Source: Immundisolibacter sp.
GTDB taxonomy: Bacteria > Pseudomonadota > Gammaproteobacteria > Immundisolibacterales > Immundisolibacteraceae
NCBI RefSeq assembly: GCF_014359565.1
Contig: NZ_JACIZD010000014.1
Coordinates: forward strand, 1 to 58,306
Direction of reading: 5' to 3'
Length of the DNA: 58,306 nt
The position numbers and the translations under genes are program-made. The notes under the pieces are model-generated. The model did no database searches. It saw only the letters and a program-made list of their open reading frames with translations, and had not been told where the DNA came from. This document shows positions 1-58,306 of this stretch, one piece after another (positions within the stretch are counted from its first letter, which is position 1; every line of letters starts with the position of its first letter).

Positions 1-1
1 T

Positions 2-103
2 CCCAAGCAAGTCGTGGTCGCCGCCATGCGCAAGCTCGTACACCTGATTTGGGGCGTTCTCAAATCCGGGCGTCCCTTCGACCCAGCCATCGGCTTGCCA
101 TGA
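2..103 (+). CDS. IS110-family transposase, C-terminal end (partial)
   Basis: The window opens inside a reading frame that ends at a TGA at 101-103. The visible 33 residues contain VVAAMRKLVHLIWGVLKSG, which resembles the conserved C-terminal helix of IS110/IS1111-type transposases (usually a VALVA-MRKLL-LNAMLK pattern). These enzymes combine an N-terminal DEDD RuvC-like domain with a C-terminal serine-containing domain; both lie upstream of the window. Whether the element is intact cannot be judged. The call rests on one short motif. Confidence 0.6.
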   Translation, partial: PKQVVVAAMRKLVHLIWGVLKSGRPFDPAIGLP

Positions 104-140
104 TCGGAGGAAGACAGTATCTGAAATATTCAGCGGAAAT

Positions 141-204
141 TGTAGGAGCCCGGCTGTGCCGGGCGATCATCACGCCCCTACCGCGCTCCTACCGGGTTTT
201 TTTT
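141..204 (+). repeat. REP-like hairpin with T-run (copy 1)
   Basis: GTAGGAGC at 142-149 pairs with GCTCCTAC at 185-192, and CCCGGC/GCCGGG forms an inner stem. Eight T residues follow (197-204), so on the plus strand it could terminate transcription. A second copy with the same outer and inner arms lies at 53413-53463, so this is a dispersed repeat and not a unique terminator. Confidence 0.7.
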
Positions 205-248
205 ACGGTGGCGGGCAACCGGGCTCCAGGACGGTTGTTCGGCGCTTC

Positions 249-716
249 CTAAAGCGCCTTCAGGCGCTCCAGCACGGCCGCGGCATGGTCCTTGACCTTT
301 ACCTTGCGCCAGGCCTCGCGCAGCACGCCGTCGGCATCGATCAGGAAGGTGCTGCGCTCGATGCCCAGCACGGTCTTGCCGTACATGTTCTTCTCGCGGA
401 TCACGTCGTAGGCGCGGCAGGCGGTTTCCTGCGCATCCGACAGCAGGTCGAAGCTGAATCCGTGCCGGGCGCGAAATTTCTCGTGGCTGGCCACGCTGTC
501 GCGGCTGACGCCCAGGATGACCGCCCCCAGCGCCGCAAATTCGCCGAACAGCTGCTGAAACTCCTGTCCTTCCTGGGTGCAGCCGGGCGTACTGTCCTTG
601 GGATAGAAATAAAGCACCACCGCCTGGCCACGCAGGTCGGCCAGGCTGATGGTCCGGTTGCCGGTGGCCGGCAGGCTGAAGTCGGGCGCCGGGGCGCCGA
701 TGATCGGTTCTGGCAT
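249..716 (-). CDS. bcp: Thioredoxin-dependent peroxiredoxin, Bcp/PrxQ family
   Basis: This 155-residue AhpC/TSA-fold protein reduces H2O2 and organic hydroperoxides in the cytoplasm. The peroxidatic cysteine is C46 in [12 protein letters not shown], with the expected T43 and P44 before it. The resolving cysteine found five residues later in E. coli Bcp is absent (G50/Q51). The only other cysteine is C100 in ETACRAYDV, so the enzyme may be 1-Cys or use a different partner. It is transcribed divergently from dapA, as often seen in gammaproteobacteria. Confidence 0.93.
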
Positions 717-760
717 GGCTCGATTCCGGGCAGGTTGCGGGCGGCGGACAGGGGCTTGGC

Positions 761-790
761 TTGTCAGTCGGTGGACCGGGTCAGTACCAT
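761..790 (+). promoter_or_regulatory. Probable sigma-70 promoter for dapA
   Basis: TTGTCA (761-766) and TACCAT (785-790) are 18 bp apart, matching the -35 consensus at 5/6 and the -10 at 4/6. They lie about 28 bp before the chosen dapA start. An upstream in-frame start at 761 would fall inside this promoter, which favours the start at 818. Confidence 0.5.
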
Positions 791-817
791 ACCGGCCTTT
801 TCCAGCCGGACTTTTGC

Positions 818-1693
818 ATGATCCACGGCAGCGTTGTCGCCCTGGTCACCCCGATGACTGCGTCCGGGGCGATAGATTACGCGGCCCTGGCAAGGCTGGT
901 CGAATTCCACCTCGCATCCGGCACGCACGGCATCGTGGCGGTCGGCACCACCGGCGAGTCGCCAACACTCGACATGGACGAGCACATCGGCGTGATCGCC
1001 GAGGTGGTGCGCCGTGTCGATGGCCGCATTCCGGTCATCGGCGGCACCGGTGCCAACTCCACCGCCGAGGCCATCGAGCTGACGCGGGCCGCGTCCGACG
1101 CCGGTGTCGATGCCTGCCTGCTGGTGACGCCGTACTACAACAAGCCGACGCAGGAAGGCCTGTACAGGCACTTTCGCGCCGTGGCAGAGGCGGCGCCGAT
1201 CCCGCAGATTCTGTACAACGTACCCGGCCGCACGGCCTGTGACCTGCAGACCGACACCGTGCTGCGCCTGGCCGAGATTCCGAACATCGTCGGCCTGAAG
1301 GATGCCACCGGCAGCCTGGAGCGCGCCGCCGAGCTGCTGGCGCGGTGCCCGGCCGATTTCTGGCTATTCAGCGGCGAGGACGCCATCGCGGCCGAGCTCA
1401 TGCTGCGCGGCTATCGGGGCGTGATTTCGGTCACTGCCAATGTGGCGCCCAAGGCCATGGCGGCGATGAGCGAGGCGGCGCTGGCCGGGAATCGCGAACT
1501 GGCGCTGGCGCTCGATGCGCCGCTGCAGGCGCTGCACCGCAATCTGTTTGTCGAGGCCAACCCGATTCCGGTCAAGTGGGCGCTGGCCGAGCTGGAGCTG
1601 ATCGAGCCTGGCATTCGTCTGCCGCTGACACCCTTGTCTGCGGCCTGTCACGACACCGTGCGCGCGGCTTTGCGCCAGGCGTCCCTACTGTGA
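818..1693 (+). CDS. dapA: 4-hydroxy-tetrahydrodipicolinate synthase
   Basis: DapA condenses pyruvate with aspartate semialdehyde, the first committed step of diaminopimelate and lysine synthesis. The 291-residue protein has the normal length. Visible features are the GTTGES loop near residue 44, the PYYNKP stretch, Y133 in LYNVPGRT, and the Schiff-base lysine K161 in GLKDATG, matching the E. coli numbering. The start at 818 was chosen because the N-terminus then reads [13 protein letters not shown], as usual for the family. It heads dapA-bamC-MBL-purC-purL. A second DAP-pathway gene, dapE, lies 12 kb downstream. Confidence 0.97.
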
Positions 1694-1707
1694 TCCTGCG
1701 AGGCATC

Positions 1708-2379
1708 ATGCAGTTTTTCGTGCTCCGGCCGCGGGCCCTGGTCCTGGCCATGACCCTGCCGCTGCTGGGTGGCTGCGGTGCACTCTCGGGGCTGCTCGGC
1801 CACGATCCGCAGGAGCAGCAATACAAGCAGGCCGAAACGCTGCCGCCGCTGGAAGTGCCGCCGGATCTGACCGGCGTGGCCAGCTCCTCGGCCCTGGTCG
1901 TGCCCGGCATCGACGATGGCAGCGCGGCGGGGGTGAGTGGCGATGCGGATGCGTCAGCGTCGGGCGTCTCGCCGCCGCCGGAACAGCTGGCCGGCGATGG
2001 CGCCAAGTCCGGTCCGGCCGGGCCGCGTATCGAGAAAGGCAGCGAGGGCGCGCCGCGGCTGGTGGTGCCGGAGGATTTCGCCCGCGCCTGGCGCACCGTC
2101 GGCAAGGCGCTCGAAGCCGCCGAAATGAAGGTGGACGACCGCGACCGCTCGCGCGGCCTGTATTTCATCGATTACAAGCACAGCAAGCCGCGCGGCCGCA
2201 TTGCCCGCACGCTGATGTTCTGGGGGGGCGACGAGAGCACGCAGAAGGAGCGTTTCCTGGTGTTGCTGCAGTCCGCCGGCGAGCAGACCAACGTGCTGAT
2301 CTTCGACGAGAAGGAAAAGCTGGTCACGGCGCCGGTCGCCGAGGATATCCTGCGCAAGATTCAGCAGAACCTGGACTGA
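1708..2379 (+). CDS. bamC: Outer-membrane assembly lipoprotein BamC (NlpB)
   Basis: This is a 223-residue lipoprotein. The hydrophobic signal ends in LGGC, placing the lipidated cysteine at C23. BamC is an accessory subunit of the Bam complex, which folds beta-barrel proteins into the outer membrane. After a proline-rich unstructured linker (about residues 35-110), one helix-grip domain is visible (about 115-223, starting LVVPEDFARAW). E. coli BamC (344 aa) has two such domains, so this is a short form. The position directly after dapA matches E. coli. Only 14 bp separate the two genes. Confidence 0.85.
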   Translation: MQFFVLRPRALVLAMTLPLLGGCGALSGLLGHDPQEQQYKQAETLPPLEVPPDLTGVASSSALVVPGIDDGSAAGVSGDADASASGVSPPPEQLAGDGAKSGPAGPRIEKGSEGAPRLVVPEDFARAWRTVGKALEAAEMKVDDRDRSRGLYFIDYKHSKPRGRIARTLMFWGGDESTQKERFLVLLQSAGEQTNVLIFDEKEKLVTAPVAEDILRKIQQNLD

Positions 2380-2389
2380 CCACCGCGGC

Positions 2390-3157
2390 ATGCGCTTCGC
2401 CTCGCTGGGCAGCGGCAGTCGCGGCAACGCCACCCTGGTGCAGGCCGGCAGCACCACACTTCTGATCGACTGCGGCTTTGGCCTGGCCGACACGCGCCGC
2501 CGTCTGGGGCGACTGGGCCTGGAACTGTCCGACCTGACCGCCATCCTGCTCACGCACGAACACGGCGATCATGTGGCGGGGGTGGGTCCGGTGGCGCGCG
2601 CCGGCGGCATGCCGGTGTGGGCCACGCCCGGCACGCTGGCCGCGCTGGCGCCGCAGGTCGGCGATCTGCCGCAGGTGCGCACCATCAACTGCCACGCGCC
2701 CTGGGAAATCGGCGATTTGTCCATCACGCCGTTTCCGGTGCCCCACGACGGGCGCGAGAGCTGCCAGTACCTGCTGTCGGACGGCGCGCGGCGTTTCGCG
2801 GCGGTCACCGACCTTGGCCATACCACCGCTCACATGGCGGCCCTGCTGGGTGGCTGCGAGGGCCTGCTGTTCGAGTGCAATCACGACCGCGATCTGCTGC
2901 TCGGTGGCCCGTATCCGCCATCACTCAAGCGGCGGGTGGATGGCTATCTGGGGCATCTGAGCAACGCTGCGGCGGCGGCCTTCATCGGTGGCCTGGATTG
3001 TCGGCGCTTGCAGCACTTCGTGGCGGCGCATCTGAGCGAGCAAAATAACCGCCCGGAACTGGCACAGGCCGCCATGGCCGGCGCGCTGGGCTGCGGCGCG
3101 GACTGGATTGCCGTCGCCGACCAGGACCTGGGCATCGACTGGTGCGAGCTGGCCTGA
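2390..3157 (+). CDS. MBL-fold metallohydrolase (YycJ/WalJ-like)
   Basis: This 255-residue metallo-beta-lactamase-fold protein begins with MRFASLGSGSRGNATLV. It carries the metal motif LTHEHGDH near residue 54, a later histidine in FPVPHDG, aspartate in AVTDLGHTT, and a C-terminal AAHLSEQNN. It resembles YycJ/WalJ and the MBL protein placed between bamC and purC in Pseudomonas. The substrate is unknown; nucleic acid or phosphodiester hydrolysis is plausible by family. It starts 11 bp after bamC. Confidence 0.85.
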   Translation: MRFASLGSGSRGNATLVQAGSTTLLIDCGFGLADTRRRLGRLGLELSDLTAILLTHEHGDHVAGVGPVARAGGMPVWATPGTLAALAPQVGDLPQVRTINCHAPWEIGDLSITPFPVPHDGRESCQYLLSDGARRFAAVTDLGHTTAHMAALLGGCEGLLFECNHDRDLLLGGPYPPSLKRRVDGYLGHLSNAAAAAFIGGLDCRRLQHFVAAHLSEQNNRPELAQAAMAGALGCGADWIAVADQDLGIDWCELA

Positions 3158-3190
3158 ACTGTTTTTGGACCATCAACCCGGAATCCGACC

Positions 3191-3919
3191 ATGAGCTACC
3201 CGCACGGCGCCGAGCTGTACCGAGGCAAGGCCAAGACCGTCTACGCCACCGACGACGCCGATCTGCTGTTGATGCACTACCGCGACGACACATCGGCCTT
3301 CGATGGCGAGAAAAAGGCCGCCCTGGCGCGCAAGGGCATGGTCAACAACCACATCAACGCCTTCGTGATGACGCGCCTGGCGCAGGCCGGCGTGCCCACG
3401 CATTTCGTGCGCATCGTCGGCCCGCAGGAGAGCCTGGTGCGGCGCCTGGACATGGTGCCGGTGGAATGCGTGGTGCGTAACGTGGCCGCCGGAAGTCTGG
3501 TGCGGCGCCTGGGCGTGACCGAGGGGCTGGAACTGGACCCGCCGCTGTTCGAGCTGTTCCTGAAAAACGATGCCCTGCACGATCCGATGGTCAACGACGA
3601 CCACGTGCTGGCCTTCGGCTGGGCTACGGCTGCGGAACTCAAGCGCATGCGGGAGCTGAGCATCGCCGTCAACGGTGTGCTCAAGCCCCTGTTCGCCGGC
3701 GCCGGCATCACCCTGGTCGACTACAAGCTCGAATTTGGCCGCTACCGGGGCGAGCTGCTGCTGGGCGACGAGTTCACGCCCGACGGCTGCCGTCTGTGGG
3801 ACGCCGGCAGCGGCGAGCGCCTCGACAAGGACCGCTTCCGGCGCGACCTGGGCGGCGTGGTGGAAGCTTACGAGGAAGTCGCCCGGCGTCTGGGTGTCGA
3901 CCTGCAGGCGCAGGGCTGA
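3191..3919 (+). CDS. purC: SAICAR synthetase
   Basis: PurC joins aspartate to carboxyaminoimidazole ribotide with ATP in purine synthesis. The 242 residues match the bacterial single-domain form. Recognisable segments are [15 protein letters not shown] at the ATP-binding end, [36 protein letters not shown] and the C-terminal [14 protein letters not shown]. It lies 33 bp after the MBL gene and 4 bp before purL, so the two purine genes are probably co-expressed. Confidence 0.97.
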
Positions 3920-3923
3920 GCCG

Positions 3924-6900
3924 ATGGCCAAGCCGCTGTTCCTGGTCGGTGGGCCGGCGCTGACCGAATTTCGCCTGGCCAGGCTGGTGCAAAACCTGCA
4001 GGCGGTGCTGCCGGACCTGCGCGACCTGCAGACCGAGGCCGTTTACCTGGCCCAAGTGATGCCGGGCACCGATCCGGCGCCGCTGGCCGCGCTGGTGCAG
4101 GGCACGCCCGCGCCGCTCGCGCTGGCGCCCGGCGAAGTGCTGGCCCTGCCGCGCCCGGGCACGCAGACGCCGTGGTCCAGCAAGGCCACCGACATTGCCG
4201 CCGTGTGCGGCCTGACCGGCGTGCGGCGTATCGAGCACGGCGTGCGCTATCGGCTGACCCTGGCCGGCGCAGCGCCGACGCAGGCGCAGCTTGCCGCCGC
4301 GGCGCCCTGGCTGCACGACCGCATGACCGAGGTTCTGACCGCCGACGCCGGCTTGGCCGGGCGGCTGTTCGAGGCCGCGCCGGCGGCGCCGCTGGCGATC
4401 GTGGATGTGCTCGGCGGCGGCCGGGCGGCGCTCGAGCGGGCCAACCGCGAGCAGGGCCTGGCCCTGTCGGCGGACGAGCTCGATTACCTCGAGCGCTGGT
4501 TCGCGCGCCTGCACCGCAACCCGACCGACGTCGAGCTGATGATGTTCGCGCAGGTCAACTCCGAGCACTGTCGGCACAAGATTTTCAACGCCGAGTGGCT
4601 CATCGACGGCGTGGCGCAGGAGCTGTCCCTGTTCGACATGATCCGCCACACCCACCGTCGCAGCCCGCAGGGCACGCTGGTGGCCTACCGCGACAACGCG
4701 GCGGTGATCGAAGGCCATCCGGCGCGCCTGCTGGTGGTGGACGCGGACAGCCGCGAGTACCGGCAGCTCGCCACCAGCGCGCACATCCTGACCAAGGTGG
4801 AGACGCACAACCACCCGACCGCGATCGCGCCGTTCCCGGGCGCCGCCACCGGCGCCGGCGGCGAGATTCGCGACGAGGCCGCCACCGGCCGCGGTGCCTT
4901 CAGCAAGGCGGGTCTGGCCGGCTTCATGGTGTCGAACCTGAACCTGCCCGGCCTGCCGCAGCCCTGGGAGCGGCCCTACGGCAAGCCGGACCGCATCGTG
5001 AGCGCGCTCGACATCATGCTCGACGGCCCGATCGGTGCGGCGGCCTTCAACAACGAGTTCGGCCGGCCGAACCTGGCCGGCTTCTTCCGCACCTACGAGC
5101 AGGCCGTCGGCGGCCGGGTGCGCGGTTACCACAAGCCGATCATGCTGGCCGGCGGCATGGGCAACATCATCCCGCAGCAGGTGCACAAGCAAGAGCCGCC
5201 GGTCGGGGGGCTGGTCGTGCAGCTGGGCGGTCCGGGCATGCGCATCGGCATCGGCGGCGGCGCCGCCTCGTCGCTGGGTGTGGGCGACAACGCGGCGGAA
5301 CTCGATTTCAACTCCGTGCAGCGCGGCAATCCGGAAATGCAGCGCCGCGCGCAGGAAGTGATCGACCGCTGCTGGCAGTTGGGCGCGGACAACCCCATCC
5401 TGAGCATCCACGACGTCGGCGCCGGCGGGCTGTCGAATGCGGTGCCGGAAATCGTCGATGCCGCCGGGCGCGGCGGCGCGTTCGACCTGCGCGCGGTGCC
5501 CAGTGCCGACCCCAGCCTGTCGCCGCTGGAACTGTGGTGCAACGAGGCGCAGGAGCGCTACGTGCTGGTCATCGCCGCCGCCGACCGGGCGCGCTTTGCC
5601 GCCATCTGCGCCCGCGAGCGCTGTCCGTTCGCGGTGCTGGGCGAGGTCGGCGGCGACGGTCTCCTGCGCCTGTACGACGGCGCCGAGGGCGCCACGGCGG
5701 TCGACGTGGAACTCACATCCCTGCTCGGTCAGGGCGCCGCGGCGCCGGCCGCGCCGCAGGCCAGTGGGCACGATCGCCTGCCGCGCCTGCGGCGGGACGT
5801 GCGCTCGCTGCCGCCCAGCCCGGCGCCTTTCGACCTGGATGCGGTGGATATTGCCCAGGCCGCGCGGCGCGTGCTGCAACTGCCGGCGGTGGCCGACAAG
5901 CGGTTCCTGATCAGTATCGGTGACCGCAGCGTCGGCGGGCGCGTGTGCCGCGACCAGCTGGTTGGGCCGTGGCAGGTGGCGGTGGCCGATGTGGCCGTGA
6001 CCGCCAGCGATTTCTACGGCTACACCGGCGAGGCGATGGCGCTCGGCGAGCGCACGCCGGTGGCGCTGCTGGATGCGGCCGCCGCGGCGCGCCTGGCGGT
6101 GGCCGAGGCCATCACCAACATCGCCGCCGCCGACGTGGCGCAGCTGTCGGCCATCAAGCTGTCCGCCAACTGGATGGCCGCCGCCGGCGAACCGGGCGAG
6201 GACGCCGCGCTGTATGCCGCCGTGCGCGCGGTCGGCATGGAGCTGTGCCCGGCGCTGGGCATCGCCATTCCGGTCGGCAAGGACTCGCTGTCCATGAAAA
6301 CCACCTGGCGCGACGGGGACGGCACCGACAAGGCCGTCGTGTCGCCGGTGTCGCTGGTGGTCACGGCGTTTGCGCCGGTCGGCGACGTGCGCCGCACGCT
6401 GACGCCGCAGCTTCATCTGGATGCCGGTGACAGCCGCCTGCTGCTGCTGGACCTAGGCGCCGGTCGCGGCCGGCTGGGTGGCAGCGCGCTGGCGCAGGTG
6501 CTGGGCGCCACCGGCAGCACGCCGCCGGATCTGGAACATCCGCAGCTGCTGGCCGGGCTGTTCCGCTTCGTGCGCGAGGCTGCGGGCCATGGCCTGCTGC
6601 TGGCCTACCACGACCGCTCCGACGGCGGCCTGCTGGCGACGCTGTGCGAGATGGCCTTTGCCGGCCACTGCGGGCTGGATGTCGACCTCGATGGCGCCGG
6701 CAACCACCCGCTGCGGGCGCTGTTCAACGAGGAACTCGGCGTCGTGGTGCAGGTGCGCAGCGCGGACCTGGCGTCGGTGCAGGACCTGCTGACGGCTTGC
6801 GGCATCCGCGACCTGGCGATCGACCTCGGTGCGCCGTGCCCTGACGGCGACGTCACGTTCCGCTTCGGCGGGCAGACTGTGCTGCGCGCGCCGCGGGTCG

Positions 6901-7820
6901 AGCTGCACCGCCTGTGGTCGGCCACCTCGCACGCCATCGCGCGCCTGCGCGACGATCCCGACTGCGCGGACGAGGAATACGACGGCCTGCTCGATGCCGA
7001 CGATCCGGGTTTGATCGCCCAGGTTCCATTCGCCCTCGCGCCGCCGCGCGGCACCGGCGCGAAGCCGCGCGTCGCCATCCTGCGCGAGCAGGGCGTCAAC
7101 GGTCAGCTCGAAATGGCGGCTGCGTTCGAGCGTGCCGGCTTTGCGCCGGTCGACGTGCACATGAGCGACATCCTGGCCGGCCGGGCCACTCTGGATGAAT
7201 TCCGCGTGCTGGCCGCCTGCGGCGGCTTCTCGTACGGCGACGTGCTCGGCGCCGGGCGCGGCTGGGCGCAGGCCATTCTGGGCAATCTGCAGGCCCGCGC
7301 GCAGTTCCAGGCCTTCTTCGCCCGGCCGGACACCCTCACGCTGGGCGTCTGCAACGGCTGTCAGATGCTGTCACAGCTCGATGGCCTCATACCCGGCACC
7401 GATCATTGGCCGCGCTTCGCGCGCAACCGCTCGCAGCAGTTCGAGGCGCGTCTGGCGCTGGTCGAGGTATTGGAAGGCCCGAGCGTGTGGCTGCGCGGCA
7501 TGGCCGGTGCGCGGCTGCCGATCGTGGTGGCGCACGGGGAGGGGCGGGCGGTGTTCGACACCGACACCCCGGCACCGGCGGCGCTGCGCTACGTCGACGG
7601 CCGCGGCCGGGTGGCGGCGCGCTATCCGGCCAATCCGAACGGCTCACCGGGCGGCATGACGGGTTTCAGCTCCGCCGACGGCCGGGTGACGATCATGATG
7701 CCGCACCCGGAACGGCTGTTCCGCACCGTGCAGCATTCCTGGCACCCGGCCGACTGGGGCGAGGATGGCCCGTGGCTGCAGCTGTTCAGCAATGCGTATG
7801 CGTGGGTGGTGCAGGGCTGA
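3924..7820 (+). CDS. purL: Phosphoribosylformylglycinamidine synthase
   Basis: This is the large single-chain FGAM synthase (1298 aa, close to the 1295 of E. coli), which converts FGAR, glutamine and ATP to FGAM. An N-terminal PurS-like domain, a linker and tandem AIRS-type ATP-binding domains (about residues 170-980) precede a class I glutamine amidotransferase. In that last domain CNGCQM carries the nucleophile C1143, and MPHPERLFR supplies the histidine and glutamate of the triad. The start at 3924 gives [10 protein letters not shown]; longer in-frame extensions would overlap purC extensively. Confidence 0.97.
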
Positions 7821-7821
7821 G

Positions 7822-7886
7822 GGCGGCGCCGGTTGCTTGCGCGGAAGCGAGCGGGCGGCCGCGCGGCCGCCCGAGCAGGCGCCGCC
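7822..7886. terminator. Nested palindromes between convergent genes
   Basis: A perfect 20-bp palindrome (7853-7872, GGGCGGCCGC and its mirror) lies inside an outer inverted repeat, GGCGGCGCC (7822-7830) and GGCGCCGCC (7878-7886). It sits exactly between the ends of purL and the DUF465 gene, so it may end transcription from both sides. There is no T-run, so a Rho-independent mechanism is not assured. Confidence 0.5.
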
Positions 7887-8135
7887 TCAGTTGCCTGGCC
7901 AGGCGCGCAGCTTCTGGAACAGCGCGTCCTTGAGCGCGAGACGCTCTTTCTTGCGCTGTTCGAGGTAGCTGTCCGCGGTGTTCTCGATCCCGGCTTCGAT
8001 GCGGTGCACTTCACGGTCGATTTCGTGGTATTGCGCGAACAGGGTCGCGAAATGCGGGTCGCCGACCTTCAGGGCATGAATGGCGTCGTTGAACTCGGGA
8101 AATTCGTGGTGCAGGTCGTGCTTGTCGAGACTCAT
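7887..8135 (-). CDS. DUF465 (YdcH-like) small protein
   Basis: This 82-residue, highly charged, helical protein has the DUF465 signature: HEFPEFNDAIHALK near the N-terminus, FATLFAQYHEIDREVHRIE in the middle, and the basic LEQRKKERLALKD stretch near the end. The family forms short coiled-coil hairpins, and its molecular role is unknown. The start at 8135 gives MSLDKHDLHHEFPE; longer in-frame extension upstream has no family similarity. Confidence 0.9.
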   Translation of the reverse strand: MSLDKHDLHHEFPEFNDAIHALKVGDPHFATLFAQYHEIDREVHRIEAGIENTADSYLEQRKKERLALKDALFQKLRAWPGN

Positions 8136-8272
8136 GGGGGGTTCCTTGTGGAGACTGGCAGGCAACCGGGTGCCCGGCGGCTGATGACACGATAGGCGCA
8201 GACGCGGGCGGCGGCATTGATTGCCGGCAACCCGATATCTCACGGCTTGCTGCTTGATAGCCCCGGGTCGAC

Positions 8273-9526
8273 TCACAGGCCCATGATCGCCCGATAGCCT
8301 CGCCAGAAGCCGCGCATGCCGACCTCGGTCAGCGTGCTGTCGATGTCGGCGATGTCGCGCCCGCCCATCTCGACGATGGAGCAGGCGTCGCCGTCGCGCA
8401 CGATGGCGTTCTGCACCAGCTCGCACACGTCGCCGTCTTCCATCGAGATCAGCCCGGCCGGGCCGATCAGGTTGATCTGCTTGATGCGCATGGCGCGCTG
8501 GGCGGGCGTGTCGTCGACGTAGCCGAAGTAGGTCCAGATCAGCTCGAACTGCTGCGGCCCGTGGGTGACGATCTGGCGCGTGGCCAGGGTATTGGCGATC
8601 TGCTGCGCCACCAGGTTCGGGAAGATGACGTGGATGCACAGCGTGTCGCCGTCGGCATACTCCAGCCAGCCCTTGAGCACGCTGGGGTCGGCCAGGCTGT
8701 AGTTTTCCTGGTACGAGCGCCCGCCTTCCTGCTTGTAACTGTCCAGGCGCCCTTCGTCGGTGCCGGACCGGGCGTGGATGCAGTTGTGCATGCCCTCGTA
8801 GCCGCCCATCTCGGTGCCGCAGATCTGCGAGGCCCGGTACAGGCCAAACGTGGCATGGAACAGGTGGAGCAGGCTGGCGTGGTAGGGGTCGTGGGTGTTG
8901 TCGGCGTACAGCTTCCAGTTGGAATGCACGAACTGGCGGTGGTAGCCGAGCACCTCGACCGGCCGGTTGAACATGCGCCGGTGGTAGTCGGCCATGCGCG
9001 GGCCGAAATACTCCTCGACCGACGGCATGTCGGCGGCAAAGCTGGCGAAGATGCACTCGCCGAAGACCTCGACATTGAGCTTGTGCAGGCCATGCTGCTT
9101 CATGTCGAAATCGGCCGGGTAGCCGCCCTTGCCGCCCAGGCCCTTCCTGAACGGCACGCCGATCAGGTCGCCCTTGGCGTCGTAGGCCCACTGGTGGTAG
9201 ACGCAGGTCAGCGTGTCGGCATTGCCGCGAAGGTCCCGGCACACCAGCGCGCCGCGGTGCGCGCAGCGGTTCACCAGCACATGGAACTGACCGGCGCGGT
9301 CGCGGCTGACGATGACCGGCGTGTCGCCGACATGGGTGGTCTTGTAGTCACCGGCGTTGGGCAGCTCGGCGGTCAGGGCGACGAAGTTCCAGGTCCGGCC
9401 GCGAAAGATGCGCTCCTGCTCCAGGGCGTAGATGGCCGGGTCCTGATACACCCGGTAGGGCACGCGGGTGAAGCCTTCCGCGGGCCAGACAAGATCGGTA
9501 ACGGGCAAGGTACTTGGAGCGTTCAT
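8273..9526 (-). CDS. Rieske aromatic-ring-hydroxylating oxygenase, alpha subunit
   Basis: This 417-residue oxygenase large subunit has an N-terminal Rieske domain with cluster ligands C88, H90, C108 and H111 (CAHRG ... CVYHQW). The catalytic domain has the mononuclear iron motif N210-x2-D213-x2-H216-x4-H221. The overall look is of the benzoate/anthranilate-type alpha subunits. Such enzymes add O2 to aromatic rings using electrons from a reductase. No beta subunit, ferredoxin or reductase gene is adjacent, so the partners must be encoded elsewhere, or this is a homomultimeric type. The start at 9526 (MNAPSTLP) was chosen over an extension with no family similarity. Confidence 0.88.
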   Translation of the reverse strand: MNAPSTLPVTDLVWPAEGFTRVPYRVYQDPAIYALEQERIFRGRTWNFVALTAELPNAGDYKTTHVGDTPVIVSRDRAGQFHVLVNRCAHRGALVCRDLRGNADTLTCVYHQWAYDAKGDLIGVPFRKGLGGKGGYPADFDMKQHGLHKLNVEVFGECIFASFAADMPSVEEYFGPRMADYHRRMFNRPVEVLGYHRQFVHSNWKLYADNTHDPYHASLLHLFHATFGLYRASQICGTEMGGYEGMHNCIHARSGTDEGRLDSYKQEGGRSYQENYSLADPSVLKGWLEYADGDTLCIHVIFPNLVAQQIANTLATRQIVTHGPQQFELIWTYFGYVDDTPAQRAMRIKQINLIGPAGLISMEDGDVCELVQNAIVRDGDACSIVEMGGRDIADIDSTLTEVGMRGFWRGYRAIMGL

Positions 9527-9601
9527 GGTGTTTCTCCGGCGGGCTGAAGCGTTGAACGGATTATGACTGCAGGACGGCGGGCCGCAAATTGACATCGGCC
9601 T

Positions 9602-9650
9602 GTCACCGCTCCGTCAACAAGTCACATTACTGTCACTTACTTTTTGTGAC
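9602..9650. promoter_or_regulatory. Cluster of GTCAC half-sites in a divergent intergenic region
   Basis: GTCAC occurs at 9602, 9621 and 9632, with GTCA at 9613 and the inverted GTGAC at 9646. Two of the spacings are 11 bp. The cluster ends 18 bp before the EAL-GGDEF start and lies about 80 bp upstream of the Rieske gene. This resembles a regulator-binding array. The regulator is unknown. Confidence 0.35.
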
Positions 9651-9667
9651 CATACAGGTATTGCAGC

Positions 9668-11473
9668 GTGTCTCCGCCAACGCTCGAAGACGTCAACAGA
9701 TTCCGTGACGAGTTGGAGGCGGTCATCGACGGGCGCCGGCTCAGCATGTTGTTCCAGCCGATCGCGTCATTGCGGGGCCGGGCCGTGGTGGGTTATGAGG
9801 CGCTGGTGCGCGGCCCTGCCGACAGCATGATGCACAACCCGCTGGTGCTGTTCGGCGCTGCCCAGCATTGCAACCGGGTGGTGGAGCTCGACCTGCTGTG
9901 CCGCGAGCTGGCGGCGCAGCGGTTCGCGGCCCTGAACCTGTCCGGGCTGCTGTTCATGAACATCGTACCGGCCCTGATGCTGGATCCGGACTATCGGCCG
10001 CAGCGCGCGATCGACTGCATCGCCGCCAGCGGTCTGCCGCTGCACCGGGTGGTGCTGGAGCTGAGCGAGCGTTACCCGCTGGAAGATTACAGCGGCGTGC
10101 GGCGGGCGCTGGCCGAATACCGCGAAGCCGGCCTGGCGATTGCCATCGATGATCTGGGCGCCGGTTATGCCAGCCTGCGCCTGTGGTCCGAGTTGCAGCC
10201 CGGTTACGTCAAGATCGACCAGCATTTCGTGCGCGGCCTGGATGCGGATCCGGTCAAGCGCGAGTTCGTGCGCTCGATGGGCGAAATCGCCCGCGGCGTC
10301 GGCGCCCAGGTGGTGGCCGAGGGGGTGGAGACGGCCGCCGAGCTGCAGGCACTGGCCGATCTTGGTATCGAGATGGCACAGGGTTATCACCTTGGGCGGC
10401 CCGTGCCGGAGCCGCCGCTGGCCTTGCCGGTGGGCCTGTTCGAGCGCGACCTTCCGCTGCTGCGCGACGCCTGGCGCTGGCAACGCGGGCAGTCGGTGGG
10501 TGAACTGGCGCGGCCGAATCCGACCGTCACGCCAACCACCAGCATGGACGCAGTCAGCGCCTTGCTGGCAAAGCGGCCGGATGTCCACGCCCTGCCTGTG
10601 GTGGCGGACGGCAGGCCGCTGGGCCTGGTGCGACGCGGGCCGTTCACGGACCTGTACCTGTCGCGTTACGGGCGCGATCTGCACGGCAGAAAGCCGATTG
10701 CCTGGTTCATGGACACCGAGCCGCTGACCGTGGAGCACGACCTGCAACTGGCCGACGTCAGTCGGTTGCTGACCGATGTCGCGACCGGCCAGGTCGAGCA
10801 TGAGTTCATCGTCACCCGCGACCGGCAGTACCTGGGCATGGCAAGGGTCATCGACCTGCTGCGGCGCATTACCGACCTGCAGGTGCGAAACGCCCGTCAT
10901 GCCAACCCGCTGACGCTGCTGCCGGGCAACGTGCCGATCTACGAGTGCATCGATGACCTGCTGCGTCGACGCCTGGAATTCGCGGTGGCGTATTGCGACC
11001 TGGACCACTTCAAGCCCTTCAATGACGTCTATGGCTACAGCCGCGGCGATGAGGTGATCAAGAAGCTGGCCGAACTGGCGGTCGCCCAGACCGATGGCGA
11101 GTGCGACCTGGTTGGCCACATCGGGGGCGACGACTTCATGCTGGTGATGGTGAGCACGGACTGGCGGGAGCGTTGCGAGCGCTTGCTGGCGGCCTTCAAC
11201 GCCGCGGCGCCGGATTTTTATGGCGCCGAGGATCGCGCCGCGGGCGGCATCTGGACCGAAGACCGGCAGGGTCAGCGCCGGTTTTTCCCCCTGCTTGGCC
11301 TGTCCATCGGCGTGGTGCTGCCGGACCTGGATCGCTGTCATTCGCATCATGACGTGGCCGTCCTGGCGACGGAGGCCAAACACCAGGCCAAGCTGCGCCG
11401 CGGCGAAGCCGGCGGCGGCGCGCTGTACATCGACCGGCGCCGCGGACCGGCGGTGGGTGCTCCGGCCGCCTGA
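9668..11473 (+). CDS. EAL-CBS-GGDEF cyclic-di-GMP signalling protein
   Basis: This 601-residue cytoplasmic protein starts with GTG. An N-terminal EAL domain (about 15-250) keeps the main phosphodiesterase residues: E44 in YEALVRG, the N of LNLSG, E of LELSE, D161/D162 in IDDLGAG, K of VKIDQ, and E of VAEGVET. A CBS pair follows (about 270-395), then a GGDEF domain (about 430-590) whose signature is GGDDF at 486-490. The preceding RxxD inhibitory site is absent. I infer an active c-di-GMP hydrolase controlled through the CBS pair; cyclase activity is uncertain. There are no transmembrane segments. Confidence 0.92.
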   Translation: MSPPTLEDVNRFRDELEAVIDGRRLSMLFQPIASLRGRAVVGYEALVRGPADSMMHNPLVLFGAAQHCNRVVELDLLCRELAAQRFAALNLSGLLFMNIVPALMLDPDYRPQRAIDCIAASGLPLHRVVLELSERYPLEDYSGVRRALAEYREAGLAIAIDDLGAGYASLRLWSELQPGYVKIDQHFVRGLDADPVKREFVRSMGEIARGVGAQVVAEGVETAAELQALADLGIEMAQGYHLGRPVPEPPLALPVGLFERDLPLLRDAWRWQRGQSVGELARPNPTVTPTTSMDAVSALLAKRPDVHALPVVADGRPLGLVRRGPFTDLYLSRYGRDLHGRKPIAWFMDTEPLTVEHDLQLADVSRLLTDVATGQVEHEFIVTRDRQYLGMARVIDLLRRITDLQVRNARHANPLTLLPGNVPIYECIDDLLRRRLEFAVAYCDLDHFKPFNDVYGYSRGDEVIKKLAELAVAQTDGECDLVGHIGGDDFMLVMVSTDWRERCERLLAAFNAAAPDFYGAEDRAAGGIWTEDRQGQRRFFPLLGLSIGVVLPDLDRCHSHHDVAVLATEAKHQAKLRRGEAGGGALYIDRRRGPAVGAPAA

Positions 11474-11486
11474 GGCCGGCCAAGCG

Positions 11487-12419
11487 TCAGGCCGGCGGCC
11501 TGGCGAAGCGGAAATTCATGGTGCGGTCGTTGTAGTACAGCCCCGACAGCTGCACCACCAAGGTCAGGATGTCGGTCTTGCCGTCGTTGAAGTGGCCGTG
11601 CCACAGGTTCGGCGGCGTCAGGGACACCTGGCCGGGGTGCCAGTCGACGCGCAGTGGGTCGACGATGGCGCCGTCCTGCAGCGTCTCGCCCAGCAGCGAG
11701 TAGCTGGCCTCGTTGGACTCGATGACGTAGGTGATGGCGGCCGAGGCATGGCCGTGCACAGTGTTGGCGGCGCCGGGAGCCAGACGATTCAGGTGCGCGA
11801 ACAGGTTGGGCGTAGCGAGTTTTTCGGCCTTCAGGCCCTGATGGGCCAGGAACACGCCCGACGCGGTGATGCCTTCGGCCGCCGTGTCGGCGAGCTTTTG
11901 CGCCAGCAGCGCCGCCGGCCAGTGGGTGAATGCGATGCGTTCGGTCGGCTGCACCTGCCAGCCCATGTAGCGCGTCAGCGGGCTGTCGTCGACGTAGTAG
12001 AAGCGCAGACCGTTCGCGCCGGCTTGGGCGCCAGCCCCGACGCTGCCGGGCACGGCCAGGATGTCACCGGCGCCGACGGTGGCGGTCTCGGCGCCGACCG
12101 TGAACGTGCCGCTGCCTTCCAGCACCAGCACGATGACCCCGCCGGCCGCTTCGCCGACCGGCGTGGCGCCCTGCGCGGGCAGCGCGTGGGTGCCGGCCAG
12201 CAGGGCCGGCAGGGTGGCCGGGTAGGGCAGGCCAAGCCGGGCACTGAAATCGAGCGGACCGTCCTGCGGCGCCATCGCCGCCGCCGGCAGAACCTTCTCG
12301 ATCGGGGTGGGCAGCGCGGCGCCCATGAAGTCGCGCTCGGACAGATACAGCGCGCGGGCCGTGGCGGGCGTGGCGGCCGGCACCGGGCTGGCGTTGCGGT
12401 AGGCGATGGCGTGGCTCAT
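11487..12419 (-). CDS. Bicupin, gentisate-dioxygenase-like
   Basis: This 310-residue protein has two cupin barrels. The first (about 90-150) contains VLVLEGSGTFTVGAET and has no clear metal histidines. The second (about 205-300) has HGHASAAITYVIE and, later, LTPPNLWHGHFN, which supply the histidines of a typical metal cupin. This one-degenerate, one-active arrangement occurs in gentisate 1,2-dioxygenase relatives. It converges on the EAL-GGDEF gene with a 13-bp gap. Together with the nearby Rieske gene it may belong to aromatic breakdown, but that is inference. Confidence 0.65.
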   Translation of the reverse strand: MSHAIAYRNASPVPAATPATARALYLSERDFMGAALPTPIEKVLPAAAMAPQDGPLDFSARLGLPYPATLPALLAGTHALPAQGATPVGEAAGGVIVLVLEGSGTFTVGAETATVGAGDILAVPGSVGAGAQAGANGLRFYYVDDSPLTRYMGWQVQPTERIAFTHWPAALLAQKLADTAAEGITASGVFLAHQGLKAEKLATPNLFAHLNRLAPGAANTVHGHASAAITYVIESNEASYSLLGETLQDGAIVDPLRVDWHPGQVSLTPPNLWHGHFNDGKTDILTLVVQLSGLYYNDRTMNFRFARPPA

Positions 12420-12511
12420 GGAAGGCTCCTCTGGCAGTCGGTTTTATCGGTGGTGCCCGGCCGCGCGCGCGGCAGCGCCGCACCGGGCGCGAGCCGGATG
12501 GCCGGGCATCC

Positions 12512-13882
12512 TCAGGGCAGCATAGCCGACGGCGGCGCTGCGTTGCTGGCCACGGCGGGCGCGAGGCGAATGGGCTGCCCGGTTTCGCTGAGATCGCGTT
12601 CGATGCGGCGCGCCGCGGCACTTGCCAGTGCCTTCGAGGGATACGGTCCGGCCAGCACCCGATGCTGCCCGTCACCGGACACGCGCAGGGCCGGAATGGG
12701 CGGCCCCTGGTGGGTGAGCATGGCCACCAGGCGGCGGGCGTTGTTCTCGGACTTGAAGCGACCGAGGTCCACGTACCACTCGCCCTGGCCGACTGGCGCC
12801 ACGTGCGGACTTGGCAAGGGCGGCGCCGCCGGCAGGGCGGCCAGATAGGCGTCCTGCGCCGGCGCGCTGGCGTCGATCGGCAGCGGGTAGCCGGCGTGCC
12901 GACCGGCATGCGCCTGCGCCAGGTCCAGGTCCACCAGCGCGGTGTCCTGCAGCCGATGGCGGGCGATGGCGGCCTCGATGGCGCGCGTCACGGCCGCCTC
13001 GCGGCGTGTGCCGGACATGGGTTTCACCGGCTCGTGCGCTTCCAGCAGCAGCCCGTCGGCGCCGACCCCGGCCAGGTAGGGCTGGTCGACCACGGTCACC
13101 GGCGTGCCGACCGGTACCGCCTCGAACAGCGGCGCAATGTCTTCCGGATACAGCTGCATGCAGCCGTGGCTGACGCGCATGCCGATGCCGGCCGGCTTGC
13201 TGGTGCCGTGGATCAGGATGCTGGACCAGCCCAGGCGCAGCGCATGGCTGCCGAGCGGATTTTCCGGTCCCGGTGGCACGACGGCCGGCAGCGGGTCGCC
13301 CTTGGCGGCGTGCTCGCGACGGATCGAGGCTGGCACGGTCCAGGCCGGTGCGGCATGCTTTTTGGCCACTTTTGTGCGGCCAAGTGGCGTCGCCCAGCCC
13401 TCGCGCCCGATGCCGATCGGGTGGGTGATGACCCGCGCCGGCTCGTCTTCGTGCCGCGGCGGGTAGTAATACAGACGGCGCGCCGCGAGGTTGATCACGA
13501 TGCCCTCGCGCGGCGCATCGGGCAGCACATGGGCGGTGGGCAGCAGCACGCGCTGGCCGCTGGCGGGCGTCCACGGATCGATGCCCGGGTTGGCCGCCAG
13601 TATCTCGTCGTAGCCCAGATCGTAGGCGCGGGCGATGTCGAGCAGGGTTTCCTCGCCCTGCACGGTGGTGTATCGCAGCCGGCCAACGACGTCGGTGTCG
13701 TCCCGAAGCTCGAAGCTGTTGAGCGCGAACGGTTCCGGCGCTGGCGGCGCGGGCGCAAGTTGCGGCCGCTGCCGGGCACCCCAGCCGGCGCAGCCGGACA
13801 GCACAATCAACATCAGCGCCGCACCGGCCAGCCGCAGCAGCTGGGCCGGGCGGGCGGTGCGGTTCACGTCGAGACGGTTCAT
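12512..13882 (-). CDS. L,D-transpeptidase lipoprotein with LysM and SPOR domains
   Basis: A signal ending in LSGC makes this 456-residue product a probable lipoprotein. A LysM-like segment (about 65-110: QGEETLLDIARAYDLGYDEI) binds glycan. A YkuD domain follows, with the catalytic cysteine C241 in SHGCMQLYPED. A C-terminal SPOR domain (about 365-430) binds denuded peptidoglycan at division sites. ErfK-type enzymes attach lipoproteins to, or crosslink, diaminopimelate residues. The usual HGC-[IV]-R is HGC-M-Q here. Its ATG overlaps the dapE stop codon (ATGA), giving translational coupling between DAP synthesis and a DAP-using enzyme. Confidence 0.9.
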   Translation of the reverse strand: MNRLDVNRTARPAQLLRLAGAALMLIVLSGCAGWGARQRPQLAPAPPAPEPFALNSFELRDDTDVVGRLRYTTVQGEETLLDIARAYDLGYDEILAANPGIDPWTPASGQRVLLPTAHVLPDAPREGIVINLAARRLYYYPPRHEDEPARVITHPIGIGREGWATPLGRTKVAKKHAAPAWTVPASIRREHAAKGDPLPAVVPPGPENPLGSHALRLGWSSILIHGTSKPAGIGMRVSHGCMQLYPEDIAPLFEAVPVGTPVTVVDQPYLAGVGADGLLLEAHEPVKPMSGTRREAAVTRAIEAAIARHRLQDTALVDLDLAQAHAGRHAGYPLPIDASAPAQDAYLAALPAAPPLPSPHVAPVGQGEWYVDLGRFKSENNARRLVAMLTHQGPPIPALRVSGDGQHRVLAGPYPSKALASAAARRIERDLSETGQPIRLAPAVASNAAPPSAMLP

Positions 13883-15012
13883 CGCTTCCCCAGCAGCCGG
13901 TGCAGCACCGCTTCGTACACGTCCGCCAACTGGTCGATTTCGGTCACTGGCGTGCATTCGTCCACCTTGTGGATGCTGGCGTTGCGCAGGCCAAGCTCGA
14001 TCACCTCGGCGCCGGACGGTGCAATGAAGCGCCCGTCCGAGGTGCCGCCGCCGGTCGAAAGTGTCGGCTCGACGCCCAGTACCTCGCGCAGCGCCGCCTG
14101 CGTCGCCTCCAGCAGACGCCCGCCACGGGTGATGAACGGTTCGCCGCCCAGTGTCCAGTGCACCTCGCAGCGGGCGCCGCCTCGGGCCACGATGCCCTCG
14201 AAGCGGGCCTTGAGCGCCGCCGCGCCGGGCTGCGGCGGGAAGCGGAAGTTACAGTCGACGAGCAGCTCGCCGGGGATGACGTTGCCGGCGCCGGTGCCGG
14301 CGTGGACGTTCGAGATCTGAAAGCTGACGGGCGGGAAGGCCGGATCGTCGCCACCCCAGTCCTCGCTGCACAGCGCGGCCAGCGTCGGCGCGAAGGCGTG
14401 GACGGGATTGAGCGCCTTTTCCGGGTACGCCACGTGACCCTGCACGCCGTGCACGCGCAGGCGCGCCGACAGCGAGCCGCGCCGGCCGATGCGCAGCGTG
14501 TCGCCCAGGCGCTGGTCGCTGGACGGCTCGCCGATCAGGCAGCAGTCGATGGATTCGCCGCGCGCGGTCAGGGTTTCCATGACCCGCACGGTGCCGTCGA
14601 CGGCGTCGCCTTCCTCGTCGCTGGTCAGCAGGAAACCGATCGAGCCTGCGGGGTGCGGGCAGGCCGCCAGGAAGCGCTCGCAGGCCACCACCATTGCCGC
14701 CAATGCGCCTTTCATGTCCGCAGCGCCGCGGCCGTACAGCAGGCCATCGCGGATTTCAGCCGCAAACGGGTCGCAGCACCAAGCGCCTGCATCGCCGACC
14801 GGCACCACGTCCGTATGGCCGGCGAACACGAACAGCGGGCCATCGGTGCCCCGCCTAGCCCACAGGTTGTCGACGGCGCCGAAGCGCATCGGCTCCAGGA
14901 GAAAGCCGAGCCGCGCCAGCCGCTGCCCCAGCAGTTCCTGGCAGCCGCCATCCTGCGGCGTGATCGAGGGGCGGCGGATCAGGGCCTGGGCGAGTTCGAG
15001 CGCCACGCTCAT
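13879..15012 (-). CDS. dapE: Succinyl-diaminopimelate desuccinylase
   Basis: DapE removes succinate from N-succinyl-LL-DAP, a late step in lysine and peptidoglycan precursor synthesis. The 377-residue M20 metallopeptidase shows its metal ligands in order: AGHTDVVPVGD, RGAADMKG, TSDEEGDAVDG, and the terminal histidine of HKVDECTP. The start at 15012 overlaps the yffB stop (ATGA), and its own stop overlaps the start of the L,D-transpeptidase. A minus-strand operon is therefore likely. Confidence 0.97.
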   Translation of the reverse strand: MSVALELAQALIRRPSITPQDGGCQELLGQRLARLGFLLEPMRFGAVDNLWARRGTDGPLFVFAGHTDVVPVGDAGAWCCDPFAAEIRDGLLYGRGAADMKGALAAMVVACERFLAACPHPAGSIGFLLTSDEEGDAVDGTVRVMETLTARGESIDCCLIGEPSSDQRLGDTLRIGRRGSLSARLRVHGVQGHVAYPEKALNPVHAFAPTLAALCSEDWGGDDPAFPPVSFQISNVHAGTGAGNVIPGELLVDCNFRFPPQPGAAALKARFEGIVARGGARCEVHWTLGGEPFITRGGRLLEATQAALREVLGVEPTLSTGGGTSDGRFIAPSGAEVIELGLRNASIHKVDECTPVTEIDQLADVYEAVLHRLLGKR

Positions 15013-15359
15013 GTGCCGGCCTCAAGCAAGTCGGCCCAGGTGTCCGGCACGAAGCCGACCGTGATCGCCTCGCCGATCTGGACCACCGGCCGACGGATTA
15101 GCGTTGGCTGCGCCAGCAGCAGGGCGACCAGCGCGTCCTCATCGGTGATGGCTTGCTGCGTGGGTGTGAGCGCCCGCCAGGTGGTGCCGCTGCGGTTCAC
15201 CAGCCGCGCGGCGCCCACTGCCGCCAGCCAGCGGCGCAGGACATCGGCTTGCAGGCCATCGCTGCGCAGGTCGTGAAACGGCATTTCGATGCCGCGCCCG
15301 GCGAACCAGGCGCGCGACTTCTTGACCGTGTCGCAGTTCTTGATGCCGTACAGGGTCAT
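15009..15359 (-). CDS. yffB: ArsC/Spx-like reductase, YffB type
   Basis: This 116-residue thioredoxin-fold protein starts MTLYGIKNCDTVKKSR, with a single N-terminal cysteine, C9. The region LIRRPVVQIGEAITVGF matches the ArsC/Spx family C-terminal half. YffB of E. coli lies immediately upstream of dapE and has suggested glutathione-dependent thiol reductase activity; the same order here supports the name. Its true substrate is not established. It overlaps dapE by 4 bp. Confidence 0.9.
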   Translation of the reverse strand: MTLYGIKNCDTVKKSRAWFAGRGIEMPFHDLRSDGLQADVLRRWLAAVGAARLVNRSGTTWRALTPTQQAITDEDALVALLLAQPTLIRRPVVQIGEAITVGFVPDTWADLLEAGT

Positions 15360-15366
15360 TCAGAAT

Positions 15367-16011
15367 TCAGTCGCGCTGGCGGCCCGGGCCGTGATGGAAC
15401 TCGTCGCGCCGGTTGGCGCTCGGGAACGGCGTGGCCGGCACCGGCACGCCCAGAAAATCGCACAGCGGCTCCCAGCCCTGCGAAACGTCGTAGGTCAGCA
15501 GGCGGTCGGCCGGCACGCTGCGCTGCACCGCGGCATTGTGAGCGGCGTAACGGGCCAGTACGTGGGCCTTGTCCAGGGGCCGGTTGTCGAAGGCGCGCTC
15601 GACGATGACGTCCTTGGCCATCACGCGCTGGCCGCGGGCGGCGTCGTCCTGCTGCGGCAGCGGTTGTTCCAGCGCCTTGAAGATGGTGTTGCTGATGCTG
15701 TCGTACCAGGACTCAGGGTCGCGCACGGTCAGGATGATCTTCGCGTTCGGGAAATCGTGCACCAGCTCGCGCCAGAAATGCACCGATGGCCAGTCCAACG
15801 TCGAGCGAAAGCCGCCCAGCAATTCGTCCCAGCCGACCGCTTCGCCACGCGCCCGGGCTTGCCAACGCGCCGCGTCGCCGGGGCGCTGGAACAGCTCCAG
15901 CATGTGGTGGCAGGGGCCGAAGCCCAGTTGCTCCAATGCCAGCTTGAGGCTGGCCGTACCGGTGCGGCCCAGGCCAACGCCGATCACGTCCAGGCGCGCC
16001 GTCCCGCTCAC
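15367..16011 (-). CDS. Sulfotransferase-family P-loop protein
   Basis: This 214-residue protein begins near VIGVGLGRTGTASLK, a variant of the 5'-phosphosulfate-binding P-loop of PAPS sulfotransferases. It continues with DFPNAKIILTVRDPESWYDS, the typical 3'-phosphate-binding region. Close relatives occur in bacteria, plants and animals as small sulfotransferase-like proteins of mostly unknown substrate. I chose the GTG at 16011: GGAGG lies 8 nt upstream, and the start overlaps the VOC stop as GTGA. A GTG at 16026 is also possible. It sits between yffB and the VOC gene. Confidence 0.82.
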   Translation of the reverse strand: MSGTARLDVIGVGLGRTGTASLKLALEQLGFGPCHHMLELFQRPGDAARWQARARGEAVGWDELLGGFRSTLDWPSVHFWRELVHDFPNAKIILTVRDPESWYDSISNTIFKALEQPLPQQDDAARGQRVMAKDVIVERAFDNRPLDKAHVLARYAAHNAAVQRSVPADRLLTYDVSQGWEPLCDFLGVPVPATPFPSANRRDEFHHGPGRQRD

Positions 16012-16400
16012 GGTCGCTGCCTCCACTCGCGCAGTTCGATGGCATTGCCGTCCGGATCGCTGATCTCGGCGCGGATGAAGGCCGGGGTTTCCATGGGCCC
16101 CCAGCTGGGCGTGACGCCGTGGGCCGACAGTTTTGCCAGTGTCTGCAGCATGTCGCCGACCTCGAAGGCCATCAGCCGGTAGCCGATGCGCTCACCGGTC
16201 TGCGCCAGGGCCTCGGCGCCCGGCACCCGCACCAGCTCCACGGCCGAGTCGCCGATCTTGATGTAGGCGATTTCGCTCACGCCGGGTGTGTCAACGGCGT
16301 AACGCTGGGCCAGACTGCCCTCCAGAACGGTGGTGTAGAAGTCCAGACTGCGTTCGAAATCGCTGGGGATGAGTTCGACGTGGTCGAGTCGTTTCAGCAT
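16008..16400 (-). CDS. VOC-family (glyoxalase-like) protein
   Basis: This 130-residue protein has the paired beta-alpha-beta-beta-beta units of vicinal-oxygen-chelate enzymes: LDHVELIPSDFERSLDFYTTVL at the start and ISDPDGNAIELREW at the end. H8 and the late glutamate match the usual metal ligands. Substrate is undetermined; lactoylglutathione lyase is one possibility, but the sequence alone does not decide it. GGAGGA lies just ahead of the ATG at 16400. It is co-directional with, and overlaps, the sulfotransferase gene. Confidence 0.8.
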   Translation of the reverse strand: MLKRLDHVELIPSDFERSLDFYTTVLEGSLAQRYAVDTPGVSEIAYIKIGDSAVELVRVPGAEALAQTGERIGYRLMAFEVGDMLQTLAKLSAHGVTPSWGPMETPAFIRAEISDPDGNAIELREWRQRP

Positions 16401-16512
16401 GCGGGGCTCCTCCGTCGCCGCTTCCACAGCGGCCGATTATGGCACCGCGGGAGGGGGGCGCCTCGGTTGTGCATCCGGCGGGATCGGTGCGCGTGGTCCG
16501 TATTGCCGGTGC

Positions 16513-17379
16513 TTACGGGGTTTGCGCGGTGCAGCGCCCGTGCGCCGCCGCGAGGGTGTTCTCCAGCAGCAATGCGATGGTCATCGGCCCGACGCCGCCG
16601 GGCACCGGAGTGATCCAGGCCGCGCGCCTGCGGGCGCCTTCGAAGTCGACGTCGCCGCGCAGGCTGCCGTCCGGCAGGCGGTTGATGCCGACGTCGATGA
16701 CGGTCGCGCCGGGGGCGATCCAGTCGCCGGGGACCAGGCCCGGCTTGCCGACCGCAACCACCAGCAGCTGTGCGCGCTCGACATGCGCTTTCAGGTCGTG
16801 CGTGAAGCGGTGGCAGATGGTCACCGTGGCGCCGGCCAGCAGCAGTTCCAGTGCCACCGGCCGGCCGACGATGTTGGAGGCGCCCACCACCACCGCGTGC
16901 TGGCCGCGGACCGGAATCTCGTAATGCTCCAGCAGGCGCATGATGCCGCGCGGCGTGCACGGCCGCAGGCCCGGCAGGCGCTGCACAAGACGCCCGACGT
17001 TGTAGGGGTGAAAGCCGTCCACGTCCTTGGCCGGATCGATCCGCTCCAGCACCACTTCCGGCTGGATGTGATTCGGCAGGGGCAGTTGCAGCAGGATGCC
17101 GTCCACGGCCGGGTCGGCGTTCAGCCGGTCAATCAGGGCAAGCAGATCCGCTTCGCGGGTGTCGGCCGGCAGGTCGTGGGCAACGGACGCCATGCCGACT
17201 TCCTGGCAGGCGCGCCGCTTGTTGCGCACGTACACCTGCGAGGCGGTATCGCTGCCCACCAGCAGCACGGCCAGGCCCGGCGGGCGTCCATGCCGGGCGG
17301 TGAAAGCCGCGGTGCGGGCCGCCAGCGCCGTGCGCAGCGCGGCCGCCACGCCTTTGCCGTCGATGATGCGGGCTGGCAT
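16513..17379 (-). CDS. folD: Methylene-THF dehydrogenase / methenyl-THF cyclohydrolase
   Basis: FolD interconverts 5,10-methylene-THF, methenyl-THF and formyl-THF, feeding purine and formyl-methionine synthesis. The 288-residue protein has the normal length. It shows catalytic K54 in [11 protein letters not shown], the substrate loop [13 protein letters not shown], the NADP fold [15 protein letters not shown], and the C-terminal [16 protein letters not shown]. It starts the minus-strand group running to the L,D-transpeptidase and is divergent from the suf operon. Confidence 0.97.
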
Positions 17380-17448
17380 ATGGGAGTTTGGTCAGGTGTC
17401 GGGGCGCGCAATGATCGCATGCGGCCCGAAAGCGGGCCAAGGCACGGC

Positions 17449-17478
17449 TTGTTCGGTCCGGGCAATCAGGACTAAAAT
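17449..17478 (+). promoter_or_regulatory. Probable promoter of the suf operon
   Basis: TTGTTC (17449-17454) and TAAAAT (17473-17478) are separated by 18 bp. TAAAAT matches the -10 consensus at five of six bases. The regulator start lies about 50 bp downstream. The -10 box lies inside the palindrome described separately. Confidence 0.5.
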
Positions 17479-17483
17479 GGTCC
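17469..17483. promoter_or_regulatory. Candidate Rrf2/IscR-type operator over the suf -10 box
   Basis: GGACTAAAATGGTCC is an inverted repeat (GGAC/GTCC) around an A/T-rich centre. It resembles the core of IscR type 1 sites (GACT-RWWWY-AGTC) with mismatches at the right arm and the outer bases. Its place over the -10 box would allow autorepression by the Rrf2 protein encoded next. Binding is inferred. Confidence 0.45.
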
Positions 17484-17526
17484 ACAACTTCATTTCGACC
17501 CGACCTCATACACGAGCCCAGCCCGC

Positions 17527-18000
17527 ATGCTGCGCGTAAGCAAACTGACCGACTATGCCACGGTAGTGATGGGTCATCTGGCCGCCGCGGCGGATCAGGT
17601 GCACTCGGCCTCCGAGGTGGCGCAGGGCACGGGCATTGCCCTGCCGACCACCAGCAAGGTGCTCAAGGCGCTGGTGCGGGCGGGCCTGCTGCGCTCGGCG
17701 CGCGGGCAGGGCGGTGGTTACATCCTGGCGCGCCCGGCGGAGCAGATTTCGGTGGCGCAGATCGTTCGCAGCTTCGAGGGGCCGGTGGGTCTGACCGAAT
17801 GCGGCAGCAGCGAGGGGCTGTGCGTGCAGGAATCGGTGTGCTCCATCCGCGGCAACTGGCAGCGCATCAATCAGCTGGTGCTGGCGGCGCTGGAGGCCAT
17901 GACCCTGGCCGACATGATCCGCCCGGCGCCAACACCGATCCGCCCGCTGGCGCGACCGCACACCGCGCAACCGGGCCTGATTCGAGCGGGGACTCCGTAG
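17527..18000 (+). CDS. Rrf2-family Fe-S regulator of the SUF system
   Basis: This 157-residue protein has an N-terminal winged helix (MLRVSKLTDYATVVMGHLA ... ALVRAGLLRSARGQGGGY). Three cysteines follow in ECGSSEGLCVQESVCSI (about residues 97-112), the spacing used for an Fe-S cluster in IscR relatives. It corresponds to the SUF system assembly regulator found at the head of many proteobacterial suf operons. It probably senses cluster status and controls its own operon. The sufB start follows the stop codon directly. Confidence 0.92.
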   Translation: MLRVSKLTDYATVVMGHLAAAADQVHSASEVAQGTGIALPTTSKVLKALVRAGLLRSARGQGGGYILARPAEQISVAQIVRSFEGPVGLTECGSSEGLCVQESVCSIRGNWQRINQLVLAALEAMTLADMIRPAPTPIRPLARPHTAQPGLIRAGTP

Positions 18001-19470
<1,470 letters not shown>

Positions 19471-19492
19471 ACGGAATCAGTCAGGGCACGTC

Positions 19493-20257
19493 ATGCCAGT
19501 CATGCTTGAAATCAAAGGGTTGCGCGTCGCAGTGGATAAAAAGGAGATCCTGCGCGGCCTGGACCTGTCCATCGGCGCCGGTGAGGTGCACGCCGTCATG
19601 GGCCCGAACGGCTCGGGCAAGAGCACGCTCGCCAACGTCATCGCCGGGCGCGATGGCTACCAGGTGCTGGGCGGCAGCGTCACCTACCGTGGCCAGGACC
19701 TGTTGGCGCTGGCGCCCGAATACCGCGCCCGCGCCGGCGTGTTCCTGGGCTTCCAGTACCCGGTCGAGATTCCGGGTCTGTCGACGGCGGTGTTCCTGCG
19801 CGCGGCGGTCAACGCCCGGCGCAAGCACCGCGGCGAGGAAGAACTCGACGCCATGGATTTTCTGGTCATGGTCAAGGGCCGCATGAAGGAGCTGGGCATC
19901 CGCGAGGACTTCCTGCAGCGGGCCATCAACGAGGGCTTTTCCGGCGGCGAGAAAAAGCGTGCCGAGATTTTCCAGATGGCGCTGCTGGAGCCGGAACTGG
20001 TGCTGCTGGACGAGATCGACTCCGGCCTCGACATCGACGCGCTCAGGGTGGTTTCCGAGGGCATCAACCGCCTGCGTGCCCCGGATCGGGCCATGCTGCT
20101 GGTGACGCACTACCGGCGGCTGCTCGACTACGTGCCGCCGGACCGTATCCACGTACTGTCGGAGGGCCTGATCGTGCGCTCCGGCGGTCCGGAGCTGGCC
20201 GGTGAACTGGAACAGAGCGGCTACGGCTGGCTGCGTGCGGAGGCGGCCTCCGCATGA
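19493..20257 (+). CDS. sufC: Fe-S assembly ATPase SufC
   Basis: This ABC-type ATPase of 254 residues has Walker A GPNGSGKST, the Q-loop region GFQYPVEIPG, the signature FSGGEKKRAEIFQ, Walker B LVLLDEIDSGLDID, and the switch histidine in LLVTHYRR. The family lacks membrane partners and instead powers SufB-SufD. The stop overlaps the sufD start by four bases (ATGA). Confidence 0.97.
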   Translation: MPVMLEIKGLRVAVDKKEILRGLDLSIGAGEVHAVMGPNGSGKSTLANVIAGRDGYQVLGGSVTYRGQDLLALAPEYRARAGVFLGFQYPVEIPGLSTAVFLRAAVNARRKHRGEEELDAMDFLVMVKGRMKELGIREDFLQRAINEGFSGGEKKRAEIFQMALLEPELVLLDEIDSGLDIDALRVVSEGINRLRAPDRAMLLVTHYRRLLDYVPPDRIHVLSEGLIVRSGGPELAGELEQSGYGWLRAEAASA

Positions 20258-21513
20258 GCGCGCTGGCGCACTGGCAGGCGCAGTACGCGCAGCGCAGCGG
20301 CGGCGCTGAGCCGGCCTGGTTGCTGGAACTGCGCGAGGCGGCCTGGAGCGGTTTTTCGGCGCGCGGCCTGCCCGGCCGGCGCGACGAGGACTGGAAGTAC
20401 ACGCGCCTGGCGGCACTGGAACGCTTCGCGCCCAAGGCGCCGCTGGCGCTGACGGATCTGCCGGCGATCGCGCCCACTGACGGCGCGCTGCTGGTGTTCG
20501 CCGGCGGGCGGCTGGTGCCACAGTGGTCGCGTCTGCCGGTAACGCCCGATGTTGAAGTATCGAATCTGGCCGCGGCGCTGGCCACCGACGGCGATGCCCT
20601 GCGCTCGCGGCTGCGACTGGAAGGCCCGCAACGCCCGTTCGCCACCCTCAACCAGGCCCTGTTCGAGGACGGCCTGTGGCTGCGCCTGGCGCCCGGCGCG
20701 CGTCTTGCCGAGCCCCTGCACGTGGTGCACGTGGGCGGCGTGGCGCAGTCATCCGCGCACCTGCGCCTGCTGATCGAACTGGGCGAGCACAGCGAGGCGC
20801 TGGTGGTGGAGCACTACCTAGGTGCCGGCACGGACGCCTACCATGTCAACGTGCTGGCGCAGGCCACGCTGGCGCCGGGCGCACGCCTGCGGCGCGTCAC
20901 GCTGCTCACCGAAGGGCCGGCGGCGATTCATGTCGGCGATTTTCGGGTGCGCGTGGGCCGCGATGCGCGCTTCGAGTCGCACGCGCTGGCGGCCGGCGGC
21001 GGCCTGGTGCGGCAGGACATCGACGTCAACCTGGACCAGCCGGGCGGCGAATGCAGCTTGCGCGGTCTGTACACGGCGGGCTCCGGCGAGCACGTGGACT
21101 TCCATACCCGCATCGAGCACATCGCCCCGCACTGCCGCAGCGAGGAGACCTACAAGGGCCTGATCGGCGGTACCGGCCGGGCGGTGTTCAACGGCCGGGT
21201 GCACGTGCATCCGGGCGCCGACAAGACCGATTCGGCCATGACCTGCGCCAACCTGCTGCTGTCGAATCGCGCCGAGGTGGACGCCAAGCCGGAACTCGAG
21301 ATCTACGCCGACGACGTCAAGTGCAGCCACGGCGCCACCGTCGGCCAGCTCGACGAGGCGCAGGTGTTCTATCTTCGGTCCCGCGGCATCGCCGAAGCGG
21401 CCGCCCGCGAGCTGCTGATGACGGCTTTCGCCCGCGACGCGCTCGGTGGCCTGGACGTGCGCCTGCAGGACGCGGTCGCCGCCTTGATCGACGCGCGCCT
21501 GCCCCAGCTCTGA
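20254..21513 (+). CDS. sufD: Fe-S assembly subunit SufD
   Basis: SufD (419 aa) is a SufB paralogue that pairs with SufB and is needed for iron entry. RDEDWKYTRLAALERF near residue 44 is the family N-terminal signature. The core ends in KCSHGATVGQLDEAQVFYLRSRGI, with the conserved histidine (HGATVG) and the SRGI turn. It is less conserved than SufB, as usual. The overlap with sufC implies coupled translation. Confidence 0.95.
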   Translation: MSALAHWQAQYAQRSGGAEPAWLLELREAAWSGFSARGLPGRRDEDWKYTRLAALERFAPKAPLALTDLPAIAPTDGALLVFAGGRLVPQWSRLPVTPDVEVSNLAAALATDGDALRSRLRLEGPQRPFATLNQALFEDGLWLRLAPGARLAEPLHVVHVGGVAQSSAHLRLLIELGEHSEALVVEHYLGAGTDAYHVNVLAQATLAPGARLRRVTLLTEGPAAIHVGDFRVRVGRDARFESHALAAGGGLVRQDIDVNLDQPGGECSLRGLYTAGSGEHVDFHTRIEHIAPHCRSEETYKGLIGGTGRAVFNGRVHVHPGADKTDSAMTCANLLLSNRAEVDAKPELEIYADDVKCSHGATVGQLDEAQVFYLRSRGIAEAAARELLMTAFARDALGGLDVRLQDAVAALIDARLPQL

Positions 21514-21526
21514 CCGGTTTCGAATC

Positions 21527-22780
21527 ATGACCATCGCAAGCTACAGCGCCCATCGACAAGACTTTCCGGCCGCCCGCTGGCGGGCCGACTTCCCGCTGCT
21601 GCAGCGCAGCGTGCGCGGCCAGCCGCTGGCGTATCTGGACAACGCCGCCACCACGCAAAAGCCGCAGGCGGTCATCGACGCCGAGGCGCGTTATTACCGC
21701 GAGATCAACGCCAACATTCACCGCGGCGTGCACTGGCTGTCCGAGCAGGCCACCGCGGCGCACGAAGGTGCGCGCGAGCGTGTGCGGAGCTTTTTGAATG
21801 CCCGCGAGACGGCCGAGATCATCTTCGTGCGCGGCACCACCGAGGCCATCAACCTGGTGGCGCAAAGCTACGGCCGGGCCAATCTTGGCCCCGGCGACGA
21901 GGTGTTGATCACCGGTCTTGAGCACCACTCCAACATCGTGCCCTGGCAGCTGCTGTGCGCGCAGACCGGCGCCGTGCTCAAAGTGGCGCACATCGACGAC
22001 ACCGGCAGCGTGCGCATGGACGAGTTTCGCCGGCTGCTGGGCGGGCGCACCCGGCTGGTGGCGGTGGCGCACGTGTCCAATGCACTGGGCACCATCAACC
22101 CGGTGCACGAGATGATCGATCTGGCCCACGCCCAAGGCGTACCGGTGCTGGTCGACGGCGCGCAGGCGGTGGCTCACACGCCGGTCGACGTGCAGGCGCT
22201 GGACTGCGATTTCTATGCCTTCTCCGGCCACAAGCTGTACGCGCCGACCGGCATCGGCGCGCTGTACGGCCGGCGCGCGTTGCTGGAGGCCATGCCGCCC
22301 TGGCAGGGCGGCGGGGACATGATCCGCACCGTCAGCTTCGAGGGCAGCACCTGGAACGACCTGCCGTTCAAGTTCGAGGCCGGCACGCCGGACATTGCCG
22401 GCGCCATCGGCCTGGGTGCCGCCATCGAGTATCTGAGCGAGGTCGGTCTGGAGGCGGTGGCCGCCTACGAGCATGAGCTGCTGGTCTACGGCACGGCACT
22501 GTTGCAGGAGATTCCCGGCCTGCGGATGATCGGCACGGCCGCCCACAAGGCCGCCATCCTGTCGTTCGTGATCGACGGCCTGCACGCCCACGACATCGGC
22601 ACCGTGCTCGACACCGAGGGCGTCGCCATCCGCGCCGGCCATCACTGCGCCATGCCGGTGATGGAGCATTTCGGCGTACCGGCCACGGCGCGCGCGTCGC
22701 TGGCTTTCTACAACACCCGTGAGGACTTGGACCGGCTGGCGCAGGCCCTGCGCCGGGCCGTGGAGATGTTTGTCCGATGA
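21527..22780 (+). CDS. sufS: Cysteine desulfurase SufS
   Basis: This 417-residue PLP enzyme is a group II cysteine desulfurase that mobilises sulfur from cysteine for the SufBCD scaffold. The PLP lysine is K236 in SGHKLYAPTG, and the persulfide cysteine is C374 in RAGHHCAMP. LDNAATTQKPQ near the start and HRGVHWLSEQAT are also typical. The start at 21527 leaves a 13-bp gap after sufD; the stop overlaps sufU (ATGA). Confidence 0.97.
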   Translation: MTIASYSAHRQDFPAARWRADFPLLQRSVRGQPLAYLDNAATTQKPQAVIDAEARYYREINANIHRGVHWLSEQATAAHEGARERVRSFLNARETAEIIFVRGTTEAINLVAQSYGRANLGPGDEVLITGLEHHSNIVPWQLLCAQTGAVLKVAHIDDTGSVRMDEFRRLLGGRTRLVAVAHVSNALGTINPVHEMIDLAHAQGVPVLVDGAQAVAHTPVDVQALDCDFYAFSGHKLYAPTGIGALYGRRALLEAMPPWQGGGDMIRTVSFEGSTWNDLPFKFEAGTPDIAGAIGLGAAIEYLSEVGLEAVAAYEHELLVYGTALLQEIPGLRMIGTAAHKAAILSFVIDGLHAHDIGTVLDTEGVAIRAGHHCAMPVMEHFGVPATARASLAFYNTREDLDRLAQALRRAVEMFVR

Positions 22781-23229
22781 GCAGCTTGCGCGACCTGTAT
22801 CAGGAACTGATCGTCGACCACAACAAGAACCCGCGCAACTACGGGGTTCTGGTCGATGCGAATCGGCAGGCCCACGGCTACAACCCGCTGTGCGGCGACA
22901 AGATCACCGTCTACCTGCACCTGGACGGCGACCGCATCACCGACGTGCGCTTCGAGGGCGCCGGCTGCGCCATCTCGACCGCCTCCGCGTCCCTGATGAC
23001 GCAGGCCATCAAGGGCAAGACCGTGCCCGAGGCCGAAGCCATGTTTCACGACTTTCACGCCATGGTCACCGGCGAGGACCCGCGCGAGGAGACCGCCGAC
23101 AAGCTCGGCAAGCTGGCCGTGCTGGCCGGCGTGCGCGAGTTCCCGTCGCGCGTGAAATGCGCCACGCTGGCCTGGCACACCCTGCACAACGCCGCCCATG
23201 GCGACGCCACGCCGGCCAGGACCGAATGA
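22777..23229 (+). CDS. sufU: SUF-associated NifU/IscU-type protein SufU
   Basis: This 150-residue protein has the IscU fold with C39 (NPLCGD), C64 (GAGCAIS) and C128 (RVKCAT), plus D41. It has the roughly 20-residue insertion before the last cysteine (TGEDPREETADKLGKLAVLAG) that separates SufU from IscU. In Firmicutes SufU is a zinc-dependent sulfur acceptor for SufS. Its presence here instead of SufE suggests the same role. It overlaps sufS by four bases. Confidence 0.92.
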   Translation: MSSLRDLYQELIVDHNKNPRNYGVLVDANRQAHGYNPLCGDKITVYLHLDGDRITDVRFEGAGCAISTASASLMTQAIKGKTVPEAEAMFHDFHAMVTGEDPREETADKLGKLAVLAGVREFPSRVKCATLAWHTLHNAAHGDATPARTE

Positions 23230-23263
23230 TCGCCGCGTCCATCCCCCACCCGAGAATCCTGCC

Positions 23264-23815
23264 GTGACCGAACGCGAAACCGTCGTCCTGAGCCGAGACT
23301 GCAAGGCCCTGTTCGTGCCGCTGGGCATCCAGGTGAACGCCAAGAAAGGCACCGAGGTCACGCTCCTGCAGCAACTGGGCGGCAGCTACACGGTGCTGCT
23401 GGAAGGCCAGATGGCGCGCATCGACGCCAAGGACGCGGATGCGCTCGGCAAGACGCGGGTGCCGCTGCCGGCCGAGAACTTTCACGGCGCCGTTTCGCAG
23501 CAGGCGGTCGAGGATCTGGTCTGGCAGCACCTTCGCACCTGCTACGACCCGGAGATTCCGGTTGATATCGTGGAACTGGGCCTCATCTACGGGTGCGATG
23601 TCGAATCGATCGGCAAGGATCGCTACCGGGTCGAGGTCAAGATGACCCTGACCGCGCCCGGCTGCGGCATGGGTGATGTGATCGCCGAGGACGTGAAGGA
23701 AAAGCTGCTGGTCATCCCCGGCGTGGCCGAGGCGAATGTCGAGGTGGTGCTCGACCCGCCGTGGACCGCCGACATGATGAGCGAAGCCGCCCGTCTGCAA
23801 ACCGGCATGATGTAA
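23264..23815 (+). CDS. sufT: Probable Fe-S assembly protein SufT (DUF59)
   Basis: This is a 183-residue MIP18/DUF59-family protein. The C-terminal half is the DUF59 domain (LRTCYDPEIPVDIVELGLIYG ... LTAPGCGMGD ... VVLDPPW). The N-terminal half (ETVVLSRDCKALFVPLG ... LQQLGGSYTVL) is the SufT-specific extension. SufT helps Fe-S cluster maturation under high demand in other bacteria. I chose the GTG at 23264 because an in-frame start upstream lies inside sufU and gives no conserved sequence. Confidence 0.9.
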   Translation: MTERETVVLSRDCKALFVPLGIQVNAKKGTEVTLLQQLGGSYTVLLEGQMARIDAKDADALGKTRVPLPAENFHGAVSQQAVEDLVWQHLRTCYDPEIPVDIVELGLIYGCDVESIGKDRYRVEVKMTLTAPGCGMGDVIAEDVKEKLLVIPGVAEANVEVVLDPPWTADMMSEAARLQTGMM

Positions 23816-23827
23816 GGAGCCCAGAGC

Positions 23828-24148
23828 ATGAACATTCGACTGACCGAAGCGGCCGCCAAACGGGTGGCGCACATCCTGGCCGGCCAGCAGCCGCCGATGC
23901 TGCGCCTTGGCGTGCGCAAGAGCGGCTGCTCGGGCTATGCCTACGTGGTGGAGCCGGCGCAGCAGATCAACGACGACGACCTGCAGTTCGACGACCAGGG
24001 CGTGCGCCTGGTGGTGTCCCGCGACAGCCTGCCGATCCTGGACGGCATGGAACTGGACTACCGCAAGGAAGGCCTCAACGAGGCCTTCAAGTTCAACAAC
24101 CCCAACGTCAAGGACAGCTGCGGCTGCGGCGAGAGCTTCAGCGTCTGA
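23828..24148 (+). CDS. sufA: A-type Fe-S carrier (IscA/SufA family)
   Basis: This 106-residue HesB/IscA-like protein has the three conserved cysteines C34 (KSGCSGY), C98 and C100 (DSCGCGESF). Such proteins receive clusters from SufBCD and pass them to target enzymes. It is the last gene of the operon. AAGGAG precedes it within 12 bp. SufA and ErpA are hard to tell apart by sequence; the position in the suf operon favours SufA. Confidence 0.9.
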   Translation: MNIRLTEAAAKRVAHILAGQQPPMLRLGVRKSGCSGYAYVVEPAQQINDDDLQFDDQGVRLVVSRDSLPILDGMELDYRKEGLNEAFKFNNPNVKDSCGCGESFSV

Positions 24149-24166
24149 GGGGTCTGGACAATCGGG

Positions 24167-24204
24167 CCTGCGGGTTCCGGCTCTGATACGGGATTGACGC
24201 AACC
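24167..24204 (+). repeat. Left 38-bp direct repeat flanking the accessory region
   Basis: About 34 of 38 bases match 28542-28579 in the same orientation. The shared core is CGGCTCTGATACGGGA, followed by TGACGCA. The two copies are 4.4 kb apart and enclose everything from the integrase remnant to the protease gene. They may be the ends of an inserted segment or two copies of a dispersed repeat. Confidence 0.6.
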
Positions 24205-24273
24205 GCGGTTAGTCCAACAAGGGCTATTCTTATTTTTCGGATTAACCAAAAAAAGGCCGTGGTCCGTGCCCCA

Positions 24274-24493
24274 TTACAGCCCGGCCAAATGTCTCAGAAA
24301 CGTCTCGATTCGGGCCGCGCCTAGCCCACGCGGGTGCCCACTGCCGTGGAACAGCACGAATCGCCGCACGCAATCGACATACGCATCCTGGGTGCGGACG
24401 GTGTAGTGCAACCGCCGGATGCGGGCACGCACCTTGTCCAGCAGCTTCGGTTCGGGTGCCCCGCCGGAGGTGTGATCGCCACATGTTTTGGGG
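24274..24493 (-). pseudogene. Integron integrase (IntI family), N-terminal remnant
   Basis: Reading leftward, the frame contains PEPKLLDKVRARIRRLHYTV, then RTQDAYVDCVRRFVLFHG, then HPRGLGAARIETFLRHLAGL and a TAA at 24276-24274. This matches the N-terminal SAM-like DNA-binding domain of integron integrases (PKLLDQVR, RTEQTYVxWIRRFILFH, HPxxMGxxEIExFLTHLA). The whole catalytic domain, with the RHRY residues and the integron-specific insert, is missing, and no start codon is visible. An IS30 element abuts the 5' side. Orientation is divergent from the cassette genes, as in a normal integron. Confidence 0.8.
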
Positions 24494-25601
24494 GGCGGTT
24501 TCAAGTCTGAAGTGCAACACCCTACCCGGAGTAAGGTGCTGCCATGGAAAAACAACGTTCGTACACGCAGCTGCGGCCTGAGGATCGGGTCGTCATTGCC
24601 GGCATGACTCGACTGGGGGCCAGTGTGCGGGCCATGGCCCGCACACTGGAGCGCTCGCCCTCGACCATCAGCCGCGAGCTGGCCCGCAACCGCGGGCCCG
24701 ATGGGCGCTATGCCAGTCAGGCCGCCGACGCACTGTTTGGCGCCCGGCGAGCCGCTACCCGGCCGCCGCGTAAGCTGGACCTGCACTCCGTTTGCTGGGG
24801 CGTAGTGCGCACCCTGCTGGACTGGAAATGGTCCCCGCAGCAGATTGCCGCTACCCTCAAACGGGTCTACCCCGACGATCCGGTCCAGCACGTGTCCCAC
24901 GAGACGATCTACACGGCGATCTACGCCCAGCCGCGCGGCGAACTGCGCCGCCAGCTGATCGCCTGCCTGCGCCACGGCCGCAGCACACGTCGGCCACGCA
25001 CGGGCGGCACCGACCGGCGCGGCCAGATCCCGGACATGATCAGCATTCACGTGTGGGCGCCCCAGATCAACGACCGGGTGATGCCCGGCCACTGGGAGGG
25101 CGACCTGATCAAGGGCGCCGGTAACGCCTCCGCCGTGGGCGTGCTGGTGGAGCGCACCAGTCGCCTGGTGCTGCTGGCCAGGATGGACGACGCCACCGCC
25201 GCCTCGGCGCTGGCCGGCTTCACGGCCAAGCTCAATGCGATCCCCGCGCCGCTGCGCCACAGCCTGACCTACGATCAGGGTAAGGAGATGACCCGCCATC
25301 GCGACCTGACGCGCGCCACGCACGTACAGGTCTACTTCTGCGACCCGCACAGCCCCTGGCAGCGGGGCACCTGCGAGAACACCAACGGGTTGATCCGCCA
25401 GTACCTGCCCAAGGGCACGGACCTGTCGGTGCACACGCAAGACGACCTGGACGCCATCGCCGACAGCCTGAACACCCGCCCGCGGGCGATCCACCACTGG
25501 CAAACGCCGCTGCAGGTCTTCGCCCAGGCCCTGGCCAATGCTCATCAACCTTCACCCAGCCTTCATTGAAGACTGTGTTGCACTTCGGATTTGAGAACGC
25601 C
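24494..25601 (+). mobile_element. IS30-family insertion sequence, complete
   Basis: This 1108-bp element has terminal inverted repeats of at least 27 bp. The left end runs GGCGGTTTCAAGTC then TGAAGTGCAACAC (24494-24520); the right end is its reverse complement with four mismatches (25575-25601). GGG directly flanks both ends (24491-24493 and 25602-25604), a 3-bp target duplication as expected for IS30. It carries one transposase gene. It inserted between the integrase remnant and the cassette side. Confidence 0.85.
24544..25569 (+). CDS. IS30-family transposase
   Basis: This 341-residue DDE transposase has an N-terminal helix-turn-helix (about 15-55: LGASVRAMARTLERSPSTISRE) and a C-terminal integrase core. 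Catalytic residues are D187 (HWEGDLIKG), D244 (TYDQGKEM) and E278 (CENTNGLIRQ), with the 33-residue spacing of IS30. It appears intact: no frameshift, and both inverted repeats are present. A different, truncated IS30 relative lies at the right edge of the window. Confidence 0.95.
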   Translation: MEKQRSYTQLRPEDRVVIAGMTRLGASVRAMARTLERSPSTISRELARNRGPDGRYASQAADALFGARRAATRPPRKLDLHSVCWGVVRTLLDWKWSPQQIAATLKRVYPDDPVQHVSHETIYTAIYAQPRGELRRQLIACLRHGRSTRRPRTGGTDRRGQIPDMISIHVWAPQINDRVMPGHWEGDLIKGAGNASAVGVLVERTSRLVLLARMDDATAASALAGFTAKLNAIPAPLRHSLTYDQGKEMTRHRDLTRATHVQVYFCDPHSPWQRGTCENTNGLIRQYLPKGTDLSVHTQDDLDAIADSLNTRPRAIHHWQTPLQVFAQALANAHQPSPSLH

Positions 25602-25712
25602 GGGTGTATTGCCATGTTGACACCATGGCCAAGCACGCAGTAGCCTCGCTTGACGGAGTATTAGGCACCCCGGAGGCGCAAAAAAAGACGCCTTTTGGTG
25701 TGTCTATTTATA

Positions 25713-25719
25713 GTTATCG
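25713..25719 (+). other. Probable cassette boundary (attI/attC-type core site)
   Basis: GTTATCG resembles the GTTRRRY core at which integron integrases cut (between G and TT). It lies 34 bp before hicB. The same GTTAT start occurs at the end of the first attC site (GTTATGT, 26217-26223). I read it as the left boundary of the HicBA cassette. The rest of the recombination site upstream is not clear. Confidence 0.45.
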
Positions 25720-25752
25720 GCATCAAATATTCAGTAAGAAGGTAGTGATCTC

Positions 25753-25965
25753 ATGCAAAACGAATATACAGCGGTTGTAAAACAGGAAGACGACTGGTGG
25801 GTGGGCTGGATCGAGGAAATCCCCGGCGTAAATTGCCAGGAAAAAACCTACGCGGAATTGAAAGAGACTTTGGAGGTTACTCTAAAAGAGGCATTGGAAT
25901 TCAACCGCAAGGACGCATTGACCGCTGCCGGCAGCGGCTACAAGGAAGAAAAAATTGCCATATGA
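25753..25965 (+). CDS. hicB: HicB-family antitoxin
   Basis: This 70-residue protein has the HicB partial RNase H-like fold: MQNEYTAVVKQEDDWWVGWIEEIPGV, then AELKETLEVTLKEALEF. It has no added DNA-binding domain, so it belongs to the short HicB type. It neutralises the toxin encoded next. The order hicB-hicA, with a four-base overlap, is the reverse of the classical hicAB operon but common. Base composition is clearly less GC-rich than in the core genes around. Confidence 0.88.
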   Translation: MQNEYTAVVKQEDDWWVGWIEEIPGVNCQEKTYAELKETLEVTLKEALEFNRKDALTAAGSGYKEEKIAI

Positions 25966-26150
25966 AGAGAAATGAACTTCTCAAGTATCTGCGCAGCCAA
26001 GGATGCGATCTTTTACGAGAAGGTGGTAAGCATTCGTGGTGGCATAATCCAGCGCAAAATAAGCGGTCGGCGGTTCCTCGGCATGCCGAAATCAAGGACA
26101 TCCTAGCGAGAAAGATATGCAAAGACCTTGGTATAGAGCCAGTAAAATAG
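25962..26150 (+). CDS. hicA: HicA-family mRNA interferase toxin
   Basis: This 62-residue dsRBD-fold protein has MKRNELLKYLRSQGCDLLREGGKHSWW, where H24 is the expected catalytic histidine, and the terminal SAVPRHAEIKDILARKICKDLGI. It cleaves mRNA when free of HicB. Length and motif are intact. Its stop codon lies two bases before the attC site, the usual compact layout of an integron gene cassette. Confidence 0.9.
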   Translation: MKRNELLKYLRSQGCDLLREGGKHSWWHNPAQNKRSAVPRHAEIKDILARKICKDLGIEPVK

Positions 26151-26151
26151 C

Positions 26152-26223
26152 CGCTAACAAGGCGCTGCACTTGACCGTTTTCTCGCTGCGCTCAAAAACG
26201 GCAAGTGAGCTTTGTCGTTATGT
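26152..26223 (+). other. attC site 1 (72 bp)
   Basis: The site runs from CGCTAAC (26152-26158) to GTTATGT (26217-26223). The arms are imperfect mirror images: TAAC...CACTTGACCGTTTT on the left and AAAAACGGCAAGTG...CGTTA on the right, around a TCGCTGCGCTC centre. Length, terminal TAAC/GTTA cores and unpaired bases match integron attC sites. It lies tightly between two unrelated genes of the same strand. Confidence 0.8.
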
Positions 26224-26708
26224 TTTCGGTAGAGATTGTGCGTAAAGAAGAGATTAATAATGAGTTGAAAGATCTCACGTTCGATTTCTTTTACTGGTTT
26301 TCGCAGTTTGAATTTGCTCTGAAAGAGAGAAAATGCCTAAAGCGGGATGGCATTGGAGATAACGCTGAGCCAGATTGGGATAAGTTTATTGACCAGAACA
26401 AGCAGGCTTTTCAGCATACAGATGAGACGAGAAATCTTCTGGAGCTCAACCCTAAAAGGCAAAAAGTCAGTGAAAACTCCGGTTTGGAATGGAAAAGCGT
26501 CGGTTTAGATGACTGCGATTCAGAATTGTGTAAGGTAGTTCGTCCGCTAAAAACCATTAGAAATAATCTATTTCATGGTGGGAAGCACGGCGCTGAAGGC
26601 TGGGATAACCCTAAAAGAACTAAAGAGTTATTGGTGGTTGGGAAAACTATATTGGATCAACTGGCCGGGATAGCAGGTTTTGAAGCCGACTATACGCAGT
26701 ACTACTAA
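26220..26708 (+). CDS. Cassette-encoded HEPN-like protein, possible RNase toxin
   Basis: I do not recognise this 162-residue protein with certainty. It is mostly helical. Near the start FFYWFSQFEFALK resembles the first helix of several HEPN proteins. R114 to H119 (RNNLFHGGK) fits the R-x4-H motif of HEPN ribonucleases. HEPN proteins are often toxins or phage-defence RNases. The ATG at 26220 overlaps the attC core (GTTATG), a usual cassette arrangement; GTG at 26205 and 26238 are alternatives. No antitoxin is adjacent. GC content is low for this genome. A pEK499_p136-like HEPN family is my best guess. Confidence 0.6.
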   Translation: MFSVEIVRKEEINNELKDLTFDFFYWFSQFEFALKERKCLKRDGIGDNAEPDWDKFIDQNKQAFQHTDETRNLLELNPKRQKVSENSGLEWKSVGLDDCDSELCKVVRPLKTIRNNLFHGGKHGAEGWDNPKRTKELLVVGKTILDQLAGIAGFEADYTQYY

Positions 26709-26710
26709 GA

Positions 26711-26759
26711 AAATAACAATGCCATGCACGCGACAAGCGCGTGATGGCGGGCGTTGAGG
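26711..26759 (+). other. attC site 2 (about 49 bp)
   Basis: AAATAAC starts the site and GTTGAGG ends it. The inner arms pair well: GCCAT/ATGGC and CGCG/CGCG around an ACAA loop, with mismatched bases between them. It begins two bases after the stop of the HEPN-like gene. With attC site 1 it delimits a complete cassette of roughly 540 bp. Confidence 0.72.
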
Positions 26760-26833
26760 CTGTAGAAAACCCCGCAAATTGCTATAGCGGGCGATAATCA
26801 GGGCCATCGGGATCAGCCGGGAGGGTGGTGGGG

Positions 26834-26914
26834 ATGGCGCGGTTCAAACCGGTTCACCAGGGTTTGCAGCTGCTGCCGGTCGATTTCGATAAGCAGCTAC
26901 AGGCTCACCCCAAC
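26834..26914 (+). pseudogene. Transposase N-terminal stub (IS1182-like)
   Basis: ATG at 26834 begins MARFKPVHQGLQLLPVDFDK, which resembles the conserved N-terminus of IS1182-type and related transposases (MxxFKPxxxxxxLLPVDxxxQ). Similarity stops after about 25 residues. The rest of the element is absent; the protease gene follows on the other strand. It marks the right side of the cassette remnant. Confidence 0.5.
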
Positions 26915-26920
26915 TACGGG

Positions 26921-28309
26921 CTACGGCAGCACAGTCTTGTTGAAGAATTCGTCGGCCAACGCAGGATCGAGACGCTTCAACTGTCGATGAGCCTCCATGA
27001 CCTTGCTGGTCTGGCCTGCTTGCCTATAGGCGACGCCCAGGTTGTTCCAAGCGTGGGCATATTCCGGATTGATGCGCAGGGCCTGCAGGTAGGCTTCGAT
27101 CGCCTTGGCCGTCTGGCCTGCTTGCCCATAGGCGACGCCCAAGTTGTTCCAAGCCTCGGCCTGTTCCGGATTGATGCGCAGTGCCTGCTGGAAGGCTTCG
27201 ATCGCCTTGGTCGTCTGGCCTGCTTGCCCATAGGCGATGCCCAGGTCGTTCCAAGCCTCGGCCTGTTCCGGATTGATGCGCAGTGCCTGCTGGTAGGCTT
27301 CGATCTCCTTGGTCGTCTGGCCTGCGTTCCTATAGGCGACGCCCAGGTTGTTCCAAGCCTTGGCATGTTCCGGATTGATACGCAGTGCCTGCTGGAAGGC
27401 TTCGATCGCCTTGGCCGTCTGGCCTGCTTGCCTATAGACGACGCCCAGGTTGTTCCAAGCCTCGGCCTGTTCCGGATTGATGCGCAGGGCCTGCTGGAAG
27501 GCTTCGATCGCCTTGGTCGTCTGGCCTGCTTGCCCATAGGCGAAGCCCAGGCTGTACCAAGCCATCGAATCTTGTGATTGTGCCCGTGTCCAGGCCTGTG
27601 CGTGTTTCAGCAGTCCCGGCCAGTCTTTCTCGCCCTCAAGCTCCAACGCCTTGTTGAGCCACGAGATCGCGGGCTGCGCGGTCGGCTTCGTGCTGCGCTG
27701 CGGCAGTGCCTTGATCCACTCCACCGGCACGGCGAAGTTCAACTGCTGTCCGCCACCGAGGTAGAAGGTCGGCAGGCCGATCAGCCGTCCTTCTTCATCG
27801 AACAGCCCGCCGCCGCTGGAACCGGGCGAGATCGGTGCGCTGATTTGCAGGTAGCGCCCGCCCGTCACTTCGCGCAAGCTGGAGATGATGCCTTCGGACA
27901 GCGTGAGTTCCAGCCCCTGCGGTGCACCGATGGCGAAGACCTTCTGCCCGACCTTGAGCGGTTTTGTGCTGCCCAGCACTGCCGCAGGCGCATCGAAACC
28001 CGTGACGTTCAGGCTGCACACGTCGTGGTCGTAGTCGGAATGCTTGAGCGTGGCCGAATACTCCCGTCCCCGGTGCTCGACCGACAGCGTGGCGGATTTC
28101 TCGATGACGTGGCAGTTGGTGACGATCTCATCCTTCGAGAGCACCACGCCGCTGCCGAGGCTCTGGGGCTTGCCCTGGTTGTCCATGCCATGCACCACGA
28201 CGATGCTGGACGAGACGGACTCGAACAGTTCGGTGGGCGATTTCGCCTGAACGACTGCCGAAACGGGCAAGGCAGCAAGTGCCATAACAACGGAAAAAAA
28301 TCGGATCAC
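26921..28309 (-). CDS. Secreted trypsin-like serine protease with six TPRs
   Basis: This 462-residue protein has a signal peptide (cleavage near residue 22, VVQA). It has an S1C-type protease domain (about 28-205) with H67 (TNCHVIE), D96 (DHDVCSL) and S165 (SPGSSGGGLFD) as catalytic triad. It lacks a PDZ domain. Six 34-residue TPRs fill 248-451, differing by only a few residues each, of the form AEAWNNLGVAYGQAGQTTKA. I infer a periplasmic or exported protease that recognises partners with its TPRs. It lies inside the direct-repeat-bounded region, with no clear partner gene. Confidence 0.85.
   Translation of the reverse strand: MIRFFSVVMALAALPVSAVVQAKSPTELFESVSSSIVVVHGMDNQGKPQSLGSGVVLSKDEIVTNCHVIEKSATLSVEHRGREYSATLKHSDYDHDVCSLNVTGFDAPAAVLGSTKPLKVGQKVFAIGAPQGLELTLSEGIISSLREVTGGRYLQISAPISPGSSGGGLFDEEGRLIGLPTFYLGGGQQLNFAVPVEWIKALPQRSTKPTAQPAISWLNKALELEGEKDWPGLLKHAQAWTRAQSQDSMAWYSLGFAYGQAGQTTKAIEAFQQALRINPEQAEAWNNLGVVYRQAGQTAKAIEAFQQALRINPEHAKAWNNLGVAYRNAGQTTKEIEAYQQALRINPEQAEAWNDLGIAYGQAGQTTKAIEAFQQALRINPEQAEAWNNLGVAYGQAGQTAKAIEAYLQALRINPEYAHAWNNLGVAYRQAGQTSKVMEAHRQLKRLDPALADEFFNKTVLP
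26957..27568 (-). repeat. Six tandem 102-bp repeats encoding TPRs
   Basis: The TPR-coding part of the protease gene consists of six head-to-tail 102-bp units with long stretches of identical bases, for example TTGATGCGCAGGGCCTGC on the plus strand and near copies. Such similarity indicates recent expansion or gene conversion. The last unit (nearest the gene's 3' end) has diverged most. Confidence 0.9.
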
Positions 28310-28644
28310 GGTGCGTCATCCTCGGCCAAGTATCGGAAGGGCAGAATCGTAACTCGCTGTAGCGCTGAATAAATCCATCCGCCGCTTCAAGGGGGCAGCC
28401 CGCCGTAGGCTGGGAGAAGGCTGCCAAGCCGTAACCCATCACCCGGGGCCGGGCGCACGCCTGCCCCTGGCAGTCCGGCTGCGTGTACCTACTCTTGCGA
28501 ATTGGTGGGTTTCGCGGCGCTCTGCCCATCCGACGCGCTGTCCTGCGGGCTGCGGCTCTGATACGGGACTGACGCAGCCCGTTGCGGCAGGTCCTTCCTT
28601 CGCTGGTGCAACCGACGAGGGCCGCTGCAGATCGCGGGGCCCGA
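28310..28644. other. Intergenic stretch with repeat fragments
   Basis: No gene is seen. It contains CGCTGAATAAATCCATCC at 28363-28380, identical to one arm of the five-hairpin element found at 51063-51214. GGTGGGTTTCGC...CCCATCC (about 28505-28535) resembles an imperfect hairpin repeat of a kind common between bacterial genes. It also holds the right 38-bp direct repeat at 28542-28579. The mixture suggests a spot that collects insertions. Confidence 0.5.
28542..28579 (+). repeat. Right 38-bp direct repeat flanking the accessory region
   Basis: This is the partner of 24167-24204, in the same orientation, with about four mismatches. It lies 66 bp beyond the glutathione peroxidase stop codon. 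See the left copy. Confidence 0.6.
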
Positions 28645-29127
<483 letters not shown>

Positions 29128-29418
29128 GGGGACGCCTCCTGGGCGAGGTTTAGCGTCAGGGTGGTCGCTGTCGGCCGTTTGTCATCGGGGCGGTCGCGCC
29201 GGTCCTGCGGCGGTCGGTATTCCGGCGCGTCGGCTGCCGCCGCAGTGGCCATGTCCGATAGTACGGCTGGAGCCTGCGCCGCGCATGCGGCGGGTCGCAT
29301 CGAGGCTCCGCCGATCGAGGCCGCCTTCCATGTCGGGGCTTGGCGGGCCGTTCATCCGCTGTGGCATGATTGCGCCGCATTTCCCCCGCCGCTTATCGAC
29401 CCGCCCCGCCGACCCAGC

Positions 29419-29751
29419 ATGACCGTGCGGTCCCGCCAAGCCTTACCGAAGTTGCTGACGCTGCTGCTGGCCTTGTTGCTGGTGGCATTGCAGACGGGCG
29501 GCATGCTGCACGCGCTGGGCCATCTGTCGCACGACCAGCGGACCGACTCACCCGCGGTGCCGCAGCATGCGGTGTGCGTGCTGTGCGTGGCCTATGTCGG
29601 CCACGACGGCGCACTGGCGCCGGCACCGCCGGCGGTCGTGTCCCTGGACACGGTCGCACCGGCACCGGTCGCGCTGCGGCCCCACGTTTTCCTTCCTCCT
29701 GTTGCTCTCCCGTATCAGGTTCGCGCGCCGCCGGCATACGCCGTCGTCTGA
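29419..29751 (+). CDS. Small exported protein with HxxCxLC motif
   Basis: This 110-residue protein begins with a basic, leucine-rich signal sequence (about 10-28) followed by a histidine-rich stretch, MLHALGHLSHD, and HAVCVLCVAYVGHD. The pattern resembles DUF2946-like proteins found beside metal-uptake genes, where paired cysteines and histidines may bind metal. The C-terminal half is rich in proline, alanine and valine. It starts the plus-strand group with the porin and metal ABC genes, which suggests a metal-related role. No function is proven. Confidence 0.65.
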   Translation: MTVRSRQALPKLLTLLLALLLVALQTGGMLHALGHLSHDQRTDSPAVPQHAVCVLCVAYVGHDGALAPAPPAVVSLDTVAPAPVALRPHVFLPPVALPYQVRAPPAYAVV

Positions 29752-29820
29752 AACCTGATCGGCGGCCATCGGCCGCCGCGACCAATGGCCCGTTTGTCGG
29801 GCCGTCACGGGAGTGTTTCC

Positions 29821-31194
29821 ATGTTCCATCGTCTGTTGCTTGCAGCAGGCCTCGCTATCGTGTTGGCGAGCCCTGCCAGGGCCGCATCGCCGGATGAAAT
29901 ATCCGCCCTGCGGGCCGAGTTCGATCGCAAATTCCAGTCCCTGCAAGCCGACTACGAGGCGCGCCTCAAAGTGCTGGAGAGCCGCGTGCAGACGGCCGAA
30001 ATCAAGGCCGACAACGCCCAGCAGGATGCCGCCGCGAATGCCAGTCCGCCGCCGGTCTCGTCCAACGCCTTCAATCCCGACATTTCGCTGATCCTGCAGG
30101 GTGCCTACATCGACCGCGCCGGCGGCGAGCGGCCGATCACCGGTTTCATGCCGGCCGGCGAGCACGCGCACGGCGAGCGCGGCTTCACCCTGGACCACAC
30201 AGAGGTGGTGGCCAGCGCCAACGTCGATCCGTACTCGCGCGCCTTCGTCAATCTGGCGCTGGCGGACGAAGAAGTCGAGGTCGAGGAAGCCTGGTTCCAG
30301 AGCCTGCGTCTGGGCCACGGGCTGACGGTCAAGGGTGGCCGCTTCCGGTCCGGCATCGGTTACCAGAACGAAAAACACCCGCACGCCTGGGACTTTGCCG
30401 ACAACAACCTGATGTACTCGGCGCTGTTCGGCGAAGCGCTGAAACAGGACGGTGTGCAAGTGCGCTGGCTGGCGCCGACCGAGCTGTTCCTGGAACTGGG
30501 CGCCGAAGTGGCCAAGGGACAGTTCTTTCCCGGCTCGGATGGCGGCGCGGACAAGAACGGCGCCGGCGCCTGGGCCGCTTTTGCCCATGTCGGTGGCGAT
30601 GTCGGTATCGCGCATTCCTGGCGCGCCGGCGTGTCCTACCTGCGCGCATCGCCCCGGGAGCGTGAGGCCTTCCTGGACGACATCAATGACTTCGAGGCGC
30701 TGACGGCGTTCTCGGGCCGGTCCAGTGCCTGGCTGGCCGACTTCGTCTGGAAATGGGCGCCGGACGGCAATCCGCGGCAGCGCAATTTCATCTTCGCGGC
30801 GGAGTATTTCGATCGCGACGAGGACGGGGACCTGCTGTGCCAGGACGATTCCGCGGCGGGCGGCGCCTGCCTGGGTCTGACGGACCGCTATGACAGCGCC
30901 CAGTCGGGCGGCTACGTGCAGGCCATCTATCAGTTCATGCCGCGCTGGCGCACCGGCCTGCGCTATGACCGGCTGGATGGGGGGTCGGTCGATTTGGGCG
31001 CCAACGGGGCCTTCTTCGACAGCGCCGATTTCGACCCGAGCCGCTGGAGCCTCATGACCGACTACTCGCCCTCGGAGTTCTCGCGCTTTCGGCTGCAATT
31101 CGCACGGGACAAGTCGTTCCAGGATGACCCCGACAATCAGGTCATCCTGCAATACATCATGAGCATCGGCGCGCACGGCGCCCACAAATTCTGA
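29821..31194 (+). CDS. Outer-membrane porin-like protein of a metal-uptake group
   Basis: This 457-residue protein has a signal peptide (MFHRLLLAAGLAIVLASPARA) and a short coiled coil (about 25-70: EISALRAEFDRKFQSLQADYEARLK style heptads). An antiparallel beta-barrel pattern ends in a terminal aromatic residue (HKF). This resembles trimeric porins with a periplasmic coiled coil. Histidines cluster in AGEHAHGERGF and GAHGAHKF. Its place before the substrate-binding protein suggests passage of zinc or manganese through the outer membrane. I chose the ATG at 29821 because it starts the signal peptide. Confidence 0.72.
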   Translation: MFHRLLLAAGLAIVLASPARAASPDEISALRAEFDRKFQSLQADYEARLKVLESRVQTAEIKADNAQQDAAANASPPPVSSNAFNPDISLILQGAYIDRAGGERPITGFMPAGEHAHGERGFTLDHTEVVASANVDPYSRAFVNLALADEEVEVEEAWFQSLRLGHGLTVKGGRFRSGIGYQNEKHPHAWDFADNNLMYSALFGEALKQDGVQVRWLAPTELFLELGAEVAKGQFFPGSDGGADKNGAGAWAAFAHVGGDVGIAHSWRAGVSYLRASPREREAFLDDINDFEALTAFSGRSSAWLADFVWKWAPDGNPRQRNFIFAAEYFDRDEDGDLLCQDDSAAGGACLGLTDRYDSAQSGGYVQAIYQFMPRWRTGLRYDRLDGGSVDLGANGAFFDSADFDPSRWSLMTDYSPSEFSRFRLQFARDKSFQDDPDNQVILQYIMSIGAHGAHKF

Positions 31195-31206
31195 AGGAAA
31201 ACGACC

Positions 31207-32109
31207 ATGAAGCACTTGATAGCCATGAGCTTGATCCTGCTGGGCCTGGCCGCTCCCGCGGCCCGGGCGGCGCTCAACGTGCTGAGCTGCGAGCCGGAAT
31301 GGGCCGCGTTGGCCCAGGAACTGGGCGGCGATTTGGTAGAAGTCAGTTCCGCCACCACCGCGCTGCAGGATCCGCACCATATCGAGGCACGCCCGTCCCT
31401 GCTGGCCCGGGCGCGCCGCGCGGACCTGCTGATCTGCACTGGCGCCGAGCTGGAGACCGGCTGGCTGCCGCTGTTGCAGCGCGAGGCCGGCAATGCGCGC
31501 ATCCAGCCCGGCCAACCGGGTTATTTCGAAGCGGCGCGCTTTGCCCGCATCATCGAGCGGCCGACGGCGCTCAATCGGGCGCAGGGCGACGTGCACGCCG
31601 CCGGTAACCCGCACCTGCATCTGGACCCGCGCAACATTGCCCGGGTGGCGGACGGTATGGCCAAGCGCCTGGCCGACCTGGACCCGGCAAACGGCGCCCG
31701 CTATGCGCAGCGCAACGCGGACTTCCAGGGCCACTGGGCGGCGGCTATGGCGCGCTGGGAGCAGCAGGGCGCGCGCCTGCGGGGCGCGCCAGTGGTGGTG
31801 CATCACCGTAACCTGAGTTACCTCGTCGACTGGTTGGGTCTGGCCGTGATCGGCGAGCTCGAGCCCAAGCCCGGCATGGAGCCGACCGCCGGCCACCTTG
31901 CCGAATTGCTCGAGACGCTCAAGGCCACGCCGGCCAGAATGGTGCTGCGCGCTGCCTACGAGTCGCCCAAGGCGTCCGCGTGGCTGGCCAGCCGGGCCAA
32001 TATCCCGGCCATGGAACTGCCCTACACGGTCGGCGGCTCGCCGGGCGCAAAGGATCTGTTAGGTCTGTTCGACGACACCCTGAATCGCCTGTTGCAGGCC
32101 GCGCCATGA
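31207..32109 (+). CDS. Metal ABC transporter substrate-binding protein (ZnuA-like)
   Basis: This 300-residue periplasmic cluster A-I binding protein has a signal peptide ending ARAAL. Likely metal ligands are H in DPHHIEARPS, H in GNPHLHLDPRN, H in VVVHHRNLSYL, and a final polar residue near LPYTVGGSPG. The histidine-rich loop typical of E. coli ZnuA is missing. Zinc or manganese is the probable ligand; sequence does not separate them. The stop overlaps the permease start by 3 bp. Confidence 0.85.
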   Translation: MKHLIAMSLILLGLAAPAARAALNVLSCEPEWAALAQELGGDLVEVSSATTALQDPHHIEARPSLLARARRADLLICTGAELETGWLPLLQREAGNARIQPGQPGYFEAARFARIIERPTALNRAQGDVHAAGNPHLHLDPRNIARVADGMAKRLADLDPANGARYAQRNADFQGHWAAAMARWEQQGARLRGAPVVVHHRNLSYLVDWLGLAVIGELEPKPGMEPTAGHLAELLETLKATPARMVLRAAYESPKASAWLASRANIPAMELPYTVGGSPGAKDLLGLFDDTLNRLLQAAP

Positions 32110-32858
32110 CCCTTGACGGCCTGCAACCGACCATCCTGCTGCCGGCCTTTGCCGCCGGCCTGCTGGTGCTGGCCAGCCATGTGCCGCTGGGCAGGGAGGT
32201 GCTGCGCAGGGGGATCATCTTCATTGATCTGGCCATCGCGCAGATCGCGGGTCTGGGTATCGTCATTGCGAGCACGCTCGGCTTCGAGGTGAACGGCTGG
32301 CGCACCCAGCTCAGCGCGGTGATCGCCGCCCTGGCCGGCGCGCTGTGCCTGCGCTGGATGGAGAAGAAAAACCCGGCGCACCTGGAAGCGGTGATCGGCG
32401 TCAGCTTCGTGGCAGCGGCCTGCGCCGCCATCCTGTTGATGAGCCACGACCCGCACGCCGGCGAGCACCTGCAGGATTTGCTGGTCGGGCAGATTCTGTG
32501 GACCACCTGGGCCGGCCTGCTGCCGCTGGCGCTGGTCACGGCCGGCGTGTTGGCAGGCTGGTTCGGCGGCAATCTGAAAGCCTCGCCGCTCGGCTTCTAT
32601 CTGCTGTTCGCGCTCACCATTACGGCCTCGGTGCAGGTGGTCGGCGTGTACCTGGTATTCGCCAGCCTGATCGTGCCGGCACTGGCGGCGGGGCGGCTGT
32701 GGCGCGCGTATGCGATTGGGATTGCCGGCTACGCAATGGGACTGACGGCGTCGGGACTGTTGGACCTGCCGGCCGGGGCGACAGTGGTGCTGGCGTTGGT
32801 GGTTGTGGCGGCGCTCAGCGCGGCATTGGTGCCGGCCGGGAATCACGCGCAGCCCTGA
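32106..32858 (+). CDS. Metal ABC transporter permease (ZnuB/ABC-3 family)
   Basis: This 250-residue integral membrane protein has about eight hydrophobic segments and the ABC-3 family signature around GREVLRRGIIFIDLAIAQIAGLG. The start at 32106 overlaps the preceding stop as ATGA. The expected ATP-binding subunit is not adjacent on either side. A convergent CNNM-type gene follows after 35 bp. The group is therefore incomplete, or uses an ATPase encoded elsewhere. Confidence 0.85.
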   Translation: MTLDGLQPTILLPAFAAGLLVLASHVPLGREVLRRGIIFIDLAIAQIAGLGIVIASTLGFEVNGWRTQLSAVIAALAGALCLRWMEKKNPAHLEAVIGVSFVAAACAAILLMSHDPHAGEHLQDLLVGQILWTTWAGLLPLALVTAGVLAGWFGGNLKASPLGFYLLFALTITASVQVVGVYLVFASLIVPALAAGRLWRAYAIGIAGYAMGLTASGLLDLPAGATVVLALVVVAALSAALVPAGNHAQP

Positions 32859-32893
32859 GCGGGTTTCACGCCGGCATCCGGCGCGCCAATCCG

Positions 32894-34165
32894 CTATGCG
32901 CTGCGCTTCATGCGAGCGCCGATGCGCGCCACCTGGACCACGTTGCCCCGGGTCTGCACGATTTCGACCGGGTACTCGCCCAGCAACAGGCTGGTGGCGG
33001 GCGTGGGGATGTCTTCCAGGTGCTCCAGGATGGCGCCGTTCAGGGTCTTGGCGTCGCTCAGGGGCAGGTCCCAGCCCATGGTACGGTTCAGTTCCCGCAC
33101 GCTGGCGCTGCCGGCCACCAGATAGGAACCATCCGGTTGCGGGTGCACGTCGGTTTTGGCTGCCGTCGGCGTGTCGGTGAACTCGCCGATGATCTCGCCC
33201 AGGATGTCCTCGACCGTGACCAGGCCGACGGTGTCGCCGTACTCGTTGACCACCAGCGCCAAGCGCTCGTGTTCGGTCTGGAACTGCAGCAACTGCTGCG
33301 TCAGCACGGTACCCTCGGGCACGTAGTAGGGCTCCTGCAGCAGGGTTTGCAGGCGCTGTGCGTCGAAGTACTGGTCAGCCAGCAGGTGCATCACGCGGCG
33401 CAGGTGCAGGATGCCCAGCACCTGGTCGAGCGAGCCGCGGCACACCGGCAGCCGGGTATGGGTGCTGTTGCGCAGCTGCTCCAGCAGGTCCGGCCAGCTG
33501 TCGTCAAGGTCCAGATAACGCACCTCGTGGCGGTGCACCATCACGTCCTCGACCACTACGCTTTCAAGGTCCAGGATGCGCAGCAGCATGCCGCGATGAC
33601 GGGGCGAGAAGTGCTGCCCGGCCTCGAACAGCAGGCTGCGCAATTCCTCGCGACCCAGCGCGTCAGGCGCGGCGTCGCCGGTGCGCACGCCCAGCAGGCG
33701 CAGTACGCCGTTGGCGACGAAATTCACGCTGACCACGATCGGCAGCAACACCGACATCAGCGCCGACAGCGCGTAGGCGGCCGGAAATCCGACCCGCTCC
33801 GGGTGCAGTGCGGCCAGTGTCTTGGGGGCGACCTCACCGAAGATGAGTGCAAAGATGGTCAGCACACCGGCCATCAGCGCGATGGCTCCATCGCCCCACA
33901 CCTGCAGGGCGATCAGCGTGGCAGCGCTGGAGGCCAGGATGTCGCAGAAGTTGTTGCCCAGCTGCACCAGGCCGATGAAACGGTCCGGCTGACGCAGCAG
34001 TGCGTCGGCGCGGCGGGCACCGGGGTGGCCGGCGCGTACCAGATGTCGCAAGCGATAGCGGTTAAGGGACAGCAGCGCCGTTTCGGCGGCGGCAAACAGG
34101 CCCGATAACAGAACCAGCCCAATCAGCGCCGCAATCAGCAGCGCCAGGGGTAAGTCGTCGTCCAA
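32894..34165 (-). CDS. CNNM/CorB-type membrane protein with CBS domains
   Basis: This 423-residue protein has an N-terminal DUF21 membrane domain (about 5-185, starting LLIAALIGLVLLSGLFAAAETALLS). A CBS pair follows (about 205-325: VMVHRHEVRYLDLD and LVVNEYGDTVGLVTVEDILGEIIG), then a C-terminal CorC/HlyC domain ending RIGARMKRSA. It is close to E. coli YfjD/CorB. Family members are linked to Mg2+ export or homeostasis. It is the last gene of the rppH-hemX-hemY group, 6 bp after hemY. Confidence 0.9.
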   Translation of the reverse strand: MDDDLPLALLIAALIGLVLLSGLFAAAETALLSLNRYRLRHLVRAGHPGARRADALLRQPDRFIGLVQLGNNFCDILASSAATLIALQVWGDGAIALMAGVLTIFALIFGEVAPKTLAALHPERVGFPAAYALSALMSVLLPIVVSVNFVANGVLRLLGVRTGDAAPDALGREELRSLLFEAGQHFSPRHRGMLLRILDLESVVVEDVMVHRHEVRYLDLDDSWPDLLEQLRNSTHTRLPVCRGSLDQVLGILHLRRVMHLLADQYFDAQRLQTLLQEPYYVPEGTVLTQQLLQFQTEHERLALVVNEYGDTVGLVTVEDILGEIIGEFTDTPTAAKTDVHPQPDGSYLVAGSASVRELNRTMGWDLPLSDAKTLNGAILEHLEDIPTPATSLLLGEYPVEIVQTRGNVVQVARIGARMKRSA

Positions 34166-34171
34166 GCAGGA

Positions 34172-35443
34172 TCAGGCCTCGTGTGGCAACAGGATGGCCC
34201 GATCATCGGCAGCCGACGTGGCGGCTGTCAAGGCGGCCCCCGGAGGCGCCGGCTCGATCGATGTGCCCGCCCGGTCGATCGCCAGTGGCACGGCCAGCTG
34301 CAGGCCCGCGCGATAGTGACCGGCCGCCGTCTCGGGCTGACCGATTTGCTCCAGCAACTGCGCCAGTTCGAGGTGGCCTTGCGCGGTCGGCGCCAGCAGC
34401 AGGCTACTGTCGAAATAGGCCTGTGCCTTGGCCCACAGCCGTGCCCGTCGGGCCAGCCGGCCCAATGCCAACAGCAGCGTCGGATCGCCCGCATGCGCTG
34501 CCAGCCAGCGTTCCGCCACCGACAGCTGGCGCTGCGGGTCATCGCCCGCGTAGCGTCCGAAGGCATCGACCGCTGCCGGTTGCCAGTCGTCGAGCAGCAG
34601 CTGGCCAAGCACTTCCTGTGCGGCATCGTGCCGGCCGACCCGGCACAGCGCCTGTGCGTAGGCGAGCTGCGCCCGGCCGTCACGGCGCAGGCGCCGGCTC
34701 AGTTGCGGCCACAGCAGGTCTGGCACTTCGCTGTCGGCGAGGCGCGCGCAGGCGATGTCGACTTCCTGGCGAGCTGCTTCGGCGGCGTCGATGACGCCAG
34801 CGCGTCGCAGGCGCGGCAGCAGATCGTGCAGGGTCTGCCAGTCATGACGCTGGCGCGCCAGATGCGCCTGGAGCTGCAGCAGGCGCGGACTGTCGTGATC
34901 GGGCAGGTCCTTGAGCGTGGCCGCCGCGGCGGTGGTGTCGCCCGCATCGAGCTGGGCCTGTGCCTGCAGATGCGCGATGGCCAGTCGGGCGTGGGGTGCT
35001 GCCGCCCGGGCGGCGGCGAACTCGCGCTCGCGGCCGGCTGCATCCGCGCGCAGCCTTGCCAGATGAGCCAGCGCCAGGGCGTGCAGGACCGGCGCTGCTG
35101 CCGCGCGCCGGCTGCGCTGAAGCAGTTTTTGCGCTTGCGGGTAACGGCCTTCGAGCAACGCGAGGACACCCGCCGCGAGGTCCGCTTCGGACTGCTCACG
35201 GCGGCGCAGCTGGCGTCCGAGTCGCCGCCGCAGCAAGGCCTGGCGGGTCCGGTAGGCGGTGCCCAGCAGCCAGTGCAGAAGGCCGAACAGCAACAGCGCG
35301 AGGACCAGCGCCAGCAGCAGGCTGCGAATCTCGATCCGCCAATCCCCCCACGCCAGCAGCAGGTATCCCGGTTGCCCGGCCACCACGCTGGCCGCCAGCA
35401 CGCCGGCCGCGGCCGCCAGCAGCAGCCACAGCAGGCGCCTCAT
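34172..35443 (-). CDS. hemY: HemY-like TPR membrane protein
   Basis: This 423-residue protein has two N-terminal membrane helices (about 2-22 and 40-60) and a HemY_N motif GYLLLAWGDWRIE. TPR-like helical repeats follow through to about residue 390. In gammaproteobacteria hemY follows hemX; its link to heme synthesis rests on location more than on known activity. It overlaps hemX by four bases (ATGA). It is unrelated to the Bacillus protoporphyrinogen oxidase of the same name. Confidence 0.9.
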   Translation of the reverse strand: MRRLLWLLLAAAAGVLAASVVAGQPGYLLLAWGDWRIEIRSLLLALVLALLLFGLLHWLLGTAYRTRQALLRRRLGRQLRRREQSEADLAAGVLALLEGRYPQAQKLLQRSRRAAAAPVLHALALAHLARLRADAAGREREFAAARAAAPHARLAIAHLQAQAQLDAGDTTAAAATLKDLPDHDSPRLLQLQAHLARQRHDWQTLHDLLPRLRRAGVIDAAEAARQEVDIACARLADSEVPDLLWPQLSRRLRRDGRAQLAYAQALCRVGRHDAAQEVLGQLLLDDWQPAAVDAFGRYAGDDPQRQLSVAERWLAAHAGDPTLLLALGRLARRARLWAKAQAYFDSSLLLAPTAQGHLELAQLLEQIGQPETAAGHYRAGLQLAVPLAIDRAGTSIEPAPPGAALTAATSAADDRAILLPHEA

Positions 35444-36462
35444 GGCATGCGGTCCGTGCTCACGGCGCGGCGCAGCGCTTCGAGTTGCTCATCGAGGCCG
35501 GACAGATCCGGCAGCGGCGGGCGAAGGTCGATGCCGGCCAGACGGGTCAGCGAGGCCAGGGCTTCGGCGGTGGCCGGCTGGCTGGTGTCCAGATACGCGT
35601 CGGCCCAGCTGCGCAGGTCGGCCAGTTCTGACTGCAGGGCGAGGCTATCGCGCCGGTGCAGGGCGAAGTCGGCGGCGGTCAGCTTCAAGGCCAGTTGCTG
35701 TCGCAGATACGCATGTTCCTGCGGTCGCAGCAGCGGTTGCACTGGCGTGCCGACGCGCTGTACCACGATGATGTCCCCCAGCTGATTCCAGACCTGCTGC
35801 ACCGTGCCGCGCCAGCCGGACGGGGCGGCTGCGACAGCCGTCGTGCCCGGTTCCCGCAGGGCGGCGGTGCGCAGGGCGGCGGCAACCTGCGCCAGTTCCT
35901 GGCCAAGCGCGTTCACGTCCGGCACCTGCACCTTCTCCAATGCGGCGCGGGCACTGGAGATCGCCCGGCGCAGGTCGTCGCTGTGGGGGACAGCCTCCAG
36001 ACTGGCACTGGCCAGGCCAAGTGCCAGTGCGGCTCGCCCAGGGTCGTAATCCATCCCAGCCGAGCGTTGTGCACCGCGCAGCAGATACGCCACTTCCGCC
36101 AGCGACCATTCGGCGAGCTGCGCCGGACCCAGCCGGTCCAGGCGCCTTGCCAGGTCGCGGCTGCGGGCTTCGAGGGTGGCAACGTCGTCGTTCACGGTGG
36201 CCTGCCAGGCGTCGAGTGCATCCAGGCGCCGCGCCAGTTCGCTCTGATTTGCAGCCTGTTCGGCCAGTTGTGCCCGCAGCGGCAGCCAGATGCGCAACCA
36301 CACGCCCGCGCCGGCGAGGACCAGCGCCACGAGCACCAACACGGCGCCCAGCAGCCGCGGAACACGCGATCGCCCCCCGGGCCGACCGACTTTTGCGCCC
36401 GCCGCCGCAGGTGGGTCCGCCGCGGTCGGCGACCCGGCCGGTTCTGCCGTTGAATCAGGCAC
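35440..36462 (-). CDS. hemX: HemX-like membrane protein
   Basis: This 340-residue protein has a disordered, proline/alanine-rich N-terminus (1-35), one membrane helix (about 38-60: [20 protein letters not shown]), a coiled coil (about 65-105), and a HemX domain. It carries no SAM-methyltransferase motifs, so the frequent label 'uroporphyrinogen-III methyltransferase' is not justified here. hemC and hemD, its usual upstream neighbours, are absent; rppH precedes it with an 8-bp overlap. Confidence 0.88.
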
Positions 36463-36958
36463 GCTGGGACTGCGGGTGTGCGAGCGGCGGCGCCGGCACC
36501 CGGCACGCCAATTCCTCCAGCGCCAGGCGGTAGACCTCGCGTTTGAAGTTGACGATCTGCGTCAGCGGGGCCCAGTAATCGACCCAGCGCCAGGCATCGA
36601 ACTCCGGGGTGCCATCGGCGTCGAGGCGGATGCGCTCCTCGCCCGCGGTCAGGCGCAGCAGGTACCACAGCTGTTTCTGGCCGATGCACGGCGGCCGGTC
36701 GCGCCGCACATAGCGGCGCGGGATCATGTAACGCAGCCAGCCCTGGGTGGCGCCCAGCAGTTCCACGTCCTCACAGGTCAGGCCGACCTCTTCCCGCAGC
36801 TCGCGATACAGCGCCTGTTCGGGCGACTCTCGGTGCTTGATGCCGCCCTGGGGGAACTGCCACGCGTTCTGGCCGATGCGCCGGCCCCAGAACACGAGGC
36901 CAGCGTCGTTGACCAGGATGATGCCGACGTTTGCCCGGAAGCCTTCCGCATCGATCAT
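36455..36958 (-). CDS. rppH: RNA pyrophosphohydrolase (Nudix)
   Basis: RppH removes pyrophosphate from 5'-triphosphate RNA and starts mRNA decay. The 167-residue protein begins [17 protein letters not shown] and has the complete Nudix box [23 protein letters not shown], with the REEVG glutamates intact. [15 protein letters not shown] and KQLWYLL are also characteristic. It starts the minus-strand group and is divergent from the HAD gene. Confidence 0.96.
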
Positions 36959-37069
36959 GGCGCGATCCTTCTGCTATTGCGTACGCTGCCGGCAAGGGCC
37001 GAAGCCTTGGCACGGCACTGTAAACTTGCGGTCGATGTTAGCACGCAGCCCTACCTGGAACGGCCCCGA

Positions 37070-37738
37070 ATGGCCCGCACGCTTGCCCTGTTCGATCTGG
37101 ACAACACCTTGCTGACCGACGATAGCGACTACCTGTGGGGGCGCTATCTGTCCGACGCCGGCTTGGTCGACGGCCCCGCCTACGAGGCCCAGAACGCGCG
37201 CTATTACGCCCTGTACAAGGCCGGCGACCTGGACATCCACGAATTTCTGGCCTTTGCGCTGCGCCCGTTGCGGGAGCTGCCCCTGGCGCGCCTGCTCGAG
37301 CTGCGCGAGCGTTTCGTGGCCGAGTGGATCGTCCCGCGGGTGGCGCCGGGGGCGAGGGCCCTGATCGAGCGCCACCGCCGCGATGGCCACATGCCGGTCA
37401 TCATTACGGCCACTAACCGTTTCGTGACCGGGCCGATCGCCGGCCTGCTGGGCGTGCCGGCGTTGATCGCCACCGAGCCGGAGCGTGACGCGGAAGGTTT
37501 CACCGGGCGCGCGCTGGACCCGCCCTGTTTTCAGGCCGGCAAGGTGGCTCGCCTCAAGGCCTGGCAAAGCCGCTATGGCTACGCCGGTGCGTACACCTAT
37601 TTCTATAGCGATTCCCACAACGATCTGCCGCTGCTGGAGCAGGTGGATGTGCCGGTCGTGGTGGATGCGGACCCGCAACTGACGGCGATTGCCGCCGCCC
37701 GTGGCTGGTCGCAGATCAGCCTGCGCGGGGTGCCCTGA
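37070..37738 (+). CDS. HAD-IB family phosphatase (SerB-like)
   Basis: This 222-residue hydrolase has motif I FDLDNTLLTDD (nucleophile D9, acid D11), motif II ITATNRF, a conserved lysine in QAGKVARLKAW, and motif III YSDSHNDLPLL. A helical cap fills about 20-90. Relatives beside rppH in pseudomonads are labelled HAD-IB or histidinol-phosphatase-like. The substrate is unknown. The start codon lies 111 bp from the divergent rppH start. Confidence 0.88.
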   Translation: MARTLALFDLDNTLLTDDSDYLWGRYLSDAGLVDGPAYEAQNARYYALYKAGDLDIHEFLAFALRPLRELPLARLLELRERFVAEWIVPRVAPGARALIERHRRDGHMPVIITATNRFVTGPIAGLLGVPALIATEPERDAEGFTGRALDPPCFQAGKVARLKAWQSRYGYAGAYTYFYSDSHNDLPLLEQVDVPVVVDADPQLTAIAAARGWSQISLRGVP

Positions 37739-37792
37739 GCGTGCTGCGCGGCAGCCGGGCCGGCGCCGCTGGGGGTCTGCTATCATCGTCGC

Positions 37793-37879
37793 CGCTCGTG
37801 GGTGATCCGCCGTGGTGTTCAGGCACACGGCAATGCCCCACGAACATGCAACGCCCCGCACCCGCCGGGGCGTTTTGTT
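37793..37879 (+). ncRNA. Candidate structured leader or small RNA upstream of lptD
   Basis: A TATCAT -10-like box at 37781-37786 is followed by two stacked helices. TCGTGGG (37796-37802) pairs with CCCACGA (37837-37843), and inside them CCGTG (37810-37814) pairs with CACGG (37826-37830). A strong terminator comes last. I see no good -35. It could be an independent small RNA of about 87 nt or an attenuating leader for lptD. I do not recognise a known family. Confidence 0.5.
37851..37879 (+). terminator. Rho-independent terminator
   Basis: ACGCCCCG (37851-37858) and CGGGGCGT form an 8-bp GC-rich stem around CACCCGC, followed by TTTGTT. It lies 29 bp before the lptD start and ends either the upstream HAD transcript or the candidate small RNA. 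Confidence 0.85.
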
Positions 37880-37907
37880 AACCGTCCGCGCCTGGGCTTA
37901 ACTTACG

Positions 37908-40172
37908 TTGCGCTACTCCAATTCAGCGGTTTTTCGACGGGCGTGCACGGCCGTCGTCGGGCTTTATGCAGTGCTCCTGAGCGTGGCCGGGCAGGCGGCG
38001 GTGAGCCAGCCGAGCGATGCCCAGTGCGGCAGCGCATTCGAGTTCATCGGTCCCGATCCGGCGGTGGCGGCGCGGGCCAAGGCGAGCGGTCAGCCGATCT
38101 ACGTGGTAGCCGACTCGTCGGAAGCCCAGCCCTCGGGGGATATTTTGCTCAGCGGCCAGGCGGCCATCGTCAAGGGCGATCGTCAGCTCAACGCCGACGA
38201 GGTCACGTTCAACCGCGACAGCCAGGCGGCGGTGGCCACCGGCGCGGTGGTGTTCGGCGACAGCCGCATGATGCTCGAGGGCAGCAGCCTGTCCTACAAC
38301 ATCGACGCCGACCAGGGCACCATCGAGAACGCCAGCTATGCGCTGCGCGAGAAGCGGGCGCGGGGTCGCGCCACGCGCATCATTCGCCGCGATGCCAGCC
38401 GGCATACGCTGGAAGGCGCTTTCTACACCACCTGTCCGCCGGGCAAGCGCGACTGGGCGGTGCGCTCGACCAAGGTCGATCTGGATTTTGACGCCGGCAA
38501 AGGCTCGGCGCGCAACGTGGTGCTGGACTTCAAGGGCATACCGATCCTGTACAGCCCGTATTTCAGCTTTCCGCTCTCCGACAAGCGCAAGTCGGGTTTC
38601 CTGGCGCCAAGCGCCGGCAATTCCGACGAAATCGGTTTCGAGCTGCGGGCGCCGTACTACCTGAACCTGGCGCCCAACTACGACGCCACCATCACCCCCC
38701 GCTACATGAGCAAGCGCGGGTTGATGATGGAGGGGCTGGGGCGCTACCTGTTCACTGACGTGCAGGGCGAGATCGGCGGCAGTTTCCTGCCGTCCGACAA
38801 GGTTGCCGACCGCAACCGCAACGCCCTGTTCATGTCCCAGTCAGGCGCCTTCACGCCGCGCTGGACGCATTACCTCACCTACAACAGCGTGTCCGATGAC
38901 GCCTATTTCGAGGACTTCGGTAACGGCATCAGCGATGTAAGCACCACCCACTTGCAGCGCCTGGCAAACACCACCTACAACGGTGACAACTGGCGTGTCA
39001 TGGGGCAGGTCGAGACCTATCAGACCCTCAGCGGCACGCGGCCGTACCGGCGCCTGCCGCAGCTGATGTTCAACACATCCGGCTTCACGTTCGGTGGCCT
39101 GAATTACGCACTGGACAGCGAGTACACCGCCTACGACCACCCGGACCTGGTCGATGGCACGCGCCTGGACCTGTATCCCAGCATCAGCCTGCCGTGGGAG
39201 CGGGCGGCGTTTCGGATCGAGCCACGGGTCGGCTTTCGCTACACGCAGTACCAGCTGAACGACCAGTTGCCGGGGCTGGACGATGCGCCGAGCCGCTCGG
39301 TGCCGATCCTCAGCCTGGACAGCGGGCTGTTTTTCGAGCGTGACCTCGACCTGTGGGGCGTGAGCGCGCAGCAGACGCTCGAACCGCGGCTGTTCTATCT
39401 GTACATCCCGCAGCGGGACCAGGACGACATTCCCGTGTTCGACACCGGCGATACGGATTTCAGCTTCCAGTCGCTGTTTCGTACCAACCGCTTTTCTGGC
39501 CCGGATCGCCAGGGCGATGCCAACCAGGTCACGGCGGCCGTCACCAGCCGTTTCCTGAGCGGGACCAGCGGGGTCGAGATGCTGCGCGCGAGCCTCGGCC
39601 AGATTCGCTACCTGCGGGATCGCCAGGTCAGCCTGCGCCCGGGCCCAGCGCTGGACAGCCGCGAGTCGGCCATCGTCGGCGAGCTATGGGCGCGCCTGAC
39701 ACGCGCATTGACGGCCAGCGGTGATCTGGAATGGGATCCGGACAGCGGCAGCACGCAGCGTTCCGTGTTTGGCCTGCATTACCGGGGCACGGGCGGCACG
39801 CTGCTGAATGCGTCCTATCGCATGCGCCGGGAGCTGCCCAACTTGTCTGCGCCGGGTCTCACCGACAGCCTGGAACAGATCGACCTGTCGGGCGTCGTCC
39901 CGCTGGGCCGAAACTGGCAGCTGGTGGGCCGGTCTTACTACTCGCTGCCGGAGTCCAAGATCATCGAGAGCTTCGTCGGTCTGGGTTATGAGAGTTGCTG
40001 CTGGGGCGCGCGGGTGGTTACCCGGCGCTACATCCGCAACCTCAGCGGCGAGACCACCAGCGCCATCATGTTCGAGCTCGAACTGAAGGGACTGACCAAC
40101 ATCGGCAACAAAGTGGAAAACCTGCTCACCGAAGGCGTGTTCGGCTACGACCGCAACGCCTACGGCTTCTGA
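37908..40172 (+). CDS. lptD: LPS-assembly outer-membrane protein LptD
   Basis: LptD inserts lipopolysaccharide into the outer leaflet together with LptE. The 754-residue protein has a signal peptide (about 1-30), an OstA jellyroll (about 50-170: ILLSGQAAIVKGDRQLNADEV) and a large beta-barrel. The disulfide cysteines are kept: C40, C176 (TTCPPG), and the pair C697/C698 (YESCCWGAR). The start is a TTG at 37908, because no ATG or GTG gives a signal peptide in frame. It precedes surA, whose product helps fold LptD, as in E. coli. Confidence 0.95.
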   Translation: MRYSNSAVFRRACTAVVGLYAVLLSVAGQAAVSQPSDAQCGSAFEFIGPDPAVAARAKASGQPIYVVADSSEAQPSGDILLSGQAAIVKGDRQLNADEVTFNRDSQAAVATGAVVFGDSRMMLEGSSLSYNIDADQGTIENASYALREKRARGRATRIIRRDASRHTLEGAFYTTCPPGKRDWAVRSTKVDLDFDAGKGSARNVVLDFKGIPILYSPYFSFPLSDKRKSGFLAPSAGNSDEIGFELRAPYYLNLAPNYDATITPRYMSKRGLMMEGLGRYLFTDVQGEIGGSFLPSDKVADRNRNALFMSQSGAFTPRWTHYLTYNSVSDDAYFEDFGNGISDVSTTHLQRLANTTYNGDNWRVMGQVETYQTLSGTRPYRRLPQLMFNTSGFTFGGLNYALDSEYTAYDHPDLVDGTRLDLYPSISLPWERAAFRIEPRVGFRYTQYQLNDQLPGLDDAPSRSVPILSLDSGLFFERDLDLWGVSAQQTLEPRLFYLYIPQRDQDDIPVFDTGDTDFSFQSLFRTNRFSGPDRQGDANQVTAAVTSRFLSGTSGVEMLRASLGQIRYLRDRQVSLRPGPALDSRESAIVGELWARLTRALTASGDLEWDPDSGSTQRSVFGLHYRGTGGTLLNASYRMRRELPNLSAPGLTDSLEQIDLSGVVPLGRNWQLVGRSYYSLPESKIIESFVGLGYESCCWGARVVTRRYIRNLSGETTSAIMFELELKGLTNIGNKVENLLTEGVFGYDRNAYGF

Positions 40173-40201
40173 TTGCGATCCTGCGGACAAGGCACCCTGA
40201 C

Positions 40202-41464
40202 GTGAAACGATTGCTCGCCGTGCTGTGCGCCGTTGTGTTGCCGTGGGCGGCACCGGCGGCCAACCTTGACCGCGTCGTGGCGGTCGTCAACAAGGACGTG
40301 ATCGTTCAGAGCGAACTCGAGCGCGAGGTGCAGCGCATCCTGGCGGATTTGCGCAGCCGGGGCACGGCCACGCCGCCGCGACGGGAGTTCGAGCGGCAGG
40401 TGCTCGAGCACCTGGTAGTGCGGCGCTTGCAGATGCAGCTGGCCGACCAGGCCGGCATCAACATCGGCGACGACGAACTGAATTTCACGCTGCAGAACAT
40501 CGCCGCCCGCAACAATCTGTCGCTGGCCCAGATGCGCGAGGCAGTCGTCGCCGACGGCGGCAGCTTCGAGGATTTTCGTGAGCAGATCCGCAGCGAGATG
40601 CGCATCACCCAGCTGCGCCAGAAGGAAGTCATTTCCCGCATCAACGTGTCCGATGCCGAGGTCGAGCGCTTCCTGGCCGAGGGCGGCGATACCGCCGCCG
40701 GCCGCTACCACCTGGCGCACATCCTGATTGCCCTGCCGCCGGACCCGACGCCGGAGCAAGTGCGAAGCATCGAAGCCCAGGCACAGCAGGTGCATTCGGA
40801 GCTGATCGCAGGCGCCGATTTCGCCAGCACCGCGGTGGCGGTATCCAAAGGTCAGCAGGCCCTGGAAGGCGGCGATCTGGGCTGGCGCAACGCCGACGAG
40901 CTGCCGCCGCCGTTCGTGGCCGCGGTGCGCGATCTGCCGCCCGGCGGCATCAGCGCCGTGATTCCGAGCGCCAGCGGCTTTCACATCCTGAAACTGCTGG
41001 AGTCCGATGCCGCCGGCGGCCGTCATGTGGTCGAGCAGACGCATGTCGAACACATCCTGGTCAAGGCCGAGGCCGGGCGCGAGGAGGAGGCACGGGCGCG
41101 CATCGAATCCCTGCGCCAGCGCATCCTGGCCGGCGAGGACTTCCATGAACTGGCGCGTACCCATTCCGACGATCCGGGTTCGGCGGTCAAGGGCGGCGAC
41201 CTGGGCTGGGTCAGCGCCGAGGAAGTGGTTCCGGCATTCTCCAGCGCAATGCAGAGTCTTCCAGAGGGCGAGCTGAGCCAGCCGGTGCAGTCCAACTACG
41301 GATTTCATCTGATCCGCGTGCTCGGACGGCGCAGTCACGACGACACTGAAGCGTACCGGCGCGCCCACGCCCGCGACCTGCTGCGGGCGCGCAAGGCAGA
41401 AGAAATGACGCAGGCCTGGCTGCAGCGCCTGCGCGACGAGGCGTACGTGGAGCTGCGGCTGTAG
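40202..41464 (+). CDS. surA: Periplasmic chaperone and peptidyl-prolyl isomerase SurA
   Basis: SurA escorts outer-membrane proteins to the Bam complex. The 420-residue protein (E. coli 428) has a signal peptide (to about residue 19), an N-terminal chaperone domain beginning LDRVVAVVNKDVIVQSELE, and two parvulin domains (about 180-275 and 280-385: THVEHILVKAEAG ... GSAVKGGDLGWVS). The GTG at 40202 starts the signal peptide; upstream in-frame codons lie in lptD. Confidence 0.95.
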   Translation: MKRLLAVLCAVVLPWAAPAANLDRVVAVVNKDVIVQSELEREVQRILADLRSRGTATPPRREFERQVLEHLVVRRLQMQLADQAGINIGDDELNFTLQNIAARNNLSLAQMREAVVADGGSFEDFREQIRSEMRITQLRQKEVISRINVSDAEVERFLAEGGDTAAGRYHLAHILIALPPDPTPEQVRSIEAQAQQVHSELIAGADFASTAVAVSKGQQALEGGDLGWRNADELPPPFVAAVRDLPPGGISAVIPSASGFHILKLLESDAAGGRHVVEQTHVEHILVKAEAGREEEARARIESLRQRILAGEDFHELARTHSDDPGSAVKGGDLGWVSAEEVVPAFSSAMQSLPEGELSQPVQSNYGFHLIRVLGRRSHDDTEAYRRAHARDLLRARKAEEMTQAWLQRLRDEAYVELRL

Positions 41465-41471
41465 GCGCGCA

Positions 41472-42458
41472 ATGATCCGTCTGGCGATCACGGTCGGCGA
41501 GCCGGCCGGCATCGGGCCGGACATCTGCCTCGAGCTGGCGCGCACGGCGCAGGCAGCGGACCTCGAACTGACCTTCATCGGCGACGCCGGGCACCTGTTG
41601 GCCCGCGCGGCGGCGCTCGGCCAGGCGGTGGGCATCGAGCCGTTCGATCCGCATCAGCCGGCCGCCGCGGCTGCACCCGGCACGCTGCGCGTCTGGCAGG
41701 TGGACCTGCCGCGCCCGCCGTCGCCCGGCCGGCCCGATCCTGCCAACGCCCTGGCGCTGCTGGAGGGCCTGGACCTGGCCGTCACCGGCTGCCTCGGCGG
41801 CCGCTTCGATGCACTGGTGACCGCGCCGCTGGACAAGGGCGTGATCTGCGACGCCGGCATTCCATTCAGCGGCCATACCGAGTACCTGGCCGCCCGCACC
41901 GGCACCGCGCAGGTGGTGATGCTGCTGGTGGCCGGCACGCTGCGCGTGGCGCTGGCCACCACCCATCTGCCGCTGCGGCAGGTGCCGGACGCCCTCAGCG
42001 TCGAGGGCCTGGCCGGCACGCTGCGCATCCTGGATCACGACCTGCGCAGCCGGTTTGGCATCGCCCGGCCGCGCATCGCCGTGTGCGGCCTGAATCCCCA
42101 CGCCGGCGAGCGCGGTCATCTGGGGCGCGAGGAGATCGACCTGATCGCCCCAGCCATCGCCGTCGCGCGCGCACGGGGTCTTGACCTGACCGGGCCGCTG
42201 CCCGCTGACACGCTGTTCACGCCCGCGCGCCTGACGCCGTTCGACGCGGTGCTGGCGATGTACCACGACCAGGGCCTGCCGGTGCTCAAGTACGCGGGTT
42301 TCGGCCAAGCGGTCAATGTGACGCTGGGGCTGCCGATCATCCGCAGCTCGGTCGACCACGGTACCGCCTACGATCTGGCCGCCACCGGCAAGGCCGACGC
42401 TGGCAGCCTGCGCGCGGCCGTGACACTGGCGGCCGAGCTGGTCAGGGCAGGGCGCTGA
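41472..42458 (+). CDS. pdxA: 4-hydroxythreonine-4-phosphate dehydrogenase
   Basis: PdxA oxidises 4-phosphohydroxy-L-threonine in the DXP-dependent vitamin B6 pathway. The 328-residue protein has [17 protein letters not shown] at the start, the metal histidine region [22 protein letters not shown], and the C-terminal [12 protein letters not shown] and [11 protein letters not shown]. It lies 7 bp after surA. The stop overlaps the rsmA start by one base. Confidence 0.97.
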
Positions 42459-43222
42459 TGCAGCCGGCCAGAAAGCGCTTCGGCCAGAACTTCCTGCACA
42501 GCCCGGGCGTGATCGCGCGCATCGTGGCCAGCCTGGCGCCACGGCCGGGGCAGGCGCTGGTCGAGATCGGCCCCGGCCACGGCGCGCTCACCGAGCCGGT
42601 GCTGGCCCTGGCCGGGGCGCTGAACGCCATCGAGCTGGACCGGGATCTGGCCGCCGAGCTGCGCACGCGCTTTGCCGGCCGTGGCCTCGACCTCATCGGC
42701 GCCGATGCGCTGCGCTTCGACTTCGCCAGCCTGGCGCCGCCCGGCGGACGTCTGCGCATTTTCGGCAACCTGCCGTACAACATCTCGACGCCGCTGCTGT
42801 TTCACCTGCTCGATCAACGGGCGGTCATCGGCGACATGCTGTTCATGCTGCAGCGCGAGGTGGTCGACCGCATGGCAGCCGCGCCGGGCGATCCGGACTA
42901 CGGGCGCCTGTCGGTGATGATCCAGTACGCGTGCGCGGTCGAGGCGCTGTTCATCGTGCCGCCGGGCGCCTTCTGGCCGGCGCCCAAGGTGCAGTCGCGC
43001 ATCGTGCTGCTGACGCCGTACCTGAATCTGCCGCATCCGGCCGCCGACGAAAGGCGCTTTGCCGAGGTCGTGCAGCGGGCCTTCGCGCAGCGCCGAAAGA
43101 CCCTGCGCAACAGCCTGTCGGGCGTAGTCACGGAAACTCAGTTCGCTGCGGCGGACATCGACCCGGGGCTACGCCCAGAGGTGCTGTCGGTGGCCGATTT
43201 CGTTCGCCTGGCGGACGCCTGA
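42458..43222 (+). CDS. rsmA: 16S rRNA dimethyladenosine transferase
   Basis: RsmA (KsgA) dimethylates A1518 and A1519 of 16S rRNA late in 30S assembly. The 254-residue protein shows [13 protein letters not shown], the SAM motif [14 protein letters not shown], and the catalytic NLPYNIST. The C-terminal helical domain includes [14 protein letters not shown]. The order surA-pdxA-rsmA is as in E. coli. Confidence 0.97.
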
Positions 43223-43224
43223 GC

Positions 43225-43998
43225 GTGCGCATCCCGCGCCTTTATGTCGACCAGCCGCTGGCGAGCGGCGCCGACTGCCCGCTGGACCGGCGGGCGCTCG
43301 ATCACGCGGTCAAGGTGCTGCGCCTGCGGGCCGGCGATCCGCTGTGCCTGTTCAACGGCCAGGGCGGCGAGTTTTCTGCCGTGCTGGCGCGCGGGGGCGA
43401 TGGCGCCCTGCTGGCGCAGGTCGGCGAGTTCACCCCGGACCGGCGCGAATCGCCCTTGTCGGTGCGGCTGGTGCAGGGCATCTCGCGCGGCGAGCGCATG
43501 GACTACACCCTGCAGAAGGCGGTCGAGCTTGGCGTGACCGACATCGTGCCGGTGGTCACTGAGCGCACCGTGCTGCGCCTGGCCGGCGAGCGGGCCGAGC
43601 GCCGCCTGGCGCACTGGCGTGGCGTGATACTGGCCGCCTGCGAGCAGAGCGGGCGCACCCGCGTGCCGGCGGTGGCCGAGCCGCGTGCGTTGTCCGAATA
43701 CCTGGCCGACCACAGCGCGGACCCGGTGGCGGGCGCTGGCCTGTTGCTGGACTGGGCCGCGCCGGACGCACTCACCGACCTGGGTGCCCTGACCGGACCG
43801 GTTAGCGTGCTGATCGGGCCCGAGGGCGGACTCGCGGCGGCCGAACGCCAGGCCGCGCTGGCTGCCGGCTACCGGCCGGTGCGCCTGGGGCCGCGAATTT
43901 TGCGGACCGAAACGGCCGCAGTCGTGGCGCTGGCCGTGTTGCAGGCGCTGGCCGGCGATCTTGGCGGTCGCCAGGGCGGGGCTGGCGCTGATCGGTAA
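43225..43998 (+). CDS. rsmE: 16S rRNA (uracil-1498-N3)-methyltransferase
   Basis: RsmE is a SPOUT methyltransferase with an N-terminal PUA-like domain (about 1-70) and the C-terminal trefoil knot. The knot is marked by VLIGPEGGLAAAE and LGPRILRTETAAVVAL. The 257 residues match the family. I chose the GTG at 43225, 2 bp after the rsmA stop; it gives VRIPRLYVD, as usual. Co-location with rsmA groups two 16S methyltransferases. Confidence 0.95.
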   Translation: MRIPRLYVDQPLASGADCPLDRRALDHAVKVLRLRAGDPLCLFNGQGGEFSAVLARGGDGALLAQVGEFTPDRRESPLSVRLVQGISRGERMDYTLQKAVELGVTDIVPVVTERTVLRLAGERAERRLAHWRGVILAACEQSGRTRVPAVAEPRALSEYLADHSADPVAGAGLLLDWAAPDALTDLGALTGPVSVLIGPEGGLAAAERQAALAAGYRPVRLGPRILRTETAAVVALAVLQALAGDLGGRQGGAGADR

Positions 43999-44050
43999 TA
44001 AGGGCGCTGCACGTGCTCCACGTGCATCAATCGACACAGCGAGCCTGATC

Positions 44051-44521
44051 ATGCCTATTCGTCCAGCACACGTTGCAACAATGCTCGCCGCCGCCCTGCT
44101 GCTGGCGAATGCGCCCGCCGGCGCCGCGCTGTCGGCTGGCGATGCGGCTGCCGTCTTCAAGGCCGCCGGCTTCACCAAGGCTGCCGACGGGCGTTACATC
44201 CGCTGCGTGGAGGAAACGCCGACCGCGTCCTACACGCCAGGGGCGATCGAAGAGGTCGACGTCAACGGCGATGGCCAGCCGGAAGCCTTCGTCACCGAGA
44301 GCAGCATGTTCTGCTACGGCTCGCCGCACACCTTCTTTGGCCTGGTGGCCAAGCGAGCGGGCGGCTGGACCATGCTGCTCGACGACGTCGGCACGCCGGT
44401 GGTGCTCGACACCCGTCGCAGTGGCTGGGCCGATGTCGAGGTCGGCGGCCCCGGCTTCGGGGCGATGCCGGTGTGGCGGTGGAACGGCCAGGCCTACCAA
44501 CGCAAGACGCCCGGCGAGTGA
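44051..44521 (+). CDS. Exported hypothetical protein with Ca-binding-like loop
   Basis: This 156-residue protein has a signal peptide (about 1-27, ending PAGAA). The mature part contains EEVDVNGDGQPEAFVTES, a DxNxDGxxE loop as in FG-GAP/VCBS-type or dockerin-like calcium loops. Two cysteines (C57 region and MFCYG) could form a disulfide. I do not recognise the family. It lies 52 bp after rsmE and before the duplicated SDR tail. Confidence 0.7.
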   Translation: MPIRPAHVATMLAAALLLANAPAGAALSAGDAAAVFKAAGFTKAADGRYIRCVEETPTASYTPGAIEEVDVNGDGQPEAFVTESSMFCYGSPHTFFGLVAKRAGGWTMLLDDVGTPVVLDTRRSGWADVEVGGPGFGAMPVWRWNGQAYQRKTPGE

Positions 44522-44533
44522 CGCCGTCCCGGC

Positions 44534-44657
44534 GCTGCGGAAAACGCTGATTGCGTCAGCGTTTCCCCAAGCCGTAAAGCCGCCGTCGATCGTCAGGCTG
44601 GCGCCGGTGACGAAGCCGGCCTCGGGACTTGCCGGACAGGCGACCATCCCGGCCACT
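44534..44657 (-). pseudogene. Duplicated 3' tail of the SDR gene (left copy)
   Basis: On the minus strand this stretch encodes EAGFVTGASLTIDGGFTA, the same C-terminus as the SDR at 45379-46125. About 124 bp matches 45349-45469 in the same orientation with few differences; 55 bases in a row are identical (44571-44625). The stop codon is lost in this copy. The rest of the gene is missing. A hairpin, GGAAAACGCTGA ... TCAGCGTTTCC (44539-44566), sits at its 3' side. Confidence 0.85.
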
Positions 44658-44696
44658 GCCTTGCCAACTTTTGTCAAAGTGCCTTAGTCTGCGGAC

Positions 44697-44948
44697 ATGA
44701 GCACGATGAACATTTCCCTGCCCGACAGCCTCAAGTCCTTCGTGGACGAGCAAGTCAGCCAGCGCGGTTACGGTACCAGCAGCGAGTATGTGCGCGAGTT
44801 GATCCGCAGGGACCAGGATCGGCTCCAGCTTCGCGGGCTTCTGCTGGCGGGCGCCGCGTCCGCGCCAACCGCCGCGGCCGACGCAGCTTATTTTGATGGC
44901 CTGCGTGACCAAGTTCATCAGGCCGCCAAGTCCGGCGCCCGTGGGTGA
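44697..44948 (+). CDS. ParD-family antitoxin
   Basis: This 83-residue protein has an N-terminal ribbon-helix-helix (MNISLPDSLKSFVDEQVSQRGY, TSSEYVRELIRRDQ) and a C-terminal toxin-binding tail. It would bind DNA as a dimer and hold the ParE toxin inactive. The stop overlaps the next start by four bases (GTGA region). It is bracketed by the two copies of the SDR 3' tail. Confidence 0.88.
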   Translation: MSTMNISLPDSLKSFVDEQVSQRGYGTSSEYVRELIRRDQDRLQLRGLLLAGAASAPTAAADAAYFDGLRDQVHQAAKSGARG

Positions 44949-45278
44949 AGGCGAAGCCGATCGTCCCGCGTGAGCAGGCCAACCGGGACATCGACCAAGC
45001 CATCGCGTACTACCTGGCTGAGGATGCCGGGCCGGCAGCGCCTGGATTCATCGACGCCCTGCAGCAGGCCTATGACCACATCGGCCGCCACCCTGCGGAC
45101 CGGCTCGCCCCGCTACGCGCACGAATTGAACCTGCCGGGCCTGCGCTGCTGGCCGCTGACGCGGTATCCCTATCTGGTTTTCCATGTCGAACGGCCCGAC
45201 CACGTCGACGTTTGGCGCGTGCTGCATGCCGGACGCGACATCCCGGCGTGGATGCGCGAGCCCGGCGACACCATTTGA
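44945..45278 (+). pseudogene. ParE-family toxin, frameshifted
   Basis: The GTG at 44945 starts KAKPIVPREQANRDIDQAIAY and runs in frame to IGRHPAD (about 45099). The rest of a ParE toxin, GSPRYAHELNLPGLRCWPL and YLVFHVERPDHVDVWRVLH, continues in the +1 frame to a TGA at 45276-45278. One extra G at about 45097-45098 (CTGCGGACC) explains it. Either the toxin is dead or the sequence has an error here. The antitoxin gene is intact. Confidence 0.85.
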
Positions 45279-45310
45279 CGGGCGGTCCGCTCACAAACAG
45301 GCGAGGCTTC

Positions 45311-45379
45311 CTGACCTGTAGCCGCCGATTGTGGCAGCGCATCCCTTGGCTGCGGGAAACGCTGATTGCGTCAGTGTTC
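45311..45379 (-). repeat. Partial copy of the five-hairpin element
   Basis: On the plus strand GGCAGCGCATCCCTTGGCTGCGGG and AAACGCTGA (45333-45366) match the reverse strand of the element at 51063-51214. The preceding TAGCCGCCGATTGTG matches the next arm. The copy ends at the SDR stop codon with the hairpin GGAAACGCTGA/TCAGTGTT. It is truncated relative to 51063-51214. Longest shared runs are under 20 bases each. Confidence 0.7.
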
Positions 45380-45469
45380 TAGGCCGTAAAGCCGCCGTCG
45401 ATCGTCAGGCTGGCGCCGGTGACGAAGCCGGCCTCGGCGCTTGCAAGATACGCGACCATGCCGGCCACT
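45349..45469 (+). repeat. Right direct repeat (3' end of the SDR gene)
   Basis: This is the right-hand counterpart of 44534-44657, 815 bp away and in the same orientation. It includes the true C-terminus and TAG stop of the SDR gene and the hairpin just beyond. The two copies enclose the ParDE module. Confidence 0.85.
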
Positions 45470-46125
45470 TCGTCGGCTGTGCCGTAACGCGGCACGGCCA
45501 GTATCTGCTCCCGCACGGCGGCGCCAAACTCGCTGTCGGCGGGATTCATGTCGGTGTCGATGGGTCCGGGCTGGACGTTGTTGACGGTGATGCCGCGCGG
45601 GCCCAGATCCCGCGCCAGACCCTTGACCAGCCCCACCAGCCCGGCCTTGCTCATGGCGTAGACGGCGCCACCGGCGAAGGGCATGCGCTCGGCGTTGCAG
45701 CTGCCGATCATGATGATGCGCCCGCCCGGGCGCATGTGTTTCACGGCCGCCTCGGTGGCAACGAAGGCGGCGCGCAGATTCACGGCCACCGTGCGATCGA
45801 ACTGCGCCAGCGGAAACTCGCCGGCCGGCGCCATGTGAAACACACCGGCGTTGTTGACCAGGATGTCGATGCCGCCGAGCGTTGCCACGGTTTGCTCCAC
45901 GGCTGCCACCACGGCGCTGGCGTCTGCACTGTCGGCCTGAATCGCCAGCGCCTGGCCGCCGAAGGCTTGGGCGGCCTGGACGCTGGCCGCGGCCTGCTCG
46001 GCGTTGTGGACGTAGGTCAGGGCCACCTGCGCGCCGTCGCGTGCCAGGCGCCGCACGATGGCGGCGCCGATGCCGCGGCTGCCGCCGGTGACCAATGCGC
46101 GCATGTTCTTCAGGGCTTGCGTCAT
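45379..46125 (-). CDS. SDR-family oxidoreductase (FabG-like)
   Basis: This 248-residue Rossmann-fold reductase has the cofactor motif VTGGSRGIGAAI, NNAG (LVNNAGVFHM), the catalytic serine in IGSCNAERM and YxxxK in YAMSKAG. It ends DGGFTA, as FabG-like proteins do. The NADP preference and substrate are not determined. The partial duplicate of its 3' end lies 0.8 kb to the left, beyond the ParDE module. Confidence 0.93.
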   Translation of the reverse strand: MTQALKNMRALVTGGSRGIGAAIVRRLARDGAQVALTYVHNAEQAAASVQAAQAFGGQALAIQADSADASAVVAAVEQTVATLGGIDILVNNAGVFHMAPAGEFPLAQFDRTVAVNLRAAFVATEAAVKHMRPGGRIIMIGSCNAERMPFAGGAVYAMSKAGLVGLVKGLARDLGPRGITVNNVQPGPIDTDMNPADSEFGAAVREQILAVPRYGTADEVAGMVAYLASAEAGFVTGASLTIDGGFTA

Positions 46126-46182
46126 GCCGGACCTCGTGATGGGTAAGGAAGCGGATCAGTAACGGCTCGCGCGGCAGGCGCT

Positions 46183-48249
46183 TCAGGACTGGCCGGAAAG
46201 GGCGCCCAGCAATCCGTCGAGCGTGGTGATCGGTGCGCTGCACTGACCGCCCTGGCACAGGTACGCCACGGCTTCGCCCTGTGGCCGGCAGTGGGCGAGC
46301 ACGCCGGGCAGGTCGGCAGCCTCGGGCGGGATGGCCAGCGTGATGCGCAGCGGCTGGTAGCCGGTGCGGGCGGCGGACAGCCAGGGGTCGAGTGCGCTGG
46401 GCGCGCCGCGCAGGATTAGCGTTTGCGGTGGCGTGAGCTGTTCTTCGAGCGCCGTCAGCAGGCTGCAGAAGCCGAGGGGGTGTTCCTGGAAGCGGCCGGC
46501 GGCGCCTTGCACGGCACGCGCGGCGGCGTCCAGGTAGCGGCTTTCGCCCAGCAGGTGACCGAGCCGGCCGAGCGCGCGCGCGGCAATGGCGCTGCCGGCC
46601 GGCGTGGCGTCGTCGCCCAGCGGCCGGGTGCGCACGATGAGCCGTTCGTGATCGTCGGCGGTATGGAAAAAGCCGCCTCCGTCCGGGTCCTCAAAATGCG
46701 CCAGCATCACCTCGGCCAGATCGATCGCAAAGGCCGGATGCTCGCCGTTCCAGCGGGTCTGCAGCAGCTCCAGAAGGCCATCGAGCAGGTAGGCGTGATC
46801 GTCCAGATAGGCGGCCAGATACGCCTGCTCGCCCTTGGCGACGGCCTTCAGGCGGCCGTCCTGCCACAGCACGCGGCGGGCAAAATCAGCCGCCGCCGCG
46901 GCGGCGTCGATGAAGGCGGTTTCGTTCAGGTGTCGCCCGGCCTGCGCCAGGCCGCCGATCATCAGGCCGTTCCAGCCGGCCAGGATCTTGTCGTCCAGGC
47001 CCGGCCGCACGCGCCCGCTGCGGGCGACGAACAGCTTTTGCATGGCGCCGGACAGCACCACGGCCACGCGCTGGGGCGAGAGGCCGACCTCGCTGGCGAT
47101 GTCCGCCACATCGGTGCAGACGCGCAAATGCCAGCGGTGCTCGAAATTGGGCGTGCTGTCGAGGCCAAAGCGACGGGCCAGGATGGCGTATTCCTCGGCG
47201 CTGAGCAGGGCTTTCACCTCGGCCCGATCCCAGGCGTAGAAGCGGCCTTCCTCGCCCTCGGAATCGGCATCCAGCGCCGCGTAAAAGCCGCCGCCCGGCG
47301 AGCGCATTTCGCGCAGCACCCACTGGCCGGTGGTATGCAGCACGGCGTCGAAGCGCGCGCTGGCGGTGATCTGCGCCGCCTGTGCGTACAGGCGCAGCAG
47401 CTGGCCGTTGTCGGACAGCATTTTCTCGAAGTGCGGGATGCTCCATTCGGCATCGACCGAGTAACGGCAAAAGCCGCCGCCCAGATGGTCGTGGATGCCG
47501 CCGCGGGCGATTTGTTCGAGCGTCAGCAGCGCCATGCGCAGCGCCTGTTCGTCGCCGCTGCGGGCGTGTTCGCGCAGGCAGCGCTCGATCAGTGGTGCCT
47601 GCGGGAATTTGGGCGCGCCCCCAAAGCCGCCGTTCACGGGGTCGAACAGGCCGCTCAGTTCGGCCATGGCGCGGCGCAGCGGTGCGTCGCCGGCTGCCGC
47701 CTTGGCGTCGCCGAGGGTCTGGTTGCCCGCCAGGGCTTCCAGTAACTGGTGGTTCTGCTGGTCGATTTGCGCCCGGTGGCCGCGGTAGTACTCGTCCACC
47801 CGGCCCAGCAAATCGGTGAAGGCCGGCAGGCCGTAGCGGGCCTCCTTGGGGAAATAGGTGCCGCCGAAGAACGGCACCTGGTCCGGGGTGAGGAACATGG
47901 TCAGCGGCCAGCCGCCGCCGCGACCGGTCAGCATCTGGTGGGCCAGTTGATAGATGCGGTCCAGGTCCGGCCGTTCCTCGCGATCGACCTTGATGTTGAC
48001 GAACAGGCTGTTCATCACCGCCGCCGTGGCGGGGTCCTCGAAGGACTCGTGCGCCATCACATGGCACCAGTGGCAGGCCGAGTAGCCAATCGACAGCAGG
48101 ATCGGCTTGTCCTGCGTGCGCGCCAGGGCCAGCGCCGCGTCGCCCCAGGGGTGCCAGTCGACCGGGTTGTGGGCGTGTTGCAGCAGATACGGACTGCACT
48201 CGGCAGCCAGGCGGTTGGGCGGGTGGCCGGATGAGATGGTGTTGGACAT
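46183..48249 (-). CDS. DUF255 thioredoxin-domain protein (YyaL/SSP411-like)
   Basis: This 688-residue protein has an N-terminal thioredoxin-like domain with C59-H-W-C62 ([11 protein letters not shown]) after the signature [15 protein letters not shown] long (alpha/alpha)6-barrel follows, similar to N-acylglucosamine 2-epimerases. The family, which includes human SPATA20, is widespread but has no agreed reaction. The start at 48249 was chosen because it gives [15 protein letters not shown] near the N-terminus; longer in-frame extension covers lgt on the other strand. Confidence 0.92.
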
Positions 48250-48303
48250 GGCGACAGGCGGTGGCAAGCGGGGTTGCCGGATCATGCCGGATAATCGGTG
48301 CCC

Positions 48304-49089
48304 ATGTTGCACCATCCCGCCATCGATCCGGTCGCCCTGCACCTTGGCCCACTGGCCATCCGCTGGTATGGCCTCATGTACCTGGTCGGTTTCGCGGCCG
48401 CCTGGTGGCTGGGTCGAAGGCGCGCGCAGCGCCCCGGCAGCGGCTGGCAGGCGAGCGAGCTCGGCGACCTGATTTTCTACTGCGCCATGGGCGCCGTGCT
48501 CGGCGGGCGCATCGGCTATGTGCTGTTCTATCAGCCCGCTTACTACCTGTCTCATCCGGCAGCCATCCTGCAGGCCTGGGAGGGCGGCATGTCCTTCCAC
48601 GGCGGGCTGATCGGCGTGCTGTTGGCGTGCTGGCTGTTCGGGCGCAAGACCGGCCGCGGTTTCTTCACGGTGACCGATTTTGCGGCGCCGCTGGTGCCGA
48701 CCGGGCTGCTGGCCGGGCGGCTTGGCAACTTCATCAACGGCGAGCTGTGGGGGCGGGTCACGGACCTGCCCTGGGGCATGGTGTTCGAGGGCGCCGGGCC
48801 GCTGCCGCGCCATCCATCGCAGCTTTATCAGGCGGCGCTCGAAGGCGGGCTGCTGTTCGTCATCCTGTGGCTGTATTCGGCCCGGCCACGGCCGGTGATG
48901 GCGGTGTCCGGGGTGTTTCTGATCGGCTACGGCACGCTGCGTTTCATCGGTGAATTCGCGCGTGAGCCGGATGCCTTTCTGGGCTTCGTCGCCTTCGACT
49001 GGCTGACCATGGGTCAGCTGCTGTGCCTGCCGATGTTGGTCGCGGGAGCGGCGCTGCTGATGCTCAGTCGTCGGCACAGCGCGGCCTGA
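48304..49089 (+). CDS. lgt: Phosphatidylglycerol-prolipoprotein diacylglyceryl transferase
   Basis: Lgt adds diacylglycerol to the lipobox cysteine of prolipoproteins such as the BamC and L,D-transpeptidase products encoded here. The 261-residue inner-membrane protein has seven predicted membrane segments. It shows [20 protein letters not shown], the Lgt signature [14 protein letters not shown], and [15 protein letters not shown] at 48298 is an alternative start two codons earlier. The stop overlaps the next start by one base. Confidence 0.96.
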
Positions 49090-51062
49090 TGCACGGCTTC
49101 TTTGCCGAACTGGTCATCATCCTCACCGCCTCGGCGCTGGTGCTGGCGGCGTTCTACCGCCTGCGCCTGCCGCCCACGCTGGGCTATCTGACCACCGGCC
49201 TGCTGATCGGGCCCGGTGCGCTCGGTCTGGTGGGCAACCAGGAGGCGGTGCAGTACCTGGCCGAGTTCGGTGTGGTGTTCCTGCTGTTCTCGCTGGGTCT
49301 GGAATTTTCGCTGTCGCGCCTGCTGGCCATGCGCCGGCTGGTGTTTGGCCTGGGCGGCGGGCAGGTGCTGATCTGCACGGCGGCGTTCATGGCGGTCGGG
49401 CTCGGGTTTGGACTGTCGCCGCCGCTGGCACTGCTGATGGCGGCGGTGCTGGCGCTGTCGTCCACCGCGGTGGTGACGCGCGAGCTGGCCCGCAACGGCG
49501 AGCTGTACGCCCGCCACGGCCAGCTCGGCGTCGCGGTGCTGCTGTTTCAGGATCTGGCGGCCGTGCTGTTCCTGATTCTGATCCCGGCCCTGGCCACCGA
49601 GGGCGATGGCCTGCCGCTGGTGCTCGCCATTACTGTCGCCAAGGGCCTGGTGCTGTTCGCGGCGCTGATCGGCATCGGCAAGTGGGTGCTGCCGCGGGTG
49701 TTCTTCGAGGTCGCCAAGACGCATTCGGATGAGCTGTTCGTGCTCGCCGCGTTGCTGGTGGCCCTGCTCGCCGCGCTGCTGACGGACGCGTTTGGCCTGT
49801 CGATGACGCTGGGCGCCTTCATCGCCGGCATGATGCTCGGCGAGAGCCATTTCCGGCACCGCATCGAGGTCGAGATCCGGCCGTTTCGGGATGTGCTGCT
49901 GGGCATTTTCTTCGTCAGTGTCGGCATGTTGCTGGTGCCGGCGCAGCTGCTGCCGCGCTGGCCGGCGCTGCTGGGCCTGACGGCGGCCCTGCTGGTGTTC
50001 AAGACGGTCATTGTGATGGTGCTGGGGCGTTGGCTGGGCGAGGACCGGCTGACTTCGCTGCGCGCGGCGCTGCTGTTGGCACAGGGCGGTGAATTCGGCT
50101 TTGCCCTGCTGGCGGTGGCCGGTACCTACCGCTTGATCGACCCCGGCCAGGCCACGCTGGTGGCCGCCAGCATCGTGCTGAGCATGGGACTGACGCCGCT
50201 GATCGTGCGTCACAACGGTCGCATCGCCGCCTGGTTTTTGCGGCACCACCACCCGCTGCCCGCCGCGCAGGCCGATCTTGTCGACGTGAGCGGCGCCACC
50301 GGCGCGCTGAGCGGTCACGTCGTCATTTGCGGCTACGGGCGCGTCGGCCAGGCGGTGGGGCGCATCCTGAGCCGCGAGGGCGTCGCGTTCGTCGCCGTGG
50401 ACGAAGACCCGGTGCGCGTGCAGGAGGCCCTGCTGGGCGGCGAGAACGTGTTCTATGGTGACGCCCGCCGACCTGCGCTGTTGCATGCGCTTGGTATCGC
50501 TCGGGCGCGTCTGGTGGTGGTGAGCTTCACCGACCACCGGCAGGCGCTGGCCATCGTGCGGGCGGTGCGCGAGCTGGCCCCCGAGCTGCCGATCCTGGTG
50601 CGCACCACCGATGACCGCCACCGGGACATTCTGAAGCAGGCCGGCGTGACCGCCGTGGTGCCGGAAACCTTCGAGGCCAGCCTGACGCTGGCCTCGCACG
50701 TGCTGGCGCTGCTCGATTTCCCGATGGAGCGGGTACAGCAAAGCGTGCAGGGCGTGCGCGAGGAGCGTTACGGCGTGCTGCGCGGCTATTTTCACGGTCA
50801 GCGCTCGCGCATCGAGGACACGCAGGGCCAGGCCCTCGAAGTGCGCCACGCCGTGCGCCTGCCCGACGATGCGCGCGCGGTCGGCCAGCGCCTGGACGAG
50901 CTGGATCTGGCCCGGACCGGCGCCGAGGTGCGCAGCGTGCGCCGCGGTGCAGGCGAACTGACGCCGGCCGATGACTTGCGTCTGCAGGCCGGCGACGCGG
51001 TGGTGTTGTTTGGCACTGCCAGCCAGGTGGAGAACGCGGAAAGACGCCTGCTGGGCGGTTAG
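49089..51062 (+). CDS. CPA2 cation:proton antiporter with RCK domain (KefB/YbaL-like)
   Basis: This 657-residue protein has about 12 membrane helices (1-385) of the Na/H-exchanger type, a TrkA-N/RCK domain (about 415-535, [19 protein letters not shown]) that binds NAD(H), and a C-terminal TrkA-C region ending [32 protein letters not shown] corresponds to the conserved transport aspartate. It probably exports K+ or Na+ against protons. KefB, KefC and YbaL are not separable here; no KefF/G gene adjoins. Confidence 0.92.
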
Positions 51063-51214
51063 GGAAAGGCTGAAGTATTCAGCGTTTCCCGCAGCGCAGG
51101 GATGCGCTGCCAAAATCAGTGGCTATAAGCCGCTGATTTTGTGAGCCATCGGAAAACCACGCTTTTCCGATGGCGGGCGCTGAGAAATCCAGGATGGATT
51201 TATTCAGCGTTTCC
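51063..51214. mobile_element. Five-hairpin repeat element (MITE-like)
   Basis: The 152-bp element has terminal inverted repeats GGAAAGGCTGAA (51063-51074) and TTCAGCGTTTCC (51203-51214). It consists of five adjoining hairpins: 51063-51089; 51091-51110 (GCAGCGCA/TGCGCTGC); 51112-51140 (AAAATCAG/CTGATTTT); 51145-51174 (GCCATCGGAAAA/TTTTCCGATGGC); 51178-51209. No reading frame of note. Related pieces lie at 45311-45379, 44534-44566 and 28363-28380. It starts directly after a stop codon. Confidence 0.7.
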
Positions 51215-51360
51215 TCGGGGCGCACCGGGCGCGCCTTGTGGTCGGGGTGACCTGCCCCTGCAAGCGGCGCTCGGGCTGCGTTATCCTTGCCGCCCCCCGC
51301 GGCCGGCGGGTGTCCGTCTGCCGGTCTCCTGCCGATTTTGGTCCCGATCCGGAGAACTGT

Positions 51361-53364
51361 ATGTCCCTGCCGCGCCGGCAACTTGCCAACGCCGTCCGGG
51401 CGCTGGCCATGGACGCGGTAGAGGCCGCCAAGTCCGGCCACCCCGGCATGCCGATGGGCATGGCTGACATCGCCGAAGTCCTGTGGAACGACCTGCTGCG
51501 CCACAACCCGGCCGACCCGGCCTGGCCGGACCGCGACCGCTTCGTGGTCTCCAACGGCCACGGCTCGATGCTGCTGTACGCGCTGCTGCACCTGAGCGGC
51601 TATGACCTGCCGCTGGATGAGCTCAAGCGCTTCCGGCAGCTGCACTCCAAAACCCCCGGCCATCCCGAGTACGGCCTGACGCCGGGCGTGGAGACCACGA
51701 CCGGGCCGCTGGGTCAGGGCCTGGCCAACGCGGTCGGCATGGCGATCGCCGAACGGCGGCTGGCGGCGGAGTTCAACCGGCCCGGCCATGCCATCGTCGA
51801 TCACCACACCTACGTGTTCGTCGGCGACGGTTGCCTGATGGAAGGTGTCTCGCACGAGGCCTGCTCAGTGGCCGGCACGCTGGGCCTGGGCAAGCTGATC
51901 GCGCTGTACGACGACAACGGCATCTCCATCGACGGTCAGGTCAGCGGCTGGTTTGCCGACGACACGCCGGCCCGCTTCGAGGCCTACGGCTGGCAGGTGA
52001 TCCGCGACGTGGACGGCCATGATGCCGCTGCGGTCGCCGCCGCCCTGCAACAGGCGCGGGCCGAGACCGCCAGACCCACACTCATCTGCTGCCGCACGGT
52101 GATCGGTTTCGGGGCGCCCAACAAGCAGGGCAAGGCGTCGGCGCATGGCGCGCCGCTGGGTGGCGACGAAATCGCCGCGGCGCGCGCGCAGCTGGGCTGG
52201 ACCTGCGGTCCGTTCGAGATTCCGGCTGACATCTATGCCGCCTGGGACGCCCGGCCACGGGGCGCCGCGCTGCAAGTCGACTGGCAGGACCGCTTCGATC
52301 GCTATGCGGACGAGTACCCCACACTGGCGGCGGAATTCCGGCGGCGCATGGCCGGCCTGCTGCCGGCTGATTTCGAGGCACAGGCACAAGCCATCGTGGC
52401 CCGTTTTCAGGCCGACGCGAAGGACGTCGCCAGCCGCCAGGCCTCGCAACTGGCACTCGAAGCCTTCGGTCCGCTGCTGCCGGAGTTTCTGGGTGGCTCG
52501 GCCGACCTGACAGAATCGAACCTCACCGACTGGTCCGGCGCCACCCGGCTGGACGCAGCCAATCCGGGTGGCGACTACCTGCACTACGGCGTGCGTGAGT
52601 TCGGCATGACCGCGATCATGAACGGCATCGCCCTGCACGGCGGCTTGCTGCCGTATGGCGGTACCTTTCTGGTGTTCTCGGATTACGCCCGCAACGGCAT
52701 CCGGATGGCGGCGCTCATGGGCCTGCGGGTGACCTATGTGCTGACACACGATTCGATCGGCCTGGGCGAGGACGGCCCCACCCACCAGCCGGTGGAGCAT
52801 GTGTCCAGCCTGCGACTGGTGCCGGGTCTGAGCGTGTGGCGGCCGTGCGATGCGGCCGAGACCGCCGCTGCCTGGGCACAGGCTTTGACGGCCGAGGGGC
52901 CGAGTGCGCTCGCCCTGTCGCGCCAGAAGCTGCCGCATCAGGCGCGCGATGCCGGGCAACTGGCAGCGGTCGAGCGGGGCGGCTACGTGCTGGCGGACAC
53001 GCCGAGCGCGCCGGACCTGATCCTCATGGCCAGCGGCTCGGAGGTGGCGCTGGTGATGGCGGCGCGCGAGCGGCTGGCCAGTGAGGGCATTGCGGCGCGT
53101 GTGGTGTCCATGCCGTGCCTGGAGCGTTTCGCGGCGCAGGACGCGGGCTACCGTGACAGCGTGCTGCCGCCGGCGGTGACGGCGCGGGTGGCCGTGGAGG
53201 CGGGCGTGACGGGGCTTTGGTGGCGTTACGTGGGTGATTGCGGTCAGGTGATCGGCCTGGACCGCTTCGGCGAATCGGCGCCGGCCGGGGCGCTGTTCGA
53301 GTATTTCGGATTCACGCCCGAGGCCGTGATAGCCGCGGCGCGGGCGACGCTGCAAAGGGGCTGA
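51361..53364 (+). CDS. tkt: Transketolase
   Basis: This thiamine-diphosphate enzyme transfers two-carbon units between sugar phosphates in the pentose phosphate or Calvin pathways. The 667-residue length is normal. It has [14 protein letters not shown], the ThDP/Mg motif [13 protein letters not shown]...DDNGISIDG, and the transketolase signature [19 protein letters not shown]. It begins the group tkt-gap-pgk, the usual order in proteobacteria. A TTATCCT -10-like box lies about 75 bp before the start. Confidence 0.97.
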
Positions 53365-53412
53365 CACGGGCGGGGTCGATGATCATCGCGCCGTAAGGAG
53401 GGCGATTATTGT

Positions 53413-53463
53413 TGTAGGAGCCCGGCTTGCCGGGCGATCGCGCAGCGAAGCTGTGCTCCTACA
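53413..53463 (+). repeat. REP-like hairpin (copy 2)
   Basis: TGTAGGAG and CTCCTACA form the outer stem, CCCGGC-TT-GCCGGG the inner one. Both agree with copy 1 at 141-192. It lies between tkt and gap and lacks the T-run of copy 1. Confidence 0.75.
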
Positions 53464-53563
53464 CGTGTGCGGTGTGGTGTGCTTGGCGCGCGGGGGAACT
53501 CTGGCTCGATCAGCGTTCACCAAGTCAATTAGTTAATTCGATTTCTGCAAGGAGAACGGTGCA

Positions 53564-54574
53564 ATGGCGATCAAGGTGGCAATCAACGGCTATGGCCGCA
53601 TCGGACGCAACGTGCTGCGTGCGCTCTACGAGAGTGGGCGCACCGGCGAAGTGCAGATAGTGGCGGTCAACGACCTGGGCGATGCCAACATCCTGGCCCA
53701 CCTGACCCGTTACGACACCGCCCACGGCAAGTTCCCCGGCACCGTCGAGGTGACCGACGGCGCCATGATCGTCAACGGCGACCGCATCCGCGTGACCAGC
53801 GAGCGCGATCCGGCCAAGCTGCCCTGGGGCGAGCTTGGCGTGGACGTGGTGCTCGAATGCACCGGTTTTTTCACCAGCAAGGACAAGGCCTCGGCGCACC
53901 TGAAGGCCGGCGCGCGCAAGGTGCTGATCTCCGCGCCGGGCAAGGAAGTGGATGCCACCGTCGTCTACGGCGTGAACCATCAGGTGCTCAAGGCCGGCGA
54001 CACGGTGGTCTCGAACGCTTCCTGCACCACCAACTGCCTGGCGCCGCTGGCCAAGGTCATGCACGAGAAGTTCGGCCTGCTGCAGGGCCTGATGACCACC
54101 GTGCATGCCTACACCAACGACCAGGTGCTGACCGACGTCTATCACGAGGACGTGCGTCGCGCCCGCTCGGCCACGCAGTCCATGATTCCGACCAAGACCG
54201 GCGCTGCCGCCGCGGTCGGCCTGGTGCTGCCGGAGCTCAAGGGCAAGCTGGACGGCTTCGCCATCCGCGTGCCGACCATCAACGTGTCGATCGTGGACCT
54301 GACCTTCACCGCCGGGCGCGCCACCAGCGTGGACCAAATCAACGCCGCCGTGCGCGAGGCCGCCAATGGCCCGCTCAAGGGCATCCTCGCCTACACCGAC
54401 GAGCCGCTGGTGTCGGTCGACTTCAACCACAACCCGGCCTCGTCCACCTACGACGCCACGCTGACCAAGGTCATCGACGGCACGCTGGTGAAGGTCTGCT
54501 CCTGGTACGACAACGAGTGGGGCTTCTCGAACCGCATGCTGGACACGGCGCTCGTCCTGGCCAAGGTCGGCTGA
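53564..54574 (+). CDS. gap: Glyceraldehyde-3-phosphate dehydrogenase
   Basis: The 336-residue enzyme has the NAD fold [15 protein letters not shown], the active-site [15 protein letters not shown] with its catalytic cysteine, and the terminal [19 protein letters not shown] precedes the ATG by 9 bp. A 200-bp gap after tkt holds the REP-like hairpin. Residues expected for NAD use (a conserved N-terminal aspartate after the second strand, AVNDLGD) favour the glycolytic type. Confidence 0.97.
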
Positions 54575-54583
54575 GGGCACGTC

Positions 54584-55771
54584 ATGGCAAACGTGCTGCG
54601 CATGAGCGAGCTGGCCCTGGCCGGCAAGCGGGTCATGATTCGCGCCGATCTGAACGTGCCGCTGCGCGACGGCGTGATCCTGGACGACACGCGCATCCGC
54701 GCCTTCGTGCCGACCGCGCAGGCGGCGCTGGCGGCCGGCGCCGCGGTACTGGTGCTGTCGCACCTCGGCCGGCCAAAGGAAGGCGCCTTCGATGCCGAGG
54801 CCAGCCTGGCGCCGGTGGCCCGTCGCCTGGGAGATCTGCTCGGCCGGCCCGTGCCGTGCCTGCGCGACTGGCTGGATGGCGTCGCCATCCAGCCGGGCGA
54901 GATCGCGCTTGGCGAGAACGTGCGCTTCAACGTCGGCGAGAAAAAGAACGACGATGCCCTGGCGCAGCGCATGGCGGCGCTGTGCGACGTGTTCGTGATG
55001 GACGCCTTCGGCACCGCGCACCGGGCGGAGGCCTCCACCCACGGCGTGGCCAAGTACGCGCCGGTGGCCTGCGCTGGTCCGCTGCTGGTGGCCGAACTGG
55101 ACGCCCTGCACCTGGCGCTGGCGGCGCCCAAGCGCCCGCTGGTGGCCATCGTTGGCGGTGCCAAGGTGTCGAGCAAGCTCGCCGTGCTGACCAACCTGCT
55201 GCCGATGGTGGACCGCCTCATCGTCGGTGGCGGCATCGCCAATACCTTCCTGGTCGCGGCTGGCCACGACGTCGGGCATTCCCTGTATGAACCGGACCTG
55301 GTCGAAACCGCCCGCGGCCTGCTGGAACAGGCCAAGGCCCTCGGGCGGCCGATTCCGTTGCCACAACGCGTGGTGGTCGCCACCGAGATCGGCGACACCG
55401 TGCCCAGTGCGGTCAAGGACGTGGGCAACGTGGACGCCGACGAGATGATTCTGGATTTCGACGCCGATTTTGCCCGCGAACTGGGCGACATCATCCGCAG
55501 CGCCGGCACGGTGGTCTGGAACGGGCCGCTGGGCGTGTTCGAGTACCCGGCCTTCGCGCAGGGCACGCGCCTGCTGGCGGAGGCGATTGCCGACTCGCCG
55601 GCGTTTTCCATCTGCGGCGGCGGCGAGACACTGGCCGCCATCGCCAAGTTCGGTATCGCCGACCGCGTGTCGTACATTTCGACCGGCGGCGGCGCCTTCC
55701 TGGAAGTACTGGAAGGCAAGACCCTGCCGGCGGTCGAGGTGCTTGAGCAGCGCGCGGCAACCCGGACATAA
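54584..55771 (+). CDS. pgk: Phosphoglycerate kinase
   Basis: The 395-residue kinase moves phosphate between 1,3-bisphosphoglycerate and ADP. It shows the substrate-binding [21 protein letters not shown] and [13 protein letters not shown]. The nucleotide-binding C-domain has [18 protein letters not shown] and GGGETLAAI. It follows gap by 9 bp. The pyk and fba genes often found next are absent; an SDR gene follows. Confidence 0.97.
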
Positions 55772-55839
55772 AGGCACCAGCGGCGACCTCGACCACCGTC
55801 GCCGCAGCTGACACAAAACATTCAAGAGGAGACGCCAAC

Positions 55840-56625
55840 ATGAGCCAACGTTTCGCCGGCAAGGTAGCCATCGTCACCGGCGGCGGCGCCGGCATCGGCC
55901 GCGCCATCGTCGATGAGTGGGTCCGGGACGGCGGCAGCGTCACCGTCTGCGACCTGGACCTGCACGCGGCCGAGAAGGCCGCCGCCGAAGTCGCCGCGGC
56001 CGGCGGCCAGGCGCTGGCGCTGGAGATGGACGTCAACGATCTGGATGCCGTCGCCGCCATGGTGCCGGCCACCGTCAAGCGCTTCGGGGGGCTGGACGTG
56101 CTGTTCAACGTGGCCGGCAACAACATGATGAAGAACGTCGAGGAGGCCAACGACGAGGAATGGCGCTTCATCGTCGACACCAACCTGACCTCCGTCTATC
56201 GCTGCTCGCACGTGGCGATTCCCGAGATCAAGAAGCGCGGGGGCGGGGTCATCATCAATGTCGCGTCGACCGCCGGCATCCTGGCCGAGAACCGCTGCGC
56301 GGCGTACTCGGCGGCCAAGGCGGCGGTGATCAACCTGTCCAAGAACATGGCCATGGACTTCGCGCGCCACAACATCCGCGTCAACGCCATCTGCCCGGGT
56401 GGCACCTGGACGCCGCGCATCCGCGGCTACATGGCGCGCTTCCCGGAGCATCAGAAAATGATGACCGACGTGTGCGCCATGCAGCGCATGGCCGAGCCGC
56501 ACGAGATCGCCAAGCCGGCCGTGTTCCTGGCCTCGGACGATGCGTCCTTCATCACCGGCGCGGCGCTGGTGGTAGACGGCGGCATGACCGCCGGCAAGCG
56601 CTTCGAACTGTTCGATGCGATCTGA
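55840..56625 (+). CDS. SDR-family oxidoreductase
   Basis: This 261-residue short-chain dehydrogenase has VTGGGAGIGRAIV for NAD(P) binding, NVAGN, a catalytic serine in NVASTAGI, and YSAAK. An acidic residue after the second strand (CDLDLH) suggests NAD preference. It has GAGGAG about 10 bp ahead of the ATG. The substrate is unknown. It is unlike the SDR at 45379-46125 in sequence. Confidence 0.93.
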   Translation: MSQRFAGKVAIVTGGGAGIGRAIVDEWVRDGGSVTVCDLDLHAAEKAAAEVAAAGGQALALEMDVNDLDAVAAMVPATVKRFGGLDVLFNVAGNNMMKNVEEANDEEWRFIVDTNLTSVYRCSHVAIPEIKKRGGGVIINVASTAGILAENRCAAYSAAKAAVINLSKNMAMDFARHNIRVNAICPGGTWTPRIRGYMARFPEHQKMMTDVCAMQRMAEPHEIAKPAVFLASDDASFITGAALVVDGGMTAGKRFELFDAI

Positions 56626-56632
56626 GGCGGTC

Positions 56633-56878
56633 ATGAGCGCCGCCGCCGAAGCTGCCATGCCGCTGGTGGACCTGTCCACCTACGGTTGCCCCCTGCACTA
56701 CGTCAAGGCCCGTCAGGCACTCAGCCGCATGGCGCCGGGTGAGCGGGTGGCGTTTCTGTTCTCGGCCGGTGAGTCGGCAGAGCAGGTGCGCGCCAGCCTG
56801 GCCGAGGATGGCCACCGGGTGCTGGCCGTCAGGCCCCTTGGCGATACCTTGCAGGTCGAGGTCGCCAAGGCGGACTGA
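56633..56878 (+). CDS. TusA-family sulfur carrier-like protein
   Basis: This 81-residue protein has VDLSTYGCPLHYVKARQALS, the conserved Cys-Pro of the TusA fold, and ends with a beta-strand, LQVEVAK. TusA proteins carry a persulfide on that cysteine in sulfur relay. Typical TusA has CPxPxxxxK; here the second proline is replaced by histidine. It starts 7 bp after the SDR stop. Role here unknown; a link to the suf sulfur system is possible but not shown. Confidence 0.8.
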   Translation: MSAAAEAAMPLVDLSTYGCPLHYVKARQALSRMAPGERVAFLFSAGESAEQVRASLAEDGHRVLAVRPLGDTLQVEVAKAD

Positions 56879-57316
56879 TCCGCGCCTGGCAGCTGCCGGG
56901 GCCACGCGGATTTCGACGCTTGCGAGCGGGCGCCGGGCGGTACCCCAGCGAGTGCGCGATCGGTCCACTTGCCATGATGGCGCCAACACGGCCGATGAAA
57001 TCTCCGACCTGCACTGCATCCTGACCGTCTGCCGCAGCATCGCGGTGGTGACGTCCACCAGCGGCATGGCGGCGGAAGCCGCGACGCAACTCGGCGAGCA
57101 CTTCTACGGCATTTCCTCTCGACGCACGAGGCACCGTTCATCGCCTAGGTGTGCCCTCATCACAATCGGCGCGTGCGAGGAATCCGCGCGCGCCGAGCAG
57201 CGTCATAACGCCCGACGTAGGATGCGGCAAGCGCAGGGCATTGCGTCTGCGGAGCATCGCCCAACCAACCGGCCTTGATGCCCGCTTTTATGTGCATTTT
57301 GAACTGGAGAACGGCC
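56879..57316. other. Intergenic stretch without a clear gene
   Basis: No convincing gene. On the plus strand, ADEISDLHCILTVC and ATQLGEHFYG (about 56990-57115) look like an eroded coding fragment without start or recognisable family. At 57214-57245 GTAGGATGCGGCAAGCGCAG resembles a common dispersed intergenic repeat. Confidence 0.4.
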
Positions 57317-57538
57317 ATGCAGGACGCCACCTTCACCGAACTGCGCAATCACGCCAAGGCCTACTTCGACCTGGTCGAGGCCGGGGAAACGGTGCGCGTG
57401 CTGCGCAACGGCAAGCCCATCGCCGAGATTCATCCGATCCAGCCTGATTTGCCATCCTGGAAGCGGCGCCAGGCGCGCCCGCTGGCCATTGGCGGGCGGG
57501 AGATCAGCCGGCTGATTCTCGAGGACCGCGGCGACTGA
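57317..57538 (+). CDS. Phd/YefM-family antitoxin
   Basis: This 73-residue protein has the Phd/YefM N-terminal DNA-binding fold: MQDATFTELRNHAKAYFDLVEAGETVRVLRNGKPIAEIHP. A flexible tail follows that would wrap the toxin. I chose the ATG at 57317 because FTELRNHAK then sits at the usual distance from the start. The stop overlaps the next ATG by one base. Confidence 0.88.
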   Translation: MQDATFTELRNHAKAYFDLVEAGETVRVLRNGKPIAEIHPIQPDLPSWKRRQARPLAIGGREISRLILEDRGD

Positions 57539-57951
57539 TGCGGGTCTATTTCGATTCGTCCGCCTTCGCCAAGCGCTACATCGCCGAAACCGGTACCCCG
57601 CAGGTGCTGGCCTGGTGCGAACAGGCGAGTGAACTGGCGCTCTCGGTCCTCGCCGTTCCCGGGTTGATTTCGGCGTTTTGCCGCCTGCAACGCGAAGGCC
57701 GCCTGACCGGCGCCCAATACCAGAACATCAAAAGCGACCTGCTGGCGGATATCGCCGACGCGCTGGTGTGCGACACCGCGCCGCAGGTCATTGCGCACGC
57801 GGTCAGGGCACTGGAATCCGGCCCCCTGCGCGGGATGGATGCCATTCATCTGGGCGCCGCGCTGGCCTGTGCCGCGGAGGTTTTCATTTCTGCCGACGCC
57901 CGCCAATGCCACGCCGCCGATCGCTTCGGCCTGCGAGTGGTGGCCTTGTGA
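57538..57951 (+). CDS. PIN-domain (VapC-like) toxin, possibly impaired
   Basis: This 137-residue PIN-domain protein has D6 in YFDSSAF, D101 in RGMDAIHLGAA and D120 in FISADARQ. PIN nucleases normally add a second acidic residue, usually in a V-x-E-hydrophobic-x-S-A segment. Here that segment reads AVPGLISAF, with G42 where glutamate is expected. A single GAG to GGG change would explain it. If so, the RNase may be weak or inactive. The pair order, antitoxin then toxin with 1-bp overlap, is standard. Confidence 0.85.
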   Translation: MRVYFDSSAFAKRYIAETGTPQVLAWCEQASELALSVLAVPGLISAFCRLQREGRLTGAQYQNIKSDLLADIADALVCDTAPQVIAHAVRALESGPLRGMDAIHLGAALACAAEVFISADARQCHAADRFGLRVVAL

Positions 57952-57977
57952 GGGCAAAAGATCAATTCGGCGCGCAG

Positions 57978-58006
57978 GGTGCAACAAGGCGAAGCCGCAT
58001 TGCACC
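57978..58006 (+). repeat. Intergenic hairpin repeat
   Basis: GGTGCAA (57978-57984) pairs with TTGCACC (58000-58006), with an inner GGC-GAA-GCC. This resembles common dispersed GTGCAA...TTGCAC hairpins in proteobacterial intergenic DNA. It lies between the PIN toxin gene and the IS30 remnant. Confidence 0.55.
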
Positions 58007-58037
58007 GGCTGGAACCTTCATACGGTGCATGCCGTGA

Positions 58038-58306
58038 GGTTATTGCACGGCGTTCTACGCATATCCACGCGGGGCGCTGAAGCAATCGCTGATCGAGGCG
58101 CTGCGCCAGAGCAAGCCCGCCCGGGGTCGCCGTCGTCGAACCTTGGCCAAAGGCAGCACGGTGCCGCAGGACCTGCGCATCGTGCATCGCCCCGAGCACA
58201 TCGCCGCGCGCACGCTGCCGGGCCACTGGGAAGGCGACTTCATCAAGGGCGCCTACAACCGCTCGGCCGTCGGCACGCTGGTCGAGCGCAAGACCCGCTT
58301 CGTCGT
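58038..58306 (+). pseudogene. IS30-family transposase, 5'-truncated (runs off window)
   Basis: Just after an in-frame TGA (58035-58037) the frame reads CTAFYAYPRGALKQSLIEAL, then RTLPGHWEGDFIKGAYNRSAVG and LVERKTRFV. This matches IS30 transposases from about residue 125 onward and contains the first catalytic aspartate. The N-terminal helix-turn-helix is absent, so it is a remnant of a different IS30 element from that at 24494-25601. The rest lies outside the window. Confidence 0.85.

Follow-up and report, generated by a model that had tools for sequence, protein, structure and literature searches.

Why should a terminator-like hairpin lie directly ahead of lptD, a gene for an outer-membrane protein that is essential in most Gram-negative bacteria? 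We examined this question in a window of 58,306 nucleotides, the whole stretch of DNA that was analysed, which is part of a 3.09-Mb Immundisolibacter genome. A sequence-only reading had proposed that two nested helices run into a strong terminator before lptD and that the whole may be an attenuating leader. We find that the DNA just ahead of lptD most probably forms the leader of lptD itself, about 115 nt long, containing a terminator which, as judged by sequence comparison, is lineage-specific and conserved in two species.

The lptD locus and its predicted promoter

The HAD-IB phosphatase gene and lptD follow one another in the same direction, an order also seen in the family members that were read. 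The top NCBIfam name for the phosphatase was histidinol-phosphatase, with a score slightly below the model cut-off. LptD matched both LptD NCBIfam models with E-values of 4e-129 or better, yet its scores were below their cut-offs, and surA, the gene 3' of lptD on the same strand, was named by a match to the SurA model that also scored below cut-off. Judged by LptD, the closest named relative is a metagenome-assembled Immundisolibacter (82% identity). Our comparison set comprised three genomes of the genus (G000, which contains the window, G001 and G002) and eight genomes of the order. The coordinates of the features are collected in the table.

Table. Features at the lptD locus (window coordinates)
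Feature	Position	Strand	Basis or description
HAD-IB family phosphatase gene	37070..37738	+	profile match; adjoins lptD on its 5' side
Extended -10 promoter-like element, TGCTATCAT	37778..37786	+	motif match and conservation
Predicted 5' leader of lptD, 115 nt	37793..37907	+	runs from the start predicted by the -10 element to the TTG
Outer helix 37796-37804/37836-37843 around inner helix 37809-37816/37823-37831	37796..37843	+	predicted fold
Intrinsic terminator	37850..37879	+	9-bp stem 37850-37858/37866-37874, 7-nt loop, U-tract to 37879
lptD (LPS-assembly outer-membrane protein)	37908..40172	+	TTG start, signal-peptide-like N-terminus

The TTG at 37908 is kept in all three Immundisolibacter genomes, and it is the only common start codon 5' of the signal peptide because an in-frame TAA occupies 37899-37901. 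No obvious Shine-Dalgarno sequence precedes this TTG in any of the three. By eye, the sister genus apparently lacks an ATG close to the lptD signal peptide. Between G000 and G002, divergence appears far greater in the signal peptide region (37908-38000) than in mature LptD.

The motif TGNTATNAT has one match in the 58-kb window against an average of 0.75 in shuffles, and it is therefore place and conservation that carry the argument for a promoter. TGnTATCAT is found before lptD in all three genomes of the genus at a nearly equal distance, with 127, 128 and 129 nt separating the first base of the -10 hexamer from the lptD TTG. In the sister genus, TGTATGATG is present in all three lptD leaders, with the letters TGGTGTATGATG kept in each and the surroundings divergent, and a genome from another family of the same order (G007) has TGTTATGAT ahead of lptD. 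We take the conserved -10 element as fair evidence for an lptD promoter, and it predicts a transcription start at about 37793.

A terminator-type hairpin in the probable leader

The hairpin reads AACGCCCCG-CACCCGC-CGGGGCGTT followed by TTGTT, and thus has the makings of an intrinsic terminator: a GC-rich 9-bp stem with TTTTGTT after the GC part. With d = 14.5 (a score computed with a formula from the literature), it was the highest of the four sites with d above 0 on both strands of the whole window. The terminator-type hairpin that had been read from the letters was confirmed, as was its distance of 29 bp from the lptD start (37879 to the TTG at 37908). Shuffled windows, possibly up to 50 bases short, contained a site as good somewhere in 15 of 100 cases; the score alone is therefore not decisive, and location and conservation in a second genome decide. 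Only 4 of 500 shuffles of the hairpin alone folded as well. A generic terminator scanner did not report the site at 37850-37879.

The second genome is G002, whose species has an LptD 95% identical to that of the window species. G000 and G002 each contain the exact stem-and-T pattern a single time, at the lptD site, and G001 does not contain it. Between G000 and G002 the terminator is identical at 27 of 30 positions, and the distance from the -10 element to the terminator is 69 in each. Identity in the other pieces is 39/56 before the -10 element, 33/58 gapped (27/57 ungapped) in the leader body and 19/29 after the terminator; the flanking coding DNA is 93–94% identical, and its four-fold sites 83–86%. 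The leader body (37793-37849) thus shows far more divergence than the four-fold degenerate (synonymous) sites of the flanking genes, and the terminator has been preserved.

G001 has the promoter and lacks the terminator (best score −54.6, no evident substitute), which indicates that lptD can do without it. In a wider scan of 78 lptD upstream regions (30 of 53 genomes with an lptD match plus 48 of 54 loci from a second search, the window itself included), d exceeded 0 in two, and the window genome and G002 were the only ones among the genomes scanned to have the lptD leader terminator. The scan covered 450 bases before each match, so that part of a leader may be missed where the match begins well inside the protein; the leader at one of the 78 loci, L035, repeats that of G001. 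None of nine further lptD upstream regions (the remaining six of the 54 loci, among them L042 with about 555 bases upstream, and three sister-genus leaders) had a terminator.

The helices upstream of the terminator

Folding of 37781-37879 gave the predicted architecture, an enclosing helix, an enclosed helix (both within 37793-37849) and the terminator hairpin, at −43.1 kcal/mol; 10 of 200 shuffles were as good (z −2.07). For the helical part alone (37793-37849), 39 of 1000 shuffles folded as well (z −1.98). The two helices are thus marginal, with a predicted stability modestly above chance.

Conservation of the helices in related genomes, on which the sequence-only reading had made its proposal depend, did not emerge. 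With the window row left out, 8 of the 16 helix pairs are kept in G002 (shuffled mean 6.2, p 0.27) and 9 of 16 in G001 (shuffled mean 6.5, p 0.14), values within the shuffles, and covariation was likewise not found, in a comparison whose three sequences give low power. In the three-sequence alignment the whole structure had 77% of its cells paired, above slid and shuffled controls, a figure that includes the terminator and a structure drawn from one of the aligned sequences; the best-paired part was the terminator helix (92.3% vs 75.0% and 62.5%). The G002 segment of equal length folds differently. We also considered that the nested fold might be kept in G002 with changed sequence, and rejected this (hand-drawn fold −17.0 vs best fold −26.8). 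In the sister genus, G004 and G005 seem by eye to have similar nested helices, and G003 is without those letters. The two upstream helices are probably incidental.

Rfam gave no match at gathering score in the whole window, and a permissive scan of 37730-37930 returned nothing credible. No riboswitch class reached its threshold; the top local match was ZMP-ZTP, at 12.0 bits vs 39 needed. The terminator end alone resembles RsmY (RF00195; 12.6 bits over 28 nt), but the score is far below the gathering value of 57 and the body is unmatched. A repeat element was rejected, the stretch being present once in its own genome at E ≤ 0.001. G022 and G001 gave weak DNA matches elsewhere, none of them ahead of lptD.

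How the terminator may act

If the predicted promoter and start site are the true ones, the order of -10 element (37778-37786), terminator and TTG at 37908 would be that of an attenuator and would imply partial premature termination. For a terminator in a probable leader, 3' of a conserved -10 element, the most economical view is that some transcription ends prematurely. We give about even credence to a specific form of it, in which lptD has its own promoter and a leader terminator with partial read-through that sets or modulates the level of lptD. Transcription would begin from the promoter at 37778-37786, a fraction of polymerases would stop at the leader terminator and free an RNA of about 85 nt, and the remainder would continue into lptD and the genes that follow. 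In this way the terminator would set or trim lptD expression. What sequence comparison provides is a hairpin of terminator type, a conserved -10 element and a fixed spacing of the two in two genomes; from these we infer a start site, actual termination and a read-through fraction. A leader terminator is a known kind of expression brake, and a strong unconditional one ahead of an essential gene is odd, which speaks against the leader-terminator view. Of the attenuating leader that had been suggested, the terminator in a probable leader 3' of a conserved -10 element is supported, and the two helices as a functional structure are not.

If the terminator instead served mainly to end the upstream HAD phosphatase transcript, lptD would depend on read-through or on a promoter that overlaps the U-tract or lies beyond it. 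The two genes are adjacent and co-directional, and none of the other three sites with d above 0 in the window falls in the interval from the HAD stop codon to lptD. However, only 28 nt separate the terminator from the TTG, which would leave the lptD mRNA nearly leaderless. That interval is poorly conserved (19/29), and no shared promoter-like element, including a -10, was found in it by eye, whereas the conserved -10 element sits 5' of the terminator, also in relatives that lack the terminator. The position of the promoter weakens this explanation, and we consider it unlikely. Somewhat less probable is a stand-alone small RNA gene, with its promoter at 37778-37786 and terminator at 37850-37879, that yields a trans-acting RNA of about 85 nt and leaves lptD to read-through. 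It would suit the compactness of the unit formed by promoter and terminator, with its T-rich tail and its equal length in G002, and small RNAs derived from 5' UTRs are known in E. coli (PMC7815308). Beyond that layout it has no positive evidence: the body is 27/57 identical ungapped (33/58 gapped) while the flanking genes are at 93–94%, leaving no visible conserved pairing region, the terminator is absent in G001, and Rfam has no match at gathering score.

The hairpin may also be non-terminating in vivo and act as a stable leader element, for example against decay. Its absence in G001 without an evident substitute and the comparable scores in 15 of 100 shuffled windows would agree with this, but the stem and the T-run are conserved jointly in G002, and we hold it to be very improbable. 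The least probable of the explanations weighed is a ligand- or protein-sensing, riboswitch-like leader with the terminator under the control of the two helices. These helices adjoin the terminator on its 5' side and fold somewhat better than shuffles, and the structure exceeds slid controls over three sequences, though it was drawn from one of them with the terminator included. Against it, the helices are conserved in neither relative, Rfam offers no match, and we found no alternative fold pitting them against the terminator.

Neither G000 nor G002 yielded a competing (antiterminator) fold. Without the terminator stem, the best fold was worse by 5.7 kcal/mol in G000, where the upstream helices were unchanged, and by 3.2 in G002; in G000, 6 of the 7 terminator pairs checked had a probability near 1. 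The lack of a competing fold argues against an RNA-only switch, and a ligand-sensing switch or alternative fold is not supported. Peptide-coupled attenuation was rejected, as neither of two short ORFs (37846-37881 and 37833-37901) is, by eye, kept in G002. Within the partial read-through reading, passage beyond the terminator could be constitutive or factor-dependent. A stronger proposal, which we regard as decidedly doubtful, is that a part of Immundisolibacter, and no other lineage, has a regulated attenuator, by which lptD and surA would be coupled to some envelope signal with the help of an antitermination factor acting in trans and not of an RNA switch.

In E. coli, 3'-end mapping shows termination within 5' UTRs to be widespread (PMC7815308). 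The lptD leader resembles those cases in having a terminator between a predicted promoter and the start codon and a short 5'-UTR RNA as its predicted product, and differs in being known from sequence alone, in its restriction to two of the genomes scanned for lptD and in that no sensor was found. We found no report of lptD control by premature termination in the literature searched, and the accessible parts of PMC6358824 and PMC11005410 do not describe an lptD leader terminator. Because the finding is lineage-specific, its wider significance is limited. The E. coli lptD gene is transcribed by sigma-E (PMC6358824). The likeness to that system is control placed ahead of lptD; the difference is that here a conserved sigma-70-type extended -10 element is followed by a terminator. 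If termination is real, the locus would offer a compact, testable view of the control of LPS export capacity beyond the sigma-E model of enteric bacteria.

Follow-up and report, generated by a model that had tools for sequence, protein, structure and literature searches.

A mobile 152-bp hairpin element of Immundisolibacter with a likely CsrA-type RNA module resembling RsmW

The stretch of DNA analysed here, referred to as the window, is the 58,306-nucleotide sequence of contig NZ_JACIZD010000014.1 from Immundisolibacter sp. (positions 1–58,306, forward strand). A 152-bp element composed of hairpins is located between the genes for an antiporter and a transketolase. The top NCBIfam model for the antiporter is KefC, with a score under the cut-off of that model. 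The features of the locus and the related pieces elsewhere in the window are as follows.

49023–51062, + strand: upstream gene, KefC/KefB-like CPA2 antiporter with TrkA-N/TrkA-C domains (Pfam PF00999, PF02254, PF02080)
51059–51062, no strand: left target site TTAG with the antiporter stop TAG inside (sequence; target-duplication statistics of the family; orthologous stop in genome G002)
51063–51214, + strand: full-length element of 152 bp, the GGA-loop strand being + (covariance model R1, 174.9 bits, E 7.5e-48 over the window; BLAST and covariance-model families)
51063–51089, + strand: hairpin H1, the left terminal repeat and its own inverted copy (sequence, folding, covariation)
51091–51110, + strand: hairpin H2, GCAGCGC[AGGGAU]GCGCUGC, first GGA loop with GGA at 51100–51102
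51111–51141, + strand: hairpin H3, 12-bp stem and loop CTATAAG (family consensus C..AAG)
51145–51174, + strand: hairpin H4, 12-bp stem and loop CCACGC (YCRCR in the family, with T-A/C-G covariation between bases 1 and 5 of the loop)
51177–51214, + strand: hairpin H5, inner stem with the second GGA loop CCAGGAUGG, GGA at 51192–51194
51361–53364, + strand: downstream gene, transketolase (Pfam PF00456, E 1.5e-161)
45250–45381, − strand: degraded copy, H1–H2 and part of H3 discernible (covariance model, E 4.5e-6)
44445–44566, − strand: degraded copy, H1–H2 discernible (covariance model, E 5e-5)
28358–28380, + strand: right-end fragment TGTAGCGCTGAATAAATCCATCC (terminal-repeat pattern search, 2 mismatches; 0 matches of the reversed control pattern)

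The initial annotation of this DNA described the element as five consecutive hairpins, which is confirmed by folding. The + strand with its flanks has a z-score of −8.6 relative to dinucleotide shuffles and the − strand of the element one of −10.2, with none of 200 shuffles as good in either case. The hairpins are separated by no more than 0–3 nucleotides (C at 51090, nothing between H2 and H3, TGA at 51142–51144, and GG at 51175–51176). The reported terminal inverted repeat, GGAAAGGCTGAA/TTCAGCGTTTCC, is real and corresponds to the two arms of H1, one of which is mutated in the window copy (C to G at 51068). The same terminal repeat forms the right end of the element, finishing in TTCAGCGTTTCC at 51203–51214, where the outer stem of H5 is built from terminal-repeat sequence and is followed by the terminal TTCC. 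Because the element closes with its terminal repeat, the inverted repeat truly delimits the entire element. The element begins at the antiporter stop codon, the TAG of which belongs to the target site TTAG; the right copy of the target, expected at 51215–51218, has decayed and now reads TCGG.

The element belongs to a repeat family that moves or is copied, as had been proposed from pieces of it seen elsewhere in the window; these pieces are genuine but degraded. The covariance model R1, derived from 30 copies in six genomes, identified 45 distinct places in the Immundisolibacter genome at E < 0.01, about eight of them near full length, so that copies exist outside the window. A BLAST search of the same genome returned 47 matches at E ≤ 1e-5, of which eight are long. 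Matches were found in 69 of 369 genomes of the class sample, reaching E 1e-42 outside the genus, and the majority of the class matches listed are full length (model positions 1–152), with a total length of about 149–153 bp. The phylum sample contained matches in 44 of 398 genomes, most of them belonging to other classes. According to the genome records, the hosts include Thioalkalivibrio, Halothiobacillus, Sedimenticola, Ca. Tenderia, and an Olavius algarvensis endosymbiont. Searches of plasmid and phage collections and of viral contigs yielded no match to the element.

The suggestion that the element is a MITE is close to certain. Copies of the main type start with GGAARCKCTGA and finish with its inverse. 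A perfect 4-bp direct repeat borders 38 of the 83 main-type copies with readable flanks, compared with 0–2 at shifted control positions, and 30 of these 38 duplications are YTAR (TTAA, CTAG, TTAG, CTAA). An intact 1220-bp insertion sequence (IS) is present in 11 identical copies in the sister genome G002; its ends are GGAAACGCTGAT..ATCAGCGTTTCC and its target duplications CTAG, CTAA, TTAG, and TTAA. The terminal inverted repeat (TIR) of the element, GGAAACGCTGAT, is identical to that of this autonomous IS, the transposase of which belongs to the IS5 family (NF033581, 325.7 bits with a cut-off of 140; DDE_Tnp_1 and DUF772 domains). No intact IS with matching ends was identified in the genome from which the window originates. 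A corresponding pair occurs in genome G309, where an IS5-type IS with the TIR GGAACCTCTGATTAATT (GGAACCTCTGAT) matches the MITE ends of that genome. The orthologous kefC–transketolase spacer of G002 lacks the element; the stop reads GGTTAG with the target TTAG present, and the remaining spacer is diverged. The features of an IS5-family MITE that were examined, namely a short non-coding sequence with a TIR in common with an autonomous IS, a 4-bp YTAR target duplication in the family, and an empty orthologous site, are present.

Tandem insertions of the element and an IS with a common target duplication also occur. At three loci (L332 and L344 of G132, L084 of G002) the element directly adjoins an IS5-family IS, with one YTAR duplication common to both. 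Such pairs look as though each insertion makes the next target.

The element is more than a decayed transposon. Both sides have changed in 26 of the 56 base pairs of the 30-copy alignment, and 158 cells are doubly compensated, as against 49 ± 5 in shuffled alignments and no more than 42 after sliding of the partner; the proportion of paired cells is 94%, and falls to 35–46% upon sliding. Among 74 non-redundant copies the stems vary freely and the loops do not. The H2 loop was counted in 47 non-redundant copies found by covariance model with no selection for the loop, 45 of which have six-base loops. The loop is ANGGAN in 40 of these 45: positions 1, 3, 4, and 5 are A, G, G, and A in 42–44 of them, and all four bases occur at positions 2 and 6. 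AC/GU closes the H2 loop in 35 of the 47 copies. GGA is also present at the apex of H5, in an NGGAN loop, in 66 of the 74 copies. The loop of H3 ends with AAG in 40 of 74, and that of H4 is YCRCR in 54 of 74, its bases 1 and 5 covarying (31 T-A, 23 C-G, one T-G, and no C-A).

The CsrA site selected by SELEX is RUACARGGAUGU, a hexaloop closed by AC/GU (reviewed in PMC7652899). An ANGGAN hexaloop with AC/GU closure is the recognition hairpin of CsrA/RsmA. The CsrA dimer binds two such GGA hairpins. Hairpins H2–H5 are quite likely to constitute a conserved RNA module of the CsrA type.

The stems of the per-genome consensuses are almost purely Watson-Crick, with 22 G-T and 8 A-C pairs among 1410, and the excess of G-T over A-C is therefore only 22:8 (p 0.016), which is weak support for an RNA strand. 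The excess of 104:22 among the best-scoring copies has been rejected as decisive evidence for RNA: it is inflated by the choice of copies, which were the top scorers under a model favouring G-U, it shrinks to 22:8 in the consensuses, and recent decay is symmetric. Single changes in copies from the genus comprise 67 G-T and 61 A-C, and the GGA loops of individual copies have changed at about the rate of the stems, so that some copies lose GGA. The loss of GGA loops and the symmetric decay indicate that selection does not act on most copies once they have inserted. Therefore, any selection on the RNA acts on the spreading source and not on each copy.

Differences from the consensus within genomes were counted separately; they include 208 cells with two compensating changes and 143 single changes at the same pairs. 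The excess of compensating pairs may result from templated palindrome correction or from mixed subfamilies.

An Rfam scan of 12 family members, chosen with no prior selection for RsmW, returned RsmW (RF02809) as the top match, with 44.1 bits (E 2.2e-5) and 41.7 bits (E 6.7e-5). The matches span the full model (1–124 of 124) on the GGA strand, and RsmW's four hairpins fall on H2, H3, H4, and H5 in register; the element and RsmW agree in the order of their hairpins and in having exposed loops with GGA. Four more copies from the same two genomes (G318 and G389) scored 39.2, 35.9, 37.0, and 36.1 bits. The gathering score of RF02809, 52, was not reached by the best match, 44.1 bits in a relative; the scan of the window copy gave neither an RsmW match nor any other meaningful one, and a further scan of eight loci did not match RsmW. 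Because of the scores below the cut-off and the lack of a match for the window copy, the element is termed RsmW-like and not a member of that family. A search of plasmids for RsmW itself found nothing.

RsmW of Pseudomonas aeruginosa (RF02809, clan CL00106) resembles the element in having four hairpins in the same order with GGA in the first and last loops, an origin in a 3′ UTR, no promoter of its own, and a length of about 120–126 nucleotides. It binds RsmA with a Kd of about 11.5 nM and is released by cleavage of a 3′ UTR, having no dedicated promoter (PMC4950607). The published description of RsmW is of one locus with no homology to the Rsm RNAs known before it (PMC4950607), whereas the core of the element is multicopy, occurs in many families, and lies between terminal repeats and target duplications. 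It is plausible that RsmW is a domesticated member of the family. The host encodes CsrA. CsrA (PF02599) was detected in 61 of the 69 element-bearing genomes and in 252 of the 300 others of the 369-genome sample, and this co-occurrence carries no information, CsrA being nearly universal in the sample; some of the 8 element-bearing genomes without a CsrA match are incomplete.

The core H2–H5 is not confined to one set of ends. Three TIR sets were distinguished: GGAARCKCTGA with a 4-bp YTAR duplication, GAGGGTGTCGCAAAA with a 5-bp duplication, and CAGGNTGTTGAAAAA with a 4-bp duplication. The duplications of the latter two classes, read by eye from the flanks, are TCTTA, TCGAA, TGAAA, and TTTGA (L155, L258, L186, and L185) for GAGGGTGTCGCAAAA and, for example, TTAA, CTAG, CTAA, and TTAC (L244, L260, L215, and L273) for CAGGNTGTTGAAAAA. 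In each class the sequence of the new terminal repeat makes up H1 and the outer stem of H5. By contrast, the order, spacing, and near-constant length (149–153 bp) of hairpins 2–5 are held across distant families. Parent ISs of the GAGGGTGTCGCAAAA and CAGGNTGTTGAAAAA classes were not found in the DNA searched, and the swap of TIRs is therefore deduced from the ends and duplications of the elements themselves.

Copies lie at a median of 16–19 nucleotides from the 3′ ends of genes, and their arrangement is therefore the same as that of RsmW; 47 are positioned between convergent gene pairs and 21 between divergent ones. Neither a sigma-70-like promoter for the element nor a U-run terminator at its end was found. 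An orientation bias, considered as evidence for a cis role in 3′ UTRs, was discarded because it is not significant: between co-directional genes 45 copies are sense and 34 antisense to transcription (p 0.26).

The best explanation, which we regard as probable, is that the element is a transposase-mobilised CsrA-binding RNA of the RsmW type, usually inserted immediately downstream of a stop codon and expressed by transcriptional read-through. The initial annotation had offered, as the alternative to a MITE, a structured RNA that ends the antiporter transcript; the evidence favours both, and covariation above the controls, the conserved loops, and the RsmW matches in relatives speak for the RNA. 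In the proposed mechanism, the element would insert next to stop codons, and read-through from the upstream gene would transcribe it. The RNA might be released from the 3′ UTR by processing, a route reported for RsmW, and would offer two GGA hairpins to a CsrA dimer, the copies together forming a distributed sink for CsrA. The weakest step is that the property of the RNA would aid the persistence or spread of the element; the benefit could be, for example, a relief of CsrA repression on the translation of transposase, or insertions made harmless. That the RNA of the window copy is expressed is an inference, and its binding of CsrA is proposed by analogy with RsmW. A functional CsrA sponge in vivo is plausible, with the prospects for and against about balanced. 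The findings suggest that a regulatory RNA has spread around genomes as a jumping element. A wider reading, more tentative and to our judgement somewhat short of an even chance, is that of a phylum-wide selfish element with a CsrA/RsmA sponge as payload, at least three TIR sets, and an RNA selected at the level of lineages, from which RsmW would have been domesticated.

The strongest competing explanation is an ordinary IS5-derived MITE, in which palindromes would be kept at the DNA level by templated strand-switch correction in replication and the loops would appear conserved owing to recent sources. It is in keeping with the clear MITE hallmarks, with consensus stems that are about 96% Watson-Crick and contain few G-T pairs, with the double-sided changes in 208 cells within single genomes, and with the absence of an orientation bias. 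We nevertheless consider it unlikely, because the GGA loops are kept while the adjoining stems turn over completely between families, and the variable loop positions, 2 and 6, are those that proteins of the CsrA family ignore. Furthermore, one loop rule is common to two separate hairpins, the order, spacing, and total length are constant across the phylum and three TIR sets, and relatives match RsmW.

The location behind stop codons and the preponderance of convergent over divergent settings would also fit a REP/BIME-like stabiliser of 3′ UTRs or a transcription insulator protecting upstream mRNAs, as would the very stable hairpins on both strands. This is improbable to a higher degree: the GGA loops and the RsmW match would be left unexplained, the end of the element is without a U-run terminator, and the YTAR target favours stop codons by itself. 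REP/BIME sequences are palindromes of 20–40 bp with a GTAG or CGTC tag and a RAYT partner; the 152-bp element lacks such a tag, and it was not assigned to them. A GTAG-type REP pair is present only as a secondary insert in a long subtype. DDE transposases of the IS5 family act on double-stranded ends. A structured single-stranded DNA element, the + strand hairpins of which would be recognised during replication or transposition, is very improbable, even though the loops of one strand are conserved and the G-T excess over A-C (in the consensuses and in the best-scoring copies) fits it too, because the transposase is such a DDE enzyme, no tyrosine or HUH enzyme is linked to these ends here, and the loop rule fits an RNA-binding protein.

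In its terminal repeat GGAARCKCTGA.. and 4-bp YTAR duplication, the element agrees with IS5-family ISs (NF033581, DDE_Tnp_1/DUF772) and their MITEs; its interior differs from that of the IS, being a conserved four-hairpin RNA module and no deletion derivative. QMITE1 and QMITE2 of Coxiella burnetii are likewise bacterial MITEs that give small RNAs, and a GTAG REP is found in QMITE2 (PMC5896051) as well as in the long subtype of the element. They differ in size, TIRs, and target duplications (7–11 nucleotides for QMITE2), and a conservation of CsrA-type loops is unreported for them (PMC5896051). CsrB, RsmX/Y/Z, and Xanthomonas RsmU, which is also derived from a 3′ UTR, share with the element the GGA hairpins that serve as decoys for CsrA/RsmA (PMC7694677); unlike it, they are chromosomal host genes for which transposon ends are unreported. 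A survey of 50 bacterial genomes describes 250 structured motifs that are multicopy and inconsistently oriented relative to genes, among which the element would fit, and MRSC-65-2, which, as described there, differs from it in being a single structure with UYCCGG repeats (PMC11109978). In the open-access literature searched, a CsrA-binding transposable element is not reported, and the 250 unnamed motifs of the survey (PMC11109978) could contain it. Literature searches with literal element sequences gave chance matches only.

If the preferred reading of a transposase-mobilised CsrA-binding RNA is true, the global post-transcriptional regulator CsrA/RsmA faces a sponge that multiplies by transposition, and transposon load would be linked to the control of metabolism, motility, and biofilms. 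It would explain the origin of orphan Rsm RNAs derived from 3′ UTRs, such as RsmW, and would provide a rare transposable element conserved for RNA structure and not for protein. The element also raises the testable question of whether host RNA regulators are used by elements for their own spread.

Several variants of the element have been observed. A long subtype of about 205 bp, found in the genus of the window, has a GTAG-type REP pair (GTGGGAGCCCGGCTGCGCCGGGCGATCATCGCGCAGCGAAGCTGCGCTCCCAC) within the loop of hairpin 4; seven copies (L062, L063, L064, L056, L011, L015, and L016) have the pair at an identical place, which makes it a repeat nested in a mobile element. Three genomes of one family (G154, G265, and G360 of f149; L212) contain a related element with 30–53 matches per genome, a different middle part, and the terminal repeats GGAAGCCCTGA / TCAGAGTTTCC. 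On contig C1 of genome G026 the element is repeated head to tail about every 124 bp in four arrays (13925–14320, 1949019–1949290, 2150446–2150713, and 2569128–2569398), in which one end palindrome is common to both neighbours. Such arrays would put many GGA hairpins into one transcript, like CsrB.
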